Part shown: positions 1 to 64,000 of the stretch, one piece after another
Position numbering within the stretch: position 1 is the stretch's first letter
How the letters are laid out: every line of letters begins with the position of its first letter
DNA from: Amaricoccus solimangrovi
Lineage (GTDB): Bacteria > Pseudomonadota > Alphaproteobacteria > Rhodobacterales > Rhodobacteraceae
Length of the DNA: 64,000 bases
NCBI RefSeq assembly: GCF_006385685.1
Contig: NZ_VFRP01000018.1
Coordinates: 1-64,000, forward strand
Direction of reading: 5' to 3'
The notes under the pieces: generated by a model
Seen by the model: the letters and a program-made list of their open reading frames with translations, nothing else
The model's database searches: none
What the model was told of the DNA's origin: nothing
Program-made: the position numbers and the translations under genes

Positions 1-232
1 TGCATGAGGGTCTGAAGGTGGAGCTTGGCGGAGTTGAAGTTGTAGGCCACGGGGGCGCTTTCTGCGAGCCGATAGGCAACGCGGTAGGAGGGTTCAGCGG
101 CGGTAGCCGCATTCCTGCTTTGCAGGGGAGGAGGACGAGGAGCCCGCTAGGGGCTCGCTCAGGTCAGGCGTTCGGCTTGGGGAAGCTCTCTAAGATCAGA
201 ATTTCCGTGATAGGAATTTCGGACTTCAGGAT

Positions 233-247
233 GGGATGGTCCATCCC
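233..247. repeat. 15-bp near-perfect palindrome downstream of rha
   Basis: GGGATGG-T-CCATCCC lies 12 bases beyond the rha stop codon. It could be a short hairpin ending the minus-strand transcript or a protein-binding dyad; there is no T-run, so a terminator role is weak. Just upstream, 199-221 contains two copies of GAATTTC separated by a few bases. Confidence 0.35.
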
Positions 248-258
248 ACCCTTCACGG

Positions 259-756
259 TCAGTTCGGGCGGTGGCTCTGCTGGACGAGGCGCCGGGTTTT
301 GGCCTGAGCGGCCTTCTCCTTCGCAAGCTTCCGCTGCCACGGGGTCATCTCGTTTGCGGGCGTCGCCTTGAACTTGGACACCTCGTCCCACTGAACTCGG
401 TTCAGGTTCTCGGCCATGATGTCGAAGGCGTCGAGGAAGGTATTCTTCCACGCGAGGGCCTTCTTGCCCTTGAAGCCGAAGACGAGGAGGGCGACGGCCC
501 GGCGGTTCAGGCGGAAGGTGCGAACGTGACGGATGCCTCCGTTGCCGATGGAGACAGGCGTTAACTCCAACTCAAAATTGAGTTCGAGTGTCGGGTCGGT
601 CTCCAAGATGTCGTCGATGGCACGGAGCACGTTGGCGTGGCGCTTCCCGAAGTGCTTCGCGATGGCGAGGCTGGTCGTGAAGCTCGCGGCTCCATGGCGG
701 AAGACGGCTCCGGCCTTGATCAGGGAGGCGGCGGTGGGAACGAGTTGGTCAGTCAT
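259..756 (-). CDS. Rha family phage regulatory protein
   Basis: A 165-residue protein of the Rha family, phage- and plasmid-borne regulators thought to act on host or phage gene expression. What supports this is the N-terminal block FGKRHANVLRAIDDI and the later block RTFRLNRRAVALLVFGF followed by GKKALAWKNTFLDAFD, the usual Rha pattern. I start it at the ATG at 756 (MTDQLVPTAAS); an upstream in-frame ATG at 810 would add 18 residues without family character. The C-terminus is rich in Lys, Ala and Gln. It lies with other phage-type genes on the same strand (AP2-like, BRO-N, serine recombinase), so it is probably a remnant of a prophage or integrative element. No partner or target can be read from the sequence. 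Confidence 0.8.
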   Translation of the reverse strand: MTDQLVPTAASLIKAGAVFRHGAASFTTSLAIAKHFGKRHANVLRAIDDILETDPTLELNFELELTPVSIGNGGIRHVRTFRLNRRAVALLVFGFKGKKALAWKNTFLDAFDIMAENLNRVQWDEVSKFKATPANEMTPWQRKLAKEKAAQAKTRRLVQQSHRPN

Positions 757-891
757 GACGATGGGGTATCCCTTCAGGGGCGCGTCCGGTGCCCGTTCGG
801 GGGCATGCAATCGGCGCGACGGGGCTGTTGTTGATGGCGAAGTTGGAGGCAGGGGCGACCTCCCCGGGCATTCCTCGCATTGCTTGGGGGA

Positions 892-919
892 GGTCGAAGG
901 TGAGGGGTGATCTCCCGCT
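892..919. repeat. 28-bp dispersed repeat, copy A
   Basis: GGTCGAAGGTGAGGGGT followed by GATCTCCCGCT. A near-identical copy sits at 1580-1608. Each can fold weakly through the GGGG/CCC arms. The copies flank a poorly coding stretch of the phage-like region. Confidence 0.5.
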
Positions 920-925
920 TGGCAT

Positions 926-1255
926 TCACGCTGGGCGTGGGACGCGGAGGACGCGGACCCTACGGGGCGCGCTAAGGTTCCCCCTCGGGGGCACCTCCGG
1001 TGTGGCGGACACGTCTCCCTCGGGTGCCTCTAGGAGATGGAGGGCAGCGATTGCCCGGCTGTGGTCAACCTCGTCCTTCGGTCCATACCGCTCATGATGA
1101 ATGCGGGCGCGGGTCTCCTGCTCATGGGCGGCCCTCCAGTCGGCCTCGGCCTCCATGGCTTCCTCCCGGCTGTCGTAGGTCCCGACGTAGATGTCGGTGT
1201 TGGCGATGTAGGCGCGGGCCGCCCACCTCCCGGGCCTTGGTTCGTAGGCGGACAT
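926..1255 (-). CDS. Small AP2-like domain protein
   Basis: A 109-residue protein. Residues about 7-45 (RWAARAYIANTDIYVGTYDS, then REEAMEAEADWRAAH) match the pattern of the AP2/ERF-type DNA-binding fold seen in phage and homing-endonuclease proteins: an arginine-rich strand, a strand reading VGTYDS, then an acidic helix beginning EEA. The ATG at 1255 has a good ribosome site (AAGGA, six bases upstream). The C-terminal half (from about residue 60) has no recognisable domain and ends in an Arg/Pro-rich tail, so it may be frameshifted or simply diverged. It lies in the phage-like stretch on the same strand as Rha and BRO-N. Assignment to AP2 is by eye; function beyond probable DNA binding is unknown. 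Confidence 0.5.
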   Translation of the reverse strand: MSAYEPRPGRWAARAYIANTDIYVGTYDSREEAMEAEADWRAAHEQETRARIHHERYGPKDEVDHSRAIAALHLLEAPEGDVSATPEVPPRGNLSAPRRVRVLRVPRPA

Positions 1256-1678
1256 TCTGGTCCTTATGCTGTCGGTGCTGATGCTGTCAGGGAATGAAGG
1301 GCGCCTTCCGCTACCCTCTCGGAGGGAGAGGACACGGGAAGATGTCCTTCAGGTGGGGACAGGTGTCTTGGGGTGCTCGGTCTCCTCGGTCTCCTCCGAG
1401 GAAGTCATCCCCCGATCAGTGCATGGTGAAGGAGCGCCTTCACACCCCCCTCCTCCGGAGGCACTCGTGAAAGTTCCCCTTCAGGTTCCACCCTCGGGTA
1501 GGTCTTCCTTGGAGATGATCAACGAGGGTCACACCCTAGCGCCTACCCTAGGGTTAATTGATAAGGTGGAACCGGGGGGGGTCGAAGGTGAGGGGTAATT
1601 CCCCCGCTAGATCGAATAATTCTTCAACTACAGATACTTATCGGAACAACTTCATCCTGACCATCAAGGGCTTGCGAA
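1256..1678. other. Gene-free stretch in the phage-like region
   Basis: I see no convincing gene here. It contains the second copy of the 28-bp repeat (1580-1608) and a short direct repeat ACCCTAGCGCCTACCCTAGG near 1533. It is less GC-rich than the chromosomal genes to the right, which fits an acquired element. Confidence 0.3.
1580..1608. repeat. 28-bp dispersed repeat, copy B
   Basis: GGTCGAAGGTGAGGGGT followed by AATTCCCCCGCT, matching copy A at 892-919 with three changes and one extra base. GGGGTAATTCCCC forms a compact stem-loop. Confidence 0.5.
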
Positions 1679-2068
1679 TCAGTCCGTGCGGGGCTCTTGC
1701 GGGTATGTCAAGGGATATTGTGAGCAGGTGGCGAAGTTTCTTGGGGCGCGGAGGCGGCCACACACGGGCATCTCGGGGGTGTCGAGGGGTGGGACGGCGG
1801 AGAGGGAAGACGGGCCTGTACGGGGCGCGTTGAGGGGTACTTGTGGTTGGCCTTGGGGTGAGGCACAAGATGTAGAACCGGAAGTTATCCGGGGTAAACC
1901 GGGAGGGGGCGCGAGTGGAGGAACCTGCTTCCTTTGCACGGTCCACTCCTCACTAGGCGAGGGGTAGATGGAGAGGGGTATGTGTATTCCCAATACACCC
2001 CCTGAGGTCTCCCCCGAGGTGGTGCGGAGGTGCTCCCGGAGGTCAGCATGCATTTCGTGCATGATCAT
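1679..2068 (-). CDS. Hypothetical protein next to BRO-N gene
   Basis: A possible 129-residue protein beginning MIMHEMHADLREHLRTT. Its ATG overlaps the frame-corrected stop of the BRO-N gene as ATGA, the usual sign of translational coupling, which is the main reason to list it. The N-terminal 40 residues look protein-like; the rest is Pro/Arg/Ser-rich and could be non-coding. I recognise no domain. It could be a small phage gene or a chance reading frame. Confidence 0.3.
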   Translation of the reverse strand: MIMHEMHADLREHLRTTSGETSGGVLGIHIPLSIYPSPSEEWTVQRKQVPPLAPPPGLPRITSGSTSCASPQGQPQVPLNAPRTGPSSLSAVPPLDTPEMPVCGRLRAPRNFATCSQYPLTYPQEPRTD

Positions 2069-2596
2069 GTCCCACAGTTCACCTGTTGGTCAGCCTGGAG
2101 AATGCCCCGGAGGGCGGCCAGCTCCTCCTCCAGGCGCGTCACCTTGGCGGCGCGCATCTCCGCGATCTTGGCCTCCCCCGCAGGGGAATGCGCTTCGCGC
2201 CAGCTCCTCGATCGTGGCCTCGCCGGTCAGGACCTTCTCCTCCCCGAGGACGTATCCGCCGTCCTTGCGGATGGCCGGGAGGACGGTGCCCGTCACCCAT
2301 TGCTTGAACACCCGCGCCTCCGCCTTACGCGACGAGAGCACTAGGTCGTAGAGGCCGCTCTCGTTGACGGCTACCTTCGAGCGCCCGCCGCCCGGCGCCA
2401 CGGGGAACAGGGTGAGGTCCCTCTCTCCATGGTTTGAATTTAGGGAGAGGATGCGTGTGTCGTTTTTATTGAGCCTTTTCAGGTGGATGGACGCCCCGTG
2501 CGAAATGTCCAGGCCCAGCGCGCGGCACACGTCAACACCCACGAACCACGGCTCCCCGTCGATCTCCACGACGCGGATGTTGTGGCCCTCGAACAT
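2065..2596 (-). pseudogene. BRO-N antirepressor with apparent frameshift
   Basis: Residues 1-100 are a clear BRO-N domain (GEPWFVGVDVCRALGL; then VNESGLYDLVLSSRKAEA and FKQWVTGTVLPAIRKDGGY), as in prophage antirepressors. After residue about 135 the frame runs into a Gly/Arg-rich tail. Removing one base from the run of five C at 2175-2179 (+ strand) restores a charged, coiled-coil-like end (EAKIAEMRAAKVTRLEEELA) that stops at 2065. This is either a genuine inactivating insertion, a sequencing error in a homopolymer, or frameshifting. The TAA in frame upstream and the lack of a ribosome site before ATG 2596 leave the true start open. The role would be antagonism of a phage repressor. Confidence 0.7.
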
Positions 2597-2908
2597 GTGG
2601 ACCGAGGCGCCGCCCTGGCCGAGGATGTTCGAGATGCCCGTGAGAGTTTAACATGCTGTCAGCGAGAGCGCGGTATGGTTAACATGGGCCAGCGGGGGTA
2701 AGAGCTACGTCGGCCTTGGAGCGGGGCGTAAGTCCGCCACCATGCTGCTCACTGTGGGAAGTCGAGCCTGAGGCATGGTGGCGGCAGCGTCAAGAATGTC
2801 CCGAAGGTGTCTTCACGGGCGCTGGGGGTTTTCTGGAGGGGGGCCACCCTCCCCCAAACGCCACAGATCAACAAACACACATGTTGCCAATATGCAACAC
2901 TGTGATCA

Positions 2909-3484
2909 TCAAGACACAGCCTTCAGCTTCGCCACCGTGGCCCTCGCCACCCCAAGCTCCCCGGCAACCGCCTTCACACTCAGGCCGCTCGCCAGCATCC
3001 CCCTAGCAAGCTCCTTCCGGTCCTCGCTCAGGGCTTCGGGGCGTCCACCCTTCTTCCCCTCCGAACGAGCCCGGGCAAGTCCCGCGTGGGTCCGCTCTAT
3101 CAGAAGGTCACGCTCCATCGTGGCGACTGCGGCCAGCATCGTCACCATGAGCTTGCCCGCCGTGCTTGTCAGGTCGAGGTCCCCAAGCTGAAGGACCACC
3201 ACGCCGCATCCCATCTTCCCGAGGATGTCGAGGGTCCCGAGGATGTCGGAGGTGTTCCTCCCGAGGCGATCAAGCTTCGTCACCACGAGCCTACGCGGGC
3301 CGCTCACGGCCTTCAGCGCCGCCAGGGTATCCCGGAAGGCTGGCCGTTCCATGGCCGCTACGGAGCCGCTGACGGTCTCTGTGAAGGTCATGTTGGGGAC
3401 GATGCCCTTGGCCTCGATCTCCCGGAGCTGGTTCTCGGTGGTCTGGTCTGCGGTGGAGACGCGGGCGTAAACGGCGGTGATCAT
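2909..3484 (-). CDS. Serine recombinase (resolvase/invertase family)
   Basis: A 191-residue small serine recombinase. The start at ATG 3484 gives MITAVYARVSTADQT, with the nucleophilic serine in YARVS; a longer reading from 3520 is less likely. The catalytic core includes VTKLDRLGRN (the conserved Asp-Arg-Leu-x-Arg), the E-helix segment GKLMVTMLAAVATMERDLL, and IERTHAGLARARSEGKKGGR linking to a C-terminal helix-turn-helix (ELARGMLASGLSVKAVAGEL). Length and order match Tn3 resolvases and DNA invertases. It probably catalysed resolution or inversion of the element at 1-3900. No crossover (res) site was recognised nearby. Confidence 0.9.
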   Translation of the reverse strand: MITAVYARVSTADQTTENQLREIEAKGIVPNMTFTETVSGSVAAMERPAFRDTLAALKAVSGPRRLVVTKLDRLGRNTSDILGTLDILGKMGCGVVVLQLGDLDLTSTAGKLMVTMLAAVATMERDLLIERTHAGLARARSEGKKGGRPEALSEDRKELARGMLASGLSVKAVAGELGVARATVAKLKAVS

Positions 3485-4119
3485 GGCAGGCTCCGGGGTG
3501 TCAGTTGTCCAGGCCATCAATCATGTGGCAACAACCATGTCAAGCTGGTGTTGACGTCATATCTGAAGATGACATATGGAGGTGTCACTAAACGATCGTT
3601 TGATGGCAGGCTTGAAAGCGGGCGTGGGTGTTCCTATGTCCATCCATGGGGGACGCGATTCGCGTCAGCGTTGTGTTATAGGACAAAATACAATGCCTCT
3701 CCCTCCTGGGGGCTTGGTCACCTGTGTCGAGGTGGCAGCCAACGCCAGCGCAATTGTTCTGAACCTGCTGTTGATCTACCACTACCTTCAAAAGCCCCCT
3801 GACTGACGGGGGGCACGGGGGGTACGCGCGTGCTGCTATATTAATCTCAGGGCCTCAGATTTTTCCCCAGATTATTCGAGGCCCCCAAGGTGGACCACAA
3901 CGGCTTGCCTCGTGGGTGCGAAATCGTTATAAATCAACCAGTAACAGCCCCATCCGGCCGTCTTCAATCCTCTCTCGCAGCACCATCCTCCCCCCGATTT
4001 CATGGTATGCACGCTCTCCAGCGTCCCGCGGCCTCGGCTTTCCCTGTCCGTCCCCGGACGGACGAAGGCCCGGCGGGAGTGTCCCGCCGTGCCTCGTTCC
4101 GTCGGCGCCGGTTCGCGGG
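3485..4119. other. Junction between phage-like region and oxalate operon
   Basis: Apart from the weak small reading frame at 3693-3806 I see no gene. An inverted repeat GGGCCTC (3850-3856) / GAGGCCC (3878-3884) encloses an A/T-rich 21-base loop. Base composition changes to the strongly GC-rich chromosomal type near 4000, so an element boundary may lie about here. No tRNA end or att duplication was found. Confidence 0.3.
3693..3806 (+). CDS. Possible small membrane protein
   Basis: An ATG at 3693 preceded by AGGACA reads 37 residues, MPLPPGGLVTCVEVAANASA, then IVLNLLLIYHYLQKPPD, with one hydrophobic segment able to cross a membrane. An upstream in-frame ATG at 3576 would give 76 residues. It could be a small phage membrane peptide, or chance. 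There is no homology that I recognise. Confidence 0.2.
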   Translation: MPLPPGGLVTCVEVAANASAIVLNLLLIYHYLQKPPD

Positions 4120-5106
4120 TCAGGCGAAGGAGAGCAGGATCTTGCCGCGGTGGGCGGAGCGTTCCATCATCGCATGGGCCTCCGCCGCCTCGGCATAGGG
4201 GAAGACGCGCCAGGTCTGCGGCGCGAGGCGGCCCGCGTCGAAGAGCGGCCAGATCTTCTCGCGCAGCGCCGTGCTCACCATGCCCTTGTAGTCGTCCGAG
4301 CGCGACCGGAGCGTCGAGCCGGTGTAGATGATGCGCTTCAGCATCACCGGCATCAGGTCTATCTCGACCCGCGAGCCGGCGGCGAAGGCGAGCTGGACGA
4401 TTCGCGCGTCCGAGGCCGCGGCCTTGATGTTGCGCGCCACGTAGTCGCCGCCGATGATGTCGAGGATCAGGTTGGCGCCGCCGGCGGCGCGGGTGACCTC
4501 GACGAAATCCTCGTCCTCGATCGTGATTACCCGCTCGGCGCCGAGGCTCTCGACATAGGCGCGGTCGGCCGCGTCCGCGCAGGTCGCGAAGACGCGCAGG
4601 CCGAGGCCGCGGGCGAGCTGGATCGCCGTCGAGCCGATGCCGCCCGCGCCGCCATGGACCAGCAGCAGCTCGCCCGGCGTGACCGGCCAGCCGTGGAAGA
4701 GGTTGCTCCAGACCGTGAAATAGGTCTCGCAGAGCCCGGCCGCGTCCACGACCGAGACCGGGCCCGGGATCGGCGCGCAGTGCCGGGCGGGGACCGCGAC
4801 GAATTCGGCGTAGCCGCCGCCATTGGTCAGCGCGCAGACGAGATCGCCCTCGGACCAGCCCGAGACGTCCGGGCCGAGCGCCACGATCTCGCCGGAGACC
4901 TCGAGCCCGAGCAGGTCGGAGGCGCCGCGCGGCGGCGGATAGAGGCCGCGGCGCTGCCAGAGGTCGGGGCCGTTGACCCCGGCGGCGGTGACCCGGATCA
5001 GCACCTCGCCCTCGCCCGGCGCGGGCACCGGCCGGCTGCCGACGCGCAGCACGTCGGGGCCGCCCTTGCCGGCCATTTCAACGGTCTTCATCTCCGCCGC
5101 TCGCAT
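4120..5106 (-). CDS. NAD(P)H:quinone oxidoreductase, zinc-free MDR family
   Basis: A 328-residue medium-chain dehydrogenase/reductase of the quinone oxidoreductase (PIG3-like) type. It has the N-terminal GroES-like fold (GEVLIRVTAAGVNGPDLWQRRG), the Rossmann motif in LLVHGGAGGIGSTAIQLAR (about residues 147-165) and AGGANLILDIIGGDY, and lacks the Cys/His/Glu ligands of zinc alcohol dehydrogenases. The family reduces quinones or other electrophiles with NADPH. It starts at ATG 5106 with the ribosome site AGGAG. It is the last gene of the minus-strand run oxc-frc1-P-loop protein, 66 bases after the preceding stop, so it may be co-transcribed with oxalate genes; a direct role in oxalate metabolism is not evident. 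Confidence 0.85.
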   Translation of the reverse strand: MRAAEMKTVEMAGKGGPDVLRVGSRPVPAPGEGEVLIRVTAAGVNGPDLWQRRGLYPPPRGASDLLGLEVSGEIVALGPDVSGWSEGDLVCALTNGGGYAEFVAVPARHCAPIPGPVSVVDAAGLCETYFTVWSNLFHGWPVTPGELLLVHGGAGGIGSTAIQLARGLGLRVFATCADAADRAYVESLGAERVITIEDEDFVEVTRAAGGANLILDIIGGDYVARNIKAAASDARIVQLAFAAGSRVEIDLMPVMLKRIIYTGSTLRSRSDDYKGMVSTALREKIWPLFDAGRLAPQTWRVFPYAEAAEAHAMMERSAHRGKILLSFA

Positions 5107-5172
5107 GTGAGTTCTCCTGAGGCGTCTGACTTGGAAATCGCGGGGGAAGGGCGCCGCGCCCGGCGCGCGGGG

Positions 5173-6897
5173 TCACGGATGCGCCCAGTCCCCGATGGTG
5201 AAGCGGCGTTCGTGATCGCCGTCGATCGGCGGCGGCCCCGGCTCCGCGCCGGGGTCCGGTTCCGCCGCGCCGGCCAGCGCGGGCAGGGCGGCGCTTTCCG
5301 CGGCCGGGCGCTGATAGACGCGCACGCCGTTCTCGGTGCGCGACAGCACGGCGCAGCTGCGCGGATCGACGATCTCGACGACCGGGACCTTGGCCACGCA
5401 TTCGGCGAGCAGGTCGCGCCCCCCGGTCTCGACCATCGCCTCCTCGGGGCGCCGGGCATGGATGTTGACGCCCTGGTAGCTGCGCATCCGGCACAGGCAT
5501 TCAGGATCGAGGATCGTGACGCGGCCGTTCCAGCCGAAGGCGACGGTGCGCGGCCGCTGGCCGAGCGGCACGCCATTGTCGAGGAACTCGAAATGGATCG
5601 TCTGCCCGGTCCGGTTGACCCAGGAGAGGAAGAGCTGGGGCATGCCGGTATAGGCCTCGATGTTGTGGTAGAGCAGATCCTCGACCGCCTTGTAGCGCCC
5701 GGTCGCCAGGCCGCGGATCCAGGCGCGCTCCACCGTCTCGACCGGCGGCGTGATCATGAAGAAGAGATAGACGGTATGGCCGAAGCGGCTCAGCAGCGTG
5801 CTGCGGTCCTGCTGCGCCTCGGTGCCCGACTGGAAGCTGTCGAAGCGGAAGCGGTCGATCAGCAGATGCGGCATCCGCCCGGCCTCGGCCTTTTCCTCGA
5901 TATGGCGGTCGAGCTTGCGGTCGATGATCTCGAGCTCCATCCCCGTCAGCATGCCCGCGTATTTGAAATCCTCGCCGAGCCCGTCGTAATCGAGCAGGAA
6001 CTTCCGCCAGTAGTCGGGGCTCACCAGCGCGAATTCATCCCAGCCGATGCCGAGCCGGGCGGCGAGCTTGCGCTGCAGCGGCCGGATCGAGCTCTTGCCG
6101 GCGGCGGAGGCGCCCTTCACGTTCATGACGCAGGGATGCTCCTGCGTCGGCAGGAAGCGGTAGCCGAGCGCCTCGGCCGCCTCCGCGAGCAGGGGGGTGA
6201 TCATCCGCCCGACCACGACGCTGCCGAGCCCGTTGCAGACCCAGCCGCGGGCGAGCCGGATGATCGTCTCGCGGTCCGCGATCAGCCGGCCCCGCCGCGC
6301 GATCACCCCGCCGACGACGACGCCGAGCGCCTCCAGGCAGGCGCGCTCGGTCTCGTCGGCCTCGGAGGCCGCGCGCCCGGCCCAGCGCGCGAGCGCCGCG
6401 AATTCGGGCGGCTCGGCCGGGGCGGGCGGCGGCTCGGGCGCGCGGAAGCGGGAGAGGAAGCCGGCGCGCCGGGCGGCGGGGGCGGGCGGCCGGCGGAGGT
6501 CCGCCTCGAGGATCCGGGCGAGCCGGGCGGCGACGTCGTCGCGGAAGGCGGCGAACCGGGTCTCGAGCCCGGGCATCTCGGGGGCGATGTGCTTCTCGAG
6601 GATCCGGGCGGCCATGCCGCGCATCTTCAGCCCCAGATCGCCGTAGCGGGGGCCGTCGGGCACGTGGAGATCCGCGGTGACGCGGATCAGCAGTTCATGG
6701 ACCACCAGGCGGGCGAGGCGCAGTTCGGCCATCTCCTGGGGCTTGCGGCCGCAGAAATCGGCCGCGGCCCGCGCGTCCTCGTATCCGGTGTGGGAATTCT
6801 CGGGCCGGAACAGCGTCGCCTTCGGCAGCAGCCGCGGCGGGATCTCGGAGCGGAGACCCGGATTCCAGGCATCGAATGTCGCGCACGTTTCCGACAT
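5173..6897 (-). CDS. P-loop (kinase-like) protein in the oxalate operon
   Basis: A 574-residue protein starting at ATG 6897 (MSETCATFDAWNPG); the open frame continues upstream but there overlaps frc1 in another frame. Residues 1-240 are mostly helical with a Pro-rich linker near 138-165. A Walker A motif, GASAAGKSS, lies at 262-270. It is followed by ALVSPDYWRKFLLDYDGLG, a likely lid/substrate segment, and HLLIDRFRFDSFQ, which resembles the second acidic strand of zeta-toxin-like or small-molecule kinases. The C-terminal 120 residues carry no known domain. It sits between frc1 and the quinone oxidoreductase with gaps of 83 and 66 bases, so it probably belongs to the oxalate operon. I do not recognise a named family; kinase activity is inference from the P-loop alone. 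Confidence 0.7.
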   Translation of the reverse strand: MSETCATFDAWNPGLRSEIPPRLLPKATLFRPENSHTGYEDARAAADFCGRKPQEMAELRLARLVVHELLIRVTADLHVPDGPRYGDLGLKMRGMAARILEKHIAPEMPGLETRFAAFRDDVAARLARILEADLRRPPAPAARRAGFLSRFRAPEPPPAPAEPPEFAALARWAGRAASEADETERACLEALGVVVGGVIARRGRLIADRETIIRLARGWVCNGLGSVVVGRMITPLLAEAAEALGYRFLPTQEHPCVMNVKGASAAGKSSIRPLQRKLAARLGIGWDEFALVSPDYWRKFLLDYDGLGEDFKYAGMLTGMELEIIDRKLDRHIEEKAEAGRMPHLLIDRFRFDSFQSGTEAQQDRSTLLSRFGHTVYLFFMITPPVETVERAWIRGLATGRYKAVEDLLYHNIEAYTGMPQLFLSWVNRTGQTIHFEFLDNGVPLGQRPRTVAFGWNGRVTILDPECLCRMRSYQGVNIHARRPEEAMVETGGRDLLAECVAKVPVVEIVDPRSCAVLSRTENGVRVYQRPAAESAALPALAGAAEPDPGAEPGPPPIDGDHERRFTIGDWAHP

Positions 6898-6980
6898 GAC
6901 GGGACCCGCCGCGCCGCCGGCCGGCTCCCGGGGCGCGGGAGATCGGCCCGCGCCGGGCGGGCCGGCCGGCGGCGATCGGG

Positions 6981-8255
6981 CTATTCCGCGGCGATCCGGG
7001 TCGGGTCGCCGACCGCGCCCGACGCGTAGATCCGCCGCAGATCCTCGGTCTCGTAGCCGAGCACGCTCGCCAGGATCTCGTCGGTATGCTCGCCAAGGAG
7101 CGGCGAGCGCGTGACCTCGACCGGGCTGTCGGAGAGCTTGATCGGGCAGCCGACGCTGAGATACTTGCCGCGCACCGGGTGATCGACCTCGACGATCGTG
7201 CCGGTCTCGCGCAGCCCCTCGTCCTCGGCCAGTTCCTTCATCGAGAGGATCGGGCCGACGGGGATGTCGCGCGGATTGCAGAGATCCATCACCTCGAACT
7301 TGGACCGGGTCATGGTCCAGGCCTCGATCGTGTCGAAGATCTCGTTCAGCTTCGGCAGGCGGGCCGCCGGGGTCGCATAGGCCGGATCGGTCTTCCATTC
7401 CGGCTTGCCGATCACGTCGCAGACGCCCTCCCAGGCCGCGGCCTGGGTGATGAAGTAGATATAGGCGTTCGGGTCGGTCTCCCAGCCCTTGCACTTCAGG
7501 ATCCGGCCCGGCTGGCCGCCGCCCGAGTCGTTGCCCGCCCGCGGCGTCGCCTCGTCGAAGGGGATGCCCTCGCCGTACTGCGAATATTCCTTGAGCGGAC
7601 CGGCGGCGAGGCGCTGCTGGTCGCGCAGCTTCACGCGGCAGAGGTTCAGCACGCCGTCCTGCATCGAGGCGAGGACCTTCTGCCCGCGCCCGGTCTTCTC
7701 GCGCTGGAAGAGCGCGGTGACGATGCCGAGCGCGAGGTGGAGCCCCGTGCCCGAGTCGCCGATCTGGGCGCCCGTGACGAGCGGGAGCCCGTCACGGAAG
7801 CCGGTGGTCGAGGCCGCGCCGCCCGCGCATTGCGCGATGTTCTCGTAGACCTTGCAATCCTCGTACTTGCCGGGGCCGAAGCCCTTGACCGAGGCGAGGA
7901 TGATGCGCGGGTTGATCTCCTGGATCCGTTCCCAGGAGAGGCCCATCCGGTCCATCGCGCCCGGTGCGAAGTTCTCCACCAGCACATCGCAGGTCTCGAT
8001 GAGCCGGGTGAGGACTTCCTTGCCGGTCGGGTTCTTCGAGTTGAGCTCGATCGACCGCTTGTTGTGGTTCAGCATCGTGAAATAGAGGCTGTCGGCGCCA
8101 GGCACGTCGATCAGCTGGGCGCGCGTGGCATCACCCACGCCCGGCCGCTCGACCTTGATCACATCGGCACCGAACCACGCCAGAAGCTGCGTGCACGTCG
8201 GTCCCGATTGCACATGCGTGAAGTCGAGAACCTTGACCCCCTCGAGTGCCTTCAT
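6981..8255 (-). CDS. frc: Formyl-CoA:oxalate CoA-transferase (copy 1)
   Basis: A 424-residue class III CoA-transferase that moves CoA from formyl-CoA to oxalate, giving formate and oxalyl-CoA for Oxc. Seen: [20 protein letters not shown] at the N-terminus, the catalytic Asp at about 167 in [10 protein letters not shown], and KLRDQQRL followed by the glycine loop in NDSGGGQPG. Compared with the Oxalobacter enzyme, the Trp48 equivalent is Gln (TRAQL), and the glycine loop is SGGG rather than GGGG. Start ATG 8255 has GGGAGG upstream. It follows oxc by 47 bases and so is in one operon. A second copy at 12830-14080 has the canonical glycine loop, so this copy may have altered kinetics or acceptor range. 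Confidence 0.9.
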
Positions 8256-8302
8256 TGCGCCTTCCTCCCTTTTTCTTGATTCCGAACCACCCCAAGCGGG
8301 GA

Positions 8303-10054
8303 TCAGCCCTTCTTCTTCACGACGCTCTGCGGGTTGAGATTGCCGATCCGGCCGCTCTCGGTCCCGGCCCGCTCGTCGATCACCGCGTTGATGAGCGTCG
8401 GCCGGCCCGAGTCCATCGCCTCGTTCACGGCGCGGGTCAGTTCGTCGGGATTGGTCGCGTAGACGCCGACGCCGCCGAAGGCCTCCATCATCTTGTCGTA
8501 GCGCGAGTCCTTGACGAAGACGGTCGGGGCCACGTCCGCGCCGCCGGTCGGGTTCACGTCCGTGCCGCGGTAGATGCCGTTGTTGTTGAAGACGACGACG
8601 CAGACCGGCAGGTTGTAGCGGCAGATCGTCTCCACCTCCATGCCGGAGAAGCCGAAGGCGCTGTCACCCTCGACGGCCAGCACCGGCTTGCCGGTCTCCA
8701 CCGCCGCGGCCACCGCCGCGCCCATGCCGATCCCCATGATGCCCCAGGTGCCGACGTCGAGACGCTTGCGCGGCTCGTACATGTCGATGATCGAGCGGGC
8801 GAAATCGAGCGTGTTCGCGCCCTCGTTCACCAGCATCGCATCGGGCCGGGCCTTGATGATCGCCTTGAGCGCGCCGAGCGCGGTGTGGAAGTTCATCGGG
8901 ACCGAGTTGCCGACGAGCTTCGGCGCCATCTTCGCGATGTTCGCATCCACCTTCTCGCGGATCGCCGAGGTCCATTCGGCCGGCGGCGGCGTCCAGTCGC
9001 TTCCGATCCCGTCGAGCAGCGCCTTCGTGACCGAGCCGATGTCGCCGACGAGCGGCGCGGCGATCTCGACGTTGCTGTCCATCTCGCGCGGCTCGATGTC
9101 GACCTGGATGAACTTCTTCGAGCCAGGCGCGCCCCAGGTCTTGCCCTTGCCGTGCGAGAGCAGCCAGTTGAGCCGCGCGCCCATCAGCAGCACGACATCC
9201 GCTTCCTTCAGCACCAGCGAACGCGCGGCGCCGGCGGAGAGCGGGTGGTCGTCGGGCAGCAGGCCCTTGGCCATGCTCATCGGCAGGTAGGGGATGCCGG
9301 AGGTCTCGACCAGCGCGCGGATGTCGGCGTCGGCCTGGGCGTAGGCGGCGCCCTTGCCGAGCACGATCAGCGGACGCTTGGCGCCTTTCAGCAGGTCGAG
9401 CGCGCGGGTCACGGCGTCGGGGGCGGGGATCTGGGCCGGGGCCGGGTCGATCACCTTGACGAGCGACTTCTCGCCCGCCTCGGCCTCCAGCACCTGGCCG
9501 AAGAGCTTCGCCGGCAGGTCGAGATAGACGCCGCCCGGGCGGCCGGAGACCGCCGCGCGGATCGCGCGCGCGACGCCGATGCCGATGTCCTCCGCGTGCA
9601 GCACGCGGAACGCGGCCTTGCAGAGCGGCTTCGCGATCGCGAGCTGGTCCATCTCCTCGTAGTCGCCCTGCTGCAGGTCGACGATCTCGCGCTCGGAGGA
9701 GCCGGAGATCAGGATCATCGGGAAGCAGTTCGTCGTCGCGTTGGCGAGCGCGGTCAGGCCGTTCAGGAAGCCCGGCGCCGAGACCGTGAGGCAGATGCCC
9801 GGCTTCTTGGTCAGGTAGCCGGCGATCGCCGCGGCGTTGCCCGCGTGCTGCTCGTGGCGGAACGACAGGACCCGCATCCCCTCGGCCTGCGCCATGCGGC
9901 CGAGATCCGTGATCGGGATGCCGGGCACGCCGTAGATCGTGTTGATGCCGTTCAGCTTCAGCGCGTCGATGACGAGATGGAAACCATCGGTCAGCATCGG
10001 GGCGGCGTCGGCCCCTTCCGTGGTTTCGTCCTGCGCTATGGCGGCCAGGTCCAT
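8303..10054 (-). CDS. oxc: Oxalyl-CoA decarboxylase
   Basis: A 583-residue thiamin-diphosphate enzyme that decarboxylates oxalyl-CoA to formyl-CoA and CO2. Three ThDP-family domains are visible: the N-terminal Pyr domain ([19 protein letters not shown], with [16 protein letters not shown] holding the catalytic Glu), the central domain ([16 protein letters not shown]), and the C-terminal PP domain with the GDS...NN motif ([16 protein letters not shown] to [13 protein letters not shown]). Length matches the family. ATG 10054 is preceded by GGGAGA. It heads the minus-strand operon oxc-frc1-P-loop-oxidoreductase. Its promoter region (10213-10246) has TTGACG and a TATGGT -10 overlapped by a 17-bp dyad likely bound by the GntR regulator encoded at 11903-12631. 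Confidence 0.95.
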
Positions 10055-10212
10055 TTTTCTCTCCCAGTTTCTTTCCGTTGTGTGGCTTCAGTCTTTTTTC
10101 CGGGCGCGCGGCGGCGCGGGGAGAGCAGGACGGAGGCGGTCCGTCCGGCCCGCCTCTCCTGATCGCCACCGCGCCGGATCGAATCCGCGACCGGCGCCCG
10201 TGACTGATTTCC

Positions 10213-10229
10213 TGGCATACCATACACCA
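10213..10229 (-). promoter_or_regulatory. Putative GntR operator over the oxc promoter
   Basis: TGGCATA-CCA-TACACCA, an imperfect copy of the dyad at 10297-10313. On the minus strand TTGACG (10241-10246) and TATGGT (16-base spacing) form a plausible promoter for oxc whose -10 lies inside this dyad. Confidence 0.6.
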
Positions 10230-10296
10230 GAAGCTTGATGCGTCAATGCGCAATCGCGGAGCCTCCGGACAACAAAAACGTTGACACACAAATCCG

Positions 10297-10313
10297 TGGT
10301 ATACGATATACCA
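10297..10313 (+). promoter_or_regulatory. Perfect GntR-type operator over the divergent promoter
   Basis: TGGTATA-CGA-TATACCA is a perfect 7-bp inverted repeat. A consensus -35, TTGACA, at 10281-10286 lies 18 bases before GATATA, so the operator would cover the -10 of the promoter reading toward the ketopantoate-reductase-like gene at 10506. Related dyads occur at 10213, 12661, 14685 and, weaker, 15202. Confidence 0.7.
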
Positions 10314-10505
10314 ATAGTGTGGCGCCCCGGCCGAAAGGGCGCGGAGGGGCCATTTCCACGGCGCCTCCCGACGTTCAAGCACACCGAATCATGCCGGCGC
10401 GGGACGGATGCGTCCCGCTTGAGCCCGGCGTCGCGCCTACCGGCCGACGCGGGGACCGCGAACAACAGAGCGTGACATTGGCCAGCCCAGGGAGATGACC
10501 AGAAG

Positions 10506-11564
10506 ATGCCCTACAGAGTTCTAATCCTCGGTGCCTCGTACGGGGCCCTGCTCGGGACGAAGCTAGCAGCCGCCGGTCACGACGTGACCCTCGTCTGCCG
10601 GGCGGAGACCGCGCGGCTCATCAACGCCGAGGGAACCGAGGTGCGGATCCGGCTCCGCGACGAGGCGGAGCACCGGAGCTTCTTCTCGCGCGACCTGCCG
10701 GGGCGCACCGACGCGGCGACGCCCGACGGGGCGCAGCCGGCGGAATATGACCTCGTCTGCCTCGCGATGCAGGAGCCGCAGTACTCGCATCCCGACCTGG
10801 CCCGGCTCATGTCCCGGATCGCCGCCTCGGGCGCGCCCTGCATGTCGATCATGAACATGCCGCCGCTCACCTATCTGCGCCGCGTCCCGGCGCTGCGCGA
10901 GGCGAGCCTCGGCGAGGCCTTCGCCAATCCCCGGATCTGGCAGGAGTTCGAGCCCAGGCTGATGACGCTCTGCTCGCCCGATCCGCAGGCGTTCCGGCCG
11001 CCGGGGGAGCCCGCGAACGTGCTCCACGTCGGGCTGCCGACCAATTTCAAGGTGTCGCGCTTCGGCGATGCGACGCTCGACGCGATGCTCGAGGATCTGG
11101 AGGCGGGGATCGAGGCCTTCCGCGTCGACGGCAAGGACGTGCCGGTGAAGCTCCGCGTCTTCGACTCGCTCTACGTGCCCTTCGCGAAATGGGCGATGCT
11201 GGCGACCGGCAACTACCGCTGCGTGACGCCCGAGGGCGCGCGGCCGATCCGCGACGCGGTCCATTCCGACGTCGAGCTCTCGCGCGAGATCTACGGTTTC
11301 GTGAACCAGGTCGTCACCCGGCTCGGCGCCGACGAGGCCGATCTGGTGCCGTTCGAGAAATACGCCGAGGCGGCGCGCAACCTGCTGAAGCCGTCCTCCG
11401 CCGCGCGGGCCGTCTACGCCGGCGCGACGCAGATCGAGCGGGTGGACAAGCTCATCGGCCTCGTCGCCGCCTCGCTCGGCATGTCGCATCCGGTGATCGA
11501 GCAGACCATCGCGCTGATCGACCGCAAGCTCGACGAGAACCGCTCGGTCGAACTGGCCGGCTGA
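10506..11564 (+). CDS. Ketopantoate-reductase-like protein, candidate oxalyl-CoA reductase
   Basis: A 352-residue NAD(P)-dependent reductase of the ApbA/PanE superfamily. The N-terminal Rossmann fold reads VLILGASYGALLGTKLAAAG, and the C-terminal helical domain includes WAMLATGNYRCVT and DEADLVPFEKY. True ketopantoate reductases are about 300 residues and begin with GxGAxG, so this is a divergent branch. In Methylobacterium extorquens a PanE-like protein (PanE2) encoded with oxalate genes reduces oxalyl-CoA to glyoxylate. The location here, divergent from oxc with a shared operator region, makes the same role likely by inference. It would allow assimilation of oxalate carbon rather than only energy gain. 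Start ATG 10506 follows GGGAG. A strong hairpin terminator follows at 11622-11672. Confidence 0.7.
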   Translation: MPYRVLILGASYGALLGTKLAAAGHDVTLVCRAETARLINAEGTEVRIRLRDEAEHRSFFSRDLPGRTDAATPDGAQPAEYDLVCLAMQEPQYSHPDLARLMSRIAASGAPCMSIMNMPPLTYLRRVPALREASLGEAFANPRIWQEFEPRLMTLCSPDPQAFRPPGEPANVLHVGLPTNFKVSRFGDATLDAMLEDLEAGIEAFRVDGKDVPVKLRVFDSLYVPFAKWAMLATGNYRCVTPEGARPIRDAVHSDVELSREIYGFVNQVVTRLGADEADLVPFEKYAEAARNLLKPSSAARAVYAGATQIERVDKLIGLVAASLGMSHPVIEQTIALIDRKLDENRSVELAG

Positions 11565-11621
11565 TCCGAACCGGGGGAGGGACCCGCGCGGTCCTTCCCG
11601 TATGCGCCGGAACAAGGCGGA

Positions 11622-11672
11622 CGGACCGGGCGCGCGGGCGCGGCGAAGCCGCCTCGCGCGCCCGGTCCGTTT
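11622..11672 (+). terminator. Rho-independent terminator after the reductase gene
   Basis: A perfect 15-bp stem, CGGACCGGGCGCGCG (11622-11636) paired with 11655-11669, encloses a smaller hairpin and is followed by TTT. Confidence 0.7.
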
Positions 11673-11855
11673 CCGCGCGCCGATGAGGGCAAACCCCGGC
11701 GGCGGCGCCGCGATCGTTTCTCGCAAGCGGGAGTGTGTTTTCGGGCTCGGGCCGTCGCGAAGGCGATCCGGCGGAGCCGCGCGCGTCCCGGGGGGACGTG
11801 CTTTCCCGGCGCGCCGACGCGCCCCGAACGGGCGCCGGTGGCGGGAACAGGGTCC

Positions 11856-11891
11856 GCCCGGGGCGCCGGCCGGATGACCGGCGCCCCGGGC
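11856..11891 (-). terminator. Hairpin downstream of gntR
   Basis: GCCCGGGGCGCCGG pairs perfectly with 11878-11891 across an 8-base loop, just beyond the stop of the minus-strand regulator. There is no T-run, so termination strength is uncertain. Confidence 0.5.
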
Positions 11892-11902
11892 GGGGGAGGG
11901 GA

Positions 11903-12631
11903 CTACTCGAAGATTCCTTCCCCGTGCTTCTCGACGTAATCCGCGAGGCCGAGCGTGTGGTCGCGGCAGAGCCGCTCGGCGCGTTCGACGTCGCGGCTGA
12001 CCAGCGCGTCGATGATCGCGAGATGGTCCTCGATCGACTGGCTGGCGCGGTCGTCGCGCCCTATCGTGAGCTGCCGGATGCCCCGCACATGGACGAGGAT
12101 GTTCTCGGTCATCTCCCGGATCACGTTCGATCCGCTGAGCTCGATGATCCGCTGGTGGAAGCGGATGTTCGCGGTCGAGTATTCGCTGGGATAATCGGCC
12201 GGGCGATGGGTCTCGTGGAACGAATGGAAGAGATCGCGCAGGCTCAGGATCGCCTCGTCGGTCGCATGGGCGATCACCAGCCGGGCGGCCATGGATTCGA
12301 GCGCCGCCCAGGCCTGGATCATCTCGATCACCTCGCGCTTGGACTTGCGCACCACGATGATCCCGCGGCGGGGCACCGTCTTGACGAAACCCTGCTGCTC
12401 GAGCATCGCGATGGCTTCGCGGATCGGCGTCCGGCTGACGGCGAGGCGCTCGGAGAGCTGGCGCTCGTCGAGCCAGGTCTCCTCCTCCTTGCCGTAGATC
12501 TCCATGTTGATGATCGCGTGACGCAGCGTCTCGTAGACGCGCGTCTTGAATGTCGGCTCGGGTGCGACGGGGCGCAGCACCAGCTCCGGCGTGGCCTGCT
12601 CGGCGACCGGCCATTGTTTTTCTGTCCGCAT
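11903..12631 (-). CDS. GntR family regulator (FCD type), probable oxalate regulator
   Basis: A 242-residue FadR-subfamily GntR protein. The winged helix reads RVYETLRHAIINMEIYGKEE to LSERLAVSRTPIREAIAMLE (about 30-80). The C-terminal FCD domain has the metal-type residues in ANIRFHQRIIELSGS and EDHLAIIDALVSRD. I choose ATG 12631, preceded by GGTGAAG; the frame extends to a TTG at 12658 with no better signal. FCD domains typically bind small carboxylates, so an oxalate, oxalyl or formate-related ligand is plausible by context. A 17-bp dyad at 12661-12677, directly upstream, suggests autoregulation, and similar dyads lie before oxc, the reductase and the PAS-frc2 operon. Confidence 0.88.
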   Translation of the reverse strand: MRTEKQWPVAEQATPELVLRPVAPEPTFKTRVYETLRHAIINMEIYGKEEETWLDERQLSERLAVSRTPIREAIAMLEQQGFVKTVPRRGIIVVRKSKREVIEMIQAWAALESMAARLVIAHATDEAILSLRDLFHSFHETHRPADYPSEYSTANIRFHQRIIELSGSNVIREMTENILVHVRGIRQLTIGRDDRASQSIEDHLAIIDALVSRDVERAERLCRDHTLGLADYVEKHGEGIFE

Positions 12632-12660
12632 CTTCACCCGACTACCCCCGGTTCGCAAAC

Positions 12661-12677
12661 TGGCACGGCGTATACCA
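12661..12677 (-). promoter_or_regulatory. Putative GntR auto-operator
   Basis: TGGCACG-GCG-TATACCA: the right half is identical to the perfect operator at 10297-10313. It lies about 30 bases before the gntR start codon. Confidence 0.55.
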
Positions 12678-12751
12678 GTCTAAATCCACTATCGCGCCAA
12701 TGCTACGGTGCAGCAACGCTCCATCGTCAAATTTCGCGCGAGCAGACACAA

Positions 12752-12777
12752 GGGGCCGCGGCTCTCGCCGCGGCCCC
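12752..12777 (-). terminator. Hairpin terminator after frc2
   Basis: A perfect 10-bp stem GGGGCCGCGG / CCGCGGCCCC with a 6-base loop, followed on the minus strand by TTGTGT. It lies 52 bases past the frc2 stop. Confidence 0.6.
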
Positions 12778-12829
12778 GAGAGTTTCGGTACTTCCAGCGC
12801 GGGCGGGCCTCCGCCCGGCCGTGAGGAGA

Positions 12830-14080
12830 TCAGACCGCGCGCGCGGCGTGCATCTCGGCGATCTGTTCCGCCGTGTAGCCCAGATCCGCCAGCACCTCGT
12901 CGGTATGTTCGCCGAGCAGCGGCGAGGGCTTAACCTCGACGGTCATGTCGGAGAACTTGATCGGGCTGCCGACGGTGAGGTAGGTGCCGAGCTTCGGATG
13001 CGGCACCTCGACGATCGAGCCGCTTTCGCGGAGCGACTTGTCGGCGGCGATCTCCTTCATCGACAGCACCGGCGAGCAGGGGATGTCGAACTTCCGCAGG
13101 ATGTCGACCGCCTCGTACTTCGTCTTGTCCGAGAGCCAGTTCTCGATCGTGGCGAAGATGTCGAAGATCTTGTCCTGACGGGCGCGGGCGGTGTTGTACT
13201 CCGGATCGTCGATCCATTCCGGCTTGCCGAGCGCGCGGCAGATCGGCTCCCAGGCATGGCCCTGGATCGTGAAGTAGATGTAGGCGTTCGGGTCGGTTTC
13301 CCAGCCCTTGCACTTCAGCACCCAGCCCGGCTGGCCGCCGCCACCCGCGTTGCCGCCGCGCGGCACCACGTCGGAGAACTCGCCGTGCGGGTACTGCGGG
13401 TATTCCTCGAGATAGCCGATCGCGTCGAGCCGCTGCTGGTCGCGCAGCTTCACGCGGCAGAGGTTCAGCACGCTGTCCTGCATCGAGACGGCGACCTTCT
13501 GGCCCTTGCCGGTCTGGTTGCGCTGGTGCAGCGCGGTCAGGATGCCGATCGCGAGATGCATGCCGGTGTTGCTGTCGCCGAGCGCCGCGCCGGACACGGT
13601 GGGCGGGCCGTCCCAGAAGCCGGTGGTCGAGGCCGCGCCGCCGGCGCACTGCGCCACGTTCTCGTAGACCTTGAGGTCCTGGTAGTGGTGGCCGTCGGAG
13701 AAGCCCTTCACCGAGGCGACGATCATGCCCGGGTTGAGTTCCTTGATCCGCTCCCAGGTGAAGCCCATGCGGTCGAGCGCGCCGGGGCCGAAGTTCTCGA
13801 CGAGCACGTCGGATTCGCGGATCAGACGCTCCAGGACTTCCTTGCCCTGCGCGGTCTTGGTGTCGAGCGTCAGCGAACGCTTGTTCGAGTTCAGCATCGT
13901 GAAGTAGAGCGCGTCGGCGTCTTCCACGTGGCGCAGCTGGCTGCGGGTCACGTCGCCGGAGCCGGGGCGCTCGACCTTGATCACGTCCGCGCCGTACCAG
14001 GCCAGAAGCTGGGTGCAGGCGGGTCCGGCCTGCACATGCGTGAAGTCGATGATCTTGATACCTTCGAGCGGTTTACCCAT
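12830..14080 (-). CDS. frc: Formyl-CoA:oxalate CoA-transferase (copy 2)
   Basis: A 416-residue class III CoA-transferase, very close to the Oxalobacter formigenes type. Seen: [20 protein letters not shown], catalytic Asp169 in [10 protein letters not shown], and the glycine loop NAGGGGQPG. The residue equivalent to Trp48 is Gln (TRSQL), as in copy 1. ATG 14080 follows GAGAGGACC. It is transcribed with the upstream PAS gene (63-base gap) from a promoter bearing a GntR-type dyad, so it is probably in the same regulon as oxc-frc1 but separately expressed. Both copies keep all residues needed for catalysis, so two different conditions or acceptors are likely. Confidence 0.93.
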
Positions 14081-14143
14081 GGTGGTCCTCTCCCTTGAAT
14101 GATTCAGTGTTCTGCCCGGGCAGCCGTGCCGCCGACGCGGATC

Positions 14144-14629
14144 TCACGCGGTGTCCGGGACGGTTTCCCGCGCCGCCTCTTTCGGGCGGGCGCTTTTCAG
14201 AGCCTTCAGTCTCAGCCTTAACTCGCGATCCTCCTTCCAGCGGGCCGTCTCGTCGCGCACGATCGCGACGATCTGGCTGACCGCGCCGGTCGCGTCCCGC
14301 AGCAGCGAGACGGTGAACGCGATCGACAGGTCCGCGCCGTCCTTGCGCAGGGCGGGCACCTTCAGCAGCGCCTCGCCGTAGCGCGTCACGCCGGTCTCCA
14401 TCGTGACGCGATAGCCTTCCCAGTGCCGCTCGCGGTGGCGTTCCGGGGTGATGAGGTCGAGCGTCCGGCCGAGCGCCTCGGCCTCGGTGAAGCCGAATAC
14501 CCGCTCCGCGGCGGCGTTCCAGAAGACGATGACGCCGTCCCGATCCGACACGATGATCGCATCGCCCGCGCCGGCGACGAGCTGCTGGAAGTCCAGCGTT
14601 CCGCTCCGGCCCGTCGTCTCGGTGTCCAT
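14144..14629 (-). CDS. Single PAS-domain protein of the oxalate locus
   Basis: A 161-residue protein, almost entirely one PAS domain (FQQLVAGAGDAIIVSDRDG, then VIVFWNAAAERVFGFTEAEA, LGRTLDLITPERHRERHWEG) followed by a PAC-type segment (ALRKDGADLSIAFTVSLLRD) and a charged helical tail (ETARWKEDRELRLRLKALKS) that could dimerise. There is no output domain. ATG 14629 is preceded by GGGAGGATC; a longer start at 14674 is less likely. It is the first gene of the PAS-frc2 operon under a GntR-type dyad. It may sense a small ligand or redox state and act on another protein by contact; its partner is unknown. Confidence 0.8.
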   Translation of the reverse strand: MDTETTGRSGTLDFQQLVAGAGDAIIVSDRDGVIVFWNAAAERVFGFTEAEALGRTLDLITPERHRERHWEGYRVTMETGVTRYGEALLKVPALRKDGADLSIAFTVSLLRDATGAVSQIVAIVRDETARWKEDRELRLRLKALKSARPKEAARETVPDTA

Positions 14630-14684
14630 GGTGATCCTCCCCCTCCCGACTCGTCGCCGCGGCGGCGAGGCCATGAGTTGTGCT

Positions 14685-14701
14685 TGGCATGTGGCATACC
14701 A
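14685..14701 (-). promoter_or_regulatory. Putative GntR operator before PAS-frc2
   Basis: TGGCATG-TGG-CATACCA, matching the consensus TGGYATA-N3-TATRCCA of the oxc/reductase control region with an N3 centre. It lies 56 bases upstream of the PAS start. Confidence 0.6.
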
Positions 14702-15201
14702 TGATCATGCATGTCAAGTGGGAGAACGCGCACGGCGACGAGAGCGACGGCCTCGGGCGCGGCATTTCCTCCTCGCCCCCGGGTGCCGCGCGGGCGCCGG
14801 ATCACGCTCGCCACCGTCGCCCTCCTTCCCGAGGGTCAGCGGCGGGCACCCCGATCCTGGGCGGCGAGCCTGGGGAAGGGGCGCGGTGCGGCGAATCACC
14901 GCGCGTCCATCCGTTCCCTTGACACCCCTCCGAAAGCCCCCGCCGGAGCGGTTCCGGATCCCTCCGAAGGCCGCTGCGAGCGCCCCGCGAGCCGCGATTT
15001 TCGCCTCCGGCGGGCCGCCGAACCGGCCTTCCCGCTCCCGCCGAGTCGATGAGAGCGGAAATAAGGATCGCCTGATAAATGGCTGAATAAACGTCATTTT
15101 GCGCGCCAGGAATTCGCCTCCGAAAGCCGGCCCGAAGCCTCCCGAAAACCTCCTCGCGGCGGAGTTGATCGGCACCCGGCAAAAAACTGTTGCCTTGCCT
15201 C

Positions 15202-15218
15202 TGGTATGCCAAATACTT
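15202..15218 (+). promoter_or_regulatory. Degenerate GntR-type site and promoter of oxlT
   Basis: TGGTATG-CCA-AATACTT: the left half fits the regulon motif, the right half only partly. It overlaps a possible promoter, TTGCCT (15190-15195) with ATACTT 17 bases later, 49 bases before the antiporter start. Confidence 0.4.
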
Positions 15219-15266
15219 TGTACCAAAAGAAAACGCCGAAAACTGGCAGCTTGGGAGGAAGCACTT

Positions 15267-16595
15267 ATGACGACCACTGTGTCGCCCAAAGGCGCCGTCG
15301 CGCCTACGAATCGATGGATGCAGCTGACGATCGGAGTCATCTGCATGGTTCTCATCGCAAACCTTCAGTACGGATGGACTCTGTTCGTCAAGCCGATGTC
15401 GGAAACGACCGGCTGGTCCATCGCCGGCATCCAGGTCGCCTTCAGCATCTTCGTGGCGCTCGAGACCTGGGCCACCCCGTTCCACGGCTGGGTCGCCGAC
15501 TCGCTCGGTTTCGAGCGCGGCCCGAAGGTCATGATCGCGCTCGGCGGCCTCATGGTCGGCATCGGCTGGATCGTGAACTCGATGGCCGGCTCGCTCGGCA
15601 TGCTCTATCTCGGCGCGGCGCTCTCGGGCATCGGCGGCGGCGCCATCTACGCGGTCTGCGTCGGCATGGCGGTGAAGTGGTTCCCGGATCGCCGCGGCCT
15701 CGCGGTCGGCATCACCGCGGCCGGTTTCGGCGCGGGCTCCGTGCTCACGGTCATTCCGATCCGCATGATGATCGCCTCGCATGGCTACGCCGACACCTTC
15801 TTCTGGTTCGGCCTCGTCCAGGGCGCGATCATCTTCGCCCTCGCCGGCTTCGCCCGGTTCCCCGCCGCCGGCGAGGCGCCCGCGCCGATCGCCTCGAAGC
15901 TGCCGCAGCTTTCCGAGAGCATCCCGCCGCGCGAGGTCCTGCGCACCCCGGTCTTCTGGCTCCTCTTCGCGATGTTCGTCGCGGTGTCGGCCAGCGGCCT
16001 GATGGCCACCGCGCAGCTCGCGCTGATCGCCAAGAGCTACGGCGTCTCCGACACGGTGCTGCTGTTCGGCGCGACCACGCTCACCGTCGCGCTGATCGTC
16101 GACGGCCTCGCCAACGGCGCCGCCCGTCCGCTCTTCGGCTGGGTGTCCGACAAGATCGGCCGCGAGAACACGATGGCCGTCGCCTTCGGCCTCGGCGCCG
16201 CCGCCTACTGGCTGCTCGCCGGGCTCGGCGCGAACCCCTGGGGCTTCGTGATCTGCGCCGCGCTGATCTTCTTCACCTGGGGCGAGATCTTCAGCCTGTT
16301 CCCGTCGACCTGCACCGACACCTTCGGTCAGAAATATGCGACGACCAACGCCAGCCTGCTCTACACCGCCAAGGGTGTGTCGGCCTTCCTGGTGCCCTTC
16401 GCGAACGTCATCAAGGACGCGACCGGCAGCTGGCACGGCGTCTTCGTCACCGCGGCGCTGACCAACGTGGCGGTCGTGCTCATCGCGCTCTTCGTCCTGA
16501 AGCCGATGCGCCGCGCCATGGTCGAACGTCGCAACCGCGCCGGCGAAGCCGTCGCACGGGAGGATTTCGGCGGAGCTGTCGCGCCGGCGGAATAA
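15267..16595 (+). CDS. oxlT: Oxalate/formate antiporter, MFS OFA family
   Basis: A 442-residue major-facilitator protein of the oxalate:formate antiporter family, with about 12 membrane segments beginning QLTIGVICMVLIANLQYGWT. Family features are the sequence GWSIAGIQVAFSIFVALETW, a glycine-rich helix GIGGGAIYAVCVGMAVKWF, and YTAKGVSAFLVPFANV late in the protein, where the Lys fits the position of Lys355 of OxlT that binds oxalate. The start is ATG 15267 after GGGAGGAA. It imports oxalate in exchange for formate made by frc/oxc, so it is the transporter of this locus. A hairpin terminator follows at 16621-16651. Confidence 0.92.
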   Translation: MTTTVSPKGAVAPTNRWMQLTIGVICMVLIANLQYGWTLFVKPMSETTGWSIAGIQVAFSIFVALETWATPFHGWVADSLGFERGPKVMIALGGLMVGIGWIVNSMAGSLGMLYLGAALSGIGGGAIYAVCVGMAVKWFPDRRGLAVGITAAGFGAGSVLTVIPIRMMIASHGYADTFFWFGLVQGAIIFALAGFARFPAAGEAPAPIASKLPQLSESIPPREVLRTPVFWLLFAMFVAVSASGLMATAQLALIAKSYGVSDTVLLFGATTLTVALIVDGLANGAARPLFGWVSDKIGRENTMAVAFGLGAAAYWLLAGLGANPWGFVICAALIFFTWGEIFSLFPSTCTDTFGQKYATTNASLLYTAKGVSAFLVPFANVIKDATGSWHGVFVTAALTNVAVVLIALFVLKPMRRAMVERRNRAGEAVAREDFGGAVAPAE

Positions 16596-16620
16596 GCCGC
16601 GGGCACGACGCTCAACTTTA

Positions 16621-16651
16621 CCGCCCGTGTCATCCGACACGGGCGGCTTTT
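16621..16651 (+). terminator. Rho-independent terminator after oxlT
   Basis: CCGCCCGTGTC / GACACGGGCGG form a perfect 11-bp stem with loop ATCC, followed by CTTTT. Confidence 0.85.
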
Positions 16652-16838
16652 CCGTTTTCGGGGACCTGTCCCCGCGAGGCCCCGGCGCGGCGTACCGCGC
16701 CCTCCCGCGCGCTCCCGCCGGGCGAGATCGGCGGGGAGAGCTTTCCCCGGAACGGGACCGGCCGGCGATGGCACCGCCACCGCCGGCCGGGACCGGGCTT
16801 CGGGAAAGGGGAGGGGCCGCGCGCTCGGCCCCGGGGGT

Positions 16839-18299
16839 TCAGCCCCGGCCGAAATCATCCTCGATGCGGATGATGTCGTCTTCCTCGAGATAGGATCCGG
16901 TCTGCACCTCGATGAGTTCGCAGGGGATCTTGCCGGGATTGGCCAGCCGGTGGACCGAGCCGAGCGGCAGGTAGACCGACTGGTTCTCGTGCACCAGCAT
17001 CACCTCCGCGTCGCGCGTCACCTCGGCGGTGCCATGCACGACGACCCAGTGCTCGGCGCGATGGTGATGCCGCTGCAGCGACAGTTTCGCGCCCGGATTG
17101 ACCACGATCCGCTTCACGCGGAAGCGCGGGCCGATGTCCATCGTCTGGTACCAGCCCCAGGGCCGGTAGGACCGCGCAGAGGCGGTCGCCTCGCTCCGGC
17201 CGTCGCGCTCCAGCGTGGCGACCAGCGCCTTCACCTCCTGCGCGCGGTCCATCGGGCAGACCAGCACGGCGTCGGGCGTCTCGATCACCGCCAGGTTCTC
17301 GACCCCGACGGCGCAGACCAGCCGGCCCGAACTGCGCAGGTAGCTGTCGCGGCTGTCGCGCGCGACCACGTCGCCCACGGTCACGACGCCCGCCTCGTCG
17401 CGCGGCGAGACCGTCCAGATCTCGCGCCAGTCGCCGACGTCGGACCAGGTGAAATCGGCGGGCATCACGACGCCGCGCCGGGTCTTCTCCATCACGCCGA
17501 TGTCGAAGGAGGTCTTGGGGATCGCCGCGTAGCTGTCGCCGAGGCGCAGCGAGCCGAGGTCCATCCCGCCCTCGTCGAGCGCCGCGCGCACCGCGCGCAG
17601 CGTCCCGGGCGCGTGCGCCTCGATCTCGCGCAGCGCGGCGCCGGCCTTGAAGCAGAACATGCCGGCGTTCCAGAGGTAGCCCTCCGCCACGAGCGTCTCG
17701 GCCCGCGCGGCGTCGGGCTTCTCGACGAAGGCGCCGATGTGGAAGCCGCCCTTCTCCGCCGTGGCGCCCGGCCGGATGTAGCCGTAGCCGGTGGCCGGGC
17801 CGCGCGGCATCAGGCCGAAGGTGACGAGATCGCCGCCCGAGGCGGCGGCCGCGGCCGCGGCGGCGGCGGCGGCGAAGGCGTCGGGATCGGGAATGAGGTG
17901 GTCGGAGGGCAGGAGCAGGCCGAGCGTCTCCTCCCCGCCGCGCGCGGCGAGCACCAGCGCGCCGAGCGTGGCGGCGGCCAGCGTGTCGCGGCCCTCGGGC
18001 TCGAGCACCAGCTCGATCCCGACGCGGACCGCGGCCGCCTGCTCGGCGGCGATGAAGCGGCCCGCGACGCTCGTGATCACGATCGGCGCGGCGAAGACCG
18101 GATTGGCGGCGAGCCGGCGCAGCGTCTCCTGGAACGGCGATTCCGCGCCGAGCACCGGCGCGTGCTGTTTCGCGAAATCCCGCCGCGACATCGGCCAGAG
18201 CCGCGTGCCGGAGCCGCCGCAAAGCACGATCGGAACGATCGCGCCGTCCCCGACGGAGGTGATCGGCTGGGGCGCCAGGGCAACATCGAATCTGGTCAT
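16839..18299 (-). CDS. manC: Mannose-1-phosphate guanylyltransferase / mannose-6-phosphate isomerase
   Basis: A 486-residue bifunctional sugar enzyme making GDP-mannose for polysaccharide synthesis. The N-terminal nucleotidyltransferase has PIVLCGGSGTRLWPMSRRDF and FDIGVMEKT; FVEKPDAARAE is also typical. The C-terminal cupin (type II phosphomannose isomerase) has RPWGWYQTMD, GAKLSLQRHHHRAEHWVVVH and VYLPLGSVHRLANPG with the metal-binding His cluster. I start at ATG 18299 after AGGATGATCC; the frame reaches 18353. It stands alone: neighbours are a transporter and a YigZ-like gene, not other exopolysaccharide genes, so its products probably feed a locus elsewhere. Confidence 0.93.
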   Translation of the reverse strand: MTRFDVALAPQPITSVGDGAIVPIVLCGGSGTRLWPMSRRDFAKQHAPVLGAESPFQETLRRLAANPVFAAPIVITSVAGRFIAAEQAAAVRVGIELVLEPEGRDTLAAATLGALVLAARGGEETLGLLLPSDHLIPDPDAFAAAAAAAAAAASGGDLVTFGLMPRGPATGYGYIRPGATAEKGGFHIGAFVEKPDAARAETLVAEGYLWNAGMFCFKAGAALREIEAHAPGTLRAVRAALDEGGMDLGSLRLGDSYAAIPKTSFDIGVMEKTRRGVVMPADFTWSDVGDWREIWTVSPRDEAGVVTVGDVVARDSRDSYLRSSGRLVCAVGVENLAVIETPDAVLVCPMDRAQEVKALVATLERDGRSEATASARSYRPWGWYQTMDIGPRFRVKRIVVNPGAKLSLQRHHHRAEHWVVVHGTAEVTRDAEVMLVHENQSVYLPLGSVHRLANPGKIPCELIEVQTGSYLEEDDIIRIEDDFGRG

Positions 18300-18692
18300 G
18301 GGATCATCCTGTGTCGCGGCCGGGCCCGGTTCCCGGACATCGCGTTTTTCCAAGGCCGGGCAGCGGACCGGCGGGAGGGGGTGGAAGACGGGGCGACGCG
18401 GCGCGCGTCCGGCGCGGCGTTCCGGACCGGCCGGGTCACGGCCGGGGCGGACGGGAAGGGCCGGACCGATGCCCCGGACCGGCCGCCTCGCGGCGGCGCG
18501 AGGCAGGGCGCGGGGAGCGCGGGGGGCGCGGATTGCGCGATCATGTCGCCGTACTCGAAAAACAGAACACCGGGTGCGAACTCAGCCGCGTCGGAACGCG
18601 CCTCGCCCGGAGTGTCCGAAAACCCGCGCCGTCTGTCAACGCGCAAGCGCCCCCCGATTGATCGCCGGATCTCTTCGCGATAGCCACGGCGG
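18300..18692. other. Intergenic region between manC and yigZ-like gene
   Basis: No gene is seen. A 7-bp stem GCCTCGC / GCGAGGC occurs at 18485-18504. Promoters for both divergent genes should lie here but none is clear. Confidence 0.3.
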
Positions 18693-19052
18693 ATGCTGGT
18701 GCTCGAGAACGTCATATCCGACCGGGGATCGCGCTACGCGGTCGCGGGCGGGCCCTGCGCGGATGGCGCGGCGGCGCGGGAGTTCCTGCGCGCGCTCCGC
18801 CGCGACAAGCGCTTCGCCAGGGCGACGCACAATTCCTGGGCGCTGATCGGGCGGGAAGGGGCGCTGAAGAACGACGATGGCGAGGCCGGGGCCGGGATGG
18901 TCATCCTGCGCGAACTCGATCGCGAGGCGCTCTCGGGCCATATCGTCGTGGTGACGCGCTGGTTCGGCGGCAAGCATCTCGGCGGCGACCGGTTCCGGCA
19001 TGTGCGCGAGGCGGTCCGGATCTATCTCGCCGCGCGGGAAACCGCGGACTGA
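18693..19052 (+). CDS. YigZ/IMPACT N-terminal domain protein (UPF0029)
   Basis: A 119-residue protein equal to the IMPACT/YigZ N-terminal domain. Seen: RGSRYAVAGGPCADG, the invariant THNSWALI, KNDDGEAGAG (family: dDGEpsGTAG), and VVVTRWFGGKHLGGDRFRHV, which matches the family core TRYFGGilLGagGL. Bacterial YigZ usually has a second C-terminal domain (DUF1949), absent here, so this is the short form. The fold is linked to translation-related or GCN2-regulating roles in eukaryotes; the bacterial function is unknown. It is a single gene with no evident partners. Confidence 0.8.
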   Translation: MLVLENVISDRGSRYAVAGGPCADGAAAREFLRALRRDKRFARATHNSWALIGREGALKNDDGEAGAGMVILRELDREALSGHIVVVTRWFGGKHLGGDRFRHVREAVRIYLAARETAD

Positions 19053-19123
19053 GGCCGGATCGGGGGCCGGACCGGGGGCCGGACCGGAACCGGCGGCGCG
19101 CCCGCCGCCGGTCCCGGGAGAGG

Positions 19124-20428
19124 TCATTCCTCGTCGCGGATCTCGAGCCGCTGGCTCAGGATCAGCGCGACGATGGAGCAGATCGCGCCCGAGAGCAGGT
19201 AGAGGCCCGAGGCGAAGAGGCCGAACTGCGAGGCGAGCAGCAGCGCGACCAGCGGCGCGAAGCCCGCGCCGACCAGCCAGGCGAGGTCCGAGGTCAGCGC
19301 CGAGGCGGTGTAGCGGTAGCGGCGGTCGAAGCGCGAGGCGACCGCGCCCGAGGACTGGCCGAAGCTGAGGCCGAGGAGACCGAAGCCGAGCACCATGAAC
19401 AGGAATTCCCCGCTCTGCCCGGCGTCGAGCAGCACCGGTCCGAGAAGCGCGAAGACGGCGATCGCGAGCGCGCAGACGAAGAGCAGCCGCCGCCGCCCGA
19501 ACCGGTCCGCGAGCGCGCCCGAGCCGAGCACCGCGGCGAGGCCGACGAGCGAGGTGCCGATCTCGATCGCGAGGAAGCCCGGCACGGAATCGTTGGTCGA
19601 GAGATAGACCCAGGAGAGCGGAAAGACCGAGACGAGATGGAAGAGCGCGAAGGTCGCGAGCGGGGTGAAGGCGCCGATCAGGATGTTCGACCCCTCGGCC
19701 GCGACCGTCTCCCGCACGCTCGACGGGCGCAGTTCGTGGTTGCGGAACTGCTCCTCGTATTCCTCGGTCACGACGATCCGGAGCCGGGCGAAGAGCGCCA
19801 CGACGTTGATCGCGAAGGCGACGAAGAACGGATAGCGCCAGCCCCATTCGAGGAAGTCGGCCTCGCTCAGCCCGGTGACGAGATAGACGAAGAGCGCGCT
19901 CGCGACGAAGAGCCCGACCGGGGCGCCGAGCTGGGGAATCATCGCGTACCAGCCGCGTTCCTCCCGCGGCGCATTCATCGCGAGCAGCGAGGCGAGCCCG
20001 TCCCAGGCGCCGCCGAGCGCCAGCCCCTGGGCGATCCGCATCCCGCAGAGGATCACGATCGCGTAACCGCCGGCCACCGAGTAGTCCGGCATGAAGGCGA
20101 TGCCCGCCGTCGCGCATCCGAGCAGGAAGAGCGCCACCGTGAGCTTGATTCCACGCCCGAAACGGCGGTCGATCTCGGTAAAGATCAGCGTTCCGAAGGG
20201 CCTGGCGACGAAGGCGAGCGAAAACACCGCGAAGGAGAGCAGAACCCCGTCGAGCGGGCTCGCGAAGGGGAACATCACCCGCGGGAAGACCAGGACGGAG
20301 GCGATGGCATAGACGAAAAAGTCAAAGAATTCAGAGCTTCTTCCGATGACCACGCCGACCGCGAGTTCCGGTACGCTCGCATGGCCGTGCTCTTCGGCCT
20401 CTTCCGCGAGAGAGGATTCGTAGGACAT
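19124..20428 (-). CDS. MFS transporter, metabolite:H+ symporter-like
   Basis: A 434-residue major-facilitator protein with 12 predicted membrane helices, of the metabolite:H+ symporter (ShiA/ProP-like) branch: GRSSEFFDFFVYAIASVLVF in helix 1, FGTLIFTEIDRRFGRGIKL between helices 2 and 3 (the family RxxGRR signature area), and GALADRFGRRRLLFV in the second half. The ATG at 20428 (MSYESSLAEE) has GGAGGC upstream. The substrate is unknown, probably a small carboxylate or similar solute. It faces away from cyoA, with about 140 bases between; no co-transcribed gene is seen. Confidence 0.8.
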   Translation of the reverse strand: MSYESSLAEEAEEHGHASVPELAVGVVIGRSSEFFDFFVYAIASVLVFPRVMFPFASPLDGVLLSFAVFSLAFVARPFGTLIFTEIDRRFGRGIKLTVALFLLGCATAGIAFMPDYSVAGGYAIVILCGMRIAQGLALGGAWDGLASLLAMNAPREERGWYAMIPQLGAPVGLFVASALFVYLVTGLSEADFLEWGWRYPFFVAFAINVVALFARLRIVVTEEYEEQFRNHELRPSSVRETVAAEGSNILIGAFTPLATFALFHLVSVFPLSWVYLSTNDSVPGFLAIEIGTSLVGLAAVLGSGALADRFGRRRLLFVCALAIAVFALLGPVLLDAGQSGEFLFMVLGFGLLGLSFGQSSGAVASRFDRRYRYTASALTSDLAWLVGAGFAPLVALLLASQFGLFASGLYLLSGAICSIVALILSQRLEIRDEE

Positions 20429-20568
20429 CGCGGCTGCCTCCAATGCGTTATCCCGGGGGCCGAATCCCCCGGCCCCGCGCACTCTCTTATAGCCCTCGAT
20501 TTTCAGTATGCTAAGGAGGAATCGGACTCGGGTGCCGGTGTCGCCGCTCGGGGGACGCGACTGCGGGA

Positions 20569-21669
20569 ATGATGAACATGAAGTTGAGACGATCGCTGCT
20601 TTGCACGCTGCCGGTCATGGCGCTCCTTGGCGGATGCGACATGGTCGTGCTCAATCCCTCCGGTTATGTCGCGGCGCAGCAACGCGACGTCCTCGTCACC
20701 TCCACGCTGCTCATGCTGCTCATCATCATCCCGGTGATGGGGCTCACCGCCTTCTTCGCCTGGCGCTACAAGGCCTCCCGCAAGGCGCGTTACGATCCCG
20801 ACTGGCACCACTCGACGAGCCTCGAACTGATCATCTGGGCCGCGCCGCTGATGATCATCATCTGCCTCGGCGGGCTCACCTGGGTAAGCACCCACATGCT
20901 CGATCCGTTCCGTCCGCTCGAACATATCGGCGAGCGGCGCCCGGTTCCCGCCGATGCGAAGCCGCTCGAGGTCGATGTCGTCGCGCTCGACTGGAAATGG
21001 CTCTTCATCTATCCCGAATACGGCATCGCGACCGTGAACGACGCCGCCGCGCCGGTCGACCGGCCGATCCACTTCAAGATCACCTCGCAATCGGTGATGA
21101 ACGCCTTCTACGTTCCCGCGCTCGCCGGCATGCTCTACGCGATGCCGGGGATGGAATCGCAGGTCCACGCGGTGATGAACTACCCGGGCGAATACGACGG
21201 CTTCTCCTCGAACTACAGCGGCGCGGGCTTCTCGCACATGCGCTTCAAGTTCCACGGGCTGGAGCCGAGGGATTTCGTCGCCTGGATCGGCGCCGCGCGC
21301 GCCTCCGGCAGGACGCTCGACCGCGCGGAATACCTCGCGCTGGCCGAGCCGAGCGAGAACGTGCCGCCGTCGAGCTACGCCGCGGTCGAGCCCGACCTCT
21401 TCGACCGGGTCGTGGGCCGCTGCGTGGAGCAGGGGCGGATGTGCGCGGGCGAGATGGCCTGGCTCGACGGGCAGGGGGGCACCGGCCTCGCCGGCACGGT
21501 GAACCTGCTGCCGGCGCCCGACCAGGCGAGCGCGCCCTTCGGGGCCACGCCCTTCCACGTGGCGGAGCTCTGCGCCCCGCTGCCCGATACCGAAACGCGG
21601 CGTGACAGCCTCGCGCTGCTCACGCCCCTGACGCCCGCCCCGAGCGGCGCCTCCGACCAAACCTTCTGA
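20569..21669 (+). CDS. cyoA: Cytochrome bo3-type ubiquinol oxidase subunit II
   Basis: A 366-residue subunit II of a quinol oxidase. The N-terminus is a lipoprotein signal ([17 protein letters not shown], lipobox Cys near residue 24), then two membrane helices ([18 protein letters not shown] and [21 protein letters not shown]). The periplasmic cupredoxin-like domain has [20 protein letters not shown] but lacks the Cys/His CuA set, so this oxidase takes electrons from quinol, not cytochrome c. The start is one of three close ATGs (20569, 20572, 20578). It is the first gene of cyoABCD, 14 bases before cyoB. Confidence 0.93.
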
Positions 21670-21683
21670 CCCGGGGCAGCGCA

Positions 21684-23690
21684 ATGGCCATCGAACAACA
21701 TATTCCCACCACCTTCCTCTTCGGGCGGTTGACCTGGGAGGCCTTCCCGATCCACGAGCCGATCCTCGTCGCGACCTTCGCGGGCGTCGTGCTGGGCGGC
21801 CTCGCCCTGCTCGGGGCGATCACCTACTTCCGGCTCTGGGGCTTCCTCTGGAAGGAATGGTTCACGAGCGTCGATCACAAGAAGATCGGCATCATGTACA
21901 TCGTGCTCGGCATCGTGATGCTGCTCAGGGGCTTCGCCGACGCGGTGATGATGCGCCTGCAGCAGGCGCTCGCCTTCAACGGGTCCGAGGGCTACCTGCC
22001 GGCGCACCACTACGATCAGGTCTTCACCGCCCACGGCGTGATCATGATCTTCTTCGTTGCGATGCCGCTCGTCACCGGCTTCATGAACTTCGTGATGCCG
22101 CTCCAGATCGGCGCGCGCGACGTCGCCTTCCCGTTCCTGAACAACTTCTCGTTCTGGATGACGGTCGGCGGCGCGGTGATCACGATGGTCTCGCTCTTCG
22201 TCGGCGAATACGCGCAGACCGGCTGGCTCGCCTATCCGCCGCTCTCGGGCATCGCCAACAGCCCCTATGTCGGCGTCGACTACTATATCTGGGGGCTCCA
22301 GGTCGCGGGCGTCGGCACGACATTGTCGGGCATCAACCTGATCGTGACGATCATCAAGATGCGCTGCCCCGGCATGACGATGATGCGGATGCCGATCTTC
22401 ACCTGGACCGCGCTCTGCTCCAACATCCTGATCGTCGCGGCCTTCCCGGTCTTCACCGCGCTTCTCGTGCTGCTCGCGCTCGACCGCTACGTGGGCACGA
22501 ACTTCTTCACCGCCGACAACGGCGGCAACCCGATGATGTACGTGAACCTCGTCTGGATCTGGGGCCATCCGGAGGTCTACATCCTGATCCTGCCGGCCTT
22601 CGGCATCTTCTCGGAAGTGACCTCGACCTTCTCCGGCAAGCGGCTCTTCGGCTATTCCTCGATGGTCTACGCGACGGTCTGCATCACCGTCCTCTCCTAC
22701 ATCGTCTGGCTGCACCACTTCTTCACGATGGGGTCGGGGGCGAGCGTGAACTCGTTCTTCGGCATCACGACGATGATCATCTCGATCCCGACCGGGGCGA
22801 AGCTCTTCAACTGGCTCTTCACCATGTTCCGGGGCCGCATCCGCTACGAGCCGCCGATGATGTGGACGGTGGCCTTCATGCTCACCTTCACGATCGGCGG
22901 CATGACGGGCGTGCTCCTCGCGGTGCCGCCGGCGGATTTCGTGCTGCACAACTCGCTGTTCCTGATCGCGCATTTCCACAACGTGATCATCGGCGGCGTG
23001 GTCTTCGGCCTCTTCGCGGGCATCCAGTTCTGGTTCCCGAAGGCCTTCGGCTTCAAGCTCGAGCCGTTCTGGGGCAAGGTGTCGTTCTGGTGCTGGCTCA
23101 CCGGCTACTGGCTCGCCTTCACGCCGCTCTACGTGCTCGGCCTGATGGGCGTCACCCGGCGCATGCGGGTCTTCGACGACCCGAGCCTGCAGATCTGGTT
23201 CCTGATCGCGGCGATCGGCGCGGGGGTGATCGCCTGCGGCATCGCGGCCTTCCTGATCCAGATCGGCGTCTCGATCCTGCGGCGCGACCAGCTGCGCGAC
23301 ACGACCGGCGATCCCTGGGACGGCCGGACGCTCGAATGGGCGACCTCCTCGCCGCCGCCGGCCTACAATTTCGCCTTCACCCCCGTGGTGCGCGAGATCG
23401 ATGCCTGGTGGGACATGAAGAGCGCGGGCTACGTCCGCCCGACCTCGGGCTTCATCCCGATCCACATGCCGAAGAACACCCCCGCGGGGATGATCCTCGC
23501 CGGCCTCGCGGTGGTCTGCGGCCTGGCGCTGGTCTGGTACATCTGGTGGCTCGCGGCGCTGAGCTTCCTCGGGCTCATCGGCTATGCGATCTGGCACACG
23601 TTCAACTACAACCGCGACTACCACATCCCGGCCACCCAGGTTACGGCGACCGAGGATGCGCGCGGCCAGCTTCTGGCCGGGAGGGCCTGA
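21684..23690 (+). CDS. cyoB: Cytochrome bo3-type ubiquinol oxidase subunit I
   Basis: A 668-residue heme-copper oxidase catalytic subunit. The low-spin heme and D-channel area is [20 protein letters not shown] then [13 protein letters not shown]. CuB ligands are in [20 protein letters not shown] (His-Pro-Glu-Val-Tyr, with the His-Tyr crosslink) and [11 protein letters not shown]. Heme ligands are in [13 protein letters not shown]. It has the extra N- and C-terminal helices of the CyoB type. It reduces O2 to water, coupled to proton pumping. Neighbours cyoA and cyoC are 14 and 3 bases away. No unusual residue is seen in the active site. Confidence 0.96.
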
Positions 23691-23693
23691 CCG

Positions 23694-24308
23694 ATGACGA
23701 CGACGGCGGCCACGCCCGTGTTCTACCTCACCGAGGAGGAACACCACGAGCCGGGGGGCTTCACCAACCTCGGCTTCTGGATCTACCTGATGAGCGACTG
23801 CCTCATCTTCGCGGTCCTCTTCGCCACCTATGGCGTGCTCGGCGCCAGCCTCGCCGGCGGGCCGGGGCCGCGCGACCTCTTTGATCTCAGCCTCGTCGCG
23901 CTCAACACGACGATGCTGCTGCTCTCCTCGATCACCTACGGTTTCGCGATGCTCGCGATGCACCGGATGGACCAGAAGGAGACGATCAAGTGGCTCGCGA
24001 TCACCGGGCTCTTCGGCGCGGCCTTCATCGCGATCGAGCTCTACGAGTTCCGCCACCTCATCCACGAGGGCGCGGGGCCGTGGCGCTCGGGCTTCCTCTC
24101 GGCCTTCTTCGCGCTCGTCGGCACCCACGGGCTGCACGTGAGCTTCGGCATCCTCTGGCTCATCGTCTCGATCGTCCAGGTCCGCGCGAAGGGGCTCATC
24201 CCCGCCAACCAGCGGCGGCTCACCTGCCTGTCGCTGTTCTGGCACTTCCTCGACGTCGTCTGGATCGGCGTCTTCACCTTCGTCTATCTGATGGGAGTGC
24301 TGCGATGA
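23694..24308 (+). CDS. cyoC: Cytochrome bo3-type ubiquinol oxidase subunit III
   Basis: A 204-residue five-helix subunit III. Recognisable stretches are [40 protein letters not shown] and [18 protein letters not shown] with the family-typical THGLHV. It stabilises the catalytic subunit. It follows cyoB by 3 bases, and its stop overlaps the cyoD start (ATGA), so these genes are translated together. Confidence 0.95.
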
Positions 24309-24724
24309 GCGCCGGTCATCCCGAGGCGGCGCACGGCGCCCACGAGGCGCGTCATGGCGCCCATCACGACCCGCACGAGGCGCCGCACGGCACCTACGAA
24401 TCCTACACGCGCGGCTTCGTGCTGTCGGTGATCCTGACGGCGATCCCGTTCATCCTCGTGATGTTCCGCCCGATCGACAGCGCGGGCTATACCGCCGCGA
24501 TCGTGCTCGCCTGCGCGCTGATCCAGATCCTCGTGCACATGATCTACTTCCTGCACATGAGCCCGAAGGCGGAGGGGGGCTGGCTCCTGCTCTCGACCGT
24601 GTTCACGATCGTGCTGGTGGTGATCGCGCTCGCGGGCTCGCTCTGGATCGTCTACCACCTCAACAGCAACATGATGCCCTCGATGGGCGAGATGCCGAAC
24701 ATCGAGCGGCCCTACGACGAATAG
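24305..24724 (+). CDS. cyoD: Cytochrome bo3-type ubiquinol oxidase subunit IV
   Basis: A 139-residue subunit IV with three membrane helices ([58 protein letters not shown]), family-typical in length apart from its N-terminus. That N-terminus (about 30 residues before the first helix) is strikingly His-rich ([20 protein letters not shown]), which could bind metal or simply be low-complexity. The ATG at 24305 overlaps the cyoC stop. A strong terminator follows at 24747-24784. Confidence 0.92.
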
Positions 24725-24746
24725 TCCCGGCCGCGCCGCGACATCC

Positions 24747-24784
24747 GGGGCGCCGGTCCGCGGGGACCGGCGCCCCTGCCTTTT
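24747..24784 (+). terminator. Rho-independent terminator after cyoD
   Basis: A perfect 13-bp stem GGGGCGCCGGTCC / GGACCGGCGCCCC with loop GCGG, then TGCCTTTT. It lies before the SURF1 gene, so that gene may be expressed less than cyoABCD by partial read-through. Confidence 0.85.
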
Positions 24785-24802
24785 GACGAGGTGGTCCCCG
24801 CG

Positions 24803-25519
24803 ATGAAGCGCGTCCGTTCGATCCTCGCCTGGCTCGCCGTCGCGCTGGCGGTCACGGGCTTCGTCGCGCTCGGCGTCTGGCAGCTGGAGCGGCGGGCCTG
24901 GAAGCACGCGCTGATCGCCCGGGTCGACGCCCGGGTGGCGGCCGCGCCGGCCGCGCCGCCGGGGCCGGGCGACTGGGCCGGGGTCTCGGCGGGACGCGAC
25001 GGCTACGCCCATGTGCGCCTCACCGGGCATTTCCTGCATGACCGGGAGGTGACGGTCCAGGCGGTGACGGAGCTCGGCGCCGGCTACTGGGTGCTGACGC
25101 CGCTCGACGCGGGGGATTTCACCGTGCTCGTCAACCGGGGCTTCGTGCCGATGGACCGCCGCGACCCGGCGCGCCGGGCGGCGGGGCAGGTCGCGGGGGA
25201 GGTGACGGTGACCGGCCTCCTCCGGATCACCGAGCCCGGCGGCGCGTTCCTGCGTGCGAACAACCCGGCGGCGGGACGGTGGTATTCGCGCGACGTCGCG
25301 GCGATCGCGGCGACCGAGGGGCTCGAAGGGCCGGTGGCGCCCTATTTCATCGACGCGGACGCCGCGCCCAATCCGGGCGGGCTGCCGGTCGGCGGGCTGA
25401 CCGTGATCCGGTTCCGCGACAGCCATCTGAGCTACGCGCTCACCTGGTTCGCGCTCGCGGGCGGGCTCGCCGGCGCGGTGATCTGGCTCCGCCTGCGCGG
25501 ACCGCGGGACCGCGCGTAG
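24803..25519 (+). CDS. SURF1 family oxidase assembly protein
   Basis: A 238-residue SURF1/Shy1 protein: an N-terminal membrane helix (ILAWLAVALAVTGFVALGVW followed by QLERRAWK, the family WQLxRRxWK motif), a periplasmic domain with GTFLxxxE-like (LTGHFLHDREVTVQA), VLVNRGFVPMDRRDP and the C-terminal helix SYALTWFALAGGLAGAVIWL. SURF1 helps insert heme in heme-copper oxidases. I start at ATG 24803; the preceding GTG at 24791 is an alternative. It follows cyoD across a terminator, which ties it to the quinol oxidase. No heme O synthase gene (cyoE) occurs in the window. Confidence 0.9.
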   Translation: MKRVRSILAWLAVALAVTGFVALGVWQLERRAWKHALIARVDARVAAAPAAPPGPGDWAGVSAGRDGYAHVRLTGHFLHDREVTVQAVTELGAGYWVLTPLDAGDFTVLVNRGFVPMDRRDPARRAAGQVAGEVTVTGLLRITEPGGAFLRANNPAAGRWYSRDVAAIAATEGLEGPVAPYFIDADAAPNPGGLPVGGLTVIRFRDSHLSYALTWFALAGGLAGAVIWLRLRGPRDRA

Positions 25520-25584
25520 AATTACGCCCATCCCTCGCCACGGTTTCGGTGGCGGTTCCCGGCGCGCCAGGATAGCGAGGCTCC

Positions 25585-26703
25585 ATGGACGCGCCTTCGA
25601 CATTCGAGATCTTCCTCTCCGCCGCCCCGGGGCTCGAGCCTGTGCTGCTCGCCGAGGCGCAGGAGCGCGGCTTCGGCCCGGCCAGCGCCGTGCCGGGCGG
25701 CGTGACCTTCCAGGGCGGCTGGCCGGAGGTCTGGCGGGCCAATCTCGAACTGCGCGGCGCGACGCGGGTGCTGGCGCGGATCGGCGCCTTCCGCGCGCTG
25801 CATCTCGCCCAGCTCGACAAGCGGGCGCGCCGCTTCCCCTGGGCGACGGTCCTGCGCCCCGACGTGCCGGTCCGGGTCGAGGTCACGGCCCGCGCCTCGC
25901 GCATCTATCACGCCGGCGCGGCGCGCGAGCGGATCGAGCGCGCGATCCGCGAGGAACTCGGCGCGCCGCTCGCCGACGAGGCGCGGGTGGTGGTGAAGGT
26001 CCGGATCGAGGACGACCTCTGCCAGCTGAGCCTCGATACCTCGGGCGAGTCGCTGCACCGGCGGGGCTACAAGCAGGCGGTGGCGAAGGCGCCGATGCGC
26101 GAGACGCTGGCCGCGCTCTTCCTGCGCGCCTGCGGCTTCGACGGGACCGAGCCGGTGCTCGACCCGATGTGCGGCTCCGGCACCTTCGTGATCGAGGCGG
26201 CGGAGATCGCCGCCGGCCTCGCCCCCGGGCGGGCGCGGAGCTTCGCCTTCGAGGATCTCGCGAATTTCGATCCCGCCGCCTGGGAGGCGCTGCGCGCCGC
26301 GCCCCGTCCGGCGCCGGGCGCGGGGATCGCGATGCTGGGCTCGGACCGCGATCAGGGCGCGGTCCGGATGAGCGTCGCGAACGCCGCCCGCGCCGGGGTG
26401 GCGGAGCGGACCCGCTTCGAATGCCGCCCGGTCGCCGATCTGGAGCGGCCCGCGGGGCCGCCCGGCCTCGTCATCGTCAACCCGCCCTATGGCGCGCGCA
26501 TCGGCGCGCCGGGGCCGCTCCGGGGCCTCCATGCGAGCCTCGGCGCCGCGCTGCGCGAGAGGTTCGGCGGCTGGCGCGTCGGCCTCGTCACCAGCGATCC
26601 CGGCCTCGCGCGCGCGACGGGCCTGCCCTTCGCGCCGCCGGGGCCGCCGGTCGCGCATGGCGGGCTCAAGGTCCGGCTGTTCCGGACGCCGCCGCTCGGA
26701 TGA
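25585..26703 (+). CDS. THUMP-domain rRNA/tRNA guanine-N2 methyltransferase (RlmL-like)
   Basis: A 372-residue class I methyltransferase. The N-terminal THUMP/ferredoxin-like part (about 1-160) includes FLSAAPGLEPVLLAEAQERG and IYHAGAARERIERAIRE, then LSLDTSGESLHRRGYK. The catalytic part has the SAM-binding DPMCGSGTFVIEAAEIAAG and the NPPYG motif in VIVNPPYGARIGAPG. This is the pattern of the YcbY N-terminal half/TrmN-RlmL group, which modifies a guanine N2 in rRNA or tRNA. E. coli RlmL is fused to RlmK, absent here. The stop overlaps a possible early start of the next gene. Confidence 0.85.
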   Translation: MDAPSTFEIFLSAAPGLEPVLLAEAQERGFGPASAVPGGVTFQGGWPEVWRANLELRGATRVLARIGAFRALHLAQLDKRARRFPWATVLRPDVPVRVEVTARASRIYHAGAARERIERAIREELGAPLADEARVVVKVRIEDDLCQLSLDTSGESLHRRGYKQAVAKAPMRETLAALFLRACGFDGTEPVLDPMCGSGTFVIEAAEIAAGLAPGRARSFAFEDLANFDPAAWEALRAAPRPAPGAGIAMLGSDRDQGAVRMSVANAARAGVAERTRFECRPVADLERPAGPPGLVIVNPPYGARIGAPGPLRGLHASLGAALRERFGGWRVGLVTSDPGLARATGLPFAPPGPPVAHGGLKVRLFRTPPLG

Positions 26704-26801
26704 TCCCGCCCGGAGGCCGGTCCCGGCGGGAAGGCGCGGAACGGCCGGGCGCCGGGCGAATGCGCGTGACCCCGCGCGAGGAAAGGGTTATTCGCGACAG
26801 G

Positions 26802-27368
26802 ATGCGCTCCTTCGAACCGCCCCCCTCCGCCTCGCTGCGCCACATGCTCCGCGCCGGCACGCGCGCGCCGCACGACGCGCTCGACCGGGCGGTGGGCGCG
26901 ATCGCGGACGAGGCATCCTACCGCCGCTATCTCCGCGGGCTCTACGCCTTCCGCGCCCCGGTCGAGGCGGCGCTGGAGCGGGCGGCGGTCCCGGAAGGGC
27001 TCGCGGACTGGCGCCTCGTCCCGCTCGCGCCCCGGCTCCGCGCCGATCTCGACGACCTCGGCGAGCCGGCGCCCCGGCCCGATGACTGCCCGGAAACCCC
27101 CGGCCCCTCGGCCGCGGCCGGGATGCTCTACGTTCTCGAAGGCGCGGCGATCGGGGCGAACCTGCTGCGCGTCCGCGCCGCGCGGCTCGGCTTCGACGCG
27201 GGCCGCGGCGCGCGCCATCTCGCGCGGCCGGAGGAGGCGGGGCGCTGGGGCGCCTTCGTCGCCCGGCTCGACGCCGCGGCCGGGATCGATCCGGAGGCGG
27301 CGCTGGCCGGCGCGCAAGCCGCCTTCGCCGGCGCCGCCCGCGCCTTCGCCGGGGCGGGCGCGCGATGA
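26802..27368 (+). CDS. bphO: Heme oxygenase (biliverdin-producing), bphO-like
   Basis: A 188-residue heme oxygenase. The N-terminus has LRHMLRAGTRAPHDALDRAV, matching the family LRxxTxxxHxxLE motif with the proximal His. GMLYVLEGAAIGANLLRVRA matches the conserved GxxYVLEGSxLGG helix over the distal side of the heme. It opens heme to biliverdin, CO and iron. I use ATG 26802; ATG 26760 or 26700 are in frame upstream. Its stop overlaps the bacteriophytochrome start (ATGA), so it probably supplies that protein's chromophore. Confidence 0.88.
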   Translation: MRSFEPPPSASLRHMLRAGTRAPHDALDRAVGAIADEASYRRYLRGLYAFRAPVEAALERAAVPEGLADWRLVPLAPRLRADLDDLGEPAPRPDDCPETPGPSAAAGMLYVLEGAAIGANLLRVRAARLGFDAGRGARHLARPEEAGRWGAFVARLDAAAGIDPEAALAGAQAAFAGAARAFAGAGAR

Positions 27369-29890
27369 GCCGGCGCGTCGATCTCACCGATTGCGACCGG
27401 GAGCCGATCCACATCCCCGGCAGCATCCAGCCGCATGGCTGCCTGATCGCCGTCGACGCGCAGGCGCGCACGATCCTGCGCCATTCGGCGAACGCGCCCG
27501 CGATGCTCGGCGTGCCCGGGGAGATGAACGGCGCCTATCTCGGCGACGCGCTCGGCGAGGAGGCGGCGCATTCGGTGCGCAACGCGCTCGCGCGCACGCG
27601 CGAGGGCGGCCGGCCGGCGCTGCTCTTCGGCGTGACGGTGGGCGGGCGGAGCTTCGACGTCGCCGCGCACCGGATGAAGGGCACGGCGATCGTCGAGTTC
27701 GAGCCTTCGGGCGGGGACACCGCCGAGCCGCTGGAACTCGCCCGCGCGATGATCGAGCGCGTCGGCGCCACCCGGACCGTCGACCGGCTGGTCCGCGAGA
27801 CCGCGCGGCTCATCCGCGCGATGCTGAACTACGACCGGGTGATGGTCTACCAGTTCACCCACGACGGCGCCGGCAAGGTGGTGAGCGAGGCGCGGCGGCC
27901 CGGTCTCGAGAGCTTCCTCGGCCAGTATTTCCCCGCCGCCGACATCCCCCGGCAGGCGCGCGCGCTCTATCTGCGCAACACGATCCGGATCATCTCCGAC
28001 GCCTCCTTCGAGCCGGTCCCGATCCTGCCCGATCTCGACGCCTCGGGCGAGCCGCTCGACCTCTCGCTCGCGCATCTCAGGAGCGTCTCGCCGGTCCATT
28101 GCGAATACCTGCGCAACATGGGGGTGGCGGCCTCGATGTCGATCTCGATCCGGATCGACGGCGCGCTCTGGGGGCTCGTCGCCTGCCATCACTACGCGCC
28201 CCGCGTCCTCGGCATGGCGGAGCGGGTCAGCGCGGAACTCTTCGGCGATTTCCTGTCGATGCAGCTGAACGCGCTGCGCCACCGCCAGGCGCTCGAATCC
28301 GGGCGCGAGGCGCGGGCGCGGCTCGACCGCGTGCTGGCGAAGGCGAGCGGCTTCGACGAGGTGGCCGAGGTGCTGCGCGGGCAGCTCGACGACCTCGCGG
28401 GGCTCATTCGCTGCGACGGCGCCGGGATCTGGATCGGCGGGCGCTGGAAGGCCGTCGGCGCCGCCCCGCCGGAGCGGGAGGTCCCCGCCCTCGTCGCCTT
28501 CGCGGCGACGGTGGTGGACGGGGGGATCTGGGCCACGCACGCGCTCTCGCAGGCGCTGCCCGGCGCGGCGCGCGCGCTCGACCGGACGGCGGGGATGCTC
28601 GTCATTCCGCTGTCGAGCCGGCCCGGCGACTATCTCTTCTTCTTCCGCGACGAGGTGGCGCGCACGCTCGACTGGGCGGGCAATCCGGAGAAGGTCTACG
28701 AATCCGGGCCGCTCGGCGACCGGCTGACCCCGCGCAAGAGCTTCGCGATCTGGAAGGAGACGGTGCGCGGCCAGTCCGAGCCCTGGAGCGAGGAGGAGCG
28801 GCATTTCGCCGAGGCGGTGCGGATCGCGCTGACCGAGATCCTGCTGCGCCAGAGCGAGCTTCTCGCCGACGAGCGCGAGAAGGCCGCCGTCCGCCAGCGG
28901 GTGCTGAACGACGAGCTGAACCACCGGGTGAAGAACATCCTCGCCGCGGTCAAGTCGATCGTCGCCTCCGAACAGGACGGCGGCGCGGAACTGCGCGGCT
29001 ATGTCGAGGCGCTGCGGGCGCGGATCCAGGCGCTCGCCTTCGCCCATGACCAGGTGATCCGGGGCGACGGCGGCGGCGAGCCGGCGGAGCTCTTCGCCGC
29101 CGAGCTCTCGCCCTATCGCGCCGCGGCGACGGTGGTGGAGATCGGCGGGCCGCCGGTCTGGCTCGAGGCGCGGGCCTATTCGGTGCTGGCGCTCGTCATT
29201 CACGAGCTGACGACGAACGCGGCGAAATATGGCGCGCTCTCGCGGCCGGGCGGGCGGCTCGACGTGAGCTGGGAGCTGAACGACGACGGCTCCTGCGCCT
29301 TCCACTGGCGCGAATCCGGCGGGCCCGTCGTGGTGCCGCCCGCCCGCCAGGGCTTCGGCACCACGCTGATCGACCGGAGCATTCCCTACGATCTCGGCGG
29401 CGAGAGCGAGGTGGACTATCATCCCCAAGGGATCGTCGGGCGGTTCTGCGTGCCCTCCCGCTTCGTCGGCGCCCCCCGGCGCGGCCGCCGCGCGAAGCCG
29501 GAACGCTCCGGGAGCGGCGCGGGCGATCTGACCGGCAAGGTGGCGCTGATCGTCGAGGACCAGCTCCTGATCGCGATGGATCTCGAGGCGATCCTCGAGG
29601 AGGCGGGGATGGAGGTCATGGGCTTCGCACGCTCCACCGCCGAGGCGTTCCGGATGCTCGAGGCGCGCAGCCCCGACGTCGCCGTGCTCGACGTCAATCT
29701 CGGCGGCGAGACCTCGCTCGCGGTGGCCGAACTCCTGCGCGCGCGCGGCGTGCCCTTCGCCTTCGCCACCGGCTACAGCGATCTCGCGACGATCCCCGGC
29801 GGCGAGGAGGGCGGCGAGGTGGTGCCCAAGCCCTACCAGCCCGCGCAGATCCTCGCCGTGCTGCGCCGGCTGCTCGCTCCCTCGGCTTGA
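27365..29890 (+). CDS. bphP: Bacteriophytochrome hybrid kinase (PAS-GAF-PHY-HWE kinase-receiver)
   Basis: An 841-residue photoreceptor. Cys10 in DLTDCDREPIHIPGSIQPHG is the biliverdin-attachment site. The GAF domain keeps YFPAADIPRQAR (Asp-Ile-Pro) and SPVHCEYLRNMGVAASMSI (His). The PHY tongue has PRKSF at about 456-460. The kinase is HWE type: LNDELNHRVKNILAAVKS with His at about 520, and ELTTNAAKYGALSRPGGRL for ATP binding. A C-terminal receiver (about 724-841) has the phospho-acceptor Asp near 776 in VAVLDVNLGG and Lys in VVPKPYQP. All key residues are present. It is coupled to bphO. It probably phosphorylates its own receiver or a separate regulator in response to red/far-red light; no output gene is adjacent. 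Confidence 0.95.
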   Translation: MSRRVDLTDCDREPIHIPGSIQPHGCLIAVDAQARTILRHSANAPAMLGVPGEMNGAYLGDALGEEAAHSVRNALARTREGGRPALLFGVTVGGRSFDVAAHRMKGTAIVEFEPSGGDTAEPLELARAMIERVGATRTVDRLVRETARLIRAMLNYDRVMVYQFTHDGAGKVVSEARRPGLESFLGQYFPAADIPRQARALYLRNTIRIISDASFEPVPILPDLDASGEPLDLSLAHLRSVSPVHCEYLRNMGVAASMSISIRIDGALWGLVACHHYAPRVLGMAERVSAELFGDFLSMQLNALRHRQALESGREARARLDRVLAKASGFDEVAEVLRGQLDDLAGLIRCDGAGIWIGGRWKAVGAAPPEREVPALVAFAATVVDGGIWATHALSQALPGAARALDRTAGMLVIPLSSRPGDYLFFFRDEVARTLDWAGNPEKVYESGPLGDRLTPRKSFAIWKETVRGQSEPWSEEERHFAEAVRIALTEILLRQSELLADEREKAAVRQRVLNDELNHRVKNILAAVKSIVASEQDGGAELRGYVEALRARIQALAFAHDQVIRGDGGGEPAELFAAELSPYRAAATVVEIGGPPVWLEARAYSVLALVIHELTTNAAKYGALSRPGGRLDVSWELNDDGSCAFHWRESGGPVVVPPARQGFGTTLIDRSIPYDLGGESEVDYHPQGIVGRFCVPSRFVGAPRRGRRAKPERSGSGAGDLTGKVALIVEDQLLIAMDLEAILEEAGMEVMGFARSTAEAFRMLEARSPDVAVLDVNLGGETSLAVAELLRARGVPFAFATGYSDLATIPGGEEGGEVVPKPYQPAQILAVLRRLLAPSA

Positions 29891-29926
29891 CCGGACCGGC
29901 GGCGGCGTCTAGCACGGGGCTCGGCC

Positions 29927-30002
29927 GGGCCTGTAGCTCAACGGTCAGAGCAGAGCGCTCATAACGCTTTGGTTGGGGGTTCAAATCCCTCCGGGCCTAC
30001 CA
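29927..30002 (+). tRNA. tRNA with anticodon CAT, probably tRNA-Ile2
   Basis: A 76-base tRNA ending in encoded CCA. Acceptor GGGCCTG pairs with CGGGCCT (two G-U pairs), D-arm GCTC/GAGC, anticodon stem GAGCG/CGCTT with loop CTCATAA (anticodon CAT at 29961-29963), T-arm GGGGG/CCCTC with TTCAAAT. The pairs C4-G69 and C5-G68 are those recognised by the lysidine synthetase TilS in E. coli tRNA-Ile2, so the Ile2 reading is more likely than elongator Met. It is followed after 251 bases by the recombinase module, a common layout for integration sites. Confidence 0.9.
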
Positions 30003-30253
30003 CGCAGTCTCCTGAATCCGAGAGCTCTCCGGCGTCTCCGTTGAAGTGCCGTGTTATCAGTGGCTTGGGGCGGGTACGGCCCCTTGTTCGCCGCGACTCC
30101 GCCGGGCTGAGCGCGACATTCTCCCGGTTCCGCCGCGACCGCCCGTCCGTGCTCCGCTGGCCACCAAACCAAATGCCGGGAGCGGCCAGGGGAAGCAGCG
30201 TCGCAACCGGGACCGGCCCGGGAGGAAAATTCTGCCAAAGCGACGTGAGGAAC

Positions 30254-31960
30254 TCAGCCGATCAGAGTTCGCTGATCCGCCCAGCGGAGGGGAAGGTCGA
30301 TGCGTTTCAGGCGCTCGGCGGTCAGCGCGGTGGGCTGGGTCCCATCGAGAATGCGCGCGACGAGATCGGGCGCGAGAAACGCGAGCTGGAGCGAGCGCGA
30401 GACATCGCCGGTGTCGACACCCTCGCGCCGGGCGATGTCGCTGACGGTGAGGCCCCGAGCCGCGTCGAGATAGTCCGCCGCGCGACGGCGCGCCTCGACC
30501 AGCGTCCGCAGCAGCACAGGATCGGGCCCTGGGACCGGCGCGGCGGCGCCGCCGAGGATGATGCGGAGCTCCGGCCCGCGCCGCCGCGGCCGCGGCGGCG
30601 CGGCGACGGTGAAGCCGGGCAGGTCGAGGTCGGCCAGATCGGCGATCGGCCGATGCGCGGCCCCGGCGAGCCGCCCGAAGCCGACCTCGGCGCGCAACGC
30701 GCTCTCGGTCAGCGCGACGCGCGAGACCAGCAGCCGGGGCAGGTCGCGGTCGCCGCCCGGGCCGGGCGCGTCGAGCCGCTCGGCCAGTTCCAGGATGCGC
30801 CGGATCGTGGTCGCCGACGGGTCCGCGCGCGTCGTGCCGGTGTCGAGCAGACGCGCCTGCAGCGCCGGTTCCCGCGGCCGGGCGGCGATGGCCCGGGACA
30901 CCGCCGCTTCGAGTTCGGGCGCCGGGACGCGCCAGCCCCGCGCGCCGTGGGCGACGCCGTTCTCGATCAGGGCCTCGCTGACGTAGTAGCGGTAGCGCCG
31001 GCCCTTTTTGCTGGCATGGCTCGGACGCATCCTGTTGCCATCCGGATCGACCAGACGCCCGGCGAGCGGGCTCGGATCCCGGGCCGATGGCCGCGCGGAT
31101 CGCGCCCGGCGGCGGGCGGCGAGGAGCCGCCGCGCGGCACCCCACAGCTCCGGGGCCACGATCGCGAGGCGCAGTCCCGGATGCGGTTGGTCGCGGTGCC
31201 GGATCCGGCCGATGAAGAGCGGGTTGGCGAGCATCGTGTAGAGCTTGCCGCGCGAGAAGACTGCGCCTCCGCTCACCCGTCCGTCGCGGTGCCGGCGGAG
31301 CGGCGTCCGGATGCCGGCGGCGTCGAGTTCGGCCCTGAGCGCGCTGACCGAGCCGAGCGCGAGGTAGCGCTCGAAGATCCGCCGGACGAGCGCCGCCTCC
31401 CCGGGCATCGGCACTAGGGTCCGGGCCTCGGCGCGGTAACCGATCGGGACGGTGCCGCCCATCCAGATGCCCCTGGCCTTGGAAGCCGCGATCTTGTCGG
31501 GGATACGCTCGGCGGTGACCTCGCGCTCGAACTGGGCGAAGCTCAGGAGCACGTTCAGCGTCAGCCGGCCCATCGAGGTCGTGGTGTTGAACGCCTGGGT
31601 GATCGAGACGAAGGAGACGCCGGCGGCGTCGAAGATCGCCACGATGCGGGCGAAGTCGGCGAGCGAGCGGGTGAGCCGGTCGACCTTGTAGACGACCACC
31701 GCGTCGATCTTGCCGGCCTCGATGTCGGCGAGCAGCCGGCGCAGGGCAGGGCGCTCCATCGAGCCACCGGAATAGCCGCCGTCGTCGTAGCGGCCGGCGA
31801 GCGCGCTCCAGCCCTCGTGCTTCTGGCTGAGCACATAGGCGGCGCAGGCCTCGCGCTGCGCGTCGAGCGAGTTGAAGTCCTGTTCGAGCCCCTCCTCGGT
31901 GGATTTGCGCGTATAGATGGCGCGGCGGATCGCCTTCCGTGCCGCGCGGCCGCCGCTCAC
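30254..31960 (-). CDS. Large serine recombinase
   Basis: A 568-residue large serine recombinase. The catalytic domain begins AIYTRKSTEEGLEQDFNSLD (nucleophile Ser in YTRKS) and continues with VVVYKVDRLTRSLADFARIV and LNVLLSFAQFEREVTAERIP. The recombinase domain follows (IFERYLALGSVSALRAELD), then a partly degenerate zinc-ribbon-like part around RMRPSHASKKGRRYRYYVSE without the usual Cys. The coding start is a GTG at 31960, overlapping the preceding stop as GTGA. It directs integration and excision of mobile elements at specific sites. It is coupled to the DUF2924 and DUF3489 genes, a module found repeatedly in alphaproteobacteria, and lies 3' of the tRNA. No att repeat was found. Confidence 0.88.
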   Translation of the reverse strand: MSGGRAARKAIRRAIYTRKSTEEGLEQDFNSLDAQREACAAYVLSQKHEGWSALAGRYDDGGYSGGSMERPALRRLLADIEAGKIDAVVVYKVDRLTRSLADFARIVAIFDAAGVSFVSITQAFNTTTSMGRLTLNVLLSFAQFEREVTAERIPDKIAASKARGIWMGGTVPIGYRAEARTLVPMPGEAALVRRIFERYLALGSVSALRAELDAAGIRTPLRRHRDGRVSGGAVFSRGKLYTMLANPLFIGRIRHRDQPHPGLRLAIVAPELWGAARRLLAARRRARSARPSARDPSPLAGRLVDPDGNRMRPSHASKKGRRYRYYVSEALIENGVAHGARGWRVPAPELEAAVSRAIAARPREPALQARLLDTGTTRADPSATTIRRILELAERLDAPGPGGDRDLPRLLVSRVALTESALRAEVGFGRLAGAAHRPIADLADLDLPGFTVAAPPRPRRRGPELRIILGGAAAPVPGPDPVLLRTLVEARRRAADYLDAARGLTVSDIARREGVDTGDVSRSLQLAFLAPDLVARILDGTQPTALTAERLKRIDLPLRWADQRTLIG

Positions 31961-32454
31961 GTCGCGGTCCCGTCGCGCAGGCCGAAGAAGGCCGGGCCAT
32001 CGCGGCGGCCGCCGGTGATCGCACGGGCGATGGCCGAGAGCGAGGCCCAGTCGCGGCCGGACCACCGGAAGCCGCTCTCGGTGACGACGACCTCGTGGCG
32101 CTGATCCTTCCAGACCCGGATCAGCCGGGCGCCGGGCATGAGCCGCCGCGCGTCTCTGGACTTGCCAACCGCCGCGTCCACCGGCTCGCCGCGCCGGAAG
32201 GCTGTTTCGAGGGCGGTCAGCCGCCGCTCGATCTGAGCCGGCAGGCCCCCCTCCAATTCGGCCTGCCATTTCCAGGCGATGCCGAGCATCAACAGCCGCC
32301 GCCGCGCGCCCTTGGGCGGCGGCGCGGCCCAGGCCTCCGCCCAGGCGGCGCGCAGATCGCCGATCGGCAATCCGGCGAGGCCGGCGATCCGCTGGTCCAG
32401 CATGTCCGGGGCCGGCGCGGATCGCGCGCCGCCGCCCGTCTCGACGCCTCGCAT
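31957..32454 (-). CDS. DUF2924 family protein
   Basis: A 165-residue protein of the DUF2924 family: DMLDQRIAGLAGLPIGDLRA, LMLGIAWKWQAELEGGLPAQ, and the conserved RLMPGARLIRVWKDQRHEVVV, ending with the Trp/Ser segment WSGRDWASLSAIARAITGGR. The middle resembles a small SH3-like fold. ATG 32454 overlaps the preceding stop (TGATG), and its own stop overlaps the recombinase GTG start. The family is found next to large serine recombinases in alphaproteobacterial mobile elements; the molecular role is unknown, perhaps a directionality or accessory factor. Confidence 0.85.
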   Translation of the reverse strand: MRGVETGGGARSAPAPDMLDQRIAGLAGLPIGDLRAAWAEAWAAPPPKGARRRLLMLGIAWKWQAELEGGLPAQIERRLTALETAFRRGEPVDAAVGKSRDARRLMPGARLIRVWKDQRHEVVVTESGFRWSGRDWASLSAIARAITGGRRDGPAFFGLRDGTAT

Positions 32455-32951
32455 CAGGCGGCCGGGGCCAGGCGATAGGCCCTTCGCCCGCCCATGTCGG
32501 CGAGCCGGACGTCGAAGCCGCGTTGGCGGAGCCGGACGAGGGCGGCGCGGGTGGTGCGCGGCAGCCACCCCAGGGTCGCCACCAGATCGTCGAGCGTGGC
32601 CCCGCCCGGTCGCGCGACGGCGTCGAGCAGAACGCCCAGCTTGCCGCCGGGGCGGGTCTTCGGCACCGGCGCATCCCCGGTCTCGTTCGGCCGGGCTTCC
32701 GGCGCCTCGACGCCGATCGCTGCGAGCCCGGCGGGTGCGATGAGGAGGGCATGGGTGCCGGGTTTCTGGCGCTTCCTCCCGCCGCTCATCCCGCTCTCGC
32801 GGATGAGCCCGCGCGACAGCAAGGCGCGGAGCGTCCGGTCGAGCGCCGCGCCTCTCAGCCGGACCGTTTCGGGGACGGGGAAGATGTTCAGGTCCGGCCG
32901 CACGGCCGCGGCGGTCAGCAGCGCGGCCTGGGCGTCAGAGAGCTTGGGCAT
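32454..32951 (-). CDS. DUF3489 family protein
   Basis: A 165-residue protein of the DUF3489 type: MPKLSDAQAALLTAAAVRPD at the N-terminus, KTRPGGKLGVLLDAVARPGG and ATLDDLVATLGWLPRTTRAA, a winged-helix-like segment, ending with RRAYRLAPAA. ATG 32951 is used; the frame extends further upstream without typical sequence. It is the first of the coupled genes DUF3489-DUF2924-recombinase. The fold suggests DNA binding, so it may regulate the module, but the role is not known. Confidence 0.8.
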   Translation of the reverse strand: MPKLSDAQAALLTAAAVRPDLNIFPVPETVRLRGAALDRTLRALLSRGLIRESGMSGGRKRQKPGTHALLIAPAGLAAIGVEAPEARPNETGDAPVPKTRPGGKLGVLLDAVARPGGATLDDLVATLGWLPRTTRAALVRLRQRGFDVRLADMGGRRAYRLAPAA

Positions 32952-33501
32952 GAGTTCGGTCCTCCGATCCGCGGCCGCGCGAAAATGCGCCGCCTGGTAC
33001 TGACCGAAGGCCCGGACGAGGTCTCGGGCGCCGCGCCGGCGGCGAAGCCGTGTCGCCGGGTAGGGACACTGACGCTCCCTGGCCGCCGGAAGTCCAGAGG
33101 AAAGATCGAGGGCTTGGGGCAGCGCAGGTGGCTCATCCACTTGCTTAGTGTGTGATCATCCGGCGATCCCGAATCAATGAAGCCTTTGGTTCGTCATCTT
33201 TACACGCTTTGACGACGCCGCGGCTCTGCCAAGCGTGTGTCGTTTGCAGTTTCTGGTAGTACCTCTAAGGTTTCCCGCATTTGTTGCGCGCCATAGGGCC
33301 AGTCTTGAGGATCTTCCGCCAAGATCGCCCACAAAATATCCGAGGTGGCTCCAAGAGAGTCCACAACCGCGCGCCCCAAGTCGCCGAAGCTGGGTATCTT
33401 CGCAACGTGCTGCGAAACGCCTGCTCCACAAAAGAACACCACGTCACCCGAGTCCCGGGCTACCAATAGTTCATCGGGAATGTCCGGGTCGTCGGGGATG
33501 A

Positions 33502-34394
33502 GAGCGTGTCTGAGAAGGGGGCTTCCCCAGGCTGAATCCGCGTGATTCATGGGGCGTCGGATTCCCGAAGCCAGAGCCGACATCCATGCCGAAACGCCGC
33601 CGATCACGCTACCCGAGTGACTTGACCGACAGCCAATGGGCGGTGGTCGCGCCGATGATCCCGGACGTCGCGCCGGGTGGTCGGGCCGCGCAAGGCCGAG
33701 AAGCGAGAGATCGTCGAGGCGATCCTCTATCTGCTCCGGGCGGGCTGCGCCTGGCGGCTGTTGCCGCGTGACTTCCCGCCCTGGCAGACGGTCTACCACT
33801 ACCTGCGCCGCTGGGAACGCGAAGGGATCTGGGCCGGCGTGCTCCACACCCTCGTCATGGCGGATCGCGAGCGCGCCGGCCGGAAGGCCTCGCCATCGGC
33901 GGCCATCGTCGACAGTCAGACGGTCCGGACGGCCGATCAAAAGGGGGATTCAAGGGATACGACGCCGGAAAGCGCGTCCATGGGCGCAAGCGGCACATCC
34001 TGACCGACACCGACGGCCGGCTGCTCGCCGTCGAGGTTCATGGCGCCGACGTCCAGGATCGCGACGGGGCGAAGGGCGTGCTGAAACGATCCCGGCGCCG
34101 GTTTCCTTTCGCCGAGCGCGTATTCGCGGACGGCGGCTATGCCGGCCAGCTGGTCTCCTGGGCGAAGGACAAGACCCACATCGTCCTCGAGATCCTCCGG
34201 CGCATGCCCTGGATGAAGGGCTTTGTCGTCATCCGTCGGCGCTGGGTTGTGGAGCGAACATTCGCCTGGATCATGAAATGTCGCCGCCTCGCGCGAGACT
34301 ACGAGCAACTGACGCGAACCTCTGATACCTTCTCACCATCGCTGTGATCGCGACCCTCGTCAGGCGGTGGAAATGAGCCTTCTCAGACACGCTC
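33502..34394 (+). mobile_element. IS5-family (IS427-like) insertion sequence
   Basis: An 893-bp element with 17-bp terminal inverted repeats beginning GAGCGTGTCTGAGAAGG (33502-33518, complement at 34378-34394), flanked by the 3-bp direct repeat TGA (33499-33501 and 34395-34397), which is the TNA target preference of the IS427 group. It carries one transposase in two overlapping frames. It interrupts the first codons of the SIR2-domain gene. The exact duplication and intact ends suggest a recent insertion. Confidence 0.9.
33586..34347 (+). pseudogene. IS5/IS427-group transposase with two frame changes
   Basis: A DDE transposase: MPKRRRSRYPSDLTDSQWAV at the N-terminus, AEKREIVEAILYLLRAGCAW, VDSQTVRTADQ (first Asp), GADVQDRDG, VFADGGYAGQ (second Asp) and VVERTFAWIMKCRRLARDYE (Glu). 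The reading changes frame twice. One base is extra near 33682-33685, and one is lacking at the A4G5 run 33939-33947. The second resembles the programmed slippery site used by this IS group; the first is probably a mutation that disables the protein. The two shifts compensate, so the end is in the starting frame. Confidence 0.8.
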
Positions 34395-34608
34395 TGAGGC
34401 GCATGGCGTTGATACCGCGCAGAGGGGCTGCGGGGCCACTCATCCCGAACTGATCCACGAACTGATCCGTAACTTGCATCGCGGAGATCGGACTGCGGGG
34501 CTGCGCATCAAGGAAATTCGCGCGGTTGCGAGGATCAGGACGGAGGTCGGCAGCGCGTCGGAGGTCAGGCCGCGACAAGCGTTCCCGGTTCGCCGATCCG
34601 GCGCCGCC

Positions 34609-35628
34609 TCACGCGCTCGTCCGGACCACGAGCCGACCCGGAAGCAGGACGCTGCCCCTTCCGGTTCCCCCGAGAATGCGCGCGAGGTGCTTGGCCATGT
34701 CGGTGATGGGCTGGCGAAAGGTGGTGAGGCCGTAGGCCGGCGCGCCGGCGAGCGGGATGTCGTCGAAACCGGTCACCGCGATCCGTTCCGGCACGCCCAG
34801 GCCGAGGCGGTAGCGCAGCGCGTCGATCGCGCCGAGCGCGATGATGTCGTTCTCGCAGACCAGCGCGTCCGGCGCGGCCTCGCCCTCCCGCCCCGCGAGC
34901 GTCCCGGCCACGCCGGCGAGCGCGGAACCGGCGTCGTATCCGGCGACGTGGATCACTCCGGGCGTCCGGCCGGTCCGCGCCCGCCAATGGCCGAGGAAGG
35001 CTGCCTTGCGCTCCAGCGTCGCGGACCGGCTGTCCGGCCCCGCGACGAACATCGGCCGCCGCCGCCCCGCCGCGAGCAGGTGGTCCGCGATCGCGCGCAT
35101 CGCCACCGCGTCGTCGCAGGCGATGCTGAGCGTGTTCGGCACCGCGCTCGTCCGGGCGAAGACGATGAGCTGCTTCACGCGCCGGGCCTCGAGCGCCGCG
35201 GCGAGCAGCCGGTCGTCGAACCGCGTGCCGATCACCACCGCCGCGTCGACCCGGCGCTGGCTCGCCGAGAGAAGCGCCCCGGCCGCGTCCGCGCCCAGCA
35301 TGTTGACGAGCAACACGCCCATCCCCTCGCGGCTGAGCACCCGGGTCAGCCGTTCGAGCATCACGAGCTTGTGCGGATTCTCGAAATCGTCGAGCACCAG
35401 CGCCACGAGGTTCGACCGGTCCGAGGCGAGAGAGGCGGCGAGCAGGTCGGGGACGTAGCCGAGCTTCTCCGCCGCCGCCATCACCTTGCGCCGGCTCTTC
35501 TGCGAGATCGAGGCGTCCTTCTTGAAGGCGCGCGCCACCGTCCAGCGCGATACGCCGGCGAGCGCCGCGACGTCATCCGCCGTGGCGGGGGAGAACGCCG
35601 CCGGTGCTGGGGGATCCTGATCTTCCAT
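34609..35628 (-). CDS. LacI family transcriptional regulator
   Basis: A 339-residue LacI protein. The helix-turn-helix is TADDVAALAGVSRWTVARAF, with the hinge LGYVPDLLAASLASDRSNL. The C-terminal periplasmic-binding-like domain has LVLDDFENPHKLVMLERLT, PDALVCENDIIALGAIDAL and IAVTGFDDIPLAGAPAYGLT. ATG 35628 follows AGGATGG. It reads away from the sugar-type genes at 35765-38633. The two palindromes TGCTCGCGCGAGCA between them are typical LacI operators, so it probably represses both itself and that operon until its sugar or polyol ligand binds. Confidence 0.92.
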   Translation of the reverse strand: MEDQDPPAPAAFSPATADDVAALAGVSRWTVARAFKKDASISQKSRRKVMAAAEKLGYVPDLLAASLASDRSNLVALVLDDFENPHKLVMLERLTRVLSREGMGVLLVNMLGADAAGALLSASQRRVDAAVVIGTRFDDRLLAAALEARRVKQLIVFARTSAVPNTLSIACDDAVAMRAIADHLLAAGRRRPMFVAGPDSRSATLERKAAFLGHWRARTGRTPGVIHVAGYDAGSALAGVAGTLAGREGEAAPDALVCENDIIALGAIDALRYRLGLGVPERIAVTGFDDIPLAGAPAYGLTTFRQPITDMAKHLARILGGTGRGSVLLPGRLVVRTSA

Positions 35629-35669
35629 GGTGCCATCCTAAAGGGGCGGAGGTGGGGTGAAAAGCAAAA

Positions 35670-35683
35670 TGCTCGCGCGAGCA
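35670..35683. promoter_or_regulatory. LacI operator 1
   Basis: TGCTCGCGCGAGCA, a perfect 14-bp palindrome with the CpG centre usual for LacI-family operators, upstream of both divergent genes. Its twin is centred 23 bp away. Confidence 0.85.
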
Positions 35684-35692
35684 ATTAATCAT

Positions 35693-35706
35693 TGCTCGCG
35701 CGAGCA
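35693..35706. promoter_or_regulatory. LacI operator 2
   Basis: Identical palindrome TGCTCGCGCGAGCA, 58 bases before the dehydrogenase start. The two sites are separated by AATTAATCA-type A/T-rich DNA, a likely promoter core. Confidence 0.85.
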
Positions 35707-35764
35707 AAAACCGGCATCACGTCAACAGCGCGAAACGCGACCGATTCCCTAGGGAGGATCACCA

Positions 35765-36787
35765 ATGCTGAATGTCGCTCTTCTGGGTGCTGGCCGGATC
35801 GGCCAGGTCCATGCCCGCGCCATCGCCGCCGACGGCGAAAGCCGTCTCGCGGCGGTGGCCGACGTGAACGCGGAAGCCGCCCGGTCGCTGGCGGCCGCGC
35901 ATGGCGCCGAGGCACGGACCGTCGAGGCGATCCTCGCCGATCCGGCGATCGACGCGGTGCTGATCGCGAGCTCGACCGACACCCACGCCGATCTCATCGA
36001 GCGCGCCACCGCCGCCGGCAAGGCGGTGCTCTGCGAGAAGCCGGTCGATCTCTCGCTCGCCCGCGCCGAGGTCTGCCTCGAGGCGGTGGCGAAGTCCGGG
36101 CGGCCGGTGATGATCGGCTTCAACCGCCGCTTCGACCCGGATTTCGCCCGGCTCAAATCCGCCTTCGACGCGGGCGAGATCGGCGCGGGCGAGATGCTCG
36201 CGATCACCTCCTTCGACCCGGCCCCGCCGCCGGCGAGCTACATCAGGGTCTCGGGCGGGCTCTTCCGCGACATGATGATCCACGATTTCGACATGGCCTG
36301 CTGGATCTTCGGCGGCGCGCCGGAGCGGGTGAGCGCGGTCGGAACCTCGGTGGTCGATCCCGCGATCGGCGCGGCGGGCGATGTCGACACCGCCGTGGCG
36401 ACCCTCACCTGGGCCGATGGCCGGGTCGCGGTGATCCGGAACAGCCGCCGCGCGGTCTATGGCTACGATCAGCGGGTGGAGCTCCTCGGCTCCGAAGGGC
36501 TGCTCGCGGCGAAGAACGTGCTCGAGAGCACCGTCGAGAAGATCACCGCGGCCGGCACGCTCTCGGCGAAGCCGGAATACTTCTTCCTCGAACGCTATGC
36601 CCGCGCCTACGCCGCCGAATGGCGCGCCTTCGTCGCGGCCGTCGCGGAGGGCGCGGCGATGCCGGTGACGCTCGGCGAGGGGGTGGCGGCGCTCGCCTGC
36701 GCCGAGGCGGCGACGCGCTCGGCCGCGCGCGGCGCGACGGTCGCGCTCTCCGAGGTCCTGGGGCGCGAGGTCGAACATGCGGCGTGA
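35765..36787 (+). CDS. Gfo/Idh/MocA family dehydrogenase, inositol dehydrogenase-like
   Basis: A 340-residue NAD(P)-dependent sugar/polyol dehydrogenase. The Rossmann motif is ALLGAGRIGQVHARAIAADG, the catalytic Lys is in LCEKPVDLSLARAE (EKP), and the C-terminal domain has GGLFRDMMIHDFDMACWIFG with the Asp and His of the active site (DMxxHDFDMxxW). This is typical of myo-inositol 2-dehydrogenase (IolG) and close relatives. ATG 35765 follows GGGAGGATC. It overlaps the next gene by 11 bases and lies under the LacI operators, so the operon probably oxidises a sugar or cyclitol; the exact substrate is not shown. Confidence 0.88.
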   Translation: MLNVALLGAGRIGQVHARAIAADGESRLAAVADVNAEAARSLAAAHGAEARTVEAILADPAIDAVLIASSTDTHADLIERATAAGKAVLCEKPVDLSLARAEVCLEAVAKSGRPVMIGFNRRFDPDFARLKSAFDAGEIGAGEMLAITSFDPAPPPASYIRVSGGLFRDMMIHDFDMACWIFGGAPERVSAVGTSVVDPAIGAAGDVDTAVATLTWADGRVAVIRNSRRAVYGYDQRVELLGSEGLLAAKNVLESTVEKITAAGTLSAKPEYFFLERYARAYAAEWRAFVAAVAEGAAMPVTLGEGVAALACAEAATRSAARGATVALSEVLGREVEHAA

Positions 36788-37604
36788 GATCGGCTGCTGC
36801 ACCTGGATCTTCGGCGGCGAGCCGCTGCCGGAGATGGCGGCGCGGATCGCCCGCGCCGGGCTCGACGGCGTCGAGCTCCATGGCGACATCGACGGGATCG
36901 ACCCGGCCGAGGCCGGCCGGGTTCTCGCCGAACACGGGCTCAGGGTCTTCTCGATCACGCCCGGCGACGCCGACATCTCGCATCCCGACCCGGCGATCCG
37001 CGAAGCGGCGCTCGACTACTACCGGCGGCTCACGGACTGGGCCGTGGCGCTCGGCCAGGGCGACGGCGCGCCCCGGATCTCCTGCCACGGGCTCGTGACG
37101 CGGATCCGCCCCGTTTCGAGCCAGGCGGAGGAGGACGCGCTGCTCGTCGAGAGCACCCGGGCGATCTGCGCCATGGCGGCGGCGAAGGGCCTGCCCGTCG
37201 TCTTCGAGATCCTGAACCGTTACGAGAGCCATCAGGTGCGCACCGTCGCGGAGGGGCTGCGCCTCCGCGACGCCGTCGGGGCGGAGAACCTGGGCCTGCT
37301 GCCCGACGCCTATCACATGAACATCGAGGAGGCGGATCCGGCGGCGGCGCTGCGCGCGGGCGGCGCGGCGATCGGGCTCTACCACGCGGCCGATTCCAAC
37401 CGGCAGGCGATCGGTGAGGGCCATACCGACTTCGCGCCCCAGATCGCCGCGCTCGACGCGATCGGCTACGCCGGTCCAGTCATCATCGAGCCGGCGGCGC
37501 CCGGCCCGGATCCGTTCAACACCGACAAGGGCGAGGGTTTCCGCGACGTGCTCGAAACCCAGCTCCGGACTTCGGCCGAGGCGCTGCGCGCGCTCGGAAG
37601 CTGA
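36777..37604 (+). CDS. Sugar phosphate isomerase/epimerase family (TIM barrel)
   Basis: A 275-residue xylose-isomerase-like TIM-barrel protein. Metal-site residues are visible in VVFEILNRYES (Glu), LGLLPDAYHMNIEE (Asp and His), LYHAADSNRQAIGEGH (His) and GPVIIEPAAP (Glu). Relatives include IolE/IolI-type dehydratases/isomerases and ketose 3-epimerases. It overlaps the dehydrogenase gene by 11 bases and is followed by a solute-binding protein, so it belongs to the same catabolic operon. The specific substrate cannot be told from the sequence. Confidence 0.85.
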   Translation: MRREIGCCTWIFGGEPLPEMAARIARAGLDGVELHGDIDGIDPAEAGRVLAEHGLRVFSITPGDADISHPDPAIREAALDYYRRLTDWAVALGQGDGAPRISCHGLVTRIRPVSSQAEEDALLVESTRAICAMAAAKGLPVVFEILNRYESHQVRTVAEGLRLRDAVGAENLGLLPDAYHMNIEEADPAAALRAGGAAIGLYHAADSNRQAIGEGHTDFAPQIAALDAIGYAGPVIIEPAAPGPDPFNTDKGEGFRDVLETQLRTSAEALRALGS

Positions 37605-37667
37605 GGCGACAGGGCCACCGGCGTCCGCGCCGGCGGCCGATCAATCCAGAAACAAGGGGAGGCTACC

Positions 37668-38633
37668 ATGACCATCCGCATCCCGCGCTCGCGGGCCCTG
37701 TCGGCCTGCGCGCTCGCGCTCGGCGCCACGCTGCTCGGCACCGCCGCCTCGGCGCAGCCGATCGGCGTCACCATCGCCGAGTTCAACGACAACTTCCTCA
37801 CACTGCTGCGCAACGGCATGGCCGAATACGCGCAGAAGGAGGGCGTCGAGCTCGTGGTCGAGGACGCGCAGCGCGACATCGGCAAGCAGCTGAGCCAGAT
37901 CCAGAACTTCACCGCATCGGGCGCGCAGGCGATCATCGTCAACGCGGTCGACACCGACGCGACGGTGGCGATGAGCCAGGTGGCGGAGGCGGCGGGCATC
38001 CCGCTCGTTTATGTCAACTACGAGCCGGTCAACGTCGATACGCTGCCGCCGAACCAGGCCTTTGTCGCCTCGGACGAGAAGGAATCGGGCACGCTCGAGA
38101 CGAAGGAGGTCTGCCGCCTCCTCAAGGAACAGGGCAAGGGCGAGGGCGCCCGGGTGCTGGTGCTGATGGGCGAGCTCTCGAGCTACACCTCGCGCCAGCG
38201 CACCCAGGACATCCACGACGTGATCGCCACGCCCGAATGTTCCTTCATGACCATCGCCGAGGAGCAGACCGCGAACTGGCAGCGCGCCCAGGCGCTCGAC
38301 GTGATGACGAACTGGCTCTCGGGCGGGGTCGCGTTCGACGCGGTGATCGCCAACAACGACGAGATGGCCATCGGCGCGATCCAGGCGATGAACGCGGCCG
38401 GGATCCCGAAGGACAAGGTGGTGGCCGGGATCGACGCGACCCAGGACGGGCTCGCGGCGATGGCGGCGGGCGATCTCGACGTGACCGTGTTCCAGGACGC
38501 GAAGGGCCAGGGCGAGGGGGCCATCGCCACCGCGCTCAGGCTCGTCAGGGGAGAACCGGTCGAGCAGAAGGTCTATATCCCCTTCGAACTGGTCACACCC
38601 GCGACGATGGAGAAATACCGCGCGCTGAACTGA
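37668..38633 (+). CDS. Sugar ABC transporter substrate-binding protein
   Basis: A 321-residue periplasmic binding protein of the ribose/inositol (RbsB-like) family. The signal peptide is ALSACALALGATLLGTAASA with cleavage before QPIGV. The mature domain has VTIAEFNDNFLTLLRNGM, NAVDTDATVAMSQVAEAAGI and NNDEMAIGAIQAMNAAGIPK, the family hinge region. ATG 37668 has GGGGAGG upstream. Unusually, no ATP-binding or permease gene follows; the next gene is a divergent Lrp regulator. The uptake system therefore needs components elsewhere, or the operon was cut short here. Confidence 0.9.
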   Translation: MTIRIPRSRALSACALALGATLLGTAASAQPIGVTIAEFNDNFLTLLRNGMAEYAQKEGVELVVEDAQRDIGKQLSQIQNFTASGAQAIIVNAVDTDATVAMSQVAEAAGIPLVYVNYEPVNVDTLPPNQAFVASDEKESGTLETKEVCRLLKEQGKGEGARVLVLMGELSSYTSRQRTQDIHDVIATPECSFMTIAEEQTANWQRAQALDVMTNWLSGGVAFDAVIANNDEMAIGAIQAMNAAGIPKDKVVAGIDATQDGLAAMAAGDLDVTVFQDAKGQGEGAIATALRLVRGEPVEQKVYIPFELVTPATMEKYRALN

Positions 38634-38731
38634 CGGGCGGGGCCGGAAGGTTCCCCCGGTCCGGCCTCGCCGCGGGGCACGCCGGGCCGGAGGGAATCGG
38701 CGCCGTTTCCGGCGCCCCGGTCACGGGCGGG

Positions 38732-39205
38732 TCAGAGCCGCCCCTCCTTCACCGACTGCATCGCCACGGAGGTCGAGGTGCTGGCGACATGCGGCAGGCT
38801 CGAGATCTTCTCGCCCAGCACCTGCCGGTAGCGCCGGATGTCCGAGGTCCGGACCTTGAGCAGGTAGTCGAACCGCCCGGCGATCATGTGGCATTCCTCG
38901 ATCTCGGTGATCTTGCGCGCCATGGCGTTGAATTCCTCCAGCGCCCGTTCGCGCGTGTCCGAGAGCTTGACCTCGACGAAGGCCACGTGGTCGAGGCCGA
39001 GCTTCGCGGGATTGAGGATCGCCCGGAAGCCTTCGATGTAGCCCTCGTCGATGAGCCGCCTCAGCCGGACCTGACACGGCGTCTTGGACAGCCCGACATG
39101 GCTGGACAGGTCGGTCACCGTCATCCGCCCGTCCCTTGCCAGGGTCTCCAGGATCCGGCGATCGAACTGATCCAGGGGCTCCGGATCATGCGCTGCTCTG
39201 GCCAA
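38732..39205 (-). CDS. putR: Lrp/AsnC family regulator of proline catabolism (PutR-like)
   Basis: A 157-residue Lrp-type regulator. The winged helix reads LDQFDRRILETLARDGRMTV with TDLSSHVGLSKTPCQVRLRR, then the RAM domain with FVEVKLSDTRERALEEFNAM, and IAGRFDYLLKVRTSDIRRYR. I choose a TTG start at 39205 because GGGAGG lies six bases upstream (GATGGGAGGCAGAC before TTG); the frame extends to an ATG at 39310 but that part is not protein-like. Lrp-type PutR proteins activate putA in response to proline in alphaproteobacteria. Here it lies just after putA on the same strand side, with the two 3'/5' ends 140 bases apart, which suggests the same role. Confidence 0.85.
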   Translation of the reverse strand: MARAAHDPEPLDQFDRRILETLARDGRMTVTDLSSHVGLSKTPCQVRLRRLIDEGYIEGFRAILNPAKLGLDHVAFVEVKLSDTRERALEEFNAMARKITEIEECHMIAGRFDYLLKVRTSDIRRYRQVLGEKISSLPHVASTSTSVAMQSVKEGRL

Positions 39206-39344
39206 GTCTGCCTCCCATCGAACCAATTGGCGATCAGGATACCTATTGCGCGCGACGGACAAGGCGAGTCCCGGCCGCTGCCACCCGGAGGCGATCTTCG
39301 CCTTCATCACCTCCCCGGACGAGGTCGTCCTCCTCTTCGATGGA

Positions 39345-42300
39345 TCAGCCGATCGCCATCAGGCTGGCGTTGCCGCCGGCGGCGGTGGTGTTGATCGAGA
39401 GCGACACTTCCTCGAGCAGCCAGCTCAGGCACCAGGCCTCGGGTCCGCGCCGGGCGATCTCCTCCGCCGGGGCGGCCTGGGTCAGGACGAGCGGGCCGGG
39501 AAGCTCCGCGATCCGCGCCGTCATCGCGGCCACGCGCTCGGGCCCGCCCTCGATCAGCGCGCCGGCGAAGGGGCCGGCGGCGGCCCAGTCGGTGGCGGTG
39601 GCGACGCGGGCCGCGACCCGGGGCGGCAGGCCCGCGCGCGCCGCGTCGAACCCGGCCGCGCCGATCACCACCTCGTTGCCGGTCGCGAGCGCGGCGGAGA
39701 GCTGGGCGCGGAGCCCGGCCTCGGTCTCGGGCAGGAGCAGCACCCGGCCGCGCGGGTGCAGCGTGTAGAGGTTGCGCTCCCCGACCGGCCCCTGGAGTTC
39801 GACCGAGAGACCGAGCGTCGAGGCGCCGCCCGCCTCACGCGCCGCCTCCGCCGCCCCGGCCGCGCCGGCGGCCTCGAGCCAGGCGGCGTAGTCGAGCAGG
39901 GCGGCGTCGGTCTCGCAGGAGGCGTGGCGCCGGGGCAGCGGCGCCTCCGTCACGAGCCGGCCGAGATAGAGCGGCCCGCCCGCCTTCGGCCCCGTCCCCG
40001 AGAGGCCCCGTCCGCCGAAGGGCTGCACGCCGACGACCGCGCCGATGATGTTGCGGTTCACGTAGAGGTTGCCCGCCTTCACCCGGTCCATCACCCGCGC
40101 GATCGTCTCGTCGAGCCGGGTGTGCAACCCGAAGGTCAGCCCGTAGCCGGTGGCATTGATCGCGTCGATCAGCCGCTCGGTATCGGCGCGGCGGTAGCGC
40201 AGCACGTGCAGCACCGGGCCGAACACCTCGCGCTCGAGGCTCGAGAGCGCGTCGATCTCGATGATCGTCGGCGGCACGAAAGTGCCCTGCTCCGCTTCCC
40301 CGGCGAGGCCGATCTGGGTGACCTTGAACCCCTTCCCGCGCATCTTCTCGACATGCGCGGTGATGATCCCCTTCGCCTCGGCGGTGATGACCGGGCCGAC
40401 GTCGACCGCGAGCCGGTCGGTCCGGCCGATCCGGAGCTCGTGGAGCGCGCCCCGCAGCATCGCGAGCGTGCGGTCCGCGACCTCCTCCTGCAGGCAGAGC
40501 ACGCGCAGCGCCGAGCAGCGCTGGCCGGCGGAATCGAAGGCCGAGGCGATCACGTCGCCCACCACCTGCTCGGCGAGCGCCGAGCTGTCCACGATCATCG
40601 CGTTCTGCCCGCCGGTCTCGGCGATCAGCGGCACCGGCTTGCCCTCCGCCGAGACCCGGCCGGCGAGTTCGCGCTGGATCAGCCGTGCCACTTCGGTCGA
40701 GCCGGTGAACATCACCCCGCCGATCTCCGGACAGGCCACCAGCGCCGCGCCGACCCGCCCGTCGCCGGGCAGGAGCTGAAGCGCGTCCGCGGGGATTCCG
40801 GCGGCATGCAGGATCCGGACCGCCTCGGCGGCGATGAGCGGCGTTTCCTCGGCGGGCTTGGCGAGCACCGGGTTGCCGGTGACGAGCGCGGCCGCGACCT
40901 GGCCGGTGAAGATCGCGAGCGGGAAGTTCCAGGGCGAGACGCAGACCACCGGTCCGAGCGGGCGATGCGCGGCGCCGAGCGTCTCGCTCGCCTCGTCGGC
41001 GTAGTAGCGCAGGAAGTCGATCGCCTCGCGCACCTCCGCGATCGCGTTCGGCGCGGATTTCCCCGCCTCGCGCATGATGAGCCCCATCAGCGTCCCGATA
41101 CGCTCCTGCAGCGCGTCGGCGGCGCGGCGCAGCATCGCGGCGCGCTCGACGGGGGCGACGGCGGCCCAGGCCGGCGCGGCCGCGAGGGCCGTCGCGACGG
41201 CGGAGGCGGCCTCGGCCGGATCGGTCTCGATCACCCGCCCCACCAGGTCGCGGTGATCGCCGGGATTGCGCACCTCGCGCGTCTCGCCCGCGCCGGAGGG
41301 CGGCGTGGCACTCCAATCCATCGCGACGCTCGCCTCCAGCGCCTCGGAGAGGCGCGCGAGCACGGTCTCGTCCGAGAGGTCGAGCCCGGCGGAATTCGGC
41401 CGTGTCGCGTAGATGTCGCGCGGAAGCGCGATCTCGTCATGCGGCCGGCCCGGCTCCGCCATCGCCTTCACCTGTTCGGCGGGATCGGCGATCAGATCGT
41501 CGATCGAGACTTCGGGATCCGAGATCCGGTTCACGAAGGAGGAATTGGCGCCGTTCTCGAGCAGGCGGCGCACCAGATAGGCGAGCAGCGTCTCGTGGGT
41601 GCCGACGGGGGCGTAGATCCGCGCCGGGCGGCCGAGCTTGCCCGGGCCCACGACCTCCTCGTAGAGCGGCTCGCCCATGCCGTGCAGGCACTGGAATTCG
41701 TAGTCGCCAGTCTGGAATTCCGGCCCGGCGAGTTCGTAGATCGTCGCCAGCGTCTGCGCGTTATGCGTCGCGAACTGCGGGAAGACCGCGTCGCGCGCGT
41801 CGAGGAGCTTGCGCGCGCAGGCGATGTAGCTGACGTCGGTATGGATCTTGCGGGTGTAGACCGGGAAGCCGGGCAGACCGTCGACCTGGGCGCGCTTGAT
41901 CTCGGCGTCCCAGTAGGCGCCCTTGACGAGGCGCACCATGATCCGGCGCGCGGAGCGGCGCGCGAGGTCGATGATGAAGTCGAGCACGTAGGGGCAGCGC
42001 TTGCCATAGGCCTGGACCACGAAGCCCATGCCGTTCCAGCCGGCGAGATCGGGGTCGAGGCAGAGGCTCTCGAGCAGGTCGAGCGAGAGTTCGAGCCGGT
42101 CGGCCTCCTCCGCGTCGATGTTGAGCCCGATGTCGAAGCTCTTCGCAAGGAGCGCCAGCGCCTTCACGCGCGGCAGGAGCTCGTCCATCACCCGGCCGGC
42201 CTGGGCGCGGGCGTAGCGCGGATGCAGCGCCGAGAGCTTGATCGAGATGCCCGGACCCTCGTGGACGCCGCGCCCGGCCGAGGCCGCGCCGATCGCCCGG

Positions 42301-43025
42301 ATCGCGGTCTCGTAGTCGCGGCGGTAACGCTCCGCGTCCTCCGCCGTGGTCGCCGCCTCGCCCAGCATGTCGTAGGAATACCGGAAGCCCTTCGCCTCGA
42401 GCGGACGCGCGCGTTTGAGCGCCTCCTCGATCGTCTCGCCGGTGACGAACTGCTCGCCCATCATCCGCATCGCCATGTCGACGCCGCGCCGGATCACCGG
42501 CTCGCCGGCGCGCGCGATCAGCCGCGTGAGCGCCGACGAGAGGCCGCGGTCGTTGACCGTGCCGGTGAGCCGGCCGGTCACGACCAGGCCCCAGGTCGCG
42601 GCGTTGACGAAGAGCGACTTCTGGCCGCCGAGATGCGCCTTCCAGTCGCCATGGGCGATCTTGTCGCGGATGAGCGCGTCGCGCGTCGCGGCGTCGGGGA
42701 TCCGGAGCAGCGCCTCGGCGAGACACATCAGCGCCACGCCCTCCTGACTCGACAGCGCGTATTCCGCCACCAGCCCCTCGACGCCCGATCCCCTGTGCTT
42801 CGCGCGGAGCGCCTCGATCAGCTCCCGCGCGGTCTTCGCCACCCGCGCGCCCGTCACCGGATCGAGCGTCGCCGCCGCGACCAGCGGCGGCAGGCAGTCG
42901 CGCTCCGGCGCGCGGTAGGCGGCGGTGATCGCCGCCCTGAGCGGGTCCGCCGGCCGGATCGGCGGCGCGAAGTCGGCGAAGGGCGTGGCGGAGAGCGGGA
43001 GGGGGTCGGTGACGAGCATGGCCAT
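39345..43025 (-). CDS. putA: Bifunctional proline dehydrogenase / P5C dehydrogenase
   Basis: A 1226-residue PutA that oxidises proline to glutamate in two steps. The proline dehydrogenase barrel (about 90-480) has GISIKLSALHPRYARAQAGR, LNIDAEEADRLELSLDLLES, VRLVKGAYWDAEIK and AYLVRRLLENGANSSFVNRI. The aldehyde dehydrogenase part (about 570-1060) has CVSPWNFPLAIFTGQVAAAL, LIAETGGQNAMIVDSSALAE (Glu) and SAFDSAGQRCSALRVLCLQE (Cys). No ribbon-helix-helix domain precedes, so it does not repress its own gene as in E. coli; the Lrp-type regulator takes that role. The start is uncertain: ATG 43025 or 43019 is most family-like. It overlaps nothing. Confidence 0.94.
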   Translation of the reverse strand: MAMLVTDPLPLSATPFADFAPPIRPADPLRAAITAAYRAPERDCLPPLVAAATLDPVTGARVAKTARELIEALRAKHRGSGVEGLVAEYALSSQEGVALMCLAEALLRIPDAATRDALIRDKIAHGDWKAHLGGQKSLFVNAATWGLVVTGRLTGTVNDRGLSSALTRLIARAGEPVIRRGVDMAMRMMGEQFVTGETIEEALKRARPLEAKGFRYSYDMLGEAATTAEDAERYRRDYETAIRAIGAASAGRGVHEGPGISIKLSALHPRYARAQAGRVMDELLPRVKALALLAKSFDIGLNIDAEEADRLELSLDLLESLCLDPDLAGWNGMGFVVQAYGKRCPYVLDFIIDLARRSARRIMVRLVKGAYWDAEIKRAQVDGLPGFPVYTRKIHTDVSYIACARKLLDARDAVFPQFATHNAQTLATIYELAGPEFQTGDYEFQCLHGMGEPLYEEVVGPGKLGRPARIYAPVGTHETLLAYLVRRLLENGANSSFVNRISDPEVSIDDLIADPAEQVKAMAEPGRPHDEIALPRDIYATRPNSAGLDLSDETVLARLSEALEASVAMDWSATPPSGAGETREVRNPGDHRDLVGRVIETDPAEAASAVATALAAAPAWAAVAPVERAAMLRRAADALQERIGTLMGLIMREAGKSAPNAIAEVREAIDFLRYYADEASETLGAAHRPLGPVVCVSPWNFPLAIFTGQVAAALVTGNPVLAKPAEETPLIAAEAVRILHAAGIPADALQLLPGDGRVGAALVACPEIGGVMFTGSTEVARLIQRELAGRVSAEGKPVPLIAETGGQNAMIVDSSALAEQVVGDVIASAFDSAGQRCSALRVLCLQEEVADRTLAMLRGALHELRIGRTDRLAVDVGPVITAEAKGIITAHVEKMRGKGFKVTQIGLAGEAEQGTFVPPTIIEIDALSSLEREVFGPVLHVLRYRRADTERLIDAINATGYGLTFGLHTRLDETIARVMDRVKAGNLYVNRNIIGAVVGVQPFGGRGLSGTGPKAGGPLYLGRLVTEAPLPRRHASCETDAALLDYAAWLEAAGAAGAAEAAREAGGASTLGLSVELQGPVGERNLYTLHPRGRVLLLPETEAGLRAQLSAALATGNEVVIGAAGFDAARAGLPPRVAARVATATDWAAAGPFAGALIEGGPERVAAMTARIAELPGPLVLTQAAPAEEIARRGPEAWCLSWLLEEVSLSINTTAAGGNASLMAIG

Positions 43026-43403
43026 TCCGCGAACAGGGGATGAGGGTACGGATGCCGCTCGCCTCGCAGGCGCCGGCGATGTGATCGAGAGCGATACGAT
43101 AGGCCGCGGCGTGGCAGTCGCGCAATTCCCGCCGCTCGCGCCGCCATCGGCGCTCCCGGGATCGGCGGGCGGGACATCCCGCGGTCGTATGACAGGTTCC
43201 ATGGCGGACGCGCACCCTTTCGCATCGAGCGGACGCGGATAGACCTATCATCTCGGGGAAGGTCTGTGTTCCCTAAGATGGGGGATAATCCTTTCTCTTT
43301 CTCCTCATATGGCGCGCAGGATGGCCGAAGCGGGTGCGCTTCGGCGATTTTGAGGTCAAAACGACCGGGCGGGCCACCCTGGCCCGCCCGGGCCGAGCCG
43401 GTG
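43026..43403. other. Intergenic region between putA and esterase genes
   Basis: No gene is seen. A hairpin CCGAAGCG-GGTG-CGCTTCGG (43325-43344) is followed by CGATTTTG on the plus strand, and the terminator of the esterase gene lies at 43365-43391. The putA promoter should lie around 43030-43230, not recognisable. Confidence 0.4.
43365..43391 (-). terminator. Rho-independent terminator after esterase 1
   Basis: A perfect 12-bp stem CCGGGCGGGCCA / TGGCCCGCCCGG with a CCC loop, followed on the minus strand by TCGTTTT, 12 bases past the esterase stop. Confidence 0.8.
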
Positions 43404-44543
43404 TCAGGGAAGCGGCGGGCGGCGCTGCCGGGCGGTCAGGCGGTGCCGGAGGAAGAAGCGCAGCATCTCGCGCGAGGCATCGGGGCCGGCGGGATCGGTG
43501 TAGCTGCCCGAGGGATGGCCGCCCGACCAGGCATGTCCCGCTTCCTCGATCACCCAGTGCTCGCACCGGGGCTTGCCGTTCGCCGCGCGGTGGATCGTCA
43601 CGCGGTAGTCGCGCCCGCCCGCCGTCCGGCCGGTCTTCTCGACGCGGGCGAGCCGGGGATGGACGGCGAGGGTCCGCGCCTCGACGAAGCGGCCGTTGCG
43701 GGGGTGGACCACCGCGTCGGCCGCGCCGTGGAAGATGATGGTCGGGACCGCCGCGGCCGGCCGGTCGCCCGGAGCGCCGTGGCGCATGGCGAGGAAGGCC
43801 GAGGCCGCGTTATGCGCCGCCCCGGCCGGAACGCCGGAATGGACGCCCGCGGCGGCGAAGAGATCGGGATAGGCGCCGGCGATCACATGCGCCGCCGAGC
43901 CGCCGGCGGAGAGGCCCGCGATATAGACGCGCGCGGGATCGACGGGATGATCGCGCAGGATGGTCCGGACGATCCCCGCGATCAGCGCGGGCTCGCCGGC
44001 CCCCCGGATCTGGTCGCCGCGCAGGAACCAGTTCCAGCACCGGCCCGAATTCGCCTTCGTTGCCTGGGCGGGGTAGGCGACCAGGAAGCCGAATTCCTCG
44101 GCCAGCGCGTTCATCCGGGTACCGGCGGCGAAATCCTCGGGCGTCTGGCCGCAGCCATGCAGCATGACGACGAGTGGCATGGGCGCGGGCGCGGTATTCA
44201 GGGCCGCGGGAAGGTAGAGGCGATAGGATCGCTTGTCCCGGTCGTTCGCATGGGTCGCGAGCCGGAACGAGGCGCCGCGCGGCGCGCTGACCCGCGCGCG
44301 CGCCTTCGGCGGACGGGCGGGCATGCCCCCCGCCTCGATCCAGCGCAGGATCTCGGCCAGCCCGCCGCGGGGCTTCGCCGGCGCCGCCTTCGCCGGCTTG
44401 GGCCGGGCCGGGCTCGTCCGGGCGCGCGCCGGCCTGGTCTTGTCATCGGCGGGGGCGGGAAGGGATCCGGCCGCCGCGCGCGTCCGCGCCGGGATCACCG
44501 CCTTCGCCGCCCGGGCCGCCACGCGCTTGACAAGCTTCAACAT
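43404..44543 (-). CDS. PHB depolymerase family esterase (copy 1)
   Basis: A 379-residue alpha/beta-hydrolase of the PHB-depolymerase/feruloyl-esterase type. Catalytic Ser is in YIAGLSAGGSAAHVIAG, Asp in IIFHGAADAVVHPRNG, and His in HAWSGGHPSGSYTDPAGP; the oxyanion segment is VVMLHGCGQTPEDFAAGTRM. Residues 1-75 are low-complexity Ala/Pro/Arg/Lys (AKAVIPARTRAAAGSLPAPA), without a clear signal peptide, so it may be cytoplasmic or granule-associated. I use ATG 44543, preceded by GGGTGG; a GTG two codons earlier is an alternative. It is the third gene after the ribbon-helix-helix regulator and a paralogue. Confidence 0.85.
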   Translation of the reverse strand: MLKLVKRVAARAAKAVIPARTRAAAGSLPAPADDKTRPARARTSPARPKPAKAAPAKPRGGLAEILRWIEAGGMPARPPKARARVSAPRGASFRLATHANDRDKRSYRLYLPAALNTAPAPMPLVVMLHGCGQTPEDFAAGTRMNALAEEFGFLVAYPAQATKANSGRCWNWFLRGDQIRGAGEPALIAGIVRTILRDHPVDPARVYIAGLSAGGSAAHVIAGAYPDLFAAAGVHSGVPAGAAHNAASAFLAMRHGAPGDRPAAAVPTIIFHGAADAVVHPRNGRFVEARTLAVHPRLARVEKTGRTAGGRDYRVTIHRAANGKPRCEHWVIEEAGHAWSGGHPSGSYTDPAGPDASREMLRFFLRHRLTARQRRPPLP

Positions 44544-44693
44544 CGCCACCCTTTGCCACGACCGGAACCTGACGGCTCGTCCCCGCGGCCGGCGCGCCGC
44601 CGGGGGACGAGCCGCCGTCCGATTCTCTTAGCCCGAATCCGGCCCGGATCGCAGGGCCAAAAGCGCGGCGCGTCGGAGAGCGTGACCGGGAGT

Positions 44694-45887
44694 TCAGGCC
44701 GCGTCCGGATCGGGCGGGACGGCGAGGAAGAAGCGCAGCATCTCCGCCGAGGCCGAGGGGCCTTCCGGATCGGTGAAGGAGCCGGCCGCGTTTCCGCCCG
44801 ACCAGGCGTGGCCCGCCCCGTCGACGAGCCAGCATTCGAACCGGGGCGTGTCGGCGCCGCCGCTCCGGACGCGGCGCCAGCCGCGCCCGCCGGTGGCGCC
44901 CCGCTCGACCCGCTCCCCGGCGCCGTCGTGCCAGCGCGCGGCGAGCGCCTCCGCGTTCGCCGGGTGCACCACGCGATCGGCGCCGCCGTGAAAGACAATC
45001 GCCCGCGCGGCCCCGGCGCGGGGGCCTGCCGTCGCGCCGCCCTGGCCGCGCATCGCCGCGAAGGCGCTTGCGACGTCGCGCGCCGATCCCCGCGGCAGGC
45101 CCGAATGCACGCCCACGGCGGCGAAGACATCCGGATGCGTCTCCGCGAGCACCGCCGCCATCGCGCCGCCGGCGGAGAGGCCCGCGGCGAAGGTCCGGCC
45201 CGGCGGCAGGCCGAATTCGGTCGCAAGCGCGCGCGCGAGCGATGCGAGGATCGCCGGCTCCCCGGCCTCGCGGCCCTGGTGCCCCGGCTCGAACCAGTTC
45301 CAGCAGCCGGAGACATTCGCCGCGCCCGGCTGTTCGGGATAGGCGACGAGCAGCCTTTCCGTCTCGGCGAGGGCGTTCATCCCGGTCCCGGTCGCGAAAT
45401 CGTCCGGATTCTGCTTGCAGCCGTGCAGCATCACCACCAGCCCGCGCAGGTCCGAGGCGGGACAGGACGGCGTGAAGAGCCGGTAGCGCCGCGTGCCCGC
45501 CGCGCAGGCATGCTCGCGCCAAAGGTAGCGCGCGCCCTCCGGAACCTCGGGGAGGGGAGCCGGGCCGCCGGGCAGGCGCGTACCGAGCCCTTCGAAGAGC
45601 GCGCGCCCCGTCCGGAGCGAACGCACCACCTCGCGCAGCCCCCGCCGCCCGGGGCCGCTCCGGGAGCGGGGCGGGGCGGCGGGCTCCACCACCTCGGCCT
45701 CCACGACATCCGGGGCGATCCGGAACGCGGGCTCGCGGCGCGCGCCGGAAGCGGGCCGGGCGGCTGAGGCAGGCTCTCCGAAGCGCCCGGCGAGCGCCGC
45801 CTGGATGATCGCCGTGGCACCCGCCGGGTCGCTCGCGCGCACGGCTTCGGTGGCCCGGGACATGGCCCGGGCGAAATCGCTGTTCAT
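44694..45887 (-). CDS. PHB depolymerase family esterase (copy 2)
   Basis: A 397-residue paralogue of the preceding gene. It has AAGLSAGGAMAAVLAETHPD (Ser), AIVFHGGADRVVHPANAEA (Asp) and HAWSGGNAAGSFTDPEGPSA (His), with VVMLHGCKQNPDDFATGTGM as oxyanion region. The N-terminus (MNSDFARAMSRATEAVRASD, then a long Ala/Pro/Arg-rich stretch to about 110) differs from copy 1 and lacks a signal peptide. ATG 45887 follows AAGAGAG. With the regulator (45921) and copy 1 (44543) it forms a same-strand group with gaps of 33 and 150 bases, so co-transcription is likely. Substrates could be polyhydroxyalkanoate or ester-linked aromatics; the neighbourhood of the benzoate genes is suggestive only. Confidence 0.85.
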   Translation of the reverse strand: MNSDFARAMSRATEAVRASDPAGATAIIQAALAGRFGEPASAARPASGARREPAFRIAPDVVEAEVVEPAAPPRSRSGPGRRGLREVVRSLRTGRALFEGLGTRLPGGPAPLPEVPEGARYLWREHACAAGTRRYRLFTPSCPASDLRGLVVMLHGCKQNPDDFATGTGMNALAETERLLVAYPEQPGAANVSGCWNWFEPGHQGREAGEPAILASLARALATEFGLPPGRTFAAGLSAGGAMAAVLAETHPDVFAAVGVHSGLPRGSARDVASAFAAMRGQGGATAGPRAGAARAIVFHGGADRVVHPANAEALAARWHDGAGERVERGATGGRGWRRVRSGGADTPRFECWLVDGAGHAWSGGNAAGSFTDPEGPSASAEMLRFFLAVPPDPDAA

Positions 45888-45920
45888 CTCTCTCTTGTCC
45901 TTTCGCGTCGGGGGCGGGCG

Positions 45921-46340
45921 CTAGCCGATCCGGTCGGCGAGCGCCCGTTTCACCTCGGCGCTGGCCTGGAGCGCGCCGAGGACGGTGATGGAGGCGATGG
46001 TGGCCCGGGCCAGTTCGGGCGTCACATCGGGGGCGATGCGCGCGAGGCCCACCACCCGGATCCGCAATTGCTCGCCCGCGGCGCGCACCGCCTCGAGATC
46101 GGCGGCGGTATAGTCTCGCAGCCCGAGATCGAGCGTGTGACGCTCGATCGACCGCGTGACGTCGGCCGCGTGACCCGAAAGCTGGCCCCGGATCGCCGAG
46201 CGGATGAAATCCGTCCGGTTGGAATAGAAGCCCTCCCGTACCAGCAGGTCGATCCGGCCGAGATCGACCGGGCCGAGGTTGATCGTGATCTTCTCGCTTT
46301 CGCCGCCCGCCTCCCGCGCGGGCCGCACCGGGTTCGCCAT
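45921..46340 (-). CDS. Ribbon-helix-helix transcriptional regulator
   Basis: A 139-residue protein with a clear RHH fold in EKITINLGPVDLGRIDLLVR then EGFYSNRTDFIRSAIRGQLS (about 20-55). The C-terminal part (about 70-130) is helical and of unknown type; part of it resembles a coiled segment (AADLEAVRAAGEQLRIRV). ATG 46340 follows GGAG; a longer start is possible at 46367. It lies upstream of the two esterase genes in the same direction and probably controls them. The region 46349-46386 next to its start carries GGATGG repeats spaced by 11 bp, well suited to RHH binding. Confidence 0.85.
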   Translation of the reverse strand: MANPVRPAREAGGESEKITINLGPVDLGRIDLLVREGFYSNRTDFIRSAIRGQLSGHAADVTRSIERHTLDLGLRDYTAADLEAVRAAGEQLRIRVVGLARIAPDVTPELARATIASITVLGALQASAEVKRALADRIG

Positions 46341-46348
46341 CGTAATCT

Positions 46349-46386
46349 CCATCCAACAGGATGGCATATGGATGGTAAATGGATGC
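46349..46386. promoter_or_regulatory. Repeated GGATGG boxes upstream of the RHH regulator
   Basis: A palindrome CCATCCAACAGGATGG (46349-46364) is followed by GGATGG at 46370-46375 and GGATGC at 46381-46386. With the GGATGG at 46359-46364, the three boxes recur every 11 bp, one helix turn. They sit within 50 bases of the regulator start and face the catB side. Confidence 0.7.
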
Positions 46387-46541
46387 TATCAAGGGGCGGC
46401 CCGCGTTTTTCTCGCCATGGCGAGCGGGCGCGGCGGCGCGCTTCCCGCGGGCGGGTATCACCCGAGACCATCCCAGTATTGGACTCCGGCCCCCCGGAGA
46501 CGCCATCCTGAGGGCAAGCCAAACCACTGGGGAACAACGCC

Positions 46542-47684
46542 ATGAGCAAGATCGAGCGGATCGAGACCACCGTTCTCGACATACCGACGATCCGCGGGCA
46601 CGTGCTCTCGATGACGACGATGACGGCGCAGTCGATCGTGCTCGTCCGGATCCGTTTCTCGGACGGCTCGGTCGGGCTGGGCGAGGGCACGTCGATCGGC
46701 GGCATGAGCTACGGGCCCGAGAGCCCCGAGAGCATCAAGGTCGCGATCGACGCCTATATCGCTCCACTGCTGGAGGGCCGCGACGGAAACGACGTGAACG
46801 GCGCGGTCGCGCTGGTCGAGAAGGCGGTGCGCGGCAATCCGATCGCGCGCTGCGCGGTCGAGATCGCGCTCTGGGACGGGCTCGGAAAGCGGCTCGGCGT
46901 CCCCGTCTCCCAGCTTTTCGGCGGCGCGGTCCGCCGCGCGATGCCGGTCGCCTGGACGCTCGCGAGCGGGCATTCCGAGACCGACATCGCCGAGGCGGAG
47001 AAGATGCTCGCGACGCGCCGGCACAACATCTTCAAGCTCAAGATCGGGAAGCGCCGCGTGCGCGAGGATCTCGCCCATGTCGCGGCGATCGCCGACGCCG
47101 TCGGGGACCGCGCGAGCATCCGCGTCGACGTCAACCAGGCCTGGAGCCTGACCGAGGCGCGCCAGGGCCTCGCGGGCCTCGCCGCGATCGGCGTCGATCT
47201 CGCGGAGCAGCCGATCCGGACCGGCTCGCTCGCCGCGCTCCGCGCGCTGACCGAGCGGACCGGGGTCGCGATCATGGCGGACGAGCAGCTGAACGGCCCC
47301 GCCGACGCGCTCGCCGTCGCGGCGGAACGCGCGGCCGACGTCTTCGCGGTCAAGATCGGCCAGTCGGGCGGGCTCAAACGCGCCTCCGAGGTGGTCGCGA
47401 TCGGCGAGGCGGCGGGAATCGGCCTCTATGGCGGCACGATGCTCGAGGCCGGCGTCTCGACCGCCGCCGCGCTGCAGCTCTTCGCGACCGTCGCGCATCT
47501 CGACTGGGGCACCGAACTCTTCGGCCCGCTGCTCATGACGGACGAGATCCTGGCCGAGCCGATCATCTATCGCGACTTCTCGGTCCACCTGCCCGAGGGT
47601 CCGGGCATCGGTGTTGAACTCGACGAGGACAAGGTCGCCTTCCACCGCCGCGACCGCGCCCGGACCCTGCAGGCGGTCGTCTAG
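46542..47684 (+). CDS. catB: Muconate cycloisomerase (enolase superfamily)
   Basis: A 380-residue enolase-superfamily enzyme. The N-terminal capping part holds the muconate-type loop [14 protein letters not shown], then the barrel with the catalytic Lys pair in [10 protein letters not shown], metal ligands Asp in VDVNQAWS, Glu in [10 protein letters not shown] and Asp in [10 protein letters not shown], and Lys in [12 protein letters not shown], ending with [15 protein letters not shown]. This set fits cis,cis-muconate cycloisomerase converting muconate to muconolactone. ATG 46542 follows GGGGAAC. It heads the benABCD group (93 bases to benA). No catC follows, which is unusual for a cat operon. 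Confidence 0.9.
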
Positions 47685-47776
47685 CGCCGCCGCGAAGCCG
47701 GCGCGCCCGGCTTCTCCACCCGACCAAGCAACGAAGGCCCCGGGTCACCACCGGCGGCCCATGGAGGAGGATTGCC

Positions 47777-49165
47777 ATGTTCACCCCCGAGGCACTCGAC
47801 GAGATCGACGCCCGGCTCGACGGCATCGTCGAGGACGATCCCGCGCGGGGCGTCTTCCGCGCCCGCCGCGACATGTTCACCGATCCCGAGCTCTTCGAGC
47901 TCGAGATGAAGCACATCTTCGAAGGGAACTGGATCTATCTCGCCCACGAGAGCCAGATCCCGAACCCGAACGACTATTTCACCACCCAGATGGGCCGGGT
48001 GCCGGTGGTCATCACCCGCGACAGGCAGGGCGCGCTCCACGCGCTCGTCAACGCCTGCTCGCACCGGGGCGCGATGCTCTGCCGCTTCAAGCGCGCGAAC
48101 AAGGCGACCTTCACCTGCCCGTTCCACGGCTGGACCTTCTCGAACACCGGCCGGCTGCTGAAGGTGAAGGACCCGAACGGCGCGGGCTATCCCGAGCAGT
48201 TCAACTGCGAGGGCAGCCACGACCTGACGAAGGTCGCGCGCTTCGAGAGCTACCGGGGCTTCCTCTTCGGCAGCCTCAACGCGGATGTCCCGCCGCTCGG
48301 GGAGTATCTCGGCGAGGCGCGGAAGATGATCGACATGGTGGCCGACCAGTCCGAGGACGGGCTCGAGGTGCTGCGCGGCTCCTCCACCTACGTCTACGAC
48401 GGCAACTGGAAGCTCCAGGCCGAGAACGGCGCCGACGGCTATCACGTCTCGGCGGTGCACTGGAACTACGTCGCCACCACCTCGCGCCGGGGCCAGGAGG
48501 GCAAGGAGGACACGATCAAGGCGAACGACGCTTCGAAATGGGCGAAGCAGAAGGGCGGGTTCTATTCCTTCGAGAACGGGCACCTGCTGCTCTGGACCGT
48601 CTGGGCCGACCCGTCGAACCGCCCGCTCCACCCGCGTCGCGACGAGCTCGTCGAGAAGCACGGCGCGGCGAAGGCCGACTGGATGATCGGCTACCTGCGC
48701 AACCTCTGCCTCTATCCGAACCTGTTCCTGATGGACCAGTTCTCCTCGCAGCTCCGCGTGTTCCGTCCGGTCGCCGTCGACAGGACCGAGGTCACGATCT
48801 ACTGCGTCGCGCCGAAGGGCGAGAGCCGGGAGGCCCGCGCCCGCCGGATCCGTCAGTACGAGGATTTCTTCAACGCCTCCGGCATGGCGACCCCGGACGA
48901 TACGGAGGAATTCCGCGCGACCCAGCGCGGTTATGCCGGAGCCGCGGTCGCGAAGTGGAACGACCTGACCCGCGGCGCCACGCAGTGGATCACCGGGCCG
49001 GACGAGGACGCGAAGGCGATCGGGCTCGAGCCGATCCTCTCGGGCGCGCGGACCGAGGACGAGGGGCTCTTCGTCATCCAGCACAAGCAGTGGCGGGAGC
49101 GGATGCGCGCGGCGGTCGCGGAGGAACGCGCCGCCGTCACTCCCGTCGCCCATGCGGCGGAGTAA
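47777..49165 (+). CDS. benA: Benzoate 1,2-dioxygenase large (alpha) subunit
   Basis: A 462-residue Rieske oxygenase alpha subunit. The Rieske cluster ligands are Cys94 and His96 in [11 protein letters not shown] and Cys114 and His117 in [10 protein letters not shown]. The catalytic iron site is around [16 protein letters not shown] (Asp, His, His). The Ben-type C-terminus follows ([20 protein letters not shown]). ATG 47777 has GGAGGAGG upstream. It adds O2 to benzoate with the beta subunit BenB and reductase BenC, forming the cis-diol. It follows catB by 93 bases and precedes benB by 5. Confidence 0.95.
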
Positions 49166-49170
49166 GCGCG

Positions 49171-49695
49171 ATGAACGCGACGATCGGACTGGAACCCGCC
49201 GCCCGCCGCCTCTCCTTCGAGGCGATCCAGGCCTTCCTCTTCGCCGAGGCCCGCGCGCTCGACGACCGGGAGTTCGACCACTGGCTCACCTTCTACCATG
49301 AGGATTGCGATTTCTGGATGCCGGCCTGGGACGATTTCGACCGGCTGACCGAGGATCCGGAATCCGAGATCTCGCTCATCTACTATCCCGACAAGCAGGG
49401 CATCCGGGACCGGGTGTTCCGGATCAGGACCGACCGCTCCTCGGCGACCAGCCTGCCGGAGCCGCGCACCCAGCACCATATCGCCAATATCGAGGTGCTG
49501 AGCCAGGAGAACGGCGAGATCCGGCTCCGTTTCAACTGGCAGACGCTGAGCTATCGCTACGCGGCGACCGACCAGCACTGGGGCACGTCCTTCTATGTGA
49601 TCGACACGACGGGGGAGACCCCGCTCATCCGGTCGAAGAAGGTCGTGCTGAGGAACGACCACATCCACCACGTCATCGACGTCTACCACATCTGA
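49171..49695 (+). CDS. benB: Benzoate 1,2-dioxygenase small (beta) subunit
   Basis: A 174-residue ring-hydroxylating beta subunit with a typical cone-like fold: FEAIQAFLFAEARALDDREF, then LTFYHEDCDFWMPAWDDFDR, YYPDKQGIRDRVFRIRTDRS and PRTQHHIANIEVLSQENGEI. It stabilises BenA. I place the start at ATG 49171, five bases after the benA stop, because the reading frame extends far upstream in a shadow frame. Length equals BenB of other bacteria, about 165-175 residues. It is followed by benC after 101 bases. Confidence 0.93.
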   Translation: MNATIGLEPAARRLSFEAIQAFLFAEARALDDREFDHWLTFYHEDCDFWMPAWDDFDRLTEDPESEISLIYYPDKQGIRDRVFRIRTDRSSATSLPEPRTQHHIANIEVLSQENGEIRLRFNWQTLSYRYAATDQHWGTSFYVIDTTGETPLIRSKKVVLRNDHIHHVIDVYHI

Positions 49696-49796
49696 CGCGG
49701 CGCGTCCGGACCGGTGGGTGCTTCGCGCCCGCCGATCCCAAAGCGAACCGTGCCAGCCGCCCGGAGACAGGGCGGGCTCCCGGGAGGAACCGAACC

Positions 49797-50816
49797 ATGA
49801 CCTACCAGATCGCACTCAATTTCGAGGACGGCGTGACGCGCATCATCGACTGTGACGAGGACGAACTCGTCATGGACGCCGCCTTCCGCCAGAAGATCAA
49901 TATCCCGATGGACTGCCGCGACGGCGTCTGCGGCACCTGCAAATGCCATTGCGAGAAGGGCGAATACGAGCTCGGCTTCTATCTCGACGAGGCGATGACC
50001 GAGGAGGAGGCGGAGGGGCGCCACATCCTGACCTGCCAGATGACGCCGAAATCCGACTGCGTCGTCGCGGTCCCCGCCTCCTCCGCCGTCTGCAAGACCG
50101 CCGCGGAGGCGGTGAAGGGCGAGGTGATCGCCGTCGACCGGCTCTCCTCCACCGCCTTCGGCCTGCGGGTGCGGCCTGGCAAACCGATCCCGTTCCTGCC
50201 CGGCCAGTATGTCAACATCGGCGTGCCCGGCACCGACCGCCACCGCTCCTATTCCTTTTCCTCCGCGCCCGGCGCGGACGAGGCGAGCTTTCTCATCCGC
50301 GACCTGCCGGGCGGGCTCATGTCCTCCTGGCTCGGCGAGAGGGCGAAGCCTGGCGACGCGCTGGAACTGACCGGGCCGATGGGCGCCTTCTACCTCCGCC
50401 CGATCGAGCGGCCGCAGCTCTGGCTCGCCGGCGGCACCGGGCTCGCGCCGTTCCTCGCGATGCTCGAGCAGGTCGCGGCCGAGGGGACGGAGCATCCGAT
50501 CCGGCTCTTCTACGCCGTGACCCGCGCGGCCGATCTCGTCGAGCTCGACCGGCTCCGGGCGCTCGCGGAGCGGATCGAGGGGCTGACGCTCGTCACCATC
50601 CTCGCCGCCGAGGACGAGACGCACGAGCGCAAGGGCTTCGTGACCGACCATCTGAACCCCGAGGATTTCAACCTCGGCGATGTCGACGTCTATCTCTGCG
50701 GTCCGCCGCCGATGGTCGAGGCGGTGCGCCATCACATGACGGCGCTCGGGGTCACGCCGGCGAGCTTCCATTTCGAGAAGTTCAACCCGACCGAGACGCC
50801 GGCGGTGGCGGCATGA
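49797..50816 (+). CDS. benC: Benzoate 1,2-dioxygenase reductase
   Basis: A 339-residue electron-transfer protein. The N-terminal plant-type 2Fe-2S ferredoxin has Cys40, Cys45 and Cys48 in PMDCRDGVCGTCKCHCEKGE and a fourth Cys in ILTCQMTPKSDC. The FAD domain has DRHRSYSFSSAPG, and the NADH domain GGTGLAPFLAMLEQVAAE with the end LCGPPPMVEAVRHHM. It feeds electrons from NADH to BenA. ATG 49797 is preceded by GGGAGGAA. Its stop overlaps benD (ATGA). Confidence 0.94.
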   Translation: MTYQIALNFEDGVTRIIDCDEDELVMDAAFRQKINIPMDCRDGVCGTCKCHCEKGEYELGFYLDEAMTEEEAEGRHILTCQMTPKSDCVVAVPASSAVCKTAAEAVKGEVIAVDRLSSTAFGLRVRPGKPIPFLPGQYVNIGVPGTDRHRSYSFSSAPGADEASFLIRDLPGGLMSSWLGERAKPGDALELTGPMGAFYLRPIERPQLWLAGGTGLAPFLAMLEQVAAEGTEHPIRLFYAVTRAADLVELDRLRALAERIEGLTLVTILAAEDETHERKGFVTDHLNPEDFNLGDVDVYLCGPPPMVEAVRHHMTALGVTPASFHFEKFNPTETPAVAA

Positions 50817-51631
50817 CCGCCCCGGCCTTCCGGACCGCCGCGGCGGCGCCGGGGCGCTTCGCGGGCAAGGCGCTGGTCGTGACCGGCGCCGCGCAGGGGA
50901 TCGGCCGGCGCGTCGCGGAGCGCGCCGCCGCCGAGGGGGGCGAGGTGCTGATCGTCGACCGCTCGCCCCACCGCGACGAGGTGGTGGCGGCGATCGCGGA
51001 GGCCGGCGGCGTCGCCCATGCCTTCGACGCCGATCTCGAGACCTGGGAGGGCTGCGCCGCGGCGATGGCCCGCGCGGTCGAGCTCCGCGGCCGGATCGAC
51101 GTGCTCGTCAACAATGTCGGCGGCACGATCTGGGCCCAGCCCTACGAACAGTACGAGCCCGCGCAGATCGAGGCGGAGATCCGCCGCTCGCTCTTCCCGA
51201 CGCTGTTCTGCTGCCGCGCCGCGCTCGATCACATGCTGCCGGCGGGGCGCGGGGTGATCGTCAATGTCTCCTCGATCGCGACGCGGAGCCTCCGCCGCGT
51301 GCCCTACGCGGCGGCCAAGGGCGGCGTGAACGCGCTGACCGCCTCGCTCGCCTGGGAGGTGGCCGAACGCGGCATCCGCGTCGTCGCCACCGCGCCGGGC
51401 GGCACCGAGGCGCCGGCGCGCAAGGTTCCGCGCAACCTCGCCCGCGCGCCCTCGCAAGGCACGGACGACAGCACGACCTCGGTGATCGTGAACCAGACCA
51501 TCGGGTCGAGCCTGATGCGCCGCTACGGCACGCTGGACGAACAGGCGGCGCCCATCCTCTTTCTCGCCTCCGACGAGGCGAGCTACATCACCGGCCTCAC
51601 CGTGCCGGTCGGGGGCGGCGATCTCGGGTGA
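50813..51631 (+). CDS. benD: Benzoate diol dehydrogenase (BenD)
   Basis: A 272-residue short-chain dehydrogenase: VVTGAAQGIGRRVAERAAAE (NAD-binding), VLVNNVGGTIWAQPYEQYEP, VNVSSIATRSLRRVPYAAAK (active-site Ser and Tyr-x3-Lys), and SYITGLTVPVGGGDLG at the end. It oxidises the benzoate cis-dihydrodiol to catechol with loss of CO2. It starts at ATG 50813, overlapping the benC stop, so benC and benD are coupled. Only 12 bases separate its stop from the convergent LysR gene. Confidence 0.94.
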   Translation: MTAPAFRTAAAAPGRFAGKALVVTGAAQGIGRRVAERAAAEGGEVLIVDRSPHRDEVVAAIAEAGGVAHAFDADLETWEGCAAAMARAVELRGRIDVLVNNVGGTIWAQPYEQYEPAQIEAEIRRSLFPTLFCCRAALDHMLPAGRGVIVNVSSIATRSLRRVPYAAAKGGVNALTASLAWEVAERGIRVVATAPGGTEAPARKVPRNLARAPSQGTDDSTTSVIVNQTIGSSLMRRYGTLDEQAAPILFLASDEASYITGLTVPVGGGDLG

Positions 51632-51643
51632 GGCGCGCGCGGG

Positions 51644-52540
51644 TCAGCCCTTCCGGGCGAGCCCGCGGGCGACCTCCTGGGCGAGGGTGGCGAACTTGTG
51701 GACATGCACGCCCTGCTCGTCGACGCGCGTGTTGATCGAGACGGCGGTGGTGCCGAGCGGCGGCTCGATCCGGTGGAAGCGGATGCCGTTGCGCGGCGCG
51801 GAACCCACGGATTCCGGCACGACGCAGACGCCCTCTCCGATCGCGACGAGCGAGAGCGCCGTCTGCAGGTCCATCGTGAAGACCCGGTTCGGCACCTCCA
51901 TCCCGAGCGACCGGCACTGTTCGAGCACGAAATCGGCGTAGGAGGGGCGCGGGAATTCCGGGTAGAGGATGAAGTTCTCCGCTCCGAGATCGCGCAGGTC
52001 GACCGGACCCTCGCGGGTGTCGAGCGTGTCGGGCACGGCGACGATGAGCTGCTCGTCGCAGAGCTTGCGCGTCACGAATTCCGGATCCGACAGCGTCGGC
52101 CGCGCGAAGGCGACGTCGATCTCGCGCCGGATCAGCGCGCGGTAGAGGCTCGCGTTGTTCATCGGCATGAGGCTGAGGTTCACACCCGGATAGGCGGCCC
52201 GGAACGCCTTGATGATGTTGGGCAGGATCCCGTAGGAGGAGGAGCCCACGAAGCCGATCCGGAGCCGCCCCTCCGCGCCCTGGCCGAGCCGGCGGATCTC
52301 GAGCTTCATGTCCTCGATGCCGCGCATCAGTTCGCGCCCGCGCTCCTGGAGCCGGGCGCCCGCCTGGGTGAGGGTGATCGCATTGCGGCCGCGGTTGAAC
52401 AGGATCGCGCCGAGTTCCTGCTCGAACTGCTGGATCTGGCGGCTGAGCGGCGGCTGCGCCATGCCGAGCCGCTCAGCCGCCCGGCCGAAATGAAGCTCCT
52501 CGGCGACCGCGAGGAAATAGTCGAGGCGACGGAGGTTCAT
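51644..52540 (-). CDS. LysR family regulator, CatR/BenM-like
   Basis: A 298-residue LysR regulator: MNLRRLDYFLAVAEELHFGR, then the helix-turn-helix AAERLGMAQPPLSRQIQQFE. The effector domain has GFVGSSSYGILPNIIKAFRA and FILYPEFPRPSYADFVLEQC; the last is close to the muconate/benzoate-responsive group. ATG 52540 follows GGTGAG. It converges on benD with only 12 bases between, and is divergent from a second LysR gene. It probably senses muconate or benzoate and acts on ben, cat or both. Confidence 0.85.
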   Translation of the reverse strand: MNLRRLDYFLAVAEELHFGRAAERLGMAQPPLSRQIQQFEQELGAILFNRGRNAITLTQAGARLQERGRELMRGIEDMKLEIRRLGQGAEGRLRIGFVGSSSYGILPNIIKAFRAAYPGVNLSLMPMNNASLYRALIRREIDVAFARPTLSDPEFVTRKLCDEQLIVAVPDTLDTREGPVDLRDLGAENFILYPEFPRPSYADFVLEQCRSLGMEVPNRVFTMDLQTALSLVAIGEGVCVVPESVGSAPRNGIRFHRIEPPLGTTAVSINTRVDEQGVHVHKFATLAQEVARGLARKG

Positions 52541-52856
52541 CGTGGGCTCACCCCGCGTCCGCTTCGTGGCCGCGCTGTCCCGCGCCGTTCTTCTCAGCGC
52601 CGCCGAGAAATGTGTCGGGCGCGAAGGCGCGGGTCTCGCGGCGCGCGCAGCTTCCGCGATCCTCGCCGCGTGCGGAGCGGCGCGTCTCGAGCGGGCGTTC
52701 GGTCGTGTCGGACATGATTTCCTCCCCGGACCCGTCCATGCGATACCTTCGGTATCCGCCTGGCAGGCTTCTCTGCTTGCTTGTCTCCGGTATACTTGCC
52801 TCGCGCCCCGCTTCCCAATACCGTCTCGGTGCCCACGATACCCGGGAGGTATGGCG
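52541..52856. other. Divergent control region of the two LysR genes
   Basis: 316 bases with no gene. It holds the GATACC dyad and the GTATAC box described separately. The stretch 52560-52730 has no recognisable element. Confidence 0.4.
52742..52756. promoter_or_regulatory. LysR-type dyad between the two regulators
   Basis: GATACC-TTC-GGTATC, a perfect 6-bp inverted repeat with a 3-base centre, with a second short palindrome GTATAC at 52790-52795. Related GTAT-N6-ATAC dyads occur before the intradiol dioxygenase (57123, 57171), so one LysR may bind both. Confidence 0.55.
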
Positions 52857-53759
52857 ATGGAGCTGCGGCAGCTCCGTTACTTCGTGGCCGTCGCGCGGGA
52901 GCGGAACTTCACCCGCGCCGCGGAGCGGCTCCACATCGCCCAGCCGCCGCTCAGCCGGCAGATCCAGGCGCTCGAACGGGAGATCGGCGTGCGGCTGATC
53001 GAGCGCGGCGCGCGGCCCGTGCGCCTGACCGAACCGGGCCGGCTCTTCTACGACCAGGCGGTGCAGGCGCTCGAACACGTCGAGGAAATGACCGAGATGA
53101 CCCGGCGGCTGGCCGAGACGGCGCGGACCCGGCTCGGGATCGGCTTCGTTTCCTCGACGCTCTACGGCCATCTGCCCGAGGTGATCCGCCGCTACCGCGC
53201 CGCCCGGCCGGAGGTCGAGATCGCGGTCCACGAAATGACCTCGCTCGAACAGATCGTGGCGCTGAAGGAGGGGCGTATCGACGTCGGCTTCGGCCGCATC
53301 CCGCATGGCGATCCCCAGGTGGCGCGGGTGCTGATGCGCAACGAACCGCTGCGCGCGGCGCTGGCATCGAGCCTCGGTCTGGGGGAGGGACCGTTCCGCC
53401 TCACCGCGCTCGCCGGTCTCCCGATCATCCTCTATCCGAAGGCGCCCCGGCCGAGCTACGCCGATCAGGTGCTGGCGCTCCTGCGCGCGCGCGGCCTGCG
53501 GCCGCCGGTTGTCCACGAGGTGAAGGAACTGCAGACCGCCCTCGGCCTCGTCGCCTCGGAGACGGGCTTCGCGATCGTGCCCGCCTCGGTCGAGCGGCTG
53601 CGGCGCGACAACGTGACCTACGCCGCGCTCGACGAGCCGGAGGCGATCTCGCCCGTCATCATGAGCACGCGCAGGGACGATCCGTCGCCGGAACTGGCGC
53701 TGATCCTGAGGCTCATCAAGCGGATGTACCGCGACCGGGGCATCCCGTTCGGCGTGTGA
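52857..53759 (+). CDS. LysR family regulator, CatM/BenM-type
   Basis: A 300-residue LysR protein: MELRQLRYFVAVARERNFTR, then AAERLHIAQPPLSRQIQALE, nearly identical to the pattern of BenM/CatM. The effector domain has FVSSTLYGHLPEVIRRYRAA and YPKAPRPSYADQVLALLRAR. ATG 52857 has GGGAGG seven bases upstream; an ATG two codons earlier is too near that site. Its best targets are the divergent promoters here and the dyads before the dioxygenase gene. It is divergent from the other LysR gene and convergent with the BenE operon. Confidence 0.88.
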   Translation: MELRQLRYFVAVARERNFTRAAERLHIAQPPLSRQIQALEREIGVRLIERGARPVRLTEPGRLFYDQAVQALEHVEEMTEMTRRLAETARTRLGIGFVSSTLYGHLPEVIRRYRAARPEVEIAVHEMTSLEQIVALKEGRIDVGFGRIPHGDPQVARVLMRNEPLRAALASSLGLGEGPFRLTALAGLPIILYPKAPRPSYADQVLALLRARGLRPPVVHEVKELQTALGLVASETGFAIVPASVERLRRDNVTYAALDEPEAISPVIMSTRRDDPSPELALILRLIKRMYRDRGIPFGV

Positions 53760-53768
53760 GCGTCGCGC

Positions 53769-54962
53769 TCAGGGGCGGAGCCGCCGGACCGCGCGGGTGA
53801 CGAGGACGGCGCCGATCCCGACCACGACGCCCCAGAAGGCCGCGTTGATCCCGTGGATCGTCACCCCCGTCACCGTGACGATGAAGGTGACGAGCCCCGC
53901 CTGCGCGTCCTCGGGCCGCGCCAGCATGTCGCCCATGCTCCGCAGGATCGCCCCGAGCAGGGCGAGGCCCGCGAGCATCGCGATGATCTCGACCGGCAGC
54001 AGCGCGAGCAGCCCCGCGATCGAGCCCGCGAAGATCCCGCCGAGGCAGAAGAACACCCCCGCCGCGACCCCGGCGAGCCAGCGCCGGCCGGGATCGGGAT
54101 GCGCCTCGGGGCCGGCGCAGAGCGCCAGGGTGATCGCCGCGAGCGCGGTGGTGATGCCGCCGAGGAAGGCGGCCGCGACCGAGGCGAGCGCGGTGACGAC
54201 GATGATCGGCCGCGCGGCGACCTCGTAGCCGCTCGCGCGCAGGATCGTCAGCCCCGGCAGGAACTGCCCGGTCAGCGTCGTGAGCACGAGCGGCAGCGCG
54301 AGGCTGAGCGTCGCGCCCAGGCTGAGGCTCGGCCAGGTCAGCCGGGGCGTCGCGAGGGCGAGGCCCGCGGAATCGGGCGCGACGCCGTAGACCTGCCAGG
54401 AGAGCGCGAGGCCGAGCGCCAGCAGCGCCAGCATCGTGTAGCGCGGAATCGCGGCGGAGAGCGCGAAATAGGCGGCGAGAAGCCCCGCCATGACCCAGGG
54501 CGCGGCGGCGATCCCTTCCATCGCGTGGACGCCGAAACCGAAGAGGATCCCGGCCATCATCCCGTCCGCGACCGCGCGCGGGATCGCCGCGACGATCCGG
54601 TCGAAGAGCCCGGTCACCCCGAGCGCGAGGATCACCAGCGCGGCCGTCACGAAGGCGCCCACGACCTCGGCGAAAGGCAGTCCGGAGCCGAGCGAGATCA
54701 GGAGCACGGTTCCCGGCGCGGACCAGGCGGTGGCGACCGGCGCCCGCGTCCAGGCGCTGAGCACGATCGAGGAGATCCCGGCCGCGACCGAGATGGCGAA
54801 GACCCAGGACGAGAACTCCGCCGGGCTCGCCCCCATCGCATGGGCGGCCTGGAGATAGATGAGAAGCGGCCCGGCGTAGGAGACCAGCACGACGAGGAAT
54901 CCCGCCGTGACGATCCCCGCCCAGTGCCCGCGCGCGGATCCGATCGTGTTCGAGACGGCCAT
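53769..54962 (-). CDS. benE: BenE family benzoate transporter
   Basis: A 397-residue membrane protein of the BenE family with about 12 helices. Characteristic stretches are VVLVSYAGPLLIYLQAAHAM, the APGTVLLISLG and AWSAP segment near 85, GFGVHAMEGIAAAPWVMAGL, and VTGVTIHGINAAFWGVVVGI at the end. BenE proteins are proposed benzoate:H+ symporters. The start is ATG 54962 just after GAGGAGG. It is the last gene of the minus-strand group SCP2-like, hydrolase, BKACE, with 16 bases after the BKACE stop. Confidence 0.9.
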   Translation of the reverse strand: MAVSNTIGSARGHWAGIVTAGFLVVLVSYAGPLLIYLQAAHAMGASPAEFSSWVFAISVAAGISSIVLSAWTRAPVATAWSAPGTVLLISLGSGLPFAEVVGAFVTAALVILALGVTGLFDRIVAAIPRAVADGMMAGILFGFGVHAMEGIAAAPWVMAGLLAAYFALSAAIPRYTMLALLALGLALSWQVYGVAPDSAGLALATPRLTWPSLSLGATLSLALPLVLTTLTGQFLPGLTILRASGYEVAARPIIVVTALASVAAAFLGGITTALAAITLALCAGPEAHPDPGRRWLAGVAAGVFFCLGGIFAGSIAGLLALLPVEIIAMLAGLALLGAILRSMGDMLARPEDAQAGLVTFIVTVTGVTIHGINAAFWGVVVGIGAVLVTRAVRRLRP

Positions 54963-54978
54963 CCTCCTCTCCCGAATC

Positions 54979-55815
54979 TCAGGCCACCGCCGGCACGAGG
55001 CCGAGAATCTCCCGCGCCTCGCGCCAGGTGGCGACCGGGCGCCCGTGTTTCTCGCAGAGCCCGACCACGCGTCTGACCAGCGCGGCGTTCGAGGGGGCGA
55101 GGCGGTCGCGGTCGAGCCGGACGTTGTCCTCGAGCCCGGTCCGCGCATGGCCGCCCCCCGCGACGCACCATTCGTTCAGCGTGAACTGGTGCGCCCCGAT
55201 CCCGGCCGCGCACCATTCCGAATCCGGCGCGAGCCGCTCCATCGTCCGGACATAATAGTCGAAGACGTCGCGATCGACGGGCATCGCGTTCCTCACACCC
55301 ATCACGAACTGGACATAAAGCGGCCCCCGGAGACGCCCGTCGCGCCGCATCGCCACCGCCTGGTGGATGTGGCTCAGATCGAAGGCCTCGATCTCCGGCT
55401 TCACGCCGCGGGTCCGCATCTCCGCCGCGAGCCAGTCGACGAGATCGGGCGGGTTCTCGTAGACCCGCGCGGGGAAGTTGTTCGACCCGACGGCGAGGCT
55501 CGCCATGTCGGGGGCGAGGGCCAGCATCGCGCCCCGGCTCCGCCCCGCGCCGGAGCGTCCGCCGGTGGAGAACTGGATGATCATGCCGGGGCAGTGCTTC
55601 TCGATCCCTTCCCTCAGCCGCGCGAATTTCTCCGGATCGGAGCTCGGCGTCTCGTCGTCGTTCCGGACATGGGCGTGGACGATGGTCGCGCCCGCCTCGA
55701 AGGCCTCCTGGGTGCTCTCGATCTGTTCGGAGACGGTGATCGGCACCGCGGGATTGTTCGCCTTCACCGGCAGCGAGCCCGTGATCGCGACGCAGATGAC
55801 GCAGGGTTTCGTCAT
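54979..55815 (-). CDS. BKACE family enzyme (beta-keto acid cleavage, DUF849)
   Basis: A 278-residue protein of the BKACE family, which transfers the acetyl of acetyl-CoA onto a beta-keto acid to give acetoacetate and a CoA ester. Zinc ligands His47 and His49 are in TIVHAHVRNDD and a Glu in GHARTGLEDNVRLD; STGGRSGAGRSR and GSNNFPARVYENPP form the substrate side. ATG 55815 overlaps the upstream stop (ATGA). The family cleaves several keto acids, including 3-oxoadipate, so in this aromatic cluster 3-oxoadipate is a plausible substrate, giving acetoacetate and succinyl-CoA; this is inference. Confidence 0.88.
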   Translation of the reverse strand: MTKPCVICVAITGSLPVKANNPAVPITVSEQIESTQEAFEAGATIVHAHVRNDDETPSSDPEKFARLREGIEKHCPGMIIQFSTGGRSGAGRSRGAMLALAPDMASLAVGSNNFPARVYENPPDLVDWLAAEMRTRGVKPEIEAFDLSHIHQAVAMRRDGRLRGPLYVQFVMGVRNAMPVDRDVFDYYVRTMERLAPDSEWCAAGIGAHQFTLNEWCVAGGGHARTGLEDNVRLDRDRLAPSNAALVRRVVGLCEKHGRPVATWREAREILGLVPAVA

Positions 55816-56672
55816 TTCAGCGCCTCCGCCGGCACGCGCATCCGGGTGAGCGCGTCGAGGAAGAAGGGCCGGAAGCCTTCCGGATGCTCGCTCATCGGGA
55901 AATGCCCGAGTTCCTCCATCACCGCGAGCGTCGCGCCCGGGATGGCCGCGGCGGTCCGCCGCGCATCCTCGGGCGTACAGGTCAGATCATAGGCGCCGAC
56001 GAGGATGTGGACCGGCGCGCGCGCCGTGTCGATCCGGCCGAGCCGCCCGATCAGGCTGTCGTCGCGGGTGTAGAAGGAGAGATCGCCCCGGAAGACGCCG
56101 GGACCGGAGGCCATGAACATCCAGAGCGTGTTCCACCGCTCGGCCTTCGGCGCGTAGGGCGAGATATTGGCCGAGACCAGCGCCGCGCCCATCTCGCCGC
56201 CATGGGCGTCGGGGCGGTGGAACCAGTCGATGTCGTACCAGGCCGGCTGGAAGTCCGAGGCCTCGATCGCGATGAAGCCCGAGAAGACCTCCGGGCGGAG
56301 CGCGGCGAGCTGCAGCGCGATGCGCCCGCCCATCGAGCAGCCGGCGAGGATCGGCCGGTCGAGCCCGAGCGCCTCGACCACGGCGAGCACGGTCGCGACA
56401 TAGGCCTCGGTCGTCAGCAGGTATTCCTCGGTCTCGAACCCCTCGGGCGGCAGCGACTTGCCATGCCAGGGCATGTCGAAGGCGATCAGCCGGTGGTCCT
56501 TCGTCACCTCGGCGTCGTTCATCAGGTGCCGCCACTGCCGCGTGTCGGCCCCGGCGGTGTGCAGGCAGAGGACGGGGCGCCCCGCGCCTGCCTCCTCGAA
56601 ATAGATCCGGCGCGGCGCGCCCTCGACCTCTACGGTGACGTAGCGGCCGGTGATCGGTTCGATGGCGCTCAT
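55812..56672 (-). CDS. Alpha/beta hydrolase, possible enol-lactonase
   Basis: A 286-residue alpha/beta hydrolase: PVLCLHTAGADTRQWRHLMN (oxyanion), the nucleophile elbow AGCSMGGRIALQLAALRP (Ser near 110), Asp in ILVGAYDLTCTPEDA and His in EELGHFPMSEHPEGF. Many such proteins act on lactones or esters; 3-oxoadipate enol-lactonases (PcaD) share this fold. It is coupled to the SCP2-like gene upstream and the BKACE downstream by ATGA overlaps. Its place between catB and the BKACE suggests it opens a lactone to 3-oxoadipate, though an ester substrate is equally possible. Confidence 0.85.
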   Translation of the reverse strand: MSAIEPITGRYVTVEVEGAPRRIYFEEAGAGRPVLCLHTAGADTRQWRHLMNDAEVTKDHRLIAFDMPWHGKSLPPEGFETEEYLLTTEAYVATVLAVVEALGLDRPILAGCSMGGRIALQLAALRPEVFSGFIAIEASDFQPAWYDIDWFHRPDAHGGEMGAALVSANISPYAPKAERWNTLWMFMASGPGVFRGDLSFYTRDDSLIGRLGRIDTARAPVHILVGAYDLTCTPEDARRTAAAIPGATLAVMEELGHFPMSEHPEGFRPFFLDALTRMRVPAEALK

Positions 56673-57043
56673 GCGAAAGCCTCCTCGCGCGGCAGGGCCA
56701 GGAATTCCTTGAAGAAGCGCAGGTTCTTCACGAGCGCGAGGATGTCGCCCTCGATCGTCGCCCGGCCGATGGTGACGAGCCCGAAGACGTCGTGGAAGCC
56801 GGGGCGGGGCCGGGGCTTCCAGAACTCCGCCAGCGCCTCGGCGTCGGTCTTGATCGCGAAACGCCAGGGCGTCTTGCGGCTCGGCCCGGGCAGGATCTCG
56901 GCCAGCCGGCCCTTCTCGAAGACGAGGTAGTATTCCGCCTCGCCAACCTTCAGGAGCACCGTCTCGGAGACGAGCCGGCCGAGACGGAGAAGATGCGGTG
57001 TGGCGTCGAGCCGCGATTGCATTCGCCGCAGAAGTGGCAGCAT
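56669..57043 (-). CDS. SCP2-like sterol-carrier domain protein
   Basis: A 124-residue SCP2-like protein: LGRLVSETVLLKVGEAEYYL, FEKGRLAEILPGPSRKTPWR and GFHDVFGLVTIGRATIEGDI ending LALVKNLRFFKEFLALPREE, the pattern of bacterial SCP-2 sterol-transfer-like domains that bind hydrophobic ligands. There is no catalytic motif. ATG 57043 follows GGGGGAAA. Its stop overlaps the hydrolase start. It may bind a lactone or acyl intermediate of the neighbouring enzymes; the function is unknown. Confidence 0.75.
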   Translation of the reverse strand: MLPLLRRMQSRLDATPHLLRLGRLVSETVLLKVGEAEYYLVFEKGRLAEILPGPSRKTPWRFAIKTDAEALAEFWKPRPRPGFHDVFGLVTIGRATIEGDILALVKNLRFFKEFLALPREEAFA

Positions 57044-57122
57044 GATTTCCCCCGGAAAGAGCTGGTGACGAGATACGCGCCGCAACCTGCGCCCCGTCCC
57101 GGCGCGGGGCAATGGCGCGGAG

Positions 57123-57138
57123 GGTATCCGCCGATACC
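57123..57138. promoter_or_regulatory. LysR-type dyad 1 between the BKACE operon and catA
   Basis: GGTATC-CGCC-GATACC, a perfect 6-bp inverted repeat in the divergent region between the SCP2-like gene and the intradiol dioxygenase. It is a GTAT-N6-ATAC site. Confidence 0.65.
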
Positions 57139-57170
57139 GTCCGGGCCCGGCGGCGCGGTCCCCGGGCGGA

Positions 57171-57184
57171 GTATCGACCGATAC
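57171..57184. promoter_or_regulatory. LysR-type dyad 2 between the BKACE operon and catA
   Basis: GTATCGACCGATAC, a second GTAT-N6-ATAC palindrome centred 47 bp from dyad 1, as expected for tetrameric LysR binding at two sites. Confidence 0.65.
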
Positions 57185-57290
57185 CGAGCCGGGCATTGGT
57201 TCGGACCGGGTGCTTTGCGACAGTTCAGGGGTCAGCCTCCGGCCAGCCCGGTTTCGGACGTAACGCAAGCCAAGAATTGGGGGGAGAATC

Positions 57291-58154
57291 GTGCCCAAGG
57301 TAACGATCGACAACATCACCGACGTCGTGATCGGCTCACTCGGCCAGAACGGCGAGGTCACGCCGCGGCAGCGCGAAATCATGGTCTCGCTGCTCCGGCA
57401 CCTGCACGGCTTCTGCAAGGAAGTGAGGCTCCAGCACCACGAATTCCTCGCCGCCTGCGACTATCTCGCCCGCGCCGGGCGGACCTGCGACGAGAAGCGG
57501 CAGGAGTTCATCCTGCTCGGCGACATCCTCGGCGTCGAGGTGCTCGTCGACATGCTGACGAACCCGGTCACCGGGGCCGAGAGCGAGTCGACCGTGCTCG
57601 GCCCGTTCTACCGCGACAACCCGCCGATCCTGCCCGCAGGCGCCTCCGTCGTTCAGAAGCATTTCGAGGGCGAGGAGACCGTGCTCTTCGAGGGCGTCGT
57701 CACCGACGAGAACGGCGCGCCGCTCGAGGGCGTGATCCTCGACGTCTGGGAGGACGCGCCCAACGGGCTCTACGAGAACCACGATCCCGACCAGCCGGAC
57801 TTCAACCTCCGCGGCCGCTTCCAGACCGACGCCGAGGGCCGCTACGCCTTCCGCGCGCTCCGGCCCGTGCCCTATCCGATCCCGGACAACGAGACGGCGG
57901 GCGAACTGCTGCGCTTCATGGGCCATCACCCGTACCGGCCCGGACACATGCATTTCATGATCCGGAAGCCCGGCTACGGCACGCTCATCAGCCAGATCTT
58001 CGACGCCTCGTCGAAATGGCTCGACAACGACTCGGTCTTCGCGGTGAAGGACAGCCTCGTCGCGGAGTTCCGCCCGACCCCGGACGCCGAGGACGATCTG
58101 CACGTCGGCTTCGACTTCGCGCTGAGGCGCGAGAAGGCGCTCGTCGACGCCTGA
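57291..58154 (+). CDS. catA: Intradiol ring-cleavage dioxygenase (CatA-like)
   Basis: A 287-residue intradiol dioxygenase. The N-terminal helical lid is followed by the catalytic barrel with iron ligands Tyr161 (GLYENHD), Tyr195 (PVPYPIPDN), His219 and His221 (HPYRPGHMHFM). The segments DPDQPDFNLRGRF and GHHPYRPGHMHFMI are closer to the chlorocatechol/hydroxyquinol-type branch than to classical CatA, so the natural substrate may be substituted catechol or hydroxyquinol. The start is GTG 57291 with GGGGGGAG upstream. A strong terminator follows at 58163. It probably cleaves the catechol produced by BenABCD to a cis,cis-muconate. Confidence 0.88.
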   Translation: MPKVTIDNITDVVIGSLGQNGEVTPRQREIMVSLLRHLHGFCKEVRLQHHEFLAACDYLARAGRTCDEKRQEFILLGDILGVEVLVDMLTNPVTGAESESTVLGPFYRDNPPILPAGASVVQKHFEGEETVLFEGVVTDENGAPLEGVILDVWEDAPNGLYENHDPDQPDFNLRGRFQTDAEGRYAFRALRPVPYPIPDNETAGELLRFMGHHPYRPGHMHFMIRKPGYGTLISQIFDASSKWLDNDSVFAVKDSLVAEFRPTPDAEDDLHVGFDFALRREKALVDA

Positions 58155-58162
58155 TCCGGCCC

Positions 58163-58190
58163 GAAGCCCCCGCGCCCGCGCGGGGGCTTC
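58163..58190 (+). terminator. Terminator after the intradiol dioxygenase
   Basis: GAAGCCCCCGCGC pairs perfectly with GCGCGGGGGCTTC across a two-base gap, nine bases past the catA stop. There is no T-run. Confidence 0.7.
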
Positions 58191-58301
58191 CACCGTCCGG
58201 ACGCCGCGCCGGACCCGTTCCAGGAAAATGACAGGACCACGACCGGAGCCGCGCCCCGCGCGCTTCCCGGTGTCGCTTGTCCCGATACACGGAGGATATC
58301 C

Positions 58302-59648
58302 ATGGCCCGTCGCATGCTCGACGCGCAGGAGGTGGTGAACGCGCATCCCCTCTCCGCCTTCCAGAAACGCGTCATCTTCCTTTGCTTCCTCGTCGTCGCG
58401 ATCGACGGGTTCGACACGGCCGCGGTCGGCTTCATCGCCCCCGCGCTCAAGGCCGAATGGGGCGCGACCCCGGCCGAGCTCGCGCCGCTTTTCGCCGCCG
58501 GGCTCTTCGGGCTGATGGCCGGCGCCTTCGTCTTCGGCCCGCTCGCCGACCGGTTCGGGCGCAAGCCGGTCCTGACGCTGACGACGGTCTTCTTCGGCCT
58601 CGCGACGCTGGCCTCGGCCTTCGCGCCGGACATCGGGACGCTGACCGCGCTGCGTTTCGTCACCGGGCTCGGCCTCGGCGGCGCGATGCCCGCCTCGATC
58701 ACGCTCACGGCCGAACTCTGCCCGGAGCGGCGGCGCTCCTCGCTGGTGACGCTGATGTTCTGCGGCTTCACCATCGGCTCGGCCTCGGCGGGGCTGGCCG
58801 CCTCCTCGATCGTCGCGGCCTTCGGCTGGCCGGGGCTCCTCGCGCTCGGCGGCGCGATGCCGCTCCTGCTCGCGCCGGTTCTCGCGCTGTTCCTGCCGGA
58901 ATCGCCGCGCTATCTCGCCAATCGCGGCGCCGATCCGGCGCGGATCTCGGCCGTGCTCTCGCGCATGGCGCCGGAGGCCGATCTCGACGGGGCGAGCTAC
59001 CTGCGCCCGGCCAAGACGCCCGGCTCCCCGGTCGGCCAGCTTTTCAGCGACGGGCTCGGGCTCGGCACTCTGCTGATCTGGACCGGCTTCTTCATGAGCC
59101 TGCTCGTCTTCTACCTGCTGTCGAGCTGGCTGCCGCTGCTGATCACCTCGGCGGGATTCTCGATGGAGAACGCGGCGCTGATGGGGGCCACGCTCGCGAC
59201 CGGCGGCACGGTGGGCGCGATCGTGATCGGCCGGCTCATGGACCGGTTCGAGCCGCACCGCGTCCTCGCCGGCGCCTATCTGCTCGCGGGCGGCTTCGTG
59301 ATCCTGCTCGGGACCTCGGTCGCCCAGCCCTGGCTCTTCGTGCCGGCGATCTTCGGCGCGGGCTTCGGGGTGGCGGGGGCGCAGGTCGGCATCAACGCGC
59401 TCGCCGCCGGCTTCTATCCGACGGCGAGCCGGGCGACCGGCGTCTCCTGGGCCAACGCGGTCGGCCGCTCCGGCTCGGTCCTCGGCTCGACGCTCGGAGG
59501 CGTGCTCATGTCGCTCGGCTGGGATCTCGCGACCGTCTTCGCGGCCGCCGCGCTGCCGGCCTTCCTCGCCGCGCTCGCGATGGTCGCCAAGGGCCGGGCC
59601 GCGCGGCCCGGAACGCCGCCGCCGGCCGCGGCCGCGCCCGCCGACTGA
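58302..59648 (+). CDS. AAHS family aromatic acid:H+ symporter (MFS)
   Basis: A 448-residue MFS transporter of the aromatic acid:H+ symporter (BenK/PcaK) branch with 12 helices. Key features are FLVVAIDGFDTAAVGFIAPA with the Asp pattern DGFD in helix 1, the LADRFGRKPVLTL motif, LCPERRRSSLVTLMFCGFTI, and ATGVSWANAVGRSGSVLGST in the second half. ATG 58302 has GGAGG upstream. It follows catA in the same direction, so benzoate or a related aromatic acid is the likely substrate, alongside BenE. Confidence 0.88.
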   Translation: MARRMLDAQEVVNAHPLSAFQKRVIFLCFLVVAIDGFDTAAVGFIAPALKAEWGATPAELAPLFAAGLFGLMAGAFVFGPLADRFGRKPVLTLTTVFFGLATLASAFAPDIGTLTALRFVTGLGLGGAMPASITLTAELCPERRRSSLVTLMFCGFTIGSASAGLAASSIVAAFGWPGLLALGGAMPLLLAPVLALFLPESPRYLANRGADPARISAVLSRMAPEADLDGASYLRPAKTPGSPVGQLFSDGLGLGTLLIWTGFFMSLLVFYLLSSWLPLLITSAGFSMENAALMGATLATGGTVGAIVIGRLMDRFEPHRVLAGAYLLAGGFVILLGTSVAQPWLFVPAIFGAGFGVAGAQVGINALAAGFYPTASRATGVSWANAVGRSGSVLGSTLGGVLMSLGWDLATVFAAAALPAFLAALAMVAKGRAARPGTPPPAAAAPAD

Positions 59649-59694
59649 GGCCGGCGGCGACATCGCCGGGGCGCCGGAAGGCCGCGCTCCGGCC

Positions 59695-60390
59695 CTATGC
59701 CGAGGGCGCGTCCCCGGCGCCGGCGTTCCAGCGGTCCGGGTCGCGCAGCGCGTAGCGGCGCACGTTGTCGCAGATCAGGGCGCGGCGCCGGGCGATGCTC
59801 CCGGGCGAGAGCACGTCGACGTCGAAGGTGATGCCGAAGGTATGCGACGTCGCGACCGTGAACCAGCATTGCGACGCGACGACCATGTAGAACTCCATCG
59901 GGTCGAGGCCCTCGCGGAAGATCCCGCGCGCGACGCCGGCGTCGAGGATGCGGCGCAGGATGTCGAGGAGGCTCGAGACATGGAGCCCCTCCTGCCCGAC
60001 CCGCCGCAGATGCGCGCCGCCATTGAGGTTCTCGATCCCGACGAGGATCAGGAAGTCGGGATTGTCGATGTAGTACTGGAAGGTGAAGGCGACGAGCCGG
60101 TCCAGCGCCTCGACCGGATCCTCGGGCAGCGACAGCTCGACCTCCGCCTGGCGGACCTTCTCGTAGGCGCGGCGCAGGACCTCGCGGTAGAGCTGCTCCC
60201 GACCGCCGAAATGCCGATAGACCAGCGCCTTGTTGACGCCCGCCTCGGCGGCGATCGTCTCCATCCGCGCGCCGTCGAGCCCGACGGCGACGAAATGCCG
60301 GTGCGCCGCCTCCAGGATGCGGGCGCGGGTCGCCTCGCTGCGCCTCTGATGCCGCGACGGCGGGCTGGGCGGATCGGATATGTCGGTCAT
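59695..60390 (-). CDS. TetR family transcriptional regulator
   Basis: A 231-residue TetR protein. The helix-turn-helix is ARILEAAHRHFVAVGLDGAR with METIAAEAGVNKALVYRHFG. The larger C-terminal part (FTFQYYIDNPDFLILVGIEN, MEFYMVVASQCWFTVATSHT) is the TetR_C ligand domain of the CerR/RutR-like group. I start at ATG 60390; the frame extends to 60468 but without family sequence. It is divergent from hyuA, so it probably controls the hydantoinase-type genes. Confidence 0.85.
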   Translation of the reverse strand: MTDISDPPSPPSRHQRRSEATRARILEAAHRHFVAVGLDGARMETIAAEAGVNKALVYRHFGGREQLYREVLRRAYEKVRQAEVELSLPEDPVEALDRLVAFTFQYYIDNPDFLILVGIENLNGGAHLRRVGQEGLHVSSLLDILRRILDAGVARGIFREGLDPMEFYMVVASQCWFTVATSHTFGITFDVDVLSPGSIARRRALICDNVRRYALRDPDRWNAGAGDAPSA

Positions 60391-60535
60391 GCTCACGCTT
60401 TCATCGCTCGGGACAGTGTTCCGCGGTTTTCGCGGGCAGAAGAGGGCCCTTGCCGCTTTGGTAAACAAAATTCATTGACAGGAAATCCGGTTTGGCGTTC
60501 GATTAACTGCAACGTTATCGTTACAGGAAAGCGCA

Positions 60536-62635
60536 ATGTCCGTCGATGCCCGATTTCGCGTAGCTTCCGACGTCGGAGGGACGTTCACCGACAGCATCGC
60601 CTATGATTCGGTTTCCCGGCGGATCACGGTCTCCAAGGTTTCCACCACGCCCGCGAACCGCGCGCTCGGCACCGCCGAGGGGCTGCGCGCGGCGCTGGCC
60701 CGGCAGGGGGCGACCGGCGCGGACGTGGCTTATGTCGGCCACGGGATGACCACCGCCACCAACGCCGTCATCCAGCGCAACGGCGCGCGCACCGCCTTCC
60801 TGGTCAACGCGGGCTTCCGCGACCTGCTCGGGATCGGACGCCAGAACCGGCCCACGCTCTTCGACATCGCCGTGGCGCGGCCGGAGCCGCTCGCGCCCCG
60901 CGAACTCTGCTTCACCGCGCGCGGCCGGATCGGATCGGCGGGCGAGGAGATCGAGCCGCTCGCCGAGGAGGATGTCCGCGCGGCGGCGAGGGCGATGGCG
61001 GCCGCGGGCGTCGAGGCCGTCGGCGTCCTCTTCCTGCATTCCTATGCCAACCGCGCGCACGAGGCGCGGGCCCGCGCGATCCTCGAGGCGGAACTGCCCG
61101 GCGTGCCGGTCTGCGCCTCGACCGACATCAGTCTCGAGTTCCGCGAATACGAGCGCGCCAGCACCACGGTGCTGAACGCCTATCTGCGGCCGGTGATGGA
61201 GACCTATCTCAGCACGCTCTCGGCCATCCTGCGCGACGCGGAGGCGGGGCTCGGGCTCGCGCCGGAACGGCCGGTCATGGTGATGGACGCCGCCGGCGGG
61301 CTGATGAGCCTCGAGAGCGCGCGCGAGAAGCCGGTGCACACCGTGCTCTCGGGCCCGGCGGGCGGCGTCGTCGCCGCGGCGCATGTCGCGGCCGGCGCGG
61401 GCATCGGCGACATCATCACGATGGACATCGGCGGCACCTCGACCGACATCAGCCTGATCCGGAACGGCCGTCCCGAAATCACCCGGAGCGCCGCGCTCGA
61501 AACGGTGCCGATCCAGCTGCCGGTGATCGACATCAACGCGATCGGCGCGGGCGGCGGCTCGATCGCCTGGATCGACGCGGGCGGCGCGCTCCGCGTCGGG
61601 CCGGCGAGCGCGGAGGCGGTGCCGGGCCCGGTCTGCTACGGCCGGGGCGGGGACCTGCCGACGGTGACGGATGCCAATATCGTGCTCGGCCGCTTCGACG
61701 CGGGCTCGCGGCTCGGCGGCACGATGGCACTCGACGCGGAGGGCGCGGCGCGGGTCATCCGGCGCGACATCGCCGAGCCGCTCGGCCTGACGCTCGAGGA
61801 GGCGGCGGCCGGCATCCTGCGCGTCGCGCATGCCAATATCGTGCGCGGCATCCGCGTCGTCTCGGTCGAGCGGGGCTACGACCCGCGCGACTTCGCGCTG
61901 GTGCCCTTCGGCGGCGCCGGCCCGATGCATGGCAGCCCGGTCGCGCGCGAACTGCGGATGCCGCGCGTGCTCGTGCCGCCAACCCCGGGCATCCTCTGCG
62001 CGATGGGGCAGCTCATCTCCGACCTGCGCCACGACCTGGTGGAGACGCATATCGCGCCGCTCGACGAGCTGGGCGAGGCGGGGGCGAAGGCGCTGATCGA
62101 CGGTCTCGTGACCCGCGCCCTCGCCGATCTCGACCGCGACGGCGTGGCGGAGGACCGGCGCGAGGTCGAGGTCCGGGTCGATCTGCGCTACGCGGGGCAG
62201 AGCTTCGCACTGCCGATCGACACCGAACCGGCGGCGCCGGGCTGGTGGGAGGCGCTGCCGGGCGCGTTCAACGCCGCCCATCTCGCGCGCTTCGGCCATG
62301 CCGATCCCGAGGTGCCGCTCGAAGTCGTGGGCTTCAGCGTGACCGGCATCGGCCGCATCGAGAAGCCCCTGCTGCCGGAACTTTCCGAAGGGGGGCCGAT
62401 CCCGCCCGAGGCCGCGAGCCGGGGCACGCGTGCGATGTATTTCGAGCCGGACGATTCCGGCGGTGAGGGCGCCTGGCACGAGGCCCGCGTCCTCGCCCGC
62501 GACGGGCTTCTCGCCGGCAATGTCGTGACGGGCCCCGCCGCGATCGAGGAAGTCTCGGCCACCACCATCCTCTATCCCGGCGACCGCGCGACGGTCCTTT
62601 CCTCCGGCGACATCATCATGGAGATCGCGCGATGA
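60536..62635 (+). CDS. hyuA: Hydantoinase/oxoprolinase subunit A
   Basis: A 699-residue protein of the HyuA/acetone carboxylase beta family: ASDVGGTFTDSIAYDSVSRR and GHGMTTATNAVIQRNGARTA at the N-terminus (nucleotide-binding), then GGLMSLESAREKPVHTVLSG, and MDIGGTSTDISLIRNGRPEI for the second phosphate loop. ATP-dependent opening of cyclic amides such as hydantoins or 5-oxoproline is typical. ATG 60536 follows AGGAAAG. It overlaps hyuB (ATGA). The substrate cannot be told from the sequence; aromatic or N-methylhydantoin are among options. Confidence 0.9.
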   Translation: MSVDARFRVASDVGGTFTDSIAYDSVSRRITVSKVSTTPANRALGTAEGLRAALARQGATGADVAYVGHGMTTATNAVIQRNGARTAFLVNAGFRDLLGIGRQNRPTLFDIAVARPEPLAPRELCFTARGRIGSAGEEIEPLAEEDVRAAARAMAAAGVEAVGVLFLHSYANRAHEARARAILEAELPGVPVCASTDISLEFREYERASTTVLNAYLRPVMETYLSTLSAILRDAEAGLGLAPERPVMVMDAAGGLMSLESAREKPVHTVLSGPAGGVVAAAHVAAGAGIGDIITMDIGGTSTDISLIRNGRPEITRSAALETVPIQLPVIDINAIGAGGGSIAWIDAGGALRVGPASAEAVPGPVCYGRGGDLPTVTDANIVLGRFDAGSRLGGTMALDAEGAARVIRRDIAEPLGLTLEEAAAGILRVAHANIVRGIRVVSVERGYDPRDFALVPFGGAGPMHGSPVARELRMPRVLVPPTPGILCAMGQLISDLRHDLVETHIAPLDELGEAGAKALIDGLVTRALADLDRDGVAEDRREVEVRVDLRYAGQSFALPIDTEPAAPGWWEALPGAFNAAHLARFGHADPEVPLEVVGFSVTGIGRIEKPLLPELSEGGPIPPEAASRGTRAMYFEPDDSGGEGAWHEARVLARDGLLAGNVVTGPAAIEEVSATTILYPGDRATVLSSGDIIMEIAR

Positions 62636-64000
62636 GCGGCTTCGACCCGATCCGCCTCGAAGTCCTGCGCAACGCGCTGGAGGCGACGGCGCAGGAGATG
62701 GGCGCGGTGCTGAGACACACCGCCTTCTCCCCCAACATCAAGGAGCGCATGGACGCCTCCTGCGCGCTCTTCACCGAGGGCGCGGAACTCGTCGCGCAGG
62801 CCGAGCACGTGCCGGTGCATCTGGGCTCGATGCTGCGCGCGGTTGCGCCGACGCTGGCGGTCACCGGTCCGCTCGACGCCGGCGACGTGGTGATCGTGAA
62901 CGATCCCTATGTCGGCGGCGCGCATCTGCCCGACATCACGCTGATCGCGCCGGTCTTCATCGACGGCCGCCGCGTCGCCCATGTCGCGACGCGGGCGCAT
63001 CACTCGGACGTGGGCGGGATGGAGCCGGGCTCGATGCCGGGCCGTTCGACCGAGATCTTCCAGGAGGGGATCATCATCCCGCCGGTCCGGCTCTACCGCG
63101 CGGGCGCGCTTCAGGCCGACATCCTCGCGATGGTGCTCGCCAACGTCCGCACGCCGGAGGAGCGGCGGGGCGATCTCAACGCGCAGCTCGCCGCGCTCCG
63201 GATCGGGGAGCGGCGGATGGGCGAGCTCGCCGAGCGTTTCGGCGCGGACGGGCTCGAGGAGGGGATGGCGGCGATCCTCGACTATACCGAGCGGCGCATG
63301 CGCGCGCGGCTGGCGGAACTGCCCAGGGGCGTCTGGTTCACCGAGGATTGCCTCGACAGCGACGGATCGAGCGACGAGCCGGTGCGGATCCGGCTCCGGA
63401 TCGAAGTGACCGAGGATGCGATCTCCTTCGATTTCGACGGCACCTCGCCGCGGGTCCGGGGCAATGTCAACGCGGTCGCGCCGATGTGCTGGTCCTCGGT
63501 CTTCTACTCGCTGAAGCTGCTGACCGATGCGAGCCTGCCGCCGAACGCGGGCGTGCTGCGCCCGGTCAGGGTTCATATCCCGAAGGGCAGCTTCCTCGAC
63601 GCGCAACGTCCGGCGGCGGTCTGCGCGGGCAATACCGAGACCACGCAGCGCCTCGCCGACACCGTGCTGCGCGGCTTCGCCCAGATCGCGCCGGACCGGA
63701 TCGCCGCGGCCTCCAACGGCACGATGAACCTGATCGGGATCGGCGGCGTCGATCCGAGGAACGGCCGCCCCTACACCTACATCGAGACGACGGGCGGCGG
63801 TCAGGGCGGCCGGCCGATGGGGCCGGGCATGTCGGGCGTGCATGCCAACATGTCGAACACGCTCAACACGCCGATCGAGTCGCTCGAGGTCAGCTATCCG
63901 CTGCGCTGCCTGCGCTACGAGCTGCGCGAGGGGTCGGGCGGGGCGGGAATGAATCCCGGCGGCGAGGGCATCGTGCGGGCGATCCAGATCATCGGCCACG
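62632..64000 (+). CDS. hyuB: Hydantoinase/oxoprolinase subunit B (partial)
   Basis: At least 456 residues of a HyuB protein, running off the right edge. Seen are MSGFDPIRLEVLRNALEATA, the metal-type stretch VNDPYVGGAHLPDITLIAPV, AHHSDVGGMEPGSMPGRSTE and GNTETTQRLADTVLRGFAQI. HyuB pairs with HyuA. The start is ATG 62632, overlapping the hyuA stop. Typical length is about 520-580 residues, so roughly 100 are missing. Confidence 0.92.
   Translation, partial: MSGFDPIRLEVLRNALEATAQEMGAVLRHTAFSPNIKERMDASCALFTEGAELVAQAEHVPVHLGSMLRAVAPTLAVTGPLDAGDVVIVNDPYVGGAHLPDITLIAPVFIDGRRVAHVATRAHHSDVGGMEPGSMPGRSTEIFQEGIIIPPVRLYRAGALQADILAMVLANVRTPEERRGDLNAQLAALRIGERRMGELAERFGADGLEEGMAAILDYTERRMRARLAELPRGVWFTEDCLDSDGSSDEPVRIRLRIEVTEDAISFDFDGTSPRVRGNVNAVAPMCWSSVFYSLKLLTDASLPPNAGVLRPVRVHIPKGSFLDAQRPAAVCAGNTETTQRLADTVLRGFAQIAPDRIAAASNGTMNLIGIGGVDPRNGRPYTYIETTGGGQGGRPMGPGMSGVHANMSNTLNTPIESLEVSYPLRCLRYELREGSGGAGMNPGGEGIVRAIQIIGH

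Follow-up and report, generated by a model that had tools for sequence, protein, structure and literature searches.

A benzoate cluster in which an SCP2-fold protein and its hydrolase partner may stand in for muconolactone isomerase, together with a predicted BKACE end to the pathway

The window, here the whole stretch of 64,000 nucleotides that was analysed, carries four minus-strand genes, for an SCP2-like protein, an alpha/beta hydrolase, BKACE and the BenE transporter, the first of them divergent from the plus-strand catA, with catB and benABCD upstream (Table 1). The SCP2-like/hydrolase and hydrolase/BKACE junctions are 4-bp ATGA overlaps. The original prediction, made from the letters alone, had described these four genes, the overlaps, the divergence from catA and the proximity of catB-benABCD; all are real and its coordinates were nearly right. 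BenE starts 16 bp past BKACE, and Pfam and NCBIfam models confirm BenE, BKACE, the hydrolase, the intradiol dioxygenase, BenD and muconate cycloisomerase. That catC, pcaIJ and pcaF are absent from the window had been claimed as well, and no match to any of them was found there. The arrangement is repeated across dozens of named genera, a recurrence that exceeds chance. One of the two LysR regulators (LysR1) is present in 77 of 80 named loci, which are the best 80 of 211 and so favour close relatives, with three (L193, L201 and L215) from one assembly and 31 cut to less than 19 kb by contig ends; the other (LysR2) is 53-58% identical to the LysR of catC-type clusters (L119-L126).

Table 1. Features of the benzoate cluster and their positions in the window
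Feature	Position	Strand	Basis or remark
CatB muconate cycloisomerase	46542-47684	+	TIGR02534 505.9 bits, cut-off 335
benABCD	47777-51631	+	Pfam/NCBIfam and ORFs
benA	47777-49165	+	
benB	49171-49695	+	
benC	49797-50816	+	
benD	about 50816-51631	+	
LysR1 regulator	51644-52540	-	kind typical of SCP2-type clusters
LysR2, second LysR regulator	52851-53759	+	
BenE benzoate transporter	about 53769-54962	-	TIGR00843 362.1 bits, cut-off 203.4
BKACE, predicted 3-oxoadipate + acetyl-CoA -> succinyl-CoA + acetoacetate	54979-55815	-	NF053568
alpha/beta hydrolase	55812-56672	-	286 aa; Pfam Abhydrolase
SCP2-like gene	56669-57043	-	ATG at 57043; 124 aa; ORF
intradiol dioxygenase, predicted CatA role	57291-58154	+	PF00775
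MFS aromatic-acid transporter, PcaK/BenK-like	58302-59648	+	

SCP2 proteins are as a rule lipid binders or accessory domains, and none is known to act as an isomerase. The 124-aa protein gave no match to Pfam or NCBIfam at E 0.001, and none to Pfam up to E 10, and so falls outside both the muconolactone isomerase family (PF02426/TIGR03221) and the Pfam SCP2 sequence model. Its AlphaFold2 model (pLDDT 92.6) has the SCP2 fold, matching 2cx7 at a VIA Z of 13.6 over 116 residues with an rmsd of 2.6, and the label ‘SCP2-like’, as first given, is therefore right. Muconolactone isomerase is absent among the fold matches listed, which is not evidence of difference. While the fold is common to the known family (2cx7, UbiJ and alkylsulfatase C-terminal domains), the protein is set apart by being 14% identical to 2cx7, its best match, by its escape from Pfam and by being tied to small-molecule catabolic hydrolases. 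Its likeness to CatC, in contrast, is one of proposed pathway position, in genomes with catB, catA and benABCD, and the differences are the lack of an isomerase sequence match, the SCP2 fold and a hydrolase partner in all loci examined.

That partner matches Pfam Abhydrolase_1/6 and has a putative nucleophile and histidine in S113 (within GxSxGG) and H257, which are invariant in 22 of the 22 sequences of an alignment. Its structure model is of low confidence (mean pLDDT only 66.8). It shares the alpha/beta hydrolase class with the enol-lactonases PcaD and CatD, but the homology is weak (76.5 bits on TIGR02427, cut-off 255.85; 24-28% identity to the canonical PcaD of Sulfitobacter D7 and of the own genome), and it has, unlike them, a constant SCP2-fold partner. 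It is probably a lactone hydrolase. The pairing holds in all 80 of the best 80 of 211 loci, where the two genes adjoin, and in 77 of these 80 a hydrolase start codon overlaps the SCP2 stop by 4 bp (the count being of an in-frame start codon present there, its use as the start being predicted). The hydrolase gene also follows the SCP2-like gene in all 19 SCP2-positive genomes of the order, and in two other genomes (2 loci) the proteins are fused. The two are one unit, and the constant of the cluster is this pair, not BKACE.

In a sample of 292 genomes of the order, a close SCP2-like gene is present in 19 of the 33 with a catB over the TIGR02534 cut-off and in 0 of the 259 others (p 2.6e-21), and the SCP2-like gene and catC occur together in none of the 33 (p 1.1e-5), these p values ignoring relatedness. 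Ten of the 33 have catC, in nine cases over the cut-off and in one (G059, 124.8 bits) just under it; eight of the ten belong to one genus. In one SCP2 genome, G019, catB and the pair lie ~2.2 Mb apart. Four of the 33 have neither catC nor the pair: G261 keeps benABCD-catB, with the catA-like, SCP2-like, hydrolase and BKACE genes missing from its surroundings; in G088 and G255, catA-like and catB genes are accompanied by a GST-like gene (judged by eye); and G034 has another arrangement. No alternative isomerase was recognised in these four or in G205, where catB stands with a catA at 33% identity and catC is on another contig.

The named loci share several genomes with that sample and are not independent of it. 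At identity thresholds chosen by the authors (BKACE and ScoA 60%, catA 45%, catB 35%), catB is present in 29 and catC in none of the best 80 of 211, within the DNA examined. A local catC HMM, which recovered four control loci, three of them sources of its training sequences, gave 0 matches in 98 SCP2 contexts, three plasmid loci and the window. Genome-wide, catC over the cut-off is absent from 49 of 50 SCP2-positive genomes, mostly cultured isolates, that the authors chose from among the 80 named loci, the exception having it in a separate, complete catB-catC-catA-benABCD cluster; 46 of the 50 have no CatC-model match at all, and three of the four with some match have a weak one (26.9-39.6 bits).

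A pertinent case is Sulfitobacter D7, which grows on benzoate and in which, according to the available part of its description (PMC9873259, 2023), all catechol-branch genes were found except that for CatC. Its plasmid p5SUD7 has the SCP2-hydrolase pair beside catA, benABCD and catB, as the genes B5M07_RS19065 and RS19070, annotated in the record merely as ‘hypothetical protein’ and ‘alpha/beta hydrolase’. D7 also has a canonical PcaD, as does the own genome in a separate pca operon, and CatD therefore need not be replaced, nor need the hydrolase of the window be the sole enol-lactonase of its genome. In Aquamicrobium defluvii, pcaIJF, benD, catB and catA lie beside the pair, so that CatC and CatD are the steps for which the search of the 20 kb yielded no further candidate. 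Among the literature searched, a missing muconolactone isomerase in roseobacters was met only in the D7 eLife paper, and no paper was found that links an SCP2 protein to muconolactone or to a hydrolase of the catechol route, or that treats a non-orthologous muconolactone isomerase.

The pair stands where muconolactone isomerase is expected and so probably performs the missing step; of the two puzzles left by the original prediction, the SCP2-like protein and the absent isomerase, each is probably the answer to the other. In the reading preferred here, given a probability of about 0.58, the pair takes the place of CatC alone or of both CatC and CatD, and BKACE that of PcaIJ and PcaF. The cluster would then be a complete route from benzoate to central metabolism with substitutes for two textbook parts. 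Muconolactone would arise through BenABCD, the catA-like dioxygenase and CatB, the SCP2-fold protein and hydrolase would as a two-component enzyme convert it to 3-oxoadipate, serving also for CatD where no PcaD is induced, and BKACE would convert 3-oxoadipate and acetyl-CoA to succinyl-CoA and acetoacetate. What points to this reaction of the pair is the combination of gene identities, fold, pairing, co-occurrence with catB and exclusion of catC; in addition, some distant pairs lie near lactonase-like or semialdehyde dehydrogenase genes. Weighing against it are the usual functions of SCP2 proteins, the isomerase-family paralogue of the own genome (below), the four catB genomes with neither gene, the distance of catB in G019 and the many non-catechol settings of the pair. 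Two orders of events are conceivable. The SCP2-fold protein may first shift the double bond, leaving an enol-lactone for the hydrolase to open; alternatively, the hydrolase may act on muconolactone directly, giving 4-hydroxyhex-2-enedioate, which its partner would isomerise to the ketone. A tentative proposal, with somewhat less than an even chance, gives the SCP2-fold protein a catalytic role of its own, whether as a CatC-unrelated isomerase or as the isomerising half of an enzyme turning muconolactone to 3-oxoadipate without enol-lactone release; if true, the pair would be a widespread unnamed lactone-catabolic module in Alphaproteobacteria and beyond. Despite the textbook status of the beta-ketoadipate pathway, many marine and soil bacteria for which benzoate use is predicted have no recognised muconolactone isomerase, and a specific two-gene candidate for the CatC gap can now be named. 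Its confirmation would assign a function to this SCP2-fold family, as yet unnamed, and fill a gap in many alphaproteobacterial pathway reconstructions.

A different division of labour, unlikely but with several observations in its favor, has the hydrolase acting as an enol-lactonase only, analogous to CatD, and the SCP2-like protein as its subunit, with a role in structure or in presenting the substrate; isomerisation would be left to an unrecognised enzyme elsewhere or a side activity of CatB. The presence of alkylsulfatase SCP2 domains among the fold matches is in keeping with this, as is a divergent paralogue, the only muconolactone isomerase-family gene of the own genome, which lies beside panB, scores 57.4 bits on the Pfam model (cut-off 26.7) and 35.6 on the CatC model (cut-off 130.6), and could in principle isomerise muconolactone. 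Relevant too is that distant pairs occur in non-catechol settings. Such settings are many for the pair, and in some, including L117 and Xanthobacter, no lactone-type neighbour was recognised, so that hydrolysis of esters or lactones may be all that the pair does in general. (Neighbours at 20 class-level loci were varied, with few in common, the simple gene caller having failed at at least three, L169, L171 and L176.) However, a hydrolase confined to the enol-lactone leaves unexplained the mutual exclusion of pair and catC in genomes with catB. Against it stand also the retention of the pair by D7 despite its canonical PcaD and the 46 genomes devoid of any CatC-model match.

The own genome outside the window was searched for catC, pcaIJ and pcaF, as the original prediction had suggested. 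No CatC over the cut-off was found, nor any pca or cat cluster containing pcaIJ. An AtoDA-like pair (C35) and a ScoA-like gene (C51), the latter accompanied by a second-subunit fragment at the contig end, exceed NCBIfam's broad pcaI/scoA-family cut-offs, so that there may be PcaIJ activity elsewhere, and two thiolases, one in a paa cluster and one beside FadJ-type genes, exceed the pcaF cut-off. A FadX-like fused CoA-transferase (C43) is also present. The contexts of the own-genome matches are paa, AtoDA/ScoA/FadX-like, carnitine-type and pca, in a reading of neighbours, several named by eye from translations, that covered all but the weaker thiolase (C53, C71, C93) and PcaD-like matches.

Action of BKACE on 3-oxoadipate, as first predicted, is well supported by family, neighbours and published precedent. 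On NF053568, the NCBIfam equivalog ‘3-oxoadipate:acetyl-CoA acetyltransferase’, the BKACE of the window reaches 493.7 bits against a cut-off of 350, and such BKACE-type proteins are present in 208 of the 292 genomes of the order. A ScoA-like CoA-transferase gene, at least 60% identical to the own genome's ScoA, is present in 25 of the best 80 of 211 loci, in several directly 3′ of BKACE, and its product would re-activate acetoacetate, after which the net balance of the BKACE route is that of the classical one. In Methylobacterium pca operons, BKACE is found in place of PcaIJ and PcaF (available parts of PMC8963497 and PMC12379598; the family is also treated in those of PMC6365646, PMC10971088 and PMC4922564). 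The difference here is the position in the catechol branch, the idea being otherwise the same, and the initial impression that the combination was undescribed therefore fails as to BKACE, which, with a named equivalog and that precedent, was rejected as the novelty.

The same precedent weighs against the original prediction as a whole, a BKACE-centred short beta-ketoadipate route with the hydrolase as enol-lactonase and the SCP2-like protein incidental, which is now improbable. In its favor are the family assignment and the frequency of BKACE, which is seen in 52 of the best 80 of 211 loci and lies close to the pair in 16 of the order's 19 SCP2 genomes. But the SCP2-like gene is never apart from the hydrolase in those 80 loci, BKACE is not seen in 28 of them (four of which end <2 kb downstream), and at least one cluster (L252) has pcaIJF instead.

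As to the start of the route on which the preferred reading depends, the catA-like enzyme has a relative (at least 45% identity) near SCP2 in 76 of the best 80 of 211 loci. It is below the catechol dioxygenase cut-offs (135 and 138.5 bits on TIGR02438 and TIGR02439, against 404.4 and 392), and its nearest solved relatives are 6-chlorohydroxyquinol and hydroxyquinol 1,2-dioxygenases (8r2x, E 2e-64, versus 1e-32 for the CatA 2azq), so that catechol as substrate is only assumed. These features would suit a route bypassing muconolactone, in which a hydroxyquinol-type dioxygenase supplies the pair with another lactone from a hydroxylated ring, but this is very improbable given that maleylacetate reductase was not recognised (by eye) among the ORFs of 44-64 kb, that BenD and BenE, both over their cut-offs, and CatB at 506 bits lie alongside, and that D7, with the same gene set, grows on benzoate (PMC9873259, part available).

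Our main reading, to which we give a probability of roughly 0.6, is that the SCP2-like gene and the alpha/beta hydrolase gene that follows it carry out the muconolactone isomerase (CatC) step. Across 292 genomes of the order, catB (TIGR02534) is above cut-off in 33, a close SCP2-like gene is present in 19, every one of them among the 33, and catC (TIGR03221) is above cut-off in 12, with G059 in addition at 124.8 bits; 10 of these catC genomes are catB-positive, and three others (G024, G046, G212) have catC with no catB above cut-off. The 33 divide into 19 with the pair only, 10 with catC only, none with both and four with neither. In Fisher tests that ignore relatedness, the association of the SCP2-like gene with catB (19/33 versus 0/259) has p 2.6e-21 and the exclusion between pair and catC among the 33 has p 1.1e-5; by our count the 19 SCP2 genomes represent 17 genera, and eight of the 10 catC genomes are of one genus. 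Linkage varies: catC and catB are on different contigs in G205, and about 2.2 Mb separate catB from the pair in G019. Another of the 292, G194, gives no TIGR03221 match. In the genus with eight catC genomes the clusters have another make-up, with a catB-catC-catA order and classical catA; pcaIJF is nearby in three of the eight (L120-L122) and a BKACE gene in two (L124, L126), so that BKACE is not peculiar to the SCP2 type.

Loci L127-L130 (G212, G205, G046, G024) encode a CatC of a second kind, which exceeds the curated cut-off and is 60-66% identical to that of locus L052. Its gene adjoins a LysR gene and one resembling short-chain dehydrogenases, with no catB alongside; another pathway may use this isomerase. 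The catB-positive G261 has kept benABCD-catB (locus L134, 71-78% identity), with catA-like, SCP2-like, hydrolase and BKACE genes absent from the 20-kb stretch and no match to the BKACE model NF053568 genome-wide, which suggests joint loss or an unfinished pathway.

The window lies on contig C47 of a 4.86 Mb genome in 135 contigs. The ATGA overlaps of the original prediction are borne out, at 4 bp each, at the SCP2-like/hydrolase and hydrolase/BKACE junctions.

Features of the benzoate cluster in the window
Feature	Position	Strand	Remark
catB	46542-47684		benzoate cluster
benA-D	47777-51631		benzoate cluster
two LysR genes	one at 52851-53759		benzoate cluster
benE	about 53769-54962	minus	
BKACE	54979-55815	minus	
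alpha/beta hydrolase	55812-56672	minus	
SCP2-like	56669-57043	minus	
catA-like	57291-58154		divergent from the minus-strand SCP2-like/hydrolase/BKACE/benE set
MFS transporter	58302-59648		next after catA-like gene

The closest solved relatives of the catA-like enzyme are (6-chloro)hydroxyquinol 1,2-dioxygenases, and its identity to the classical catA product of same-order catC-type clusters is 26-34%; judged by sequence, the ‘catA’ of SCP2-type clusters is no orthologue of classical CatA. That catechol is its substrate we infer from the neighbouring genes and from the growth of Sulfitobacter D7 dealt with below. The LysR gene listed with its position and the MFS gene resemble those of catC-type clusters and, among the named SCP2-type loci, are seen together only here and in L189 and L191, possibly making these three hybrid clusters. 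In the SCP2-type clusters L099, L100 and L274 a branched-chain-type ABC transporter, possibly an alternative to BenE for benzoate uptake, is encoded between the LysR gene and benD.

The constancy of the pair is also pertinent. The hydrolase gene follows the SCP2-like gene on the same strand in all 19 order genomes with a close SCP2-like gene (our own included), in 80/80 named loci and in 30/30 class-level loci (the window counted). In 77 of the 80, exactly 4 bp are shared between the SCP2 stop and an in-frame start; in the other three such a start lies within 40 bp, and in L147 (G392) and L161 (G601) the two are a single open frame of 434-437 aa. The hydrolase is the better conserved (76-88% identity in the order sample, versus 60-74% for the SCP2-like protein), and it adjoins even three weak SCP2-like matches (20-25% identity) in genomes with no catB over cut-off. 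Fusion is also possible in several more class-level matches, whose frames are 410-480 aa long.

The named loci, the best 80 of 211, come from Rhodobacterales, Stappia, Aquamicrobium, Phyllobacterium, Pseudaminobacter and others. Counted by the script's thresholds within the available flanking DNA (31/80 loci being shorter than 19 kb), they contain a catA-like gene in 76, LysR1 (counterpart of the window's LysR gene at 51644-52540) in 77, BKACE in 52, catB in 29 and catC in none. A local catC HMM gave no match in the window, in three plasmid loci or in 98 contexts of this kind; it recovered 4/4 control loci, of which three had contributed training sequences. Whole-genome searches of 50 of these genomes gave any CatC match in four and one over cut-off, in Rhodobacteraceae DSL-40, where catC is within a second, complete classical cluster; each DSL-40 cluster therefore owns its set. 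In Aquamicrobium defluvii the pair accompanies catB, catA, benD and classical pcaIJF, neither BKACE nor catC was found in the 20 kb, and CatC and CatD are the steps with no other candidate by the queries used on this partly annotated stretch. One locus (L265), recorded under the actinobacterial name Enemella evansiae, has SCP2-like, hydrolase and BKACE products 69%, 86% and 72% identical to the window's; the genes may have been transferred recently, or the assembly may be mislabelled or contaminated.

A study of Sulfitobacter D7 (PMC9873259) reports growth of this strain on benzoate as the only carbon source and expression of a ben cluster carried on a plasmid; its authors located every catechol-branch gene but CatC. 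On its plasmid p5SUD7, WP_120352654.1 (‘hypothetical protein’) and WP_120352653.1 (‘alpha/beta hydrolase’) are beside the dioxygenase gene, benABCD and catB; further along come pcaIJF and a pca operon that includes BKACE and canonical PcaD. Connecting the pair with the missing D7 step is an inference new to this analysis; no paper tying the two was found in the literature collection searched. Since D7 and the present genome (contig C45, 318.6 bits) also hold canonical PcaD, it is the CatC step that needs the pair most.

A dispersed classical route has been weighed genome-wide. The genome's sole MIase-family gene, between a GNAT-like gene and panB (neighbours identified by eye), has 57.4 bits against Pfam's broad cut-off of 26.7 and 35.6 on TIGR03221, below the cut-off of 130.6. 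CoA-transferase matches are an AtoDA-like pair (contig C35), a ScoA-like gene at the end of contig C51 with a second-subunit fragment, and a FadX-like fused protein; PcaIJ activity may be supplied from elsewhere, since the C35 pair and C51 gene are above broad pcaI/scoA-family cut-offs. Two thiolases, one in a paa cluster and one beside FadJ-type genes, exceed the pcaF cut-off. No classical substitute is found beside the pathway genes.

For 3-oxoadipate, the window's BKACE has 493.7 bits on NF053568, ‘3-oxoadipate:acetyl-CoA acetyltransferase’ (cut-off 350), a model above cut-off in 208/292 genomes of the order. On C45 (G000:C45:1-3775, L289) a second BKACE gene, incomplete at the contig edge, comes after pcaD, pcaC, pcaH and pcaG (pcaC and pcaG named by eye from gene order and sequence) in an operon that diverges from a LysR gene. 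A BKACE thus appears to serve the protocatechuate branch as well. In 2022, pca operons of Methylobacterium were reported that contain a DUF849 gene and lack pcaIJF (PMC8963497), and a 2025 paper draws a one-step ‘KCE’ reaction (PMC12379598). ScoA-like CoA-transferase genes, present in 25/80 related loci and in several clusters directly after BKACE, are consistent with re-activation of acetoacetate. Once acetoacetate is re-activated the net balance is that of the classical route, and for this reason ‘shortened’, as the route had been called, is not quite apt.

The SCP2-like protein matches no Pfam family up to E 10, no NCBIfam model and, by sequence, no PDB entry. Its AlphaFold2 model (mean pLDDT 92.6), from the window protein plus 53 homologues of related loci, has SCP2 proteins as top solved fold matches (2cx7, Z 13.6, 116 residues aligned, rmsd 2.6). 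Residues invariant in the 54 sequences include R20, Y39, D67, W75, H84, D85, R94, D100, R109, K112 and R119; in class-level sequences (the window's counted) H84 is retained in 25/30 and D85 in 23/30. Lipid pockets do not usually show such conserved polar residues; here they could act in catalysis or line an interface with the partner. On chemical reasoning, muconolactone would be isomerised first and then hydrolysed, with the hydrolase as enol-lactonase, or hydrolysed first and then undergo an allylic alcohol-to-ketone shift, 3-oxoadipate being the end product of both. Catalysis by the SCP2-fold protein itself is a tentative proposal, somewhat under an even chance; it may be an accessory subunit only.

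SCP2-like genes were present in 35/385 genomes of a class-level scan, and plasmid records extend them to Peribacillus and Rhodococcus (27-30% identity). Some distant pairs adjoin succinate-semialdehyde dehydrogenase, one an SMP-30/gluconolactonase-type gene, and that of L118 a metallo-beta-lactamase-fold protein, lactonase-like by eye; at L117 and in Xanthobacter no such lactone-type neighbour was recognised. These neighbours hint at general lactone chemistry. Distant or relocated pairs are on plasmids of Xanthobacter dioxanivorans, Peribacillus, Rhodococcus pyridinivorans and Martelella (L276-L279), possibly as a lactone-processing module outside aromatic catabolism, and in two of these succinate-semialdehyde dehydrogenase comes after the pair.
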